Shown: piece after piece, positions 1 to 33,308 of the stretch
Numbering within the stretch: the stretch's first letter is position 1
Layout: each line of letters begins with the position of its first letter
Origin: an uncultured Hyphomicrobiales bacterium
Lineage (GTDB): Bacteria; Pseudomonadota; Alphaproteobacteria; Rhizobiales; Beijerinckiaceae
Length of the DNA: 33,308 bases
Assembly: GCA_903825465.1 (NCBI GenBank)
Contig: CAIKAR010000057.1
Location: 1 to 33,308, forward strand
Direction: 5' to 3'
Made by a program: the position numbers and the translations under genes
Notes under the pieces: generated by a model
Database searches by the model: none
Seen by the model: the letters and a program-made list of their open reading frames with translations, nothing else
Told to the model about the DNA's origin: nothing

Positions 1-1595
1 CTCGTGCGCACGATCTTGTTGATCGTTTCGATCATGTGCACGGGAATGCGGATGGTGCGCGCCTGATCGGCGATGCTGCGCGTGATCGCCTGGCGAATCC
101 ACCACGTCGCGTAGGTCGAGAACTTGTAGCCGCGACGGTATTCGAACTTGTCGACCGCCTTCATCAGGCCGATGTTGCCTTCCTGGATGAGGTCGAGGAA
201 CTGCAAGCCGCGGTTGGTGTATTTCTTGGCGATGGAAATCACCAGGCGCAGGTTCGCCTCGACCATTTCCTTCTTGGCCTGCCGCGCCTCGCGCTCGCCC
301 TTCTGCACCGTCTGGACGATGCGGCGGAATTCCAGGATTTCGAGGCCCGTCTCGGTGGCGAGCTCGTGGATTTCGGCGCGGATGGCGCGGATGCCGTCCT
401 TCTGTTTGCCGACGAATTCCTTCCAGCCGCGCGAGCCCAGTTTCGACACGCGCAGGATCCACTTGGGATCGAGCTCGGAGCCCTGATAGGTGCGCAGAAA
501 GTCGTCGCGCGCCACGCCGAACTGCTCGGCGAGGCGCATCAGCCGCGTCTCCTTGCTGATGAGCCGCTTGTTGATGTCGTAGAGCTGCTCGACCAGCGCG
601 TCGATGCGGTTCTGGTTCAGCGCCAGCGACTTCACGTCGGCGACGATCTCCTTCTTGAGCGACTTGTACTTGCGCTCCTGCGCGGGCGTCAGCGACTCGT
701 TCTTGAGCTTGTTCTCGACGTTCTGGTCCTGCAGGCGGCGCAGCTTCTTGTAGGCGTAGGCGACGCGGTCGAAGGTTTCGAGAACCTTCGGCTTGAGCTC
801 GGCCTCCATCGCCGACAGCGAGACGGAATTCTCCATGTCGTCTTCGTCGTCGGAAAAATCCTCGATCGCCGGCGCGCCCTCTTCGGCGGCCGCTTTGGGC
901 GGCGCGGCGGCGGCGCGCGCGGCGGCCTGCGCCTCGGCGGCCTGCGCCACCTTCTCGGCGGCGCCGGGCGCGGTCATGTCGATCTTCTTGCCGTCGGGCC
1001 CGGCGTAGGTCGCCTCAAGGTCGATGATGTCGCGCAGCAACACCTTCGAGTCGTTGAGCTCGTCGCGCCAGATGATGATGGCCTGGAAGGTCAGCGGGCT
1101 CTCGCAGAGGCCCGCGATCATCGCCTCGCGGCCGGCCTCGATGCGCTTGGCGATGGCGATTTCGCCCTCGCGCGACAACAGCTCGACCGAGCCCATCTCG
1201 CGCAGATACATGCGCACGGGGTCGTCGGTGCGGTCGGTGGGCTCCTTGGTCGTGGTGGTCGCGACGACCGCGGTTTTCGCGGCTTCGACGAGGTCGCCGC
1301 CCTCGGCCTCGGCCTCGCCCTCTTCGGTGTCGTCGTCCGCGTCCGGCTCGCCGGCGTCCACGACATTGATGCCCATCTCGTTGAGCATCGAGTTCATGTC
1401 TTCGATCTGGTCGGACGAAATTTCCTCGGACGGCAGCACCGCGTTCAACTCGTCATGGGTCACAAAGCCGCGCTTTTTGGCGAGCTTCAGCATCCGCTTG
1501 ACGGCCGCGTCGGAAAGATCGAGCAACGGGCTGTCGGAGCCCTCGATCGCGGCTGTCTTTTCGACTTCGGGTTTTTCGTCTTCTTTTTTCGCCAT
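1..1595 (-). CDS. rpoD: RNA polymerase primary sigma factor RpoD (sigma-70), partial at the left edge
   Basis: Housekeeping sigma factor that directs core RNA polymerase to most promoters. The frame starts at ATG 1595-1593, with an AGGAG ribosome site 7 nt upstream, and runs 531 codons to the window edge without a stop. An acidic region-1.1-like N-terminus is followed by region 1.2 ([20 protein letters not shown], about residues 134-153). A long non-conserved domain rich in Lys/Glu follows. Region 2 and the start of region 3 are at the edge: [20 protein letters not shown] and [11 protein letters not shown] are readable. Regions 3.1-4.2, including the -35-binding helix, lie outside the window. 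It sits 208 nt downstream of dnaG on the same strand, the common dnaG-rpoD arrangement, with a CtrA-type box and a tandem repeat in the gap. The length before truncation fits an alphaproteobacterial RpoD of about 650-700 residues. The identification is secure. Confidence 0.97.
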
Positions 1596-1698
1596 ATCGC
1601 GACTCCTGGCCGGGCGCCGCCGCGCCCTGGCAAATGTTTCCGACCGCGGCGCGAACGCGCCCGACCCCGATTCGTGTTCCGACAATGAACGCCCGCGC

Positions 1699-1715
1699 GT
1701 TAAGCCCGCCTTAAC
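1699..1715. promoter_or_regulatory. CtrA-type binding box TTAA-N7-TTAAC upstream of rpoD
   Basis: The sequence GTTAA-GCCCGCC-TTAAC matches the alphaproteobacterial CtrA consensus TTAA-N7-TTAAC and is itself a perfect palindrome, with TTAA at 1700-1703 and TTAAC at 1711-1715. It lies 104 nt upstream of the rpoD ATG. The match is seen directly; binding by the cell-cycle regulator CtrA is inferred. The same bases could also form a hairpin (GTTAAG/CTTAAC with a 5-nt loop). Confidence 0.5.
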
Positions 1716-1774
1716 CACGCGCCGCGAGCCTATTCAAAAACCACGCGCCGCGAGCGTATTCAAACACGCGCCGC
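1713..1774. repeat. 26-bp tandem repeat, two full copies plus a partial third, between dnaG and rpoD
   Basis: Copy 1 covers 1713-1738 and copy 2 covers 1739-1764. They are identical except for one C/G change in the 18th base. A partial third copy (CACGCGCCGC) follows at 1765-1774. Each copy starts AACCACGCGCCGCGAG and ends TATTCAAA. The first copy abuts and shares bases with the CtrA-type box. It may be slippage, or an iterated promoter or binding element for rpoD. No coding function is seen. Confidence 0.75.
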
Positions 1775-1803
1775 AGGGGCGCTGGCGAAAGCCAACACCC
1801 TGT

Positions 1804-3753
1804 TCACTTGTCACCGCTGTCGATGCCCGACAACAGCCCAAACCCCGCGACAACGGCCTCGCGGCCCTCAAGGCTCGACAATTCGGCCTTGATATCGCGG
1901 AGCCGCGCCAGATTTTCCTCGCTGGCGTCGCTGGCTAGGTCGATCTCGACGGATTTCAAGTCCCTATTTAACGCGCCGGCGCGATGTTGCAAGGCCAGAG
2001 CCTGCCGCATCACCTCCTCGGCGTCCTCGGGCGCGGCTTCGGGACGGATCGACCATTGGGTCGCCATGGCGTCCATGCCCTCGATCCGCTTGCGGGTGCC
2101 GCCATGGCCGGCCAGATCAGCCCGCGTCCTGAGATCCCCGGTCGTCGGCTCCGGCTGCTCCGACAGGCGTCCGACGAGGCAATCGCGCAACGCCGCGAGG
2201 TCGCGGCTGGCGAATTCGAGCCCCGCGACCTCCTCGATGACGCCTGCGGCGACATCCGGATGGTTCAGGACCAACAGCAAAATCAGGGCCTCGCGGGGCG
2301 AAAACGCCACTTTGCCGCGCGCCAGCAAGGGCGAATTGGCGAGGCTCTGGCTGGTCAAGGCCGGCGTCGAGGCGAAACCGGCGCGGCCCTCCTCGCGTCG
2401 AAATTTGCCGCGCTGCCAAGCCGTCTGCGCGCCACGAGCCGCAAAGGGCCGGCGCGCCACGCCCCCGCCGCCGGTGGCCGCGACGCCAAAGAGGGCCGCC
2501 AGCCGCTCTTCCAGCGCCTGTCGATAATGCCGCCGCAAGGTCTCGTCGGCGATGGATTTGACCACCTCGCCCAGGCGGCGCTCGAAGGCGGCGCGACGCT
2601 CGGGCGTGTCGAGGGGGCTGGCCTGCTGGACCTCGCGGTCCCACAACACCTGAATCAAGGGCCGGGCCGAGGCCAGCACCTCCTCGATCGCCGCGGGACC
2701 GCCCGTGCGCGCGAGATCGTCGGGGTCTTGCCCGTCCGGCAAAAAGGCGAAGCGCAGGCTGCGGCCATCGCCGAGCATGGGCATGGCGGTGTCGATGGCT
2801 TTTTCCGCGGCGCGGCGGCCCGCCTTGTCGCCATCGAAACAGAGAATGGGTTCTTCCGCCATCCTCCACAGCAGATTGAATTGTTCGGCGGGCAGCGCCG
2901 TGCCCATGGTCGCCACGACATTAGCGAAGCCAGCCGCCGCCATGGCGATGACATCGACATAGCCTTCGACCGAAATCACCGCGCCTTTTTCATGCGCGGC
3001 CTTGCGGGCGAGGTGGTGGTTGTAGAGCGTCGCGCCCTTGTGAAAGAGCGCGGTTTCAGGCGAATTCTTGTATTTCGGCTGGACATCCTTCTCCATCGTG
3101 CGGCCGCCGAAGGCGATGACCTTGCCATTGCGGTCGCAGATCGGAAACATCACCCGGTTGCGGAAACTGTCGTAGGGAACCGCGATCTCCTCGCCGTGAA
3201 TCAGCAGGCCCGCCTCGATCATCTGATCGCGAAGAACACCCTTGTCGGCGAGAAAATCGCGCAGGCCGAAGCGCTCGTTGAGCGAGAACCCGAGTCGAAA
3301 CTGGCGTTGGATTTGTGGCGACAGGCCGCGGTCGGCGAGATAGCCGCGCGCGCGGGCGCCGGCTGGCGACTGCAACTCCCGCTCATAATAAACCGCCGCG
3401 AGTTCCATCACCTCCTGAAGGCTGGCGCGGACTTTTTCGCGCGCGGCGCTCTCGGGCGAGACTTCGGGCAGTTGAAGGCCGGCGTCGGCGGCGAGCCGTT
3501 CCACGGCGTCCGGAAAAGTGAGCCCCTCCGTCCGCATGACGAAATCGAAGACATTGCCATTCTGGCCCGAGGAAAAATCGAACCACGCCTGCTTCTGGTC
3601 GTTGACGAAAAAGGACGGCGTCTTTTCGGCGCTGAACGGCGACAGGCCCTTCCACTCCCTGCCCGCTTTTTGCAGCTTGACGCGACGCCGCACGACCTCG
3701 GACACGGGCAAACGCGCCTTGATCTCGTCGAGAAAGGTGGGGGGAAATCTCAT
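1804..3753 (-). CDS. dnaG: DNA primase DnaG
   Basis: Synthesises RNA primers at the replication fork together with the DnaB helicase. The protein is 649 aa, a normal length. The N-terminal zinc-binding domain fold is recognisable (residues 34-75: EWKGLSPFSAEKTPSFFVND), but the ligand positions that are CPFH and CFGCG in other bacteria read SPFS and FSSGQNG here, so this domain should not bind zinc. This is the known alphaproteobacterial state. The TOPRIM catalytic motifs are intact: SVEGYVD (261-267) and DGDKAG (307-312). The C-terminal third is the DnaB-interacting region. Start ATG 3753 has an AAGAGA site about 6 nt upstream and gives the conserved N-terminus MRFPPTFLDEIKARL. It lies upstream of rpoD on the same strand. 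Confidence 0.97.
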   Translation of the reverse strand: MRFPPTFLDEIKARLPVSEVVRRRVKLQKAGREWKGLSPFSAEKTPSFFVNDQKQAWFDFSSGQNGNVFDFVMRTEGLTFPDAVERLAADAGLQLPEVSPESAAREKVRASLQEVMELAAVYYERELQSPAGARARGYLADRGLSPQIQRQFRLGFSLNERFGLRDFLADKGVLRDQMIEAGLLIHGEEIAVPYDSFRNRVMFPICDRNGKVIAFGGRTMEKDVQPKYKNSPETALFHKGATLYNHHLARKAAHEKGAVISVEGYVDVIAMAAAGFANVVATMGTALPAEQFNLLWRMAEEPILCFDGDKAGRRAAEKAIDTAMPMLGDGRSLRFAFLPDGQDPDDLARTGGPAAIEEVLASARPLIQVLWDREVQQASPLDTPERRAAFERRLGEVVKSIADETLRRHYRQALEERLAALFGVAATGGGGVARRPFAARGAQTAWQRGKFRREEGRAGFASTPALTSQSLANSPLLARGKVAFSPREALILLLVLNHPDVAAGVIEEVAGLEFASRDLAALRDCLVGRLSEQPEPTTGDLRTRADLAGHGGTRKRIEGMDAMATQWSIRPEAAPEDAEEVMRQALALQHRAGALNRDLKSVEIDLASDASEENLARLRDIKAELSSLEGREAVVAGFGLLSGIDSGDK

Positions 3754-3773
3754 GCAAATCTCTTGGGCCGCCG

Positions 3774-3802
3774 ATTATATCAGCGCGACCCCCATGTGAA
3801 CA
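3774..3802 (-). promoter_or_regulatory. Putative sigma-70 promoter of dnaG
   Basis: On the minus strand, TGTTCA (3802-3797) and a perfect TATAAT (3779-3774) are separated by 17 nt. Transcription would begin around 3767, giving a leader of about 14 nt before the dnaG ATG. The -10 is excellent and the -35 is weak. Confidence 0.45.
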
Positions 3803-3886
3803 GACCGGAAACGACGACCAAGGCGCCGGCGCCCGCTATTCACAGGGTTTTCCGGGGGCAATTTCCGCCCCCATACGCGGCCCGCG

Positions 3887-4648
3887 TCATGTGCGCAGGC
3901 GATAGCCGGTTTTGAAAATCCACGCGATGATGGCCAGACAGACCGCCAGAAAAATCAGGGTCATGCCGAAACTGACTTCCACCGCGACATCGCCCTTGCC
4001 GTAGAAGGACCAGCGAAAACCGCTGACGAGATAGACAATCGGGTTGAACAGCGCGACCGTCCGCCACAGCGGCGGCAGCATGTCGATGGAATAGAACGTG
4101 CCGCCGAGGAACGTCAGCGGCGAAATGACCATCAACGGCACGATTTGCAGCTTCTCGAAGCCGTCGGCCCAGACGCCGAGGATGAAGCCGAAAAGGCTGA
4201 AGGCGACCGCGGTCAGCGCGAGAAACATCAGCATCCACAGGGGATGTTCGACGTGGAACGAGACGAACAGCCGCGCCGTCGCCAGAATGATCAGGCCGAT
4301 GACGACGGACTTCGTCGCGGCGGCGCCGACGTAGCCGAGCAGCGCCTCCACGACGGACACCGGCGCCGACAGCAGTTCGTAGATGGTGCCGCTGAAGCGC
4401 GGCATATAAATGCCGAACGAGGAGTTCGACACGCTCTCCGTCAGAACCGTCAGCATGATGAGGCCCGGCACGATGAACGCGGCGTAGGAAACGCCGTCGA
4501 TATCCGTCATGCGCCCGCCAATCGCCGAGCCGAACACGATGAAATACAACGCCGTGGACAACACGGGCGAGGCGATGCTCTGAAACAGCGTGCGCAGCGT
4601 GCGGCCGATTTCGAACGTGTAGATCGATTTGACGGCGTGGAAATTCAT
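3887..4648 (-). CDS. ABC-2 type transporter permease
   Basis: Integral inner-membrane subunit of an ABC exporter, 253 aa with about six hydrophobic spans. These include the segments around [19 protein letters not shown] (residues 27-45), [52 protein letters not shown] and [15 protein letters not shown]. The family contains NodJ-, DrrB- and YadH-like permeases. The ATG overlaps the stop of the upstream ATPase gene by 4 bp (ATGA), so the two are translationally coupled and form one transporter. The substrate cannot be told from sequence; drugs, lipids or polysaccharide are all possible in this family. Confidence 0.92.
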
Positions 4649-5577
4649 GGCTTCTTCCCGATCAGATCGACGAAGATATCCTCCAGCGTGGAGCGGCTCA
4701 TGTTGACGGTCGTGAAATCGACGCCATGCGCCCCGAGGCCCTTGAGGAGGTCGGCGACGCCGCCCGCCCGCGATTCGGCGCCGTTGGTCCAGACGCGCGA
4801 CAGCGTCAACCCGTCCTCGGACAGGCTCAGCGCGGGATCGGCGAGGTCAGGCGGCGGCGACGCGAGCGGCGTCTTGAGGCCGATGGTCGCGGTCACGCGC
4901 CCGAGCTTGTTCATCAGCGCGGTCTTCTCTTCGAGGAGGATGATTTCGCCCTTGTCGATGACGCCGACGCGGTCGGCCATCTCCTCGGCTTCCTCGATGT
5001 AGTGCGTCGTCAGGATGATGGTCACGCCCTTGGCGCGCAGCTCGCGCACCATCGCCCACATGTCGCGGCGCAATTCAACATCGACGCCCGCGGTGGGCTC
5101 GTCGAGAAACAGGATGCGCGGCTCGTGCGCCAGCGCCTTGGCGATGAGGACGCGGCGCTTCATGCCGCCCGACAGGGCCGCGATCTTGCTGTCCTTCTTG
5201 TCCCACAGCGAGAGGTCGCGCAGCACGCGCTCGATATGCGCGGGGTTGCGAGGCATGCCGAACAGGCCGCGGCTAAAGGTTGTCGTGTCCCACACGGTCT
5301 CGAACATGTCAGTCGAGAGCTCCTGCGGCACGAGGCCGATCTTGCGGCGCGCGGAGCGGTAGTCGGTGGCGATGTCGTGGCCGTCGGCGATCACCTTGCC
5401 CGAAGTCGGTCGCACGAGGCCGCAGACAACGCCGATCAGCGTCGTCTTGCCCGCGCCGTTGGGGCCGAGCAAGGCGAAGATCTCGCCGCGCTGGATTTCG
5501 AGATCGATGGATTTGAGGGCCTGGTGGCCGCTGGCGTAGGTCTTGTTCAGACCCGAAATGGAAACGACGGAGTCCAA
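4645..5577 (-). CDS. ABC transporter ATP-binding protein (partner of the ABC-2 permease)
   Basis: ATPase that powers the adjacent ABC-2 permease. Walker A is GPNGAGKT (residues 38-45), the signature is LSGGMKRRV, Walker B is [12 protein letters not shown] and the switch histidine is in TTHY. The C-terminal domain of about 80 residues after the ATPase core is typical of the DrrA/NodI/YadG group. No ATG is well placed. TTG 5577 with GGGA 7 nt upstream gives the start (M)[16 protein letters not shown], which fits the family. An in-frame ATG at 5613 would add 12 residues ([12 protein letters not shown]) but lacks a ribosome site. The frame stays open well upstream (to 5946), but that part overlaps the next gene antiparallel to nothing conserved and is not credited. 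Confidence 0.9.
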
Positions 5578-5623
5578 GGAATCATCCCGAATGGCGAAAG
5601 CGCGGCCACACATATAGGGACGT

Positions 5624-5662
5624 GGCGGGGATATGAAAGCCGTGGCATCACATCCCCTCGCC
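5624..5662 (-). terminator. Weak inverted repeat downstream of the substrate-binding-fold gene
   Basis: GGGGAT (5627-5632) and ATCCCC (5652-5657) pair perfectly, and flanking GGC/GCC can extend the stem across a small bulge. It lies between the stop of the gene at 5666 and the ABC ATPase start. There is no U-run, so it may be a weak or factor-dependent terminator that would separate the two units. Confidence 0.3.
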
Positions 5663-5665
5663 GGC

Positions 5666-6547
5666 CTACTCCGCCGCGACGGAGAAAATCGCGTCTTCGT
5701 ATGTGTCCGAGCCCATCGTCCCCTTGGCGAAGATTTCGCGCTCGGCGATCCAGGCGCGGGTGTCGGCGAAGATTTCCTTCGAATAGGGCTCGAACACCAG
5801 CCGCTCGCCCGGCCCCCACCGCCGCGTGTCCATGACATCGTGGAAGCGTTGGGGGAATTCGTTCTTGTAATAGTGCGTGTAGAGGTCCGGCCGCAGATCG
5901 ATGTCGCTCTGCGCGCGGCGCAGGGCGCGGAAGAATTTGACGACATCGGCGGGGTCGGGCTCGCCCGTCACCGAGGAAGCGATCATGAAGGTCGTGTCGA
6001 TGATCTTGCGGTAGCCGAGCTGCTCAAGAAAATAATAGGGCCCGCTGAAGGCGGCGCAGGCCGGCGTCTTGCCGTCGATCAGCGCCTCCATGCGCGCGAA
6101 CAACAAGCCGTCGTTGAACGACAGGCTGATATCGGACATGCCCATGTATTGTTCGAGCGCCTGAATGGTCGAGTAATGGCTGCCCGACTGGAAGCCGACG
6201 GAAATCGGCACGCCCTTCAGATCCTCGGGCGTCCTGATTTTCGAGTTTTCCGGCACGAACACGCCCGCCGGCGACACCGAATAGCAGTCGGCGTAGAGCT
6301 TCGCGTGGCCGTTCGCCGCGGCGACGTTCACCGTCCAGTGGCAGGCGCCGCTGACGTTGCAGGCCCTGCCTTTTTCGAAGGTCTGGTAGGCGCCGGTCTT
6401 GTCGCCGATGTGATGGCCCTGCGAGGCCTTCGAATCCATCGTTTCGCGAAATTCGTAATCCAGCCCCTCGGCGGCGAAATAGCCCTTTTCCTGCGCCACC
6501 CATTCGTGAAGCCGGAAATGCGGCGCGACGATGAATTTCTCTTTCAT
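5666..6547 (-). CDS. Periplasmic-binding-protein-fold protein (NMT1/THI5-like, PF13379-type) without a signal peptide
   Basis: 293 aa. The sequence has the type-2 periplasmic binding protein pattern of nitrate/sulfonate/taurine receptors and of the NMT1/THI5 group: [20 protein letters not shown] (13-32), then [14 protein letters not shown] (105-118), then [11 protein letters not shown]. Start ATG 6547 is fixed by GGAGGG 7 nt upstream. It gives [16 protein letters not shown] with no hydrophobic leader, so the protein should be cytoplasmic. That argues against a normal transport receptor and for an enzyme or sensor with this fold, as in THI5-type HMP-P synthases or 4,5-dihydroxyphthalate decarboxylase. 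It lacks the CCCFC motif of THI5. The cluster [11 protein letters not shown] (61-71) and a HH pair (45-46) are notable. It is divergent from a LysR gene, its probable regulator. The reaction is unknown. Confidence 0.75.
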
Positions 6548-6625
6548 GGAATTCCCTCCGGTTTGCGCGGCGGCGGTATTCACCTCGTCGCCGAAGGAAA
6601 CCATAGCCTGTGTCGCTGAATTGAT

Positions 6626-6663
6626 AATCCATTATTTTTAATCTACATTGGTTCCAATGGATT
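6626..6663. promoter_or_regulatory. Palindromic candidate operator between the LysR gene and its divergent target
   Basis: In an AT-rich stretch between the two divergent genes, CATTGG (6646-6651) and CCAATG (6654-6659) form a perfect inverted repeat with a 2-nt centre. AATCCATT (6626-6633) and AATGGATT (6656-6663) form a second, overlapping inverted repeat. Nested dyads at this position are what LysR-type regulators usually bind. The LysR ATG at 6673 has only a poor ribosome site. Binding is inferred. Confidence 0.5.
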
Positions 6664-6672
6664 GACAATTGC

Positions 6673-7575
6673 ATGGACAGGTTTGAGCAAATCCGCGTTT
6701 TCGTCAGCGTCGTCGAAGCTGGCGGCTTCACCCGCGCCACGCCGCGGGTTGGCATGTCGCGCGCCGCCATGAGCAAGCACGTCATGCAGCTCGAAGAGCG
6801 GATTGGCGCGCGCCTGCTCCACCGCACCACGCGGCGGATGTCGCTGACGGAAACCGGACGGGCCTATTACGACAAGTGCCGCCGCGTGCTCGACGACCTC
6901 GCCGAAGCGGACGCTGGCGCCAACGCCGGCAACGCGGGGCCGCGCGGCGAACTGCGCGTCGTCGCGCCCACGAATTTCGGCCTCGCCTACATCGGGCCGG
7001 CGATCACGGAGTTTCTGATCGCCTATCCCGAGATGCGCATCGATTTGAGTCTCAACGACCGCCCCATCGACCCGATCGACAGCGGCTCGGACATGTCGAT
7101 CCGCGTCGGCGACGCTGTGCCGGCGCCGACGGCCGGCCTCGCCACGCGAAAAATCTCAACGTCGCGGCGCATCCTCTGCGCGTCGCCGGACTATCTCGCC
7201 CGCCGCGGCGAGCCCCGCCATCCCGACGATCTCAGAGACCACGAGTGCCTGAGCTATTCGTATGTCGAAAACCCGCGCCTGTGGCGCTTGCGCGGCGGCG
7301 GCAAGGAATATTCCACGCCCGTGTTTGGCCGCATCGTCACCAGCGCCGGCCCGGTGCTTCGCACCGCCGCCGCGCGCGGCCTTGGCATCGCCTATGGGCC
7401 GATTTTGTTTTTTAGGGACGATATCGACAGCGGCGCCGTGCGCGTGGTGTTGCCGGACTACGCTCTGCCCGAGGTCTCGATCTATTCCGTGTTTCCCGCG
7501 ACGCGCCGCACGCCGGCCAAAGTCGCGGCGTTCAACTCATTCATGATCGATTTTTTCGAGGGCCGGTTCGTCTGA
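6673..7575 (+). CDS. LysR-family transcriptional regulator
   Basis: 300 aa, the usual length. The N-terminal winged helix-turn-helix spans about residues 1-60: MDRFEQIRVFVSVVEAGGFT, then ATPRVGMSRAAMSKHVMQLEERIGARLLHRTTR. The C-terminal effector domain follows from about residue 90 (GELRVVAPTNFGLAYIGPAI). The linker carries MSLTETGRAYY. It belongs to the CrgA/AaeR-like branch often annotated only as LysR. It is transcribed away from the signal-less binding-protein-fold gene across a 125-nt intergenic region with a palindrome, so it most likely controls that gene and itself. The ligand is unknown. The gene ends within a symmetric hairpin shared with the convergent MFS gene. Confidence 0.94.
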   Translation: MDRFEQIRVFVSVVEAGGFTRATPRVGMSRAAMSKHVMQLEERIGARLLHRTTRRMSLTETGRAYYDKCRRVLDDLAEADAGANAGNAGPRGELRVVAPTNFGLAYIGPAITEFLIAYPEMRIDLSLNDRPIDPIDSGSDMSIRVGDAVPAPTAGLATRKISTSRRILCASPDYLARRGEPRHPDDLRDHECLSYSYVENPRLWRLRGGGKEYSTPVFGRIVTSAGPVLRTAAARGLGIAYGPILFFRDDIDSGAVRVVLPDYALPEVSIYSVFPATRRTPAKVAAFNSFMIDFFEGRFV

Positions 7576-7588
7576 CGATCCGGCCCTC
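7558..7588. terminator. Bidirectional hairpin terminator between convergent LysR and MFS genes
   Basis: GAGGGCCGG (7558-7566) and CCGGCCCTC (7580-7588) form a perfect 9-bp stem. Inside it TCGTC and GACGA can pair again, making a nearly continuous hairpin that includes the LysR stop codon. It lies at the meeting point of two convergent genes. There are no strong T-runs, so termination is inferred from position and stem quality. Confidence 0.6.
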
Positions 7589-7594
7589 GCGGGC

Positions 7595-8842
7595 TCAAGC
7601 CCTGGCGCGCGCCTCGCCCTGCAACTCCGGCAGGAACCAGCACAGCATGCCGATAGCGGGCGTGTAGGACACAAGCTGATAGACGAATTGCAGGCTTGTG
7701 AGGTCGATCAGCTTGCCGAGCGCCACCGCGGCCACGCCCGACATGCCAAAGGCGAAACCGAGGAACAGCCCGGTCAACATGCCGGTCCGGTTCGGCCGCA
7801 ACTCCATCGCGTACACGACGATCTGCGACAGCGACGACGACATGATGAAGCCGATGATCACGGTCAGCGCGCCCGACCAGAACAGGTTGGCATAGGGCAG
7901 CGCCAGCGTGAAGGGCAGCGGCGCCAGGATCGAGAACCAGATGATGTATTTGCGGCCGAGACGGTCGCCGAGCGGCCCGCCGAAATACACGCCCGCCGCC
8001 ACCGCCGCCATGTAGAGGAACAGGTAAAGCTGGGCGTCGCGCAGGCCGAGCCCGAACTTGTCCATCAGGTAGAAGATGTAAAACGTATTGATGCTCGCGG
8101 TGTAGAAGCTCTTTGTGAACATCAGCGTCAGAAGGATGCCGATGATCGCCACCACCTTGTTGCGCGAGAAATCCGGCGCCGAGGAAGCGCTCGCGGCCCG
8201 CGCGCGCTTGCCTTCGATCCGCGTGCGCTCGGCGTACCAGCGGCCAACCCAAGCCAGCAACACCATGCCGACGAGCGCGACGCCGGAAAACCAGACAACG
8301 CCGAACTGGCCCAGCGGCACAATGACGAAGGCCGCGATCAACGGACCCGAGGCCTGGCCAAAATTGCCGCCCACCTGAAAGATCGACTGCGCCGTGCCAA
8401 GCCTGCCGCCCGACGCCATGCGCACGACGCGCGAACCCTCGGGATGGAAGATCGCCGAGCCCGTGCCCACCATCGCGGCGGCGAACATCAACCCGTAATA
8501 ACTGCCAGCCGTGCCCAGAAGCAACAACCCGACCAGCGTCGCGCCCATGCCAACGGCGAGCGCCCAGGGCGTCGGATGCTTGTCGGTGTAAACGCCGATG
8601 AACGGTTGAAACAGCGACGCCGTCACCTGAAACGCCAGCGCCAGCATCGCCACCATCATGTAATCGAGATGATAGGACGTCTTCAGGATCGGGAAGATCG
8701 CCGTGATCAGCGACTGCATCATGTCGTTCAGGAAATGCGCGCCGCACATGGTCCAGAGAATAAAATTCACCGGACCCGCGGCCACGGCCGGGTTTCGCGC
8801 CGCAGCCACGCCGCCAACCGGAACTTCGGCGTTCGCGCTCAT
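7595..8842 (-). CDS. MFS transporter, fosmidomycin-resistance (Fsr) type
   Basis: Inner-membrane proton-coupled exporter of 415 aa with about twelve hydrophobic spans. The Fsr family signature is clear in the first half: HFLNDMMQSLITAIFPILK (36-54) and GTGSAIFHPEGSRVVRMASG (about 126-145), followed by LGTAQSIFQVGGNFGQA. The central cytoplasmic loop is basic (ERTRIEGKRARA). The second half carries GGPLGDRLGRKYII, the usual MFS loop motif. Escherichia coli Fsr exports fosmidomycin; the natural substrate here is unknown. The gene is convergent with the LysR gene and stands alone, separated from tsf by 226 nt. Start ATG 8842 gives a hydrophilic N-tail of about 25 residues before the first span; no better start is visible. 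Confidence 0.93.
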   Translation of the reverse strand: MSANAEVPVGGVAAARNPAVAAGPVNFILWTMCGAHFLNDMMQSLITAIFPILKTSYHLDYMMVAMLALAFQVTASLFQPFIGVYTDKHPTPWALAVGMGATLVGLLLLGTAGSYYGLMFAAAMVGTGSAIFHPEGSRVVRMASGGRLGTAQSIFQVGGNFGQASGPLIAAFVIVPLGQFGVVWFSGVALVGMVLLAWVGRWYAERTRIEGKRARAASASSAPDFSRNKVVAIIGILLTLMFTKSFYTASINTFYIFYLMDKFGLGLRDAQLYLFLYMAAVAAGVYFGGPLGDRLGRKYIIWFSILAPLPFTLALPYANLFWSGALTVIIGFIMSSSLSQIVVYAMELRPNRTGMLTGLFLGFAFGMSGVAAVALGKLIDLTSLQFVYQLVSYTPAIGMLCWFLPELQGEARARA

Positions 8843-9009
8843 CTGGAATTCCTCGAATTTGACGCCGGCGGAAAGATCACGCCAAAGGCGGCGCCGGGTT
8901 CACCGAGCACCGCCCCGCAGTTGATCGTTGATACCGGTCGAATCGCCCTGCGGCAATCCGACACGGCGATGGTCAGCCATGCGTTTTTCGCGGGGACGAC
9001 GGGGATGTC

Positions 9010-9034
9010 CCTTCTCCCGTGCAACGGGAGAAGG
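9010..9034. repeat. Short palindromic element (REP-like) downstream of tsf
   Basis: CCTTCTCCCGT (9010-9020) and ACGGGAGAAGG (9024-9034) pair over 11 bp with a 3-nt loop. The CTTCTCCCG/CGGGAGAAG core resembles small intergenic palindromes that recur many times in Rhizobiales genomes. It lies 35 nt after the tsf stop and may act as the tsf transcript end or as a stabilising 3-prime hairpin. Only one copy is in this window. Confidence 0.6.
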
Positions 9035-9068
9035 AGTCGCGCGCCGCCAATTGGCCCCCCTAGAGAGA

Positions 9069-9992
9069 TCAGCCCTTCGACATGCTCGCGACTTCCTCGG
9101 CGAAGTCGGGGGTCTCGCCCTTGTCGATGCCTTCGCCGAGCGCGAAGCGGACGAAGCCTTTCAACGCCACCGGCGCGCCGGCGGTCTTGGCGGCATCGGC
9201 CACGACTTGCCCGACGCTTTTCGCGGGATCGTGGATATAGGCCTGATCGAGCAGACAGACTTCCTTGAAATAGGTCTTCATGCCCGACTCGACGATTCGG
9301 TCAAGCACATTGGCTGGCTTGCCGGCGTTCTTCTCGCGCAGCACGTTCTTCTCGCGTTCAAGCGTCGCGGGGTCGACGCCCGCCGCGTCGAGCGCCACCG
9401 GCGAGGCGGCGGCGACATGCATGGCGATCTTGCGGCCGAGGTCGGCGAGCGCGTCGGCGGAGCCCGTTGATTCCAGCGCGACGATGACGCCAATCTTGCC
9501 GAGCCCCTCGGCGATGGTGTTGTGAATGTAGTGCGCTATCACGCCCTGCCCGACCGAAAGGCCGGCGGCGCGGCGCAGCGTCATGTTCTCGCCGATGGTG
9601 GCGATCGAATTGGCGATGGCCTCGCTCACTGTGCCGCCGCCGGGATAGTGGTGGTTGCCGAGCTTGGCGACGTCGGATTCGCCTGTTTCAAGCGCGACCG
9701 CGGCGATCGACTTCGCCAGCGACTGGAACTCGCCGTTGCGGGCGACGAAATCCGTCTCGGAGTTCACTTCGACGACGACGCCGCGCGTATCGACAACCGT
9801 CACCGCGACAAGGCCTTCCGCCGCGACGCGGCCGGATTTCTTGGCGGCCTTGCTCAGGCCTTTCTTGCGCAGCCAGTCAACCGCCGCCTCGATGTCGCCG
9901 CTCGTCTCGGTGAGCGCGTTTTTGCAATCCATCATGCCCGCGCCGGTTTTTTCGCGCAGGTCCTTCACCAATGCGGCGGTGATTGTCGCCAT
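9069..9992 (-). CDS. tsf: Translation elongation factor Ts
   Basis: Guanine-nucleotide exchange factor that regenerates EF-Tu-GTP during translation. The 307-aa length is normal. The N-terminal UBA-like domain reads [20 protein letters not shown] (4-23), followed by [22 protein letters not shown]. The EF-Tu-contacting core contains SETDFVARN (about 77-85). The second dimerisation-like half contains [11 protein letters not shown] and [10 protein letters not shown]. It follows rpsB by 118 nt on the same strand, the standard rpsB-tsf operon, with a strong hairpin in the gap. Confidence 0.98.
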
Positions 9993-10046
9993 GTCCGTTC
10001 CCCGGGGTTGGCGCGGAGCCGCCGGGGCCCGCGCGAAAACAATGTC

Positions 10047-10070
10047 GGGCGGAGCCGACAGGCCCCGCCC
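10047..10070 (-). ncRNA. Hairpin in the rpsB-tsf intergenic transcript
   Basis: On the transcript strand GGGCGGGGCC and GGCTCCGCCC pair over 10 bp (one G-U pair) around a UGUC loop. On the plus strand the stem would have an A-C mismatch, so the structure is better on the transcribed strand. No U-run follows directly. A role as a partial attenuator or processing or stability site that sets the S2:EF-Ts ratio is an inference. Confidence 0.45.
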
Positions 10071-10110
10071 TTTTGACGTGTCGCGGCGGCGGGCGCGAAG
10101 CCCGGCCGAA

Positions 10111-11154
10111 TCAGCCGGCGAGCAGCCCGCGCGCCTGGTTGACCCAGCCGTCGCGCTCGATGCGGCCGTTGAGTTTGAGATCGGCGTCGACCTTGGCCAC
10201 GTCCGCGGGCGTCATCGCCGCGACCTGCCAGTAATGGAAGAGGCCACCGTCGTTGAGCTTCTTGACAATTTGCGGGCCGACGCCCTGCAGCTTCGCGAGA
10301 TCGTCCGGCGCGCCGCGCGGCGCGGTCAGGAGTTCGAAAGCCTCGGCGGGCGCTTCGTGCTCGACAGAACCGGCGGTCGGCGCGGCTTCCACGGCTGGCG
10401 CGGCTTCCGCGATGGCGGTCTCGACCGGCGCCTCGGCGGCGCCCATGTCCATGCCCGAAGAACCCTGCGAGCGCGAGATGCCATCGATGGCCGCGCGCGC
10501 GATCAGGTCGCAATAAAGGTGGATGGCGCGGCCGGCGTCGTCGTTGCCGGGCACGGGGAAGGCGATGCCGTCGGGATCGCAGTTGGTGTCGACGATCGCC
10601 GCCACGGGGATGTTCAGCCGGCCCGCCTCTTTCAGCGCGAGGGCTTCCTTATTGGTGTCGATGACGAAGATAAGGTCGGGCGTGCCGCCCATGTCCTTGA
10701 TGCCGCCGAGCGCCTTCTCCAGCTTGTCCCGCTCGCGCGACAGCACCAGACGCTCCTTCTTGGTCAGGCCGACGGCGCCCGAATTCAGTTGCTCGTCGAG
10801 CTTGCGCAGGCGGCTGATCGAGCCCGAAATGGTCTTCCAGTTGGTGAGCATGCCGCCGAGCCAGCGGGAGTTCACATAATACTGGGCCGAACGCTTGGCC
10901 GCGTCGGCGATGGGGTCGGAGGCCTGCCGCTTGGTGCCGACCAGCAGCACCCGGCCGCCCTTGGCGACGGTGTCGGAAACCGCCTTCAACGCCTGATGCA
11001 GCAGCGGAACGGTCTGCGCGAGGTCGATGATGTGGATGTTGTTGCGGGCGCCGAAAATGTAGCGCTCCATTTTCGGGTTCCAGCGGTGGGACTGATGGCC
11101 GAAATGAGCGCCGGCCTCGAGGAGGCCACGCATCGTGAAGTCAGGCAACGCCAT
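10111..11154 (-). CDS. rpsB: 30S ribosomal protein S2 with helix-hairpin-helix C-terminal extension
   Basis: Small-subunit protein needed to bind S1 and start translation. The core begins [20 protein letters not shown] and continues with [20 protein letters not shown]. It includes [22 protein letters not shown] and [21 protein letters not shown], ending about residue 235. An Ala/Glu/Pro-rich linker (about 236-275) leads to a folded tail (about 277-347): [18 protein letters not shown], then [18 protein letters not shown] and [17 protein letters not shown]. This is a helix-hairpin-helix domain of the sort appended to S2 and L21 in Rhizobiales. At 347 aa it is about 100 longer than E. coli S2. 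It is the first gene of the rpsB-tsf unit, with a promoter and structured leader upstream. Confidence 0.97.
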
Positions 11155-11179
11155 AAGATCTATTCTCCGGTTGAACCTC

Positions 11180-11247
11180 GGCGGATCATGCGAGGGCGGA
11201 AGCCCCCACCGGAACGCGGCTTGAAGCAGCCGCGCGGAAAATCCGCC
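11180..11247 (-). ncRNA. Foldable 5-prime leader of rpsB (three-way-junction-like)
   Basis: The region between the promoter and the rpsB ATG contains three nested pairings. The closing stem pairs ATCCGCC (11241-11247) with GGCGGAT (11180-11186). Inside it are one 7-bp hairpin (11215-11221 with 11228-11234, CGCGGCT/AGCCGCG) and one short hairpin with a GGGC/GCCC stem (11194-11197 with 11202-11205). Together they can form a three-way junction ending 25 nt before the start codon. An autoregulatory S2 leader is an inference from position and shape; S2 leaders are known in other proteobacteria. Confidence 0.4.
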
Positions 11248-11262
11248 TGTGGAATGAGTGGG

Positions 11263-11291
11263 CTCATAGAGGAGTTCGCGGCGGGTGGCAA
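11263..11291 (-). promoter_or_regulatory. Putative sigma-70 promoter of rpsB
   Basis: On the minus strand TTGCCA (11291-11286) and TATGAG (11268-11263) are separated by exactly 17 nt, close to alphaproteobacterial housekeeping promoters. Transcription would start near 11256, giving a leader of about 100 nt that contains the foldable element before rpsB. Confidence 0.55.
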
Positions 11292-11340
11292 GCGCGGCCT
11301 CGCCTGGATCGCGTCCTCATTTGACTGGGTCATGGGCGGA

Positions 11341-11550
11341 TCAGGGGCGCGCGGCCCGTGAAGCGTGAATCACAAGCCCAATTAACCCGATGAGGGCAAC
11401 TACGCCGCCAATAACGCTGACGGCGAAGGTCAACAGGCCGAGTTCGAACGGTATCGATTGGGGATCGTTCGTCTCGACGATCCATAGCGGCGCCCAAGAC
11501 CCAATCGCGACGAACGCGCCGACGAAGACCGTAATCCATTTTCCCTTCAT
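11341..11550 (-). CDS. Small two-span membrane protein of unknown function
   Basis: 69 aa. Two hydrophobic segments, about residues 5-25 (WITVFVGAFVAIGSWAPLWI) and 36-62 (ELGLLTFAVSVIGGVVALIG and onward), are separated by the polar loop VETNDPQSIPF. The tail HASRAARP is basic and likely cytoplasmic. No family is recognised. Start ATG 11550 follows a G-rich stretch but no clean ribosome site. It lies between the rpsB promoter and the papain-like gene, all on the minus strand; the stop is only about 50 nt upstream of the rpsB -35, so it is probably an independent or read-through unit. The hydrophobic pattern with a charged tail supports a real gene, but homologues would be needed to be sure. 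Confidence 0.6.
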   Translation of the reverse strand: MKGKWITVFVGAFVAIGSWAPLWIVETNDPQSIPFELGLLTFAVSVIGGVVALIGLIGLVIHASRAARP

Positions 11551-11626
11551 TTTATTCGCCGCCCCCGCGCGATTGCCGCCCTTAACGCATCCCCTGGCGA
11601 TTTGATGCGGATTGAAAATAGGACGC

Positions 11627-12199
11627 TCACTTCATCAGCCGCACCATGAACGTCTGGTGGAAATCGATCATGATCTTCTTGCCTGCCCCTTCGCCGGCGC
11701 GCGATTTGTCGAGCGTAAAGCTTGAAACCGCGGTTGTCTCCAGCCCCCAGCTATCGAAAAACCAGGCTTTTTTGGCGTCGCAGCGCGTCATCACCGTCCA
11801 ATGGTCCCAGGGCGCGCCCAGACCGAGGACGAACACCCTGCCCGCCTCGTCGTCCACCGTCGGGATATCGCGCAGCGCGCGGAAGAAATCGGCGGCGGAG
11901 GCGCACTCGCCTCGCCACATCGGCGCGCTCCAGACGAGTTCGCGACCCCGCGCTTTTCGCGCCCATAGCCGGGCGCTTTCAAGCAGGCGGCGGACCCCGT
12001 CTGTCCCCGTGCCCTCGTACATGATGGTCGGGAACAGGTCGGGAATACCTTGCGCGCAGAGATGCTTGAACAGTCGATTGTCCCTGCGTTCGTCCTGCTC
12101 CAGCAGGTACTTGCAGGCGTTCAGCGTGGCGTAGAGGCCGCACATGCCGTCGATGTGGCTCTGCTGTTGCGGTTCGAGTTTGCCGCCTTTTTTCGCCAT
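11627..12199 (-). CDS. Papain-like cysteine-peptidase-fold protein, unrecognised family
   Basis: 190 aa, no signal peptide, so probably cytoplasmic. The N-terminus has QSHIDGMCGLYATLNACKYL, where Cys20 is followed by G-x-Y-A-x-x-N on a helix, as in the catalytic helix of papain-fold peptidases. APWDHWTVM (129-137) supplies His133, and AWFFDSWGLE (145-154) supplies Asp149 at the spacing expected for a Cys-His-Asp triad. C39-like, NlpC-like and effector-type peptidases share this order. ATG 12199 is only 2 nt after the recJ stop codon, so it is co-transcribed and probably translationally coupled with recJ. The motifs are seen; peptidase or transglutaminase activity is inferred; the target is unknown. 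A link to DNA repair is suggested only by position. Confidence 0.75.
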   Translation of the reverse strand: MAKKGGKLEPQQQSHIDGMCGLYATLNACKYLLEQDERRDNRLFKHLCAQGIPDLFPTIMYEGTGTDGVRRLLESARLWARKARGRELVWSAPMWRGECASAADFFRALRDIPTVDDEAGRVFVLGLGAPWDHWTVMTRCDAKKAWFFDSWGLETTAVSSFTLDKSRAGEGAGKKIMIDFHQTFMVRLMK

Positions 12200-12201
12200 C
12201 G

Positions 12202-14004
12202 CTAGGATTGCCCCGGCTGCGCCGCGTCCACAAGCCTGAGTTGCACGCGCTCGCCGTTACCCCAGCGATCGATTGACAGGTAACCGGCGAGATGGACCAA
12301 TTCATTCCGGTTCGCCAGCAGCCCCTTGCCCAAGGGTTCGCCGACCGCCCGAAAGGCGATGCCGTTCAGGATGGCACCATCCCCCGCCCGGGCGCGCAGC
12401 CGCAGGTGCCCCGTTCCGACTTCGGCGACATCAATCAGCCGGTGGTTGGGGAAAGCGAACACCGGCTCGGGATTGGCGGACCCAAATGGACCCGCCGCCT
12501 CGACGGCCTCGATCACTTCCTTGCGCGCGCCGCCGGCGGTGAGGGCGGCGTCGATAAAAAGCGACTGCTCGGCCCGCGCCTGCGCGACGGAATCCGCCAG
12601 TCGCTCTTCCAGAAAGGCGCGAAAATCGCCAAGGCGGTCTCTATCGATGGTGACGCCCGCAGCCATGGCGTGGCCGCCGCCCTTTGTCAGCACGCCAGCG
12701 TCAACCGCCGCTCGGACCGTCTTGCCGAGATCGACACCAGTTATTGACCTACCTGAGCCCACGCCAAATTTTCCATTGATCGCAATGGCAAAGGCCGGCC
12801 TATTAAAGCGTTCTTTCAAGCGGGCGGCGATGAGCCCGACGACGCCAGCGTGCCAACCCTCCCGCGCCGTGACGACGCAAGCCGCCTGTTCCGACTGACC
12901 GAGCGAGGCCCAGGCCTCGCCCAAAGCTTCCTCGACGGCGATTTTTTCGATCGCCTGACGCTCGCCGTTGAGGCGATCAAGTTCGACGGCGACACGCTCG
13001 GCGGCGATGGGGTCGGATTCCAGCAACAGACGCGCGCCCAGCGCGGCGTCGCCAATCCGTCCGCCGGCGTTGATCCGCGGGCCGATGAGAAACCCGAGAT
13101 GGTAGGTCGTCGGCGGTCCCGAGGCGCGCGCCACATCGAACAGCGCCCGCAGTCCCGGCCTGCCCCGCTGCCGCATGACTTCGAGACCCCGCGCGACAAA
13201 GGCCCGGTTGAGGCCCGTCAGAGGCACCACGTCGGCGACGGTCGCCAACGCCACGAGATCGAGTTCAGCCATCAGATCGGGCGCGGGCCGGGCAACGGAC
13301 CAGAAGCCCGCCGCGCGCAACTTGCGGTTGAGGGCGACCAAAACCATGAAGGCGACGCCAGTCGCGCAGAGTTGCCCAAGACCCGACAGGTCGTCGTGCC
13401 GGTTGGGATTGACGATGGCCAACGCCTCGGGAAGCGTGTCGGGGGCCTGATGGTGGTCGATGACCAGCGTGTCCAGACCCAGCTTTCGCGCTTCCAGAAA
13501 GGGTTCGTGGCTGGCGGTGCCGCAATCCACTGTCACAAGCAGCGTCGCGCCGCGTTCGGCCAGGCCCCGGATGGCTTCGCTGTTGGGGCCATAGCCCTCG
13601 AAAATTCGGTCGGGAATATAGATTTCGCGGGGAACGCCGCAGGCGTCGAGATAACCCGCCAGCAGGGCGGAAGCGCAGGCGCCATCGACATCGTAATCGC
13701 CGAACACCGCCGTTTTTTCACGCGCCCCGACCGCGCGAAAAAGCCTGTCGACGAGGTCGGGCATGGCGCGCAACGTGTCGGGGTCGGGCATCAGGTCGCG
13801 CAGCGTTGGCGCGAGGTGAGCGTCGGCTTGCTCGGGCGCCACGCCCCTGCCCGCCAGCACGCGCGCTAAAATATCCGAATGGCCCCAAAGACGCGTCATC
13901 GCCTCGGCGCGGCCCTGCCCTTCAAGCGTCAGGCGGTCGCGCCACGCCCGGCCCTGGAAGGACTCGGCAACATCGAGAAAAAGACGGTGGGCGCTGGCGG
14001 ACAT
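12202..14004 (-). CDS. recJ: Single-stranded-DNA-specific exonuclease RecJ
   Basis: 5-prime to 3-prime single-strand DNA exonuclease of recombination and mismatch repair, DHH superfamily. 600 aa, a normal length. DHH-domain metal ligands are intact: FGDYDVDG (101-108), VTVDCGTASH (157-166), VIDHHQ (181-186) and NPN (199-201). The DHHA1 domain has the INAGGRIGDAALG segment and the terminal GGGHAMAAG motif. The C-terminal OB-like region ends in RVQLRLVDAAQPG. ATG 14004 gives MSASAHRLFLDVAESFQGRAW, which fits the family. It heads a two-gene unit with the papain-like gene and is divergent from the GGDEF-EAL gene. Confidence 0.97.
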   Translation of the reverse strand: MSASAHRLFLDVAESFQGRAWRDRLTLEGQGRAEAMTRLWGHSDILARVLAGRGVAPEQADAHLAPTLRDLMPDPDTLRAMPDLVDRLFRAVGAREKTAVFGDYDVDGACASALLAGYLDACGVPREIYIPDRIFEGYGPNSEAIRGLAERGATLLVTVDCGTASHEPFLEARKLGLDTLVIDHHQAPDTLPEALAIVNPNRHDDLSGLGQLCATGVAFMVLVALNRKLRAAGFWSVARPAPDLMAELDLVALATVADVVPLTGLNRAFVARGLEVMRQRGRPGLRALFDVARASGPPTTYHLGFLIGPRINAGGRIGDAALGARLLLESDPIAAERVAVELDRLNGERQAIEKIAVEEALGEAWASLGQSEQAACVVTAREGWHAGVVGLIAARLKERFNRPAFAIAINGKFGVGSGRSITGVDLGKTVRAAVDAGVLTKGGGHAMAAGVTIDRDRLGDFRAFLEERLADSVAQARAEQSLFIDAALTAGGARKEVIEAVEAAGPFGSANPEPVFAFPNHRLIDVAEVGTGHLRLRARAGDGAILNGIAFRAVGEPLGKGLLANRNELVHLAGYLSIDRWGNGERVQLRLVDAAQPGQS

Positions 14005-14182
14005 CGCGGCACATTAGACCGAAAGCGGGACTTTGGTGAATGTGTTGCCGGGGCGTTTCTCCGGCGCCGCGGCGCGCGAACACGGATAAATATTTATTAA
14101 GTTGAATCGTTCGATTTCGACAAAATAATATAAATCGACTTCACCATATTGCCTTAGAAAATATTTATTCGGGAATGCCACG
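14005..14182. other. AT-rich divergent intergenic region with an 11-bp direct repeat
   Basis: The 178 nt between recJ and the GGDEF-EAL gene change from GC-rich to strongly AT-rich. AAATATTTATT occurs twice in direct orientation, at 14088-14098 and 14159-14169. The region must hold both divergent promoters; candidate -10 elements are abundant in the AT-rich part, so I do not pick one. The repeat may bind a regulator or simply reflect base composition. Confidence 0.5.
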
Positions 14183-16198
14183 ATGCCTGTGCGTCAATGT
14201 GACGTCCTTCGGGGATTCCAGATGGCTAGACCGGCGAACAAAGCGCTCGCGAAGATCGCCGATTTGCTGCACGGCGATTTGACGATGTTTGGCGTGTCGA
14301 TGCCGCAGAAGGCCCTGCGCGACAAGCTCCGCGCCGAACAGGTGTCGATAGTCGCCCGCTACACGCAGGGCATGATGCTCGCCAATATTTTCAACGCCTG
14401 CGCCTTGCTCGCGGCGCTGTGGTCGACTCCCGTCCGCGGCGAAGCGACCCTGTGGGCGTTCTTTCTCATCACCTTCGCGACATTCCTCTATCTGAAGCGG
14501 CGCGCCAACGCCGGCCGCCCCGCTCCCACTGTCATGCCGGAGCGCGTTGTCGTGCTCGCCACCGTCAACGCGGCGGTCATCGGCCTCATCTGGGCGGCGC
14601 TTCCGTTCTTTTTCTTCGCCAGCGCGCCGCAGGGCGCGCAACTCGTCATTTTGAGCATGTGCGTGGGCATGCTGTTTTGCGGCGCCCTGTCGCTGGCGAG
14701 CATCCCCCTGGCGGCGACCGCCTTTCTCACCCCCCTGTCGTTCTCGACGGCCTTCGCGATCATAGAAATGAACAGCGCCTACCGCGCGCTGCTGGCGTGC
14801 CTGCTGATCGCGTATCAATACGTCGTCATGCGGGGAGTGGTGACCTACGCCGCCCAGACGGCGCGCAAGACCATCGCTCAATTCGAAAGCGACGAACTCG
14901 CCATCACGGACAGCCTCACGGGCGCGCTCAACCGCAAGGGTCTGCGCAATCAATTGGCGGAAGCGCTGGCGCGCCTCGACCGCTACGGCGACGGCTTCGC
15001 GGTCTTCTGCCTCGACCTCGACGGGTTCAAGGTCGTCAACGACCATCACGGCCACGCCGCTGGCGACGACCTTTTGCGGCAGGTCGCCGACCGTGTGCGC
15101 TCCTGCATGCGCGATGTCGATTTGCTCGCGCGCATCGGCGGCGACGAATTCGCGGTGATCGGCGTGCAGGCCTCGAAGCCCGAGCAGGCCATTATCGTCG
15201 CCGAGCGCGTCCTGAAGGCGTTCACGGCGCCCTTCGCCATCGAGGGCAGGCAATTGCACGTCGGCATCAGCATCGGCGTCGCCCTCGCGCCGTCGGATGG
15301 CACCGACATCGACGGCCTGCTCGAAAAGGCCGACGCCGCGCTTTACAACGCCAAGCGCGGCGGCAAGGGCACCTACGACTTCTTCACCCGCGAACACGAC
15401 GATCTCGTGCGCGAGCGGCGCGTTCTCGAAGCCCAGCTGCGGTCGGCCATCCGCAACAGGGAAATGCACCTTGAATTTCAGCCCATCGTCAGCCTCGCCA
15501 CCGGCGCGCTCGAAGGGTTCGAAGCCCTGGCGCGTTGGAACAACCCTGGCCGCGGCGCGGTTTCCCCCTCGGTGTTCATTCCGCTGGCGGAGGAGATCGG
15601 CGTCATCCAGGAACTGGGCGAATGGGTCGTCAAGGAGGCCGTCCGCGTGGCCTCGCGGTGGCCGGAACACCTGTCGGTCGCCATCAACGCGTCGTCGATC
15701 CAGTTCCGCACGCCGCGTCTGCTCGCGGTGCTTCACGACGCGCTGTCCCAACACAACATGCCGGCCGGGCGCGTCGAAATCGAGATCACGGAATCGACGC
15801 TGATCGCCGAGAGCGAAAGCGCTATCAGCCTGCTGAAGACCCTGCGGCAATGGGGCGTCAAAATCGCGCTCGACGACTTCGGCACGGGCTATTCTTCGCT
15901 GCGCTACATCCTCGACCTGCCGCTCGACAAGATCAAGATCGACAAGTCCTTCGTGCAGACATGCCTGGACCGCCCGGTGTCGGGAACCCTGATCAGGGCC
16001 GTGGTCTGCATGGCCCGCGACCTCGGCCTGATCATCACCGCCGAAGGAATCGAGACGGCTGCGCACGCGGAATTCCTGCTGCGCCAGGGCTGCGACCAGG
16101 CGCAGGGATTCCACTACCACCGCCCCGCGCCCGCGGATGAGGTGGATATCCTGATCGCCAACGAGGCGAAATCGCGCCAAGAGGCGCGCGCGGCGTAG
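14183..16198 (+). CDS. Membrane-bound GGDEF-EAL protein (c-di-GMP synthase/phosphodiesterase)
   Basis: 671 aa. The N-terminal half has about five hydrophobic segments between residues 62 and 216 (GMMLANIFNACALLAALW, WAFFLITFATFLYL, VVVLATVNAAVIGLIWAALP, VILSMCVGMLFCGALSLA, ALLACLLIAYQYVVM), a MASE-like sensor. The diguanylate cyclase domain has DSLTGALNRKG (243-253), DLDGFKVVND and an intact GGDEF (319-323), with the inhibitory I-site RDVD (310-313) exactly five residues upstream. The EAL domain has FEALARW (446-452), LDDFGTGYSSL (about 563) and KIKIDKSF, the residues needed for c-di-GMP hydrolysis. Both activities are therefore possible. Start 14183 has GGGA 8 nt upstream; ATG 14222 (MARPANKALAK) with GGGGA 6 nt upstream is an equally good alternative. 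Confidence 0.93.
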   Translation: MPVRQCDVLRGFQMARPANKALAKIADLLHGDLTMFGVSMPQKALRDKLRAEQVSIVARYTQGMMLANIFNACALLAALWSTPVRGEATLWAFFLITFATFLYLKRRANAGRPAPTVMPERVVVLATVNAAVIGLIWAALPFFFFASAPQGAQLVILSMCVGMLFCGALSLASIPLAATAFLTPLSFSTAFAIIEMNSAYRALLACLLIAYQYVVMRGVVTYAAQTARKTIAQFESDELAITDSLTGALNRKGLRNQLAEALARLDRYGDGFAVFCLDLDGFKVVNDHHGHAAGDDLLRQVADRVRSCMRDVDLLARIGGDEFAVIGVQASKPEQAIIVAERVLKAFTAPFAIEGRQLHVGISIGVALAPSDGTDIDGLLEKADAALYNAKRGGKGTYDFFTREHDDLVRERRVLEAQLRSAIRNREMHLEFQPIVSLATGALEGFEALARWNNPGRGAVSPSVFIPLAEEIGVIQELGEWVVKEAVRVASRWPEHLSVAINASSIQFRTPRLLAVLHDALSQHNMPAGRVEIEITESTLIAESESAISLLKTLRQWGVKIALDDFGTGYSSLRYILDLPLDKIKIDKSFVQTCLDRPVSGTLIRAVVCMARDLGLIITAEGIETAAHAEFLLRQGCDQAQGFHYHRPAPADEVDILIANEAKSRQEARAA

Positions 16199-16237
16199 TT
16201 CGCCCGTGGATGGCGCCAGCGAGGCGAAGCCCATGGT

Positions 16238-16266
16238 TTGCTTCAGCCCGGCGTAGCTGATATTGC
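16238..16266 (+). promoter_or_regulatory. Putative promoter of the btuB operon
   Basis: TTGCTT (16238-16243) and TATTGC (16261-16266) are separated by 17 nt. Transcription near 16272 would place the cobalamin riboswitch at the very start of the leader, as expected. Confidence 0.4.
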
Positions 16267-16282
16267 CCAGCTATCGATGGCG

Positions 16283-16453
16283 ATGGCGGGGCTTCGGCCC
16301 CAACGTCAACGGGAACGCGGTGTGGTTCGCAAGAGCCAAAGCCGCGGCTGCCCCCGCAACTGTAAGCGGATAGCCGTTCTCCTTAGTCCACTGGGGCATT
16401 CGCCCTGGGAAGGCGGAGAAACGGCGATCACCCGCGAGCCAGGAGACCGGCCT
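16283..16453 (+). ncRNA. Cobalamin (adenosylcobalamin) riboswitch
   Basis: The aptamer landmarks occur in order. GGGAACGCGGTG is at 16311-16322, GCTGCCCCCGCAACTGTAAG at 16347-16366, CCACTGGG at 16388-16395, CCCTGGGAAGGCG at 16413-16425, and the B12 box GCCAGGAGACCGGCC at 16438-16452. The element lies 46 nt upstream of the btuB ATG. Downstream, ATCCCGC and GGTGGGA can pair just ahead of the GGAGG ribosome site at 16491-16495, and there is no U-run. Control of translation by sequestering the ribosome site is therefore more likely than termination. Confidence 0.95.
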
Positions 16454-16499
16454 TCGATCCCGCAACTCAACCGCTGTCGGTGGGACGGCTGGAGGAATC

Positions 16500-18506
16500 A
16501 TGATCGTAAAAACCGCGCCTTGCGCGGGAGTCGGCGTATTGTTCGCGTTGATCCCGCTTTCGCTTGCCCACGCCGACCCCGCCACCGTCGCCCTGCCCGA
16601 CATCACCGTGACCGCCGACCGCGTCGAGGAACCAGCCTCGCGCTCCGGCTCCTCGCTCACCATTGTTCCAGCCGAACAAATCGACAAATACGGCATCGCG
16701 GGCGTCGCCGACGCGCTCCGCGAGGTTCCCGGCCTTGATGTGGTCGACAGCGGCGGCGCCGGCTCCCTCACGACCGTCAATCTTCGCGGCGGCGGCGCCG
16801 GACACACCCTCGTGATGATCGACGGCGTCAGGATCGGCGATCCGACTTTTCCCGATGGCTCGCTCGATTTCGGCAACCTCTCGGCCGTCAACATCGAGCG
16901 CATAGAGGTGCTTCGCGGGCCGCAGTCGGCGCTTTACGGCTCGGACGCGATGGGCGGCGTGATCAACATCATCACGCGCAAGGGAGCCAAGACCCCGCAA
17001 CGCTCGGTGACGATCGAGGCGGGCAGCTACGGCACGATCTCGGCCCGCGCGTCCCTCTCCGGCGGAGACGATCTCTGGACCTATTCGCTCGGCGTCAATC
17101 TCTTTCACGCCGACGGATTTCCCCGTTACGGCTACCGTATCAACAGGCCCATCGTGATCGGAGACGGCGTCACGCCGCTGCCGACTTTGCCGAGGGCGGA
17201 CCCGACGGACAAGGGCGGCGTCGGCGGCCGCTTTTCCTATCGCGCCTCCGACATCGCGACGATCGATTTCGGCTTCAACCTGCAAAGCAACGCGCTCCGG
17301 TACGACAATCCCTTCGCCACCATGCCGAGCGACGTGTTCAATTCCTACAACCACTCGAAAGCGTTCATCGCCGACGGCTTCGTCAAGGCGACGATCGACC
17401 CCTGGAACGGCCTCTGGAAGCATCAGTTCACGGTTTTCGGCAACGTCACCAAGCGCGACAGCTGGGAGACGGAAGGCTGCTTCGACGCGAACTTCAACCC
17501 CTTCAACTGCAAGAGCGGCTTCCAGGGCGGCCGCTTCGGCGGCGAGTACCAGGGCGACGCGAATTTCGGCTCCTTCGGCGCCCTCACCTACGGCGCGCGC
17601 ACGGAGACGGAAACCGCGACGACCTCGCAGGATCCCAATCCGAACGATGGCTCCTTCACCCCGATCTCGGCGCGGCAGATCACGAATTCCTTGTTCGCGG
17701 AATACCGCTACACGGCGTTCGAGCGTCTCGATCTGACGGCGGGAGGCCGCGTCGACGCGATTCAGGGCGGATCGACCTTCACGAGCGGGCGCGCGACCGC
17801 CGCGTATCGCTTCGAAGAAACCGGGACGAAGGCGCGCGCGAGCTACGGAACGGGCGCCAAGGCCCCCACGCTCTTCCAAAGATTCAGCCTGTTCGGCACG
17901 GCCGGGCTGCAACCCGAAACGAACTGGGGGTACGATTTCGGGATCGACCAGAAAATCCTTGGCGACCGGGCCACGGTCTCCGCGACCTTTTTCTCGTCCG
18001 ACTACAAAAACCTGATCGGCTTCGCCAATCTTCCGGCGTGCTCGCCCGCGCAGATCCTGAACGGCGGCGGCTGTTACTTCAACGTGAACCGCGCGCGCAC
18101 GCAGGGCGTCGAGGTCTCGATGGACGCGTCGATCGTTCCAGACACGCTTCGCGCCAAGGCGAGCTACACCTACACCGACACGCGCGACCTCGTGACGCGG
18201 CTGCAAATGCTGCGCGTTCCCTATCACAAGGGATCGTTTTCGGTGACCTATGATCCGACGCCGCGGTTGGAGATCGAACCCCGCGTGCTGCTCGTCGGCG
18301 CGGCGTTCGACAACAACACCACGACGTTTCAGCGGGTGACCTTGTCGCCCTACGCGAAGTTCGACCTTCTCGCCCGCTACAAGATCAACGCGAACCTCTC
18401 GGCGTTCGGGCGCATCGACAATCTCACCGACGCGCGCTACGAGGAGGTTTACAACTACGGGACGGCTGGCAGAGGGTTCTACGCCGGCGTCAACTACACA
18501 TGGTAG
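16500..18506 (+). CDS. btuB: TonB-dependent vitamin B12 receptor BtuB
   Basis: Outer-membrane receptor that takes up cobalamin with energy from TonB-ExbB-ExbD. 668 aa. A signal peptide (1-25, ending AHA-D) is followed by the TonB box ITVTADR (35-41). The plug domain has VADALREVPGLDVVDSGGAG, VLRGPQSALYGSDAMGGVIN and IITRKG. The beta-barrel ends in FYAGVNYTW with a terminal aromatic residue. The start has GGAGG 4 nt upstream. The riboswitch in front makes a cobalamin substrate close to certain. The next gene starts 10 nt after its stop. No btuCDF or cobalamin-synthesis gene is in the window. Confidence 0.95.
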   Translation: MIVKTAPCAGVGVLFALIPLSLAHADPATVALPDITVTADRVEEPASRSGSSLTIVPAEQIDKYGIAGVADALREVPGLDVVDSGGAGSLTTVNLRGGGAGHTLVMIDGVRIGDPTFPDGSLDFGNLSAVNIERIEVLRGPQSALYGSDAMGGVINIITRKGAKTPQRSVTIEAGSYGTISARASLSGGDDLWTYSLGVNLFHADGFPRYGYRINRPIVIGDGVTPLPTLPRADPTDKGGVGGRFSYRASDIATIDFGFNLQSNALRYDNPFATMPSDVFNSYNHSKAFIADGFVKATIDPWNGLWKHQFTVFGNVTKRDSWETEGCFDANFNPFNCKSGFQGGRFGGEYQGDANFGSFGALTYGARTETETATTSQDPNPNDGSFTPISARQITNSLFAEYRYTAFERLDLTAGGRVDAIQGGSTFTSGRATAAYRFEETGTKARASYGTGAKAPTLFQRFSLFGTAGLQPETNWGYDFGIDQKILGDRATVSATFFSSDYKNLIGFANLPACSPAQILNGGGCYFNVNRARTQGVEVSMDASIVPDTLRAKASYTYTDTRDLVTRLQMLRVPYHKGSFSVTYDPTPRLEIEPRVLLVGAAFDNNTTTFQRVTLSPYAKFDLLARYKINANLSAFGRIDNLTDARYEEVYNYGTAGRGFYAGVNYTW

Positions 18507-18516
18507 GGCGAATCCT

Positions 18517-19071
18517 ATGAGCGATCGCGGCGGCAACAGCGTTGGAACGGAACAGGCCGTCTTCGGGGCCGGATTCATCGCCATCGCCTTTCTTTTCAGT
18601 TACGGCCTCGCTTGCGTCACGCCCTTCGCGGCGCTGGCGACCATCGCTGGCCGCAGCTTCAATCGAACGGCGGCCGCCGCGATCGTGATCGTCGCCTGGC
18701 TTCTCAATCAGGCCGTCGGCTATGGCTTGCTGGACTATCCGCGGACATGGGACAGTTTCGCCTGGGGCGGCGCGATCGGAATCGCGTCGCTCGGGGGCCT
18801 GGCGCTCGCCAGACCGCCTCTCCTTGAAAAGGCGCCGCAACCCCTGGCCATATCCGCCGCTTTCGTCGGCGCGTTCTGCGCCTATGAAGCGACGCTCTAC
18901 GCCGCGACATGGTTCCTCCCGTCGGAGCCCGTGGCTTTCGCTCTTCCGGTTGTCGCCGAAGTGTTCGTCATGAACGCGCTCGCCCTGGCGATCTTGACGT
19001 TGGCGCGGTGGCTCGCGGTGAAATTCGGGACGCGGATTGGCGTTCGCGGCGCCTCTATCGCCAGCGCCTGA
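18517..19071 (+). CDS. Five-span inner-membrane protein in the cobalamin riboswitch operon
   Basis: 184 aa. Hydrophobic segments at about residues 15-43, 51-73, 81-98, 108-130 and 140-168 indicate a polytopic inner-membrane protein with a short cytoplasmic N-terminus. Conserved-looking features are FSYGLACVTPFAALA (28-42), NQAVGYGLLDYPRTWDSFAWG (64-84) and FCAYEATLYAA (120-130), with two membrane cysteines (33 and 121). The gene begins 10 nt after btuB with AGGG at the ribosome-site position, so it is under the same riboswitch. I cannot place it in a named family. Its size and context recall single-subunit vitamin B12 transporters such as BtuM, but I see no decisive motif. A role in cobalamin or cobalt passage across the inner membrane is an inference. 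Confidence 0.85.
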   Translation: MSDRGGNSVGTEQAVFGAGFIAIAFLFSYGLACVTPFAALATIAGRSFNRTAAAAIVIVAWLLNQAVGYGLLDYPRTWDSFAWGGAIGIASLGGLALARPPLLEKAPQPLAISAAFVGAFCAYEATLYAATWFLPSEPVAFALPVVAEVFVMNALALAILTLARWLAVKFGTRIGVRGASIASA

Positions 19072-19096
19072 TGCGCCCCCTGGCGAGTGCGAGTTA

Positions 19097-22000
19097 GTGA
19101 TTGAGTTCAATGTTCTGCGCGTCGTCAAGACTTTGCCCTTCTCCCTGTTAATGACCACGGCGCTCGTCAAGCCATCGCTGGCCGCCTGCACATCGAGCCC
19201 GGACAATCTGACCTTGAACTGCTCGGGGCCGCTGTCTGGGGGTTCCGGCGTGCCGATCACGGTTTACGACGCCGCCGCCGCTTTTCAGCCTGTCAACGGC
19301 TCCAACGGCTATACGCCCGCCAATCCGGCGTTTCCCGCAATCAGCAATCCGAACAATCCGGGCTACAATCCAAATCCACCCACCGTCACGCTCAATTTCG
19401 ACAGCACCACGGCGCTCAACGCCCTCAACCCGGCGACCGGCTCTTTCGCCGACAAGGGCCTGATCTCCGCCAATTTCTCCAACAACGAGAACCCGGCGGT
19501 CAACAACGTCGTGCTCAACAATTATGGATTGCTGGCGTTCTCCACCAATCAGATAGCCACCTCGCGCCTGGAGTTGATCAACGCCGACAGCCAGGTCAAC
19601 AACTTCACCGTCAACAACGCCGGGACGCTCGCGGTCACGCAGACTTTTTTCAGCGCGTTCAACCCCGCCAGCCTTTCGGTCACGCCCAGCGGGTCGCCCG
19701 CGACAGCCAACGCCAAATACGCCGGCGCCACGCTCAACGACATGGCGGTGATGTACTCCGACGACAACACCAACGAAGTCGCGGTGAACAATCTGGCGGG
19801 TGGAAAGATTCTGGCGACCGGCAATTACGCGACTCCCTTTTATGGACGCGCCGACACCACCGTCGTCAATTCCGGCATCATCGCCAACACGACTTGGTCG
19901 CCCACGGACACGATCGCGGCGGGCCATTGGGCCTTCGCCGCCTGGGGCGGCACGGACTACAATACCGCGCCCAACACCAATCCCGACAGCACGATTGTTT
20001 TGCCCAATCCCGATGGCTCCGTGACTGTCCAGGACACCTCGGCGCTCACGCTGACAAACAACGTGGGCGGCGTGATCAAGGGCGATTTTCTCGCGCTCGA
20101 CGTGACCCCAACGGTCTATGCCGCCGCCGTCGGCGCCAGCGCGAACCCCTTCCCCAATCCGGGATCGACGACGCCGCTCACCTTGCCGATCGCCAGCAGC
20201 AACGCCGGCCCCCGCGACAGCAATGTTGAGAATTACGGCTCCATCGCCGGCAATTTTTATCTCGGCTCGGGAACGCATGTGCTCGACAACGCCGCCGGCG
20301 CGACCCTGGCGGGCAGCGTCTATGTCGATCAACGCCCCTCCCAGGTGGTGTTCTCCACCCCGACCGCGGGAACCGTCGCCGGGACTTACCTGAGCGCCGG
20401 AGGAACCGATTTCAACGGCAACACCTGCGTGGCGGCTGGCCAGAACACGACGGACGCGGGTTGCGCGACCACCACCAAAATTCAAGCGACCGTCGTCGGC
20501 GGTCAGTCGCTGACCCTCACCAACGAGGGCACGCTCACCGGCGACATCAAGATCATGGATCAGGCGACGTCGGTCAATTCAATCGCGCTGACGGGCGGCG
20601 GCTTCACCGGCAATATCGTCGCGTTGAATGGCACGGGCTCGAACAGCCTGTCGCTCTTTGGCGTGACCAATCTCGCCAGCGTTCAAAATTTCAACTCGGT
20701 GAATTTGAACACGTCCAACGTCACGGTGGCGGGTGGCGTTTCGCTGATGCCCAATTCAACTCTCGCCACGACAATCGCGGGTCCTGGCGGAACCGCGGCC
20801 GCGCCCAACATCACGAACATTGGTTCGATCATTGGCCAGTTGTTGCTGGGCGGAACGACGACCATCCTGCCAACCTTCGCCGCCATCGTCCACAATGGCG
20901 ATGTCTATCAGGTCGCCTCGTCCGTCTTTGGCCCGGGCGTTCCGACCATCTCCGTCGCCAATCAGGGCGGCCTCGTCTCCCTGACCGCGGATACGAGCAA
21001 GGGTTCGTTGCTGCTCGACGCGAGCGTCATTGGCGTCAACCAGATTCCAGGCATGTCGAAAGCCGGAACGGCGACGCTCAACAATCTGTTGAACTACTAT
21101 GGCTCCAACGCCAATGTTCAAGCCCTGGGAGCGGCGGTCGAAGGCCTGACGCCCAGCGCCGCGGGAGCGGTCGCGGAGCAGTTGCGGCCTTCCGTCAATG
21201 GCGGCTCGATCCAGATGCCGACGTCGATCAACACTCTCTTCGCCAACCAGATTTCCAGCCGCCTCGGCACGTCTTTCTACGGCGCGGGTTCAATGACCGG
21301 CGTCGGGCCGCGCGATTTCGTCGCCAGCTCGGCTTTGGTCGGCAAGAAGCCGGCCGCCGCGACAAACGACGAAGGCGTCTGGATGAATGTCGTGGGATCG
21401 ACCGCGACGCGCCAATCGGTTGACGGCATATCGGGGTATCAAGCCGATATCGCCGGCTTCATAGCTGGTCTCGACCGGTCCGTTGGGCCGGGAGCGCGCG
21501 TTGGCGCCGCCGTCGGATACGCGACCGGCTGGGCAAAGGACTCGACCCTTCCAGGCAATAGCTTGAAAGTGCAATCGGTCGAGGGATTGGTCTATGGATC
21601 GCTGATCAAGAACCAGAATTTTGTCACCGGCGCCGCCGGGATCGCGAGCCTGAACTATCAATCCAACCGGAACATCAATTTCGCCGGGTTCGCCGACGCG
21701 GCGACGGCGACGCGTTCGGGAATGCTTTTTTCGGCCCAGGTCGACGCGGGCCGTTATGTTCCCATGAGCTTCGGCAGCCTGGCGCCGTTCGCCTCGATGG
21801 CCTACGCCCATATCGACCAAGGCGCTTACGGCGAAAACAGCTTCGCCGGCGCGGCGCTCAATGTCGCGAGCCAAAAGACGGATTCGCTTCAGTCCGGCCT
21901 CGGCCTCAAGGCGGTCGTGCCCTTCGCCATGCCCGGCTTCGCCGACTCGGCGTTCGAGGCGCGCGCGGCGTGGCGGCATGAATTCCTGAACACAGCCGAA

Positions 22001-24652
22001 TCCGTGACCGCCGCTTTCCCGGGATCGGGAACAGCCTTCCAGGCGGTCGGCCCGTCGCCGGCCCGGGACTTCGCCGATGTCGGCGCGGCGCTGCGCTTCG
22101 CGCTCCCCGCGGACGGCCAGACATTCGAGATCAGCTACAACGCGCGCCTGGGCGCCCATTACACCGAACAATCCGCGATGCTGCGCGCGCGCTTTGATTT
22201 TGGAGATGAACAAGCCGGAGCGCTGCCCGGTGGATCGGCGAGAGATCCGGTCGCCTTCTTCCCCGTGGCGATGAGCAAATTGGCGTCCGCCATCGCAGGG
22301 GCTGGCGCGCCGCGGGTGGATGGCATTTCCCAAGCGGACGCCTCGGGCGCCGGCGCTCAGTCCGCGGGCCCGCCCTATTTGGCGCAAGTCGCCGATGGCG
22401 TTGTGCAACTCCCGACCATCGACGTGTTCGCCACGACGCCGCTTTCGGGCAGCCGTGTCGATGTCGATAAAACGCCGGCCGGAATCACCACCATCGACGC
22501 CGCTCAAATCGAGCGGGAAAAGTCGCAAAACATCGTCAAATCCCTGGCGCAACAAACCCCCAGCATCACCGTCCAGGACGTCGCGGGAAATCCATTCACG
22601 CCCGACGTGATTTTCCGCGGCTTCGACGCCTCGCCGGTCTCCGGCACGCCGCAGGGCCTCGCGGTTTATCAGAACGGCGTTCGCATCAACGAGGCTTTTG
22701 GCGACACGGTCAACTGGGACCTCATTCCGACCTCGGCCGTGCGCTCGATGGACGTCGTCACCAACAACCCGGCCTTCGGCCTCAACGCCCTTGGCGGCGC
22801 GATCAGTCTTCAGATGAAGGATGGCTTCAATTCGCCCGGGACCACGATCGACGTCATGGGCGGCTCCTATGGCCGCCTGCAAACCTCGTTGCAATGGGGC
22901 AAACAGATCGGCGACTACGCCGCCTACATCGCGATCGAGGGCGCGCGGGACAATGGCTATCGAGACTTCTCGGGATCGCAGGTCCGCAGGTTCTACGGCG
23001 ACCTCGGCTACAAGAACGACGGCGCCGAGGTTCATCTGAATATTGGCGGCGCGGACAATTTCTTTGGCGCGACCGCCGCCGCTCCAGCCGAACTGTTGCA
23101 GCGAAATCTCAGCAATGTTTACACCACGCCGCAATCCTCGCTGAATCAAGTCGGCTACGTCAACGCGACCGTGAAGCTCGATGTCTCGCCGACCTGGGTG
23201 TTGCAGGGCGCGGCCCATTATCGCTCATTCTATCAGACCACGGTCGATGGCAACTCGACCGACGCGCAGACATGCGACGCCGACGCGACGCTGCTCTGCT
23301 TTAACGACGGGGTTTCGCCCGCCAATGGCCGCAACGGTCAACAGCTCGCGAATCCGTTCCCGGCAACCGCGACCTTGGGCGAAACCGACCGCACGCACAC
23401 GCAATCGACATCGGTCGGAACCACCCTCCAGGCGACAAACACCGATCAGATCATGGGCCATGACAATCACCTCGTCATGGGTGGCAGCTTCGACTACGGC
23501 GTCAGCAATTTTGGAGCCACGGCCGAACTCGGCAGCGTCTTGCCCAATTACCAGATTGCTGGCGCGGGAATATTTTTGGGACCGTCGGGCACTCCCGTCT
23601 CCGACGGGCCGGTCTCCCTGCGGACGACAAACACCAACGGCGGTCTCTACGCCCTTGATACGTTCGATGTCACCAAAGAGCTCTCGGTTTCCGCCGGCGG
23701 CCGCCTGAACATCGCCAATATCCGGCTGGAGGATCAGCTTGGCGGCGCGCTGAGCGGCGTCAACACCTACACACGCTTCAATCCGATGATTGGCGCGACC
23801 TACAAGGTAACAACCGATGTCACAGCCTACGCCGGCTATTCCGAGGCCAATCGAGCGCCAACGCCCCTGGAGCTGGGCTGCGCCGACCCAAATCAACCCT
23901 GCATCATCGCGAGCTTTCTTGTCGCTGATCCGCCGCTCAAGCAGGTCATCTCGCGCACCCTCGAAGCCGGGCTTCGCGGCAGCCATGATTTTGGCGCTGG
24001 CACTGGAAAGCTGGGCTGGAAACTGGGCGTCTTCCGCACCGACAATCAAGACGACATCATGAACGTGCCGAGCCCCTCCCTTCAGGGCTTCGGCTATTTC
24101 CAGAATATTGGAGCGACACGGCGGCAGGGCCTTGAGGCGGCGGTCGATTTCAAGGCCGAGAAAATCAACGTTTACGCCAGCTACGCCTATGTCGACGCGA
24201 CCTTCCAAAACGCGCTCGCCCTCGCGTCGAACTCGCCATTCGCCGATGTGAACGGCAACATTCAAGTGTCCGCGGGCAATCAAATTCCGATGATCCCGCG
24301 TCATCGCTTCAAGCTGGGCACCGACTACTCCATCACTAGGGATTTCAAAATCGGCGCGGACCTCCTGTACGTGGGTTCCCAGTACTTTTCCGGCGACGGC
24401 TCGAATCAATTCCCGAAGTTGCCGGGTTACGCCGTGGTCAACGCCGACGCGTCCTACCAAGTCATGAAAAATGTCCAGGTTTACGCGCGCGTCGAAAACC
24501 TGTTCAACAACGCCTACAATACATTTGGGACGTTCTTCGACACGACGGAAATTCCAAACTTCGTCAATGGCGGCGCGGCCTTCACGGATCCCCGATCGCT
24601 TAGTCCGGGTCAACCCCGGTCGTTTTACATGGGGGTCAAGGCGACGTTCTGA
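19097..24652 (+). CDS. Autotransporter-TonB-dependent receptor fusion protein (two outer-membrane barrels in one chain)
   Basis: About 1,851 aa in one open frame. GTG 19097 gives a signal-like leader (VLRVVKTLPFSLLMTTALVKPSLAA) ending near residue 30; its ribosome site is weak, and the frame is open from 19037. Residues about 32-700 are an Asn/Thr/Gly/Ala-rich beta-helical passenger with repeated strands such as VNNFTVNNAGTLAV and SLTLTNEGTLTGDIKI. Residues about 758-1037 are a whole autotransporter barrel (DEGVWMNVVGSTATRQ onward) that ends in the sorting strand SAMLRARFDF. A linker of about 65 residues leads to the TonB-box-like PTIDVFATTP (about 1106). The plug follows (IVKSLAQQTPSITVQDVAGN, then DVIFRGFDASP), and then a full receptor barrel with LGWKLGVFRTDNQDDIMNV, ending FYMGVKATF. 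It starts 25 nt after the previous gene, within the riboswitch operon. No stop or internal signal peptide separates the halves. The ligand is unknown. Confidence 0.9.
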   Translation: MIEFNVLRVVKTLPFSLLMTTALVKPSLAACTSSPDNLTLNCSGPLSGGSGVPITVYDAAAAFQPVNGSNGYTPANPAFPAISNPNNPGYNPNPPTVTLNFDSTTALNALNPATGSFADKGLISANFSNNENPAVNNVVLNNYGLLAFSTNQIATSRLELINADSQVNNFTVNNAGTLAVTQTFFSAFNPASLSVTPSGSPATANAKYAGATLNDMAVMYSDDNTNEVAVNNLAGGKILATGNYATPFYGRADTTVVNSGIIANTTWSPTDTIAAGHWAFAAWGGTDYNTAPNTNPDSTIVLPNPDGSVTVQDTSALTLTNNVGGVIKGDFLALDVTPTVYAAAVGASANPFPNPGSTTPLTLPIASSNAGPRDSNVENYGSIAGNFYLGSGTHVLDNAAGATLAGSVYVDQRPSQVVFSTPTAGTVAGTYLSAGGTDFNGNTCVAAGQNTTDAGCATTTKIQATVVGGQSLTLTNEGTLTGDIKIMDQATSVNSIALTGGGFTGNIVALNGTGSNSLSLFGVTNLASVQNFNSVNLNTSNVTVAGGVSLMPNSTLATTIAGPGGTAAAPNITNIGSIIGQLLLGGTTTILPTFAAIVHNGDVYQVASSVFGPGVPTISVANQGGLVSLTADTSKGSLLLDASVIGVNQIPGMSKAGTATLNNLLNYYGSNANVQALGAAVEGLTPSAAGAVAEQLRPSVNGGSIQMPTSINTLFANQISSRLGTSFYGAGSMTGVGPRDFVASSALVGKKPAAATNDEGVWMNVVGSTATRQSVDGISGYQADIAGFIAGLDRSVGPGARVGAAVGYATGWAKDSTLPGNSLKVQSVEGLVYGSLIKNQNFVTGAAGIASLNYQSNRNINFAGFADAATATRSGMLFSAQVDAGRYVPMSFGSLAPFASMAYAHIDQGAYGENSFAGAALNVASQKTDSLQSGLGLKAVVPFAMPGFADSAFEARAAWRHEFLNTAESVTAAFPGSGTAFQAVGPSPARDFADVGAALRFALPADGQTFEISYNARLGAHYTEQSAMLRARFDFGDEQAGALPGGSARDPVAFFPVAMSKLASAIAGAGAPRVDGISQADASGAGAQSAGPPYLAQVADGVVQLPTIDVFATTPLSGSRVDVDKTPAGITTIDAAQIEREKSQNIVKSLAQQTPSITVQDVAGNPFTPDVIFRGFDASPVSGTPQGLAVYQNGVRINEAFGDTVNWDLIPTSAVRSMDVVTNNPAFGLNALGGAISLQMKDGFNSPGTTIDVMGGSYGRLQTSLQWGKQIGDYAAYIAIEGARDNGYRDFSGSQVRRFYGDLGYKNDGAEVHLNIGGADNFFGATAAAPAELLQRNLSNVYTTPQSSLNQVGYVNATVKLDVSPTWVLQGAAHYRSFYQTTVDGNSTDAQTCDADATLLCFNDGVSPANGRNGQQLANPFPATATLGETDRTHTQSTSVGTTLQATNTDQIMGHDNHLVMGGSFDYGVSNFGATAELGSVLPNYQIAGAGIFLGPSGTPVSDGPVSLRTTNTNGGLYALDTFDVTKELSVSAGGRLNIANIRLEDQLGGALSGVNTYTRFNPMIGATYKVTTDVTAYAGYSEANRAPTPLELGCADPNQPCIIASFLVADPPLKQVISRTLEAGLRGSHDFGAGTGKLGWKLGVFRTDNQDDIMNVPSPSLQGFGYFQNIGATRRQGLEAAVDFKAEKINVYASYAYVDATFQNALALASNSPFADVNGNIQVSAGNQIPMIPRHRFKLGTDYSITRDFKIGADLLYVGSQYFSGDGSNQFPKLPGYAVVNADASYQVMKNVQVYARVENLFNNAYNTFGTFFDTTEIPNFVNGGAAFTDPRSLSPGQPRSFYMGVKATF

Positions 24653-24726
24653 GGCCGTGCGCTTTCGGACGACGCGCCCCGGCCGCCGCGCCGGTCCAAA
24701 ACCGATATTCCGCCCCGCGGCGGATG

Positions 24727-24754
24727 TTGACGCTTCACGCGAAGGGCGTACACT
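24727..24754 (+). promoter_or_regulatory. Putative sigma-70 promoter of the SoxC-like/cytochrome unit
   Basis: TTGACG (24727-24732) and TACACT (24749-24754) are separated by 16 nt. This is a good match 46 nt ahead of the start at 24800, and it makes the molybdoenzyme unit independent of the upstream fusion gene. Confidence 0.55.
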
Positions 24755-24799
24755 GCCCTGTGTTATAGAATTTTCTGGATTAAGACCGAGGAGGAAACG

Positions 24800-26089
24800 A
24801 TGGATCCGAAACCGAGCAGCCGCAGGGAGCTCCTCTTAAAAGGCAGCGCGCTGGCAGTGGGAACGGTGGCCGCGGGCGGGGCCGTCGGCGACATCGCGTT
24901 GGCCGACACCCCGGCGAAGGCGCTCCCCTCGTTCACGGCGAACGAAGCGCCGATGGTTCCCTCCACCGACGCCACGGTCGCCTACGGCGTTCGCTCGCAT
25001 TACGTGACCTCGAAGCGCCTGCAGGAACCCGGCCGCGCGGTGCCGGCCATCTACACGGACTTCGGATTGACGGCCCATGTGTTTACGCCGTTGCAGGATT
25101 CCTACGGCACGATCCAGGCGTCGTCGCTCCACTACTTCGCCACAACGAAGGGCTCTTTCATCCCCGACATCGATCCCGCGCAGCACACTCTGACGATTCA
25201 GGGCCAGGTGGAGCGGCCCCGGGTTTTCACCATGGCGGATTTGAAGCGTTTTCCATCTGTCAGCCGGTTCCATTTCATCGAGTGTTCGGCGAACAGCCAC
25301 AACGCGTCGCATAAGAACGTGCAGGAATCGCACGGCGCGACCAGCAACGCGGAATGGACCGGCGTGCTCCTTTCAACTCTGTTGAAGGAAGTCGGCGTGA
25401 AAGAAAAGGCGGGTTGGTTCATCGCCGAAGGCGCCGAGGAAATAAAGGGCGCGGACACCATTCCGCTCGCCAAGGGGATGGACGACGTCTTTGTCGCCTA
25501 CGCCATGAATGGCGAGCCCGTGCGTCCGCACAACGGGTTTCCAATTCGCCTCGTGGTCCCCGGCTTCGAGGGAATCTTCAACACCAAGTGGCTGCGCCGC
25601 ATCAACGTCACCGACGAATATCAGTTGAACATGGACGACTTTGGGCATCTGCGAAAGGACGCGGTTGGCGCCGCGCTCGGCTACACGTGGGGACCCAAGT
25701 CGGTCATCACGTTCCCGTCGGGTTCGCAGAAACTGCCCGATCAGGGATGGTACGAGATCACGGGGCTTGCCTGGTCCGGTCAGGGCGCCGTCAGCAAAGT
25801 GGAGATATCCACCGACGGCGGGAAGTCGTGGAACCTTGCCGACCTCAAGGGGACTCCGCAGCGCATGGCGCACACGCGGTTCGGCTATATGTGGAAGTGG
25901 GAAGGCGGCGAGCACGTGATTATGTCGCGCACCACCGATGAAACCGGATCGATCCAGCCGACTGGGCAACAAGTCGCCGAGTTCTTCAAGGAAGCTTATA
26001 CGCCGAAATACACGCCGCCTGGTCGAAACAACTCTATCATGCCGTGGAAGATCGCCAGCGACGGGAGCGTGACAAATGGGCTCGCCTAG
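24800..26089 (+). CDS. soxC: SoxC/SorA-type molybdenum sulfite or sulfane dehydrogenase, catalytic subunit
   Basis: 429 aa periplasmic oxidoreductase of the sulfite oxidase family. The N-terminus has a Tat signal (SRRELLLKGSALAVG, residues 7-21). The molybdopterin domain (about 85-290) contains FHFIECSANSHNAS, where Cys162 is the expected molybdenum ligand, and GAEEIKGADTIPLAKGMDD. The C-terminal Mo-co dimerisation domain (about 300-400) has LAWSGQGAVSKVEISTDGGK. Electrons should go to the cytochrome c encoded immediately downstream, with which it overlaps by 14 nt. Sulfite is the likely substrate because no soxXYZAB genes are present. The symbol reflects family resemblance; SorA-type naming would be equally fair. 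The start is fixed by GAGGA 4-5 nt upstream. Confidence 0.9.
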   Translation: MDPKPSSRRELLLKGSALAVGTVAAGGAVGDIALADTPAKALPSFTANEAPMVPSTDATVAYGVRSHYVTSKRLQEPGRAVPAIYTDFGLTAHVFTPLQDSYGTIQASSLHYFATTKGSFIPDIDPAQHTLTIQGQVERPRVFTMADLKRFPSVSRFHFIECSANSHNASHKNVQESHGATSNAEWTGVLLSTLLKEVGVKEKAGWFIAEGAEEIKGADTIPLAKGMDDVFVAYAMNGEPVRPHNGFPIRLVVPGFEGIFNTKWLRRINVTDEYQLNMDDFGHLRKDAVGAALGYTWGPKSVITFPSGSQKLPDQGWYEITGLAWSGQGAVSKVEISTDGGKSWNLADLKGTPQRMAHTRFGYMWKWEGGEHVIMSRTTDETGSIQPTGQQVAEFFKEAYTPKYTPPGRNNSIMPWKIASDGSVTNGLA

Positions 26090-26657
26090 GATCGTCGCCG
26101 TACTCCTGCTCCTGACAAGCCCCGCGCTCGCGCAGACCTATGGCATAGGGCGCGCTCCCTCCGCGGAGGAACTGGCCGCCTCGAGCATCACCATCAGCCC
26201 CACGGGAGCGGGACTTCCGCCGGGCCATGGCAACGCTATCGAGGGCGAAAAGCTTTTCACGGAGAAGAATTGCATCGTGTGTCACGGCGAAGAAGCCGTG
26301 GGAGGGATAACCGCCGCGCCCAGATTGAAAGCGACGAAAGGCCCGGAAGTCAGCGCCTGGAATCGCGGGGCGGGCGGCAACGGGTTGCCCGTGAAGGCGC
26401 CGTCCGCGACGATCGCGTGGGATTTTATCAATCGCGGCATGCCTCTGGGCAACGAGGGGTCTCTCAAGCCCGATGAGGTGTATGCGCTGACGGCCTACCT
26501 GCTGTTCATCAACAAGATAATCCCGGAGGACCAAGTCCTCGATCAGGATAATCTGGCGAAGGTCAAGATGCCGATCGGCGACGACTGGGCTCCGGTGCCC
26601 GGCGCGCGCCCTGATTGGAAGCCCGGCGAGCCAAGGTATCCGGGTTACCCCTACTAG
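26076..26657 (+). CDS. Mono-haem cytochrome c, electron acceptor of the SoxC-like enzyme
   Basis: 193 aa, periplasmic. A signal peptide (1-19, ending ALA-Q) precedes a mature domain with one haem site, NCIVCHG (Cys66, Cys69, His70). GMPLGNEG supplies Met122 as the probable sixth ligand. The C-terminal tail is proline-rich (GARPDWKPGEPRYPGYPY). Its first 14 nt lie inside the end of the molybdoenzyme gene, so the two are coupled and the protein should take electrons from sulfite oxidation and pass them to a cytochrome oxidase. It is shorter than the dihaem SoxD of Paracoccus and longer than the SorB of Starkeya. A long hairpin follows about 37 nt after the stop. Confidence 0.93.
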   Translation: MGSPRIVAVLLLLTSPALAQTYGIGRAPSAEELAASSITISPTGAGLPPGHGNAIEGEKLFTEKNCIVCHGEEAVGGITAAPRLKATKGPEVSAWNRGAGGNGLPVKAPSATIAWDFINRGMPLGNEGSLKPDEVYALTAYLLFINKIIPEDQVLDQDNLAKVKMPIGDDWAPVPGARPDWKPGEPRYPGYPY

Positions 26658-26693
26658 CCCCGGCTTGTTCCGCGGGGTTCTGGATGCGATTGA

Positions 26694-26725
26694 CGCGCGT
26701 GGCCCAAAACATTGGGCCACGCGCG
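26694..26725. terminator. Long perfect hairpin after the cytochrome c gene
   Basis: CGCGCGTGGCCCAA (26694-26707) and TTGGGCCACGCGCG (26712-26725) pair over 14 bp around the loop AACA. It lies 37 nt after the cytochrome stop and before the next promoter. There is no T-run directly after it, so it may act as a factor-assisted terminator or 3-prime stabiliser. Confidence 0.65.
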
Positions 26726-26814
26726 GGTCAGGTTTGTCCGAGCTTTGGCGATGATTTTTCGCCAGGCCACGTGTGCGGCATCGAGGCGCGCGCGGCGTCA
26801 GATGGCGGCTAGTC

Positions 26815-26843
26815 TTGAGACACCAAGCTCGCGAGCCTATTTT
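26815..26843 (+). promoter_or_regulatory. Putative sigma-70 promoter of the Met-rich secreted protein gene
   Basis: TTGAGA (26815-26820) and TATTTT (26838-26843) are separated by exactly 17 nt, and the start codon is 36 nt downstream. Together with the preceding hairpin this marks an independent unit. Confidence 0.55.
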
Positions 26844-26879
26844 AGCGCGGATATCGGCGTGTTCCGGAAGGACGGCTAA

Positions 26880-27407
26880 ATGAAACTGAAGCTTCCAGGA
26901 ATTGTGCTTGCGCTCGCCTGTTGCGGCGCGGGCGCGGCGAAAGCGGACTGGGAATACACAAGATGGGGCATGACCCCGCAGGAGGTGGTCAGCGCCTCGA
27001 AGAACCTTGCGAAAGAAGGTTCCGATCTCCACCCGGACAGCGACGGCAATGTGACCAAACTGGTTGCGCCCTACCAAAGCGGAAAATTCGCCTTCGAAGC
27101 CCAGTTTGGGTTCGACGCGGCCGACAAGCTTTCATCGGTGACGCTTGTCTTGAACGATAAATCCGCGGACATGGATATGGAAGCGGGCGCGGATATGAAT
27201 ATGGATATGAATAAAGGGATATGCCACGAACTCGACATGAGCGTGAACGCCGCGTATGGACCGCCACCCTACCGCGGCGAGAGCCATCTATACGCCATTG
27301 AGAAATGGCGGGACCAGAAAAACAAGAACAATGTGGATTACCACAAGCTCTTCCAGGTGGGGTGCTATGTTCAGTATAGCGCCATCAGGCCGGCTGGAGC
27401 GCCCTGA
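26880..27407 (+). CDS. Secreted protein with a Met/Asp-rich patch, unknown function
   Basis: 175 aa. A signal peptide (1-22, ending AKA-D) leads to WEYTRWGMTPQEVVSASKNL (24-43), a pattern seen in several uncharacterised periplasmic proteins. Residues 98-111 read DMDMEAGADMNMDM, and with Met120 this places seven methionines in 23 residues beside acidic side chains, as in soft-metal (copper or silver) binding segments. At the DNA level the patch consists of repeated GATATG/AATATG triplet pairs and may have grown by slippage. Cys115 and Cys162 could form a disulfide. The start has GGAAGGA about 8 nt upstream. Metal binding is an inference; no named family is recognised. Confidence 0.8.
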   Translation: MKLKLPGIVLALACCGAGAAKADWEYTRWGMTPQEVVSASKNLAKEGSDLHPDSDGNVTKLVAPYQSGKFAFEAQFGFDAADKLSSVTLVLNDKSADMDMEAGADMNMDMNKGICHELDMSVNAAYGPPPYRGESHLYAIEKWRDQKNKNNVDYHKLFQVGCYVQYSAIRPAGAP

Positions 27408-27487
27408 AATTCGCCGCCCGTCGCGCGAAGCGCGCTGTCGCTTAAAGGGGAAGGCGGGCGCGATCGTTTCCCGCGGAGAATGATGGA

Positions 27488-28027
27488 ATGACGCCAGCCG
27501 TCGGGGAGGAAAGGCGCTGCGGCGCCTGCACGCTCTGCTGCAAAGTCATGACCGTGCGGGAACTCGACAAACCGAACGGCCAATGGTGTCGGCACTGCGT
27601 CACGGGACGCGGCTGCGCGATCTACGCCGACCGGCCGAATGAATGCCGTGGGTTTCAGTGCGGATATCTGCTGTGGCCCGCGCTTGGCGAGCATTGGCTG
27701 CCGGCCCGCAGCAAGCTGGTCGTCGCGTTCAAGCCGGATGGCATGGAAATAATCGTTCACGTCGATCCCGGCGTCCCCAATGCGTGGCGCGCCGAGCCCT
27801 ATTGCTCGGAAATCCGCGCAATGGCCAGTCAGGTCGAGGGGACGGCCTACACGGTGTTTGTGCAGATCGGGCGAAGGGTCATCGCGGTCTTTCCGGACCG
27901 GGAGGTGGATCTCGGCGCCGTGGCGGAGGACGAGAGGATCGCCATTCGCGATGAGCCGGGTCCGGGGCCGGGAACCATGAGGCGCGGCGCGATAAAACTG
28001 AAGGTTAGCGATCCCCGGATCGTCTGA
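27488..28027 (+). CDS. YkgJ-family cysteine-cluster protein
   Basis: 179 aa, cytoplasmic. The N-terminal 55 residues carry the CxxCxxCC signature of the YkgJ family (CGACTLCC, Cys11, 14, 17 and 18), followed by CRHCVTGRGCAIYADRP and ECRGFQCGY. This gives nine to ten cysteines able to hold a zinc ion or iron-sulfur cluster. The C-terminal part (about 70-150) is hydrophilic and mixed, with no known motif. The family is widespread and has no firm function; some members sit near flagellar or metal genes. ATG 27488 follows GGAG by 9 nt; an out-of-frame ATG lies at 27480. It is 80 nt after the Met-rich gene on the same strand and may be co-transcribed. It is convergent with the PhyH-type gene. Confidence 0.85.
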   Translation: MTPAVGEERRCGACTLCCKVMTVRELDKPNGQWCRHCVTGRGCAIYADRPNECRGFQCGYLLWPALGEHWLPARSKLVVAFKPDGMEIIVHVDPGVPNAWRAEPYCSEIRAMASQVEGTAYTVFVQIGRRVIAVFPDREVDLGAVAEDERIAIRDEPGPGPGTMRRGAIKLKVSDPRIV

Positions 28028-28071
28028 TGGTCGATCCGAACTCCAGCAATCCGCGCCCTGGCCCGCGTCCG

Positions 28072-28926
28072 CTAAAGCTGTCCCACCAGCTCGGCGGCGA
28101 CCCGCTCGATTTGCGGGTCCACCTTGTACATGTGCCGGTATTGCAGAACCTGTTTGGCGATCAACCCAAGGCGCAAATCAAACGGCACCGGCTTGTCGGG
28201 CGGCAGCATGGGCGCGTTGAAGGGTTTTGAGTCATTGGCCTGAAATTCAAACGCCATGCTGATCCGCGATTCCGTGGCGTGGCGCGAAGAGCGGCTGCCC
28301 CAATGCAGCACCGCCTGGTTCCAGACGAGAATTTCCCCCGCTTTCGCGGGCAAGGCGCGGATCGCCGGCAATTCAAAACGATATTCATCTTCGCGGGGCG
28401 TGCCATAGGTGGGATCGGCGTGCGCCGGCACCACATACATGCAGCTGTTGAGCGTCGTGGCGTCCGAAAGCGGAATCCAGGTGGTGAGGGACACCGGCCC
28501 GCCGTCGCCGCGCAGAGCGACGCGGCCCCGGTCGCGATGCGGCTTCCAGCCCGCTTCCCCCTTGGCCGGATCGACATTCCAGAGCCAGAAGTCCGGCAAC
28601 AAGCCGTATGGACCCAAAAGGCCGCCATACATGGCGTCCAGCGCGTGAAAAGGCGCCCAGAATTCATCGAACACGAAGCAGAAAACCGGTGGGATGCCGG
28701 CGACGGAAAAACGCCGCGCTGTGTCGGCCATCATCGCCAGATCAAGTCCGAAATCATGGGCGAGCTGGAAATAGCCGTCGTCCCGCAGGCGTCCATCCAA
28801 ATCGACGGTCTGGCTGTTGCTGGGCCGGAAAGCGCGGATGGCTTTGGACACCGCGTCGCCGCCGATGTGCAGACCGGGCGCGCGCGCAAGCCAAGCTTCG
28901 CGGTTTCGAATCTCTTCGGCCTTCAT
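28072..28926 (-). CDS. PhyH-type Fe(II)/2-oxoglutarate-dependent dioxygenase
   Basis: 284 aa, no signal peptide. The double-stranded beta-helix metal triad is readable: HRD (His130, Asp132) in GWKPHRDRGRVAL and distal His208 in NQAVLHWGSRSS. Arg221 (ESRISMAFEF) is the expected 2-oxoglutarate carboxylate ligand. The spacing between HxD and the distal His (76 residues) suits the phytanoyl-CoA dioxygenase family. The N-terminal 120 residues are helical and less typical. It is the last gene of the minus-strand nosR-like cluster, 36 nt after the small two-cysteine protein, with AGGG upstream of its ATG. The substrate is unknown; the family hydroxylates lipids, amino acids and natural products. Its presence beside a NosR homologue is unexpected. 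Confidence 0.85.
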   Translation of the reverse strand: MKAEEIRNREAWLARAPGLHIGGDAVSKAIRAFRPSNSQTVDLDGRLRDDGYFQLAHDFGLDLAMMADTARRFSVAGIPPVFCFVFDEFWAPFHALDAMYGGLLGPYGLLPDFWLWNVDPAKGEAGWKPHRDRGRVALRGDGGPVSLTTWIPLSDATTLNSCMYVVPAHADPTYGTPREDEYRFELPAIRALPAKAGEILVWNQAVLHWGSRSSRHATESRISMAFEFQANDSKPFNAPMLPPDKPVPFDLRLGLIAKQVLQYRHMYKVDPQIERVAAELVGQL

Positions 28927-28962
28927 GCGCCCTACCCTGCCCGCAACCCTCGACGCCGGCGA

Positions 28963-29292
28963 TCAAGGCGCCGCGTTGCGCGGGTCCAAAACAGCTTCTT
29001 GGACATCGGATTCGCAAACGTCCGTGATCGACTTGTGGATGGAAATTTTCCGCGTGGGCGCGCTCTCGGACATGACGAGAATAGTCGTCATATTCCTTGG
29101 GCAACCTGGCTTGGAGCAGCCGAATTGGCCGACCGAAAGCGCTGTGTCCTCGCTCAACGCGAGGATCTGGCGGGTCCAGAGCTTGATAGCCTCGATCGTC
29201 TCTGGAGGAGCGACAGGCCGCTGTCGGCTAAAAGGGTTGCCTAAGGGGTTGTCGAGGGGATTTTCACGGTAGGGATTGTCGAAGGAGTTCAT
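28963..29292 (-). CDS. Small protein with N-terminal NP repeats and a CxxxxCP motif, unknown function
   Basis: 109 aa. Start ATG 29292 is fixed by GGAGG 8 nt upstream; upstream in-frame starts at 29307 and 29361 lack this. Residues 5-21 contain four NP-x units (DNPY, ENPL, DNPL, GNPF) spaced four to five residues apart. The folded part (30-105) has a helix (ETIEAIKLWTRQILAL), then FGCSKPGCPRNMTTILVM with Cys59 and Cys64, then a beta-rich segment with TRKISIHKSITDV. Similar GCxxPGCP proteins occur in other Hyphomicrobiales without a known role. A cytoplasmic metal-handling or adaptor function is possible. It is followed after 36 nt by the PhyH-type gene. Confidence 0.8.
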   Translation of the reverse strand: MNSFDNPYRENPLDNPLGNPFSRQRPVAPPETIEAIKLWTRQILALSEDTALSVGQFGCSKPGCPRNMTTILVMSESAPTRKISIHKSITDVCESDVQEAVLDPRNAAP

Positions 29293-29456
29293 GCGCCTTT
29301 CCTCCATTCGCTTCGACCTCCTCGCCCAGAAGTCGAGGCGCCGAAGAAATTTTACCCCCACCTTCCAGATGGAAAGCGATCATCGGGATGACCAGAGCAG
29401 GCGTGATTATCGTTGTCAAATTCAGGACCGCCGCGGCGGCGGCCGGCGGCCGCCGT
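29293..29456 (-). promoter_or_regulatory. Intergenic region with a possible promoter and operator for the two distal genes
   Basis: After the nosX-like stop a GC-rich palindrome (GGCGGCC/GGCCGCC, about 29434-29452) could end transcription. Then, on the minus strand, TTCCA and TGGAA (29363-29367 and 29370-29374) form a small dyad just upstream of TAAAAT (29354-29349), a -10-like element without a good -35. The gap of 164 nt suggests that the small protein and PhyH-type genes can be expressed separately from nosR-nosX. Confidence 0.35.
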
Positions 29457-30524
29457 TCATACCGCGGCGAATCCACCATCGGCTTGGGAACTCAGCCATT
29501 CATCGTCGGCTGTCGTGATCAGGGCCTTGGCGCCGGGATACGCGGCGAGAATTTTCGCCGCGTGTTCGCGTCCCGCGACATAGATCGACGTCGCCAGCCC
29601 GTTGGCGACCATCGCGCTTGGTGCGGTGACGGCGATGGCGGTCATCTTGACCGCGGACAGCCCGGTGCGCGGATCGAAAATATGATGATAGCGCCCTGTC
29701 TCTTCAAATGGCGTGCCATAGCCGCCCGACACGGCGAGACCGATATCCTCAAGGTCGAGCGTTCGTCCGAAACGCGCCTGATTCTTGGGGTCGCGCAGGC
29801 CGATCCGCCACGGCCTGCCGTCGGGGTGGTCGCCGATCAGCCTGATCTCGCCGAGATCGGCGTAGACGTGTGTGAATCCCCGCTCGCGCAGCATGTCGGC
29901 GACGCGGTCGGCCACAAAACCCTGGCCGATCGAATTCAGCGTGACGCCCGTCCCCCGTCGCCCGAGGGCTATTTTGCGCGGGCTGACATCGACGAGGCGA
30001 TAATCGACCAGCCGCTCCGCCACATCCCTCGCGGCGGCGTCGATGTCGGTCGACTTGTCGGCGCCGCTCCAAAAATGGGCCGCGTAAAGCTCCCAGAGTG
30101 GCTGCACCGTGATGTCGAAGGCGCCGCCGCTCAGTTCGCTGAACTGGCGGCCCGCGCTCAGTTGATCGCGCAACTCCCATGATGGGTTGTCGAGAAAACC
30201 GTCGCGATTGAGCCGCGAAATCTCGCTGTCGTCGCGATAGAGGCTGAAGATGCCGTCAAGGCGGGCGACTTCGGAGCGGACTTCCTCAATGGCGCGGTTG
30301 GCGACAACGGGGTCGTCGTGCCAGAGCGCCAGTTCCGACAACGCGCCCATGACTTCGAGCCGCCAATCATAAAGCTTGCCCTGTGGCGCCAGCGCGCGGA
30401 CGCCTCCAGCGAGCGCGGGCACGACAGCGGCGGCCGCGACAATTTTCAGGAATCGCCGCCGCGGCGGCGCTTTGTCCCGGATCGCGCCTGGCGTCGTCTC
30501 AATCGGCGGGAGGTTTGAGCGCAT
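29457..30524 (-). CDS. nosX: FAD:protein FMN transferase, NosX/ApbE family
   Basis: 355 aa periplasmic flavin transferase that attaches FMN covalently to a threonine of a partner such as NosR. A Tat-like signal is present (PPRRRFLKIVAAAAVV, residues 20-35). ApbE landmarks are GALSELALWHDDP, FDITVQPLWELYAAH, the FAD/Mg motif VTLNSIGQGFVADRVADML, and LGEIRLIGDHPDGRPWRIGL followed by DP. The GQGFVADR and HPDGRPW forms are characteristic of NosX rather than of generic ApbE. Start ATG 30524 has GGGGAGA 7-8 nt upstream; an in-frame start 18 codons earlier lies inside the nosR-like gene and is less likely. It follows the nosR-like gene by 19 nt, matching enzyme to substrate. Confidence 0.9.
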   Translation of the reverse strand: MRSNLPPIETTPGAIRDKAPPRRRFLKIVAAAAVVPALAGGVRALAPQGKLYDWRLEVMGALSELALWHDDPVVANRAIEEVRSEVARLDGIFSLYRDDSEISRLNRDGFLDNPSWELRDQLSAGRQFSELSGGAFDITVQPLWELYAAHFWSGADKSTDIDAAARDVAERLVDYRLVDVSPRKIALGRRGTGVTLNSIGQGFVADRVADMLRERGFTHVYADLGEIRLIGDHPDGRPWRIGLRDPKNQARFGRTLDLEDIGLAVSGGYGTPFEETGRYHHIFDPRTGLSAVKMTAIAVTAPSAMVANGLATSIYVAGREHAAKILAAYPGAKALITTADDEWLSSQADGGFAAV

Positions 30525-30543
30525 TCGAAATTCTCCCCGTGAC

Positions 30544-32661
30544 CTACGCTTTATCCGCGGCGGCGACGGCCGGCGCAAGTATCGAGCCGCCGTCCGGCCT
30601 GGCCACGCGCTTGCGGATGGCGGCGAGCGGCGGACAGCGATGATCGTCGTAATATTCCACTTGGCAGTCGAGGCATTGGAAACATTCGGCCGTCTTGATC
30701 TTGCCGGCGCGGGAGATCGCCTTGACCGGACACGAGTTCTCGCAGAGATGGCAGGGGCTCCCGCATTCGGGACGCCGCTTCAGCAGATCGACGAGATGCA
30801 ATCGGTCGGCGAGCGCGAGGACCCCGCCTAGCGGGCACAGAAAGCGGCAATAGGCGCGCTCGGTGAAGAGGCCAATCACGAGCAGCGCGCACGCGTAGAA
30901 GACATAGGGCCACGCGCGGGTGAAATGCGACGTGATGGCGGTGTCGAAAGGCTCCACCTCCGCGAGCGGCCCCATGTCGATCGAGAACGCGGCGAGGCCG
31001 AGGATGAGCGCCGCTGAAACATACTTTCCAAGCCACAGATATTTTTGCGCCGATTCAGGCGGATTCCATTGCGGCAAACCGATGACGCGCGAAAGCTGCG
31101 CAAGCAATTCCTGCAAGGCGCCAAAGGGGCAGAGCCAGCCGCAAAACACGCCGCGGCCCAGCAACACAAGCGAGATCGCCGTGTATATGGCGATCATCAC
31201 CATCAGCGGCTCGGCCAGATAAAACCCGAACTCGATATGGCGGAATGGCGCCTCCATGTAATTGACGACATGGAAGATGGAGAGCTGGCCTCCGGCGATC
31301 CAGCCTTCCCAGACCAGCACAAAAAGCAGGAACGAATTGCGGACGATCCGATGGGCGCGTCGCGACCGCGCGAGCTTCGTTTGAAAGGCGAGAATCAAAG
31401 TCAAAAGCGCGAGCAGCGCGGCCTCGATGAGAACATTCGTTCGAGAGGCGCGCCAGGCCTCGACCCAGGCTGGCGCCGGCGGAGGCGGCGGCGTCAGTAT
31501 ATGCGAGGCGGGAAGTTGATAATCGACCGGGAAGGCGAGCGAAAGGGGCGAGCCAGCCGCCGACTGGCCATTCACCAACAGTTCAAGCCGCCATGGCTTC
31601 AGCGGATCGAACCGGGACGTCGCCGGAAGCGTGAAAACCGCCGCATGGTCCAAGGCCCTTATGCCGTCATGGCCGCCGGTGTCGATCCGCTGATATTGGC
31701 TGTTCGTGAATTGGTACGCCTGCTCGCCTTGAACAACGCGAAGGCGGTCAAACCGGTTCGCGCCATCAAGATCATCGACAAAATCATAAGGGCCTTTCGA
31801 GGCGACGAATATCTTCCAGGGGAGAAACTTCATGCTTTTGCCGCGCGGACCGAAATAATCCACGTAATCGCCGCCGAGCACATTCCGGTTGATGGAAGCC
31901 GGCGTCGCGAGCCCGGTGTAAATATCGATATAAACGCCATTCGGGCCGGAGAGCGGAACATCAAGCTTCGCGCCCGCGACATTGGCTTTGCCAAGCGCCG
32001 CGGCGACGTCCGCGTCGGCGATGGCTTTGTGAACAATCGAGCCCTCGGCGAGCAGGTCGTCCCATGACATCCGCCTGAAGCCGTCGATGTCGACAGCGGG
32101 CCCCGAAACCGTCGCCACCTTCGCCTTGGCCAGGCCGCGGCCGATCAGAACAAGCTGCGCTGAATCGAAAACGGCGCCCCGCATCGCGCGCGCGGTCACT
32201 GTGGCTTCCGCGACATAGTCGGGAGGCAGAGCGCCGGGATTTCCGCCTTGCGACGCCAATCCGGCTGTGCGCGCGAGAAAAGTGTCGAGCTGAGGCTGCC
32301 GGATCTCGTCCTGATAGACATGCGGCTCGCGGTGAAAGACGACTTTCGCGCCGCTGACGCGGCCGGCGAGATCCACCGCCGCGATCACATCGAAGGGAAC
32401 GCTGGAAAAGGCAAGCGCGTCAACGACATCCAGCGTGGAGAAGATGTAGCCGGCGATCTCGTCATCGCGATAGACGGCAATAGCCGACGGATTGCCCTCT
32501 TCCGGTCCAAGCTTTTCAGCCCCCGGCCAGACGACCGCCATCACATCGGGCGTCAAACGGTCCAAGAGATGTCCGGCTTCGGCGTCCGCTCGTGAATCGC
32601 CAAGGAGCATGGAGAGAAGCAGCGCGACGAGAAATAAAGCGGCTGCCGCCCGTTCGTTCAC
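30544..32661 (-). CDS. nosR: NosR-like flavoprotein/polyferredoxin membrane protein
   Basis: About 706 aa from GTG 32661, which gives a clean signal segment (NERAAAALFLVALLLSML). TTG 32682 is an alternative, and the frame is open to 32814. Order: periplasmic FMN-binding domain (about 75-180) with RDDEIAGYIFSTLDVVDAL; a central beta-rich periplasmic part with PYDFVDDLDGANRFDRLRV; then about six spans. Membrane CxxxCP motifs are CGWLCPFGALQ and CRFLCPLGGVLA. At the C-terminus two 4Fe-4S ferredoxin-like clusters read CGSPCHLCENSCPVKAIS and CFQCLDCQ with CPP. NosR feeds electrons to nitrous oxide reductase across the membrane. The FMN attachment motif here is DYVAEATVT instead of the usual SGAT form. 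No nosZDFYL follows, so another acceptor is possible. Confidence 0.9.
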   Translation of the reverse strand: MNERAAAALFLVALLLSMLLGDSRADAEAGHLLDRLTPDVMAVVWPGAEKLGPEEGNPSAIAVYRDDEIAGYIFSTLDVVDALAFSSVPFDVIAAVDLAGRVSGAKVVFHREPHVYQDEIRQPQLDTFLARTAGLASQGGNPGALPPDYVAEATVTARAMRGAVFDSAQLVLIGRGLAKAKVATVSGPAVDIDGFRRMSWDDLLAEGSIVHKAIADADVAAALGKANVAGAKLDVPLSGPNGVYIDIYTGLATPASINRNVLGGDYVDYFGPRGKSMKFLPWKIFVASKGPYDFVDDLDGANRFDRLRVVQGEQAYQFTNSQYQRIDTGGHDGIRALDHAAVFTLPATSRFDPLKPWRLELLVNGQSAAGSPLSLAFPVDYQLPASHILTPPPPPAPAWVEAWRASRTNVLIEAALLALLTLILAFQTKLARSRRAHRIVRNSFLLFVLVWEGWIAGGQLSIFHVVNYMEAPFRHIEFGFYLAEPLMVMIAIYTAISLVLLGRGVFCGWLCPFGALQELLAQLSRVIGLPQWNPPESAQKYLWLGKYVSAALILGLAAFSIDMGPLAEVEPFDTAITSHFTRAWPYVFYACALLVIGLFTERAYCRFLCPLGGVLALADRLHLVDLLKRRPECGSPCHLCENSCPVKAISRAGKIKTAECFQCLDCQVEYYDDHRCPPLAAIRKRVARPDGGSILAPAVAAADKA

Positions 32662-32888
32662 CGCCCGGACTGAGATTGGCAAAGCGAAGCCTTCCCCGAT
32701 GCGGCGAGCGAGCCAGCGTATATTGCAAAAAAGCCGGACAGCTTGCTCAACCGTTATTCGCCGGATGGCCGTTGGCTCGACCAAAAATATGCCGCGGCCT
32801 TCGGCTTTTGACAAGCCCGGCTAGCGGCCAGAGCGGTCGCGGGCTAAAACTTTCACGCGGACAAATTCACGACTGGATGGAGGTTCCT
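32662..32888. other. Divergent region between the nosR-like gene and the RibD-C family gene
   Basis: The stretch contains the uncertain 5-prime end of the nosR-like frame. On the minus strand TTGAGC (32750-32745) lies upstream of AT-rich ATATAC (32723-32718), a poor promoter match, but one that would place transcription after the TTG at 32814 and supports the later start. On the plus strand TTGACA is at 32808-32813 without a well-spaced -10. I see no operator or terminator. Confidence 0.35.
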
Positions 32889-33308
32889 TTGGGCAAGGTG
32901 CGCGTGGCGGGTTTCGCCGTATCCACTGATGGCTTTGGGGCCGGCGCGGACCAAAGCCTGGAGCATCCGCTGGGCCGGGGTGGCCGGGAGTTGCACAATT
33001 GGTTCTACCCGACCAGGACGTTCCGATCGATGTTGGGCAAAGACGACGGCGTTGATGATCGCTTCGCCCGCGCCGCGGCGGAAGGCTTCGGCGCCTTCAT
33101 CCTCGGTCGCAACATGTTCGGGCCGGCTGGCGACAATTGGGGTGGCCCAGACTGGAAGGGCTGGTGGGGCGACAATCCTCCGTACCACGCCCCGACCTTC
33201 ATTCTCACGCATCACGCCCGAGCGCCCATCGTGATGGAGGGCGGGACGACTTTTTATTTCGTCACCGACGGGATCGAGTCGGCGCTCGCCCAGGCCAAGG
33301 CCGCCAAG
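32889..33308 (+). CDS. RibD-C/dihydrofolate-reductase-family protein, partial at the right edge
   Basis: 140 codons are visible with no stop; family members are usually about 210 residues. The sequence begins (M)GKVRVAGFAVSTDGFGAG and continues with ELHNWFYPTRTFRSM, GAFILGRNMFGP, WKGWWGDNPPYHAPTFILTH and MEGGTTFYFVTDGIESAL. These are the conserved elements of the reductase family related to the RibD C-terminal domain, which binds NADPH. The true substrate is unknown; most members are not folate enzymes. TTG 32889 fits best because GGAGG at 32879-32883 is 5 nt upstream and family members start at this point. ATG 32877 would add four residues but overlaps the ribosome site. It is divergent from the nosR-like gene, with no obvious functional tie. 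Confidence 0.88.
   Translation, partial: MGKVRVAGFAVSTDGFGAGADQSLEHPLGRGGRELHNWFYPTRTFRSMLGKDDGVDDRFARAAAEGFGAFILGRNMFGPAGDNWGGPDWKGWWGDNPPYHAPTFILTHHARAPIVMEGGTTFYFVTDGIESALAQAKAAK

Follow-up and report, generated by a model that had tools for sequence, protein, structure and literature searches.

The 33,308-nucleotide stretch of DNA analysed here (the window), which derives from an uncultured Hyphomicrobiales bacterium, encodes an autotransporter (AT) and a TonB-dependent receptor (TBDR) within one uninterrupted chain. The same architecture occurs in five other database clusters, at 45-97% identity, and comparison of these sequences indicates that the fusion is genuine and recurrent, not an accident of assembly. 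Domains and fusion alike appear to exceed chance, since the domain scores lie far above the cut-off and the fusion recurs. On balance, we lean towards a double-barrel protein derived from a classical AT fused to a LutH-like TBDR, in which the passenger would aid the receptor and the ligand would be a lanthanide chelate.

The open frame spans positions 19037-24652 of the forward strand, which carries all parts of the fused gene, and gives 1,871 residues from a TTG with no internal stops. Initiation at the GTG at 19097, a choice backed by the closest relative (P0001), gives 1,851 residues up to the stop at 24652. In the 1,871-residue numbering, Pfam matches are to PF03797 at 781-1035 (profile 1-255 of 255, E 1e-46), PF07715 at 1143-1255 (profile 2-107 of 107, E 7e-13) and PF00593 at 1440-1822 (profile 99-436 of 436, E 8e-50). 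The AT barrel terminates in SAMLRARFDF at Phe1035 when counted from 19097 (nucleotide 22201; residue 1055 of the longer frame). A further 816 residues follow without a stop, so that the AT barrel is internal and not the C-terminus of the chain; the last residue of the receptor half is likewise a Phe.

Read from the start at 19097, which is also that of P0001, the chain begins with an N-terminal signal peptide (approximately residues 1-29; 19097-19183), assigned from a hydropathy peak of 1.84 in LPFSLLMTTALV. An AlphaFold2 model of the AT half (the first 1,036 residues; mean pLDDT 85.1) comprises a beta-helix passenger over approximately residues 30-644 (19184-21028), helices at 655-725 (21059-21271) that link passenger to barrel, and a barrel at 759-1035 (21371-22201) in which we count 12 strands, two short ones excluded. 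The assignment of this barrel draws on PF03797, on the model, on standalone relatives and on Foldseek, where the nearest solved folds to the AT half are EstA, AaaA, EspP, NalP and BrkA. A linker of approximately 70 residues (22202-22408), predicted to be disordered (pLDDT < 50) and expected to be periplasmic, leads to a TonB-box-like segment, LPTIDVFATTPL (22409-22444), recognised by eye from its likeness to the mature N-termini of standalone receptors. The plug domain (22463-22801; PF07715) and the TBDR barrel (22838-24649; PF00593) complete the chain, and the nearest solved folds to the receptor half in Foldseek are PqqU, Fiu, YncD and other receptors. Its 22 strands, three short ones excluded, are our count on a weak model spanning residues 745-1871 in the 1,871-residue frame (mean pLDDT 62.7, with a poor plug), which was relied on solely for the number of barrels; it places two separate barrels on either side of the disordered linker. 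The single open frame, the Pfam domains and the models bear out the initial annotation in its proposal of one chain with two intact barrels, and the weak model across the junction agrees with it.

The AT half shares with type Va ATs such as EstA, EspP, NalP and BrkA a signal peptide (by hydropathy), a passenger (a beta-helix in the model), a helix and a 12-strand PF03797 barrel whose aromatic end strand closes in Phe; unlike theirs, its barrel is internal, with those 816 residues after it. The receptor half has the plug and barrel of a TBDR (PF07715 and PF00593, with 22 strands in the weak model). By Pfam and the models the chain holds at least two complete barrels and belongs with the multi-barrel outer-membrane proteins, which were reportedly described by Solan et al. 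in 2021. It resembles these in having two complete barrels per chain joined on the periplasmic side, and differs from them in pairing a 12-strand AT that carries a surface passenger with a 22-strand energised receptor. The available text of two reports (PMC11494523, PMC8592465) describes GfcD as a multi-barrel outer-membrane chain of 12+13 strands, which speaks against the earlier premise that an AT barrel must be C-terminal. The accompanying claim that the architecture lacks precedent in kind is likewise not supported, since multi-barrel chains are known and a PF13505 barrel is present in 113 of the 120 listed long proteins of the receptor family itself. P0018 and P0021, for instance, belong to the same receptor family as the window protein and carry a PF13505 (Omp25-like) second barrel, which in contrast to the window arrangement is small, C-terminal and without a passenger. 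Named examples of PF13505-carrying receptors come from Bradyrhizobium and Steroidobacteraceae; in P0063 and P0099, two Omp25-like barrels seem by eye to come after the receptor, giving three barrels in all. The multi-barrel class is thus already known, and the pairing of an AT with a TBDR is not described in the titles and abstract openings of the literature matches listed.

A search with the full chain retrieved 18 proteins: four fused chains, 13 standalone ATs and one receptor with another barrel. The fused relatives are P0001 (97% identity to the window), P0002 (49%), P0003 (48%) and P0006 (45%). P0001 may come from the same species as the window or a sister species. The receptor-half search covered proteins of at least approximately 1,029 residues, and the best 120 of its 159 matches, which were listed, comprise the same four fused chains, P0107, 113 proteins that carry a PF13505 barrel and two in which no second barrel is annotated. 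P0107 is a fifth fused chain, truncated at its N-terminus; it and the three more distant chains clearly belong to other lineages. A profile built from the fused alignment gave 67 matches, 28 of which are set apart by score as the AT family (four fused and 24 standalone). Both halves of the fused chains align throughout at 45-50% identity and are free of stops. On plasmids, the AT half matched once, by its barrel alone, and the receptor half gave 31 records; of the 15 listed, none is annotated as a fusion. The window genome is a draft of 142 contigs, and an assembly or sequencing artefact could in principle have joined two genes; this reading is extremely improbable, and was rejected, because five other clusters share the architecture, one of them standing for 11 sequences. 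The junction had been taken as real in the initial annotation, and its recurrence in other assemblies upholds this, just as the five clusters answer its question of whether other database chains combine an AT beta-domain with a TonB plug and barrel.

The signal peptide at the N-terminus appears, on the basis of hydropathy, to have no clear counterpart elsewhere in the chain, as had been proposed from the window alone. The maximum 12-residue hydropathy in the linker is 1.57, narrowly below the 1.66-2.71 of 16 hand-picked receptor N-termini (14 standalone and two with a small C-terminal barrel), and the four other fused linkers reach 0.91-1.10. Among five fused chains (P0107 excluded) the linker cannot be aligned, whereas both halves align throughout. 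GC content by codon position is 0.77/0.60/0.70 in the 70-codon linker against 0.58/0.46/0.77 in the receptor, the positional bias being weak in the linker. Between the window and P0001, the passenger is 94.7% identical, the AT barrel 97.8% and the receptor 99.1%. Translation may re-start within the linker, where an ATG (22271) and a GTG (22265) lie in frame, but no obvious Shine-Dalgarno sequence is seen by eye near either.

The separate counterparts of the two halves suggest how the chain was assembled. All 13 standalone ATs from the full-chain search terminate at the residue where the fused AT barrel ends, Phe1035. Standalone receptors (29 loci, inspected by eye) have an apparent signal peptide of their own, followed by the TonB-box-like stretch that is retained in the fused chain. 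The initial annotation had held that finding the halves as two genes in relatives, with a signal peptide on each product, would count against the fusion; such receptors and ATs (P0004, for example) do exist, but they do not refute it because they show the parts before fusion. The fusion itself is sparsely distributed. Among 51 genomes of the window's genus it is present in the window genome only, and a further ten match the receptor but not the AT half, in two cases (G392 and G333) as fragments. Within the family (397 genomes), 12 genomes match the AT profile, five by the passenger (the window included) and seven by the barrel alone; two of the five passenger matches are partial. The 397 genomes drawn from the order contain one AT match besides that of the window.

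In trees of both halves the window pair falls among standalone rows, and a single clade of all six fused chains is rejected for each half (AU test, p-AU 1e-75 and 2e-42). P0002, P0003, P0006 and P0107 as one clade give p 0.451 in the AT-half tree; the N-terminally truncated P0107 occupies half of the AT columns. The receptor tree comprised 29 standalone receptors and ten long receptors labelled as small-barrel fusions, from the 113 listed with PF13505; one of the ten, P0129, was labelled by length and has no PF13505 match. The G392 and G333 fragments, both receptors of G050, second copies such as L088 and L096 and most receptors of genus g95 were omitted from it. Since the trees of both halves reject one clade of fused chains, the simplest reading of the sequences is that the fusion arose at least twice, and a single ancient fusion uniting all six rows was rejected. 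One old fusion may instead have been followed by splits or recombination, but the receptor would then have had to regain a signal peptide at each split.

Gene order in relatives connects the two families in a minority of loci. In a Rhodoblastus metagenome-assembled genome (L045), the receptor is followed by lanmodulin on the opposite strand and then by the AT. In g95, a genus of another family, an AT is followed by a receptor on the same strand, unfused, at three loci (L163, L164 and L165) in G817 and G818; stop codons lie between the genes, and the receptor has its own signal peptide. These pairs represent three of ten AT loci in 22 g95 genomes, two of them (L163 and L164) are closely related, and their ATs are distant from the window's (29-39% identity). 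Open frames of length 2011 and 2084 in G817 and G818, considered as further fusions, were rejected, as stop codons separate two genes. In G009 the AT and receptor are far apart, and no receptor of this TBDR family lies in the sequence fetched around the AT at L060, L118 and L166-L169. Comparison of gene order, which had been put forward as a check, thus gives a divided answer: tandem genes occur in some relatives, and most AT loci are apart from a receptor. AT-receptor pairing is a minority state; as a rough estimate, it is far above chance for the few receptor genes in a 4-Mb genome.

The genes that flank the fusion in the window encode a BtuB-like receptor, a SoxC-like dehydrogenase, a cytochrome c, ApbE and a NosR-like protein, and are not lanthanome genes. 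Just upstream (16500-19071, forward strand) lie the BtuB-like TBDR and a 184-residue membrane-type protein that has no Pfam or NCBIfam match. Downstream (24800-26657, forward strand), the gene for the SoxC-like sulfite dehydrogenase, which scores below the NCBI cut-off, overlaps that for cytochrome c. A distance of 5-8 kb separates the ApbE and NosR-like genes (29457-32814, reverse strand) from the fused gene; in L100 (9867-13762, reverse strand) ApbE and NosR-like genes directly adjoin the receptor gene of a relative. The fused gene lies approximately 8 kb from rpsB-tsf, and receptor orthologs in genus g10 (L115 and L117) are within a few kb of rpsB-tsf.

Of particular interest is the ligand of the receptor half. 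Like LutH-like TBDRs, it has a plug, a 22-strand barrel and a TonB-box-like N-terminus; unlike them, it lacks a clear signal peptide, is preceded by an AT and belongs to a genome in which no lanM was found. Because some related TBDRs lie near lanmodulin or PQQ-dependent alcohol dehydrogenase (PQQ-ADH) genes, the receptor half may be LutH-like by gene neighbourhood, its membership by sequence being putative. LanM genes above the NCBI cut-off lie less than 3 kb away from related receptors in G222, G184, G158 and Methylobacterium nodulans pMNOD02, the last with methanol dehydrogenase genes approximately 10 kb beyond the receptor and LanM genes. In at least eight of 28 other receptor-bearing genomes, PQQ-ADH matches lie no more than 7 kb from the receptor. 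Neither lanM nor a lanthanide-type PQQ-ADH is found at the window locus, and no LanM passes the cut-off in the window genome or in any of the 21 tested genomes of its genus. In these 21 genomes, which were chosen and are not a random sample, PQQ-ADH matches number 2-12 where the receptor is present (nine of 11 tested, the window included) against 0-2 where it is absent (12 of 40 tested; Mann-Whitney p 8.6e-5, with related species counted as independent). The D-x-D motif in a PQQ-ADH is a mark of lanthanide use, and all 12 PQQ-ADH matches of the window genome (L150-L160) carry it (read by eye in L151, L152, L158 and L160), in a genome with no lanmodulin match. In M. extorquens, according to the available text of one report (PMC7391723), lutH and lanM are neighbours, and without lutH most lanthanide uptake is lost; La in the medium still falls slightly, and acclimated growth appears later. 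Related receptors also adjoin sensor kinases with a MoxY-like domain (L105, L068, L103) or without one (L110, L114) and ExbB genes (L100, L101, L102), and other receptor neighbours are unrelated (MgtE, a nucleoside transporter, an AcrB-type pump and a phage integrase).

The main competitor to a lanthanide chelate is that the fused receptor imports PQQ or an iron siderophore, the link to PQQ-ADH then reflecting scavenging of the cofactor. PqqU with PQQ is the best Foldseek match, and the NosR-like and ApbE genes lie near the fused gene and beside a relative's receptor. NCBIfam scores for the receptor are 88 bits for PqqU, 101 for siderophore and 102 for hemin families, all far below cut-off. 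The PqqU match is, however, barely above iron receptors, many receptors having nearly equal fold scores, and LanM lies close to related receptors in the four genomes named above; we give the PQQ or iron reading appreciable weight, short of an even chance. As a lead the rare-earth interpretation is good, but it is not a result.

Under the double-barrel reading, fusion would have joined two genes that adjoin each other in some other bacteria, and the whole chain would be exported through one Sec signal. BAM would insert the 12-strand barrel, from which the beta-helix would pass to the surface, and would separately insert the 22-strand receptor barrel. Barrel ends point towards the periplasm in both families, as does the TonB box; a short linker would accordingly be enough, and the predicted topology is consistent. 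The beta-helix would then stand beside the mouth of the receptor, most likely gathering or shielding the ligand, probably a lanthanide chelate that would supply the lanthanide-type PQQ-ADHs of the cell. The passenger has no recognised Pfam domain up to E 0.1. It contains 33 acidic against 13 basic residues, and in the single set of 28 aligned ATs used here 14 of these 33 (within 31-700) stay acidic in 90% or more of the rows. This acidity fits a cation-handling surface and is no proof of one. The fullest form of the idea, a covalent rare-earth harvester in which a lanthanide-collecting beta-helix is tethered through two BAM-inserted barrels to its importer and which was built at least twice, is speculative and rather doubtful.

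Two readings would dispense with cooperation between tethered halves. The linker might be cut during or after export, releasing an ordinary AT and an ordinary receptor in fixed ratio; the predicted disorder of the linker, its variation in length and sequence among fused chains, and the existence of unfused tandem genes, which implies that two products work elsewhere, all speak for such a polyprotein. We nevertheless hold it unlikely, as no cleavage motif is recognised by eye in the linker and the second signal peptide has been lost repeatedly, which points to a joined state that is tolerated or useful. All 70 linker residues (1036-1105) are identical in P0001, which carries little weight in so close a relative. 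Less likely still is a neutral accident, in which loss of a stop between neighbours was kept by drift and the barrels act independently. The fusion is indeed rare, scattered and missing from most genomes searched, but the same two families are fused in the same order in lineages that do not group as a single clade, and both halves have stayed alignable throughout and stop-free at the identities given above. Because the fusion recurs and the genes pair, a joint function of AT and receptor is likely.

The double-barrel chain offers a natural test of BAM, namely whether it recognises an AT end strand inside a chain and whether it can insert a pair of large barrels belonging to the same polypeptide. 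In addition, recurrent fusion and tandem genes name an AT family without an assigned function as a partner of a probable lanthanide receptor, and the role of its passenger thereby becomes directly testable.
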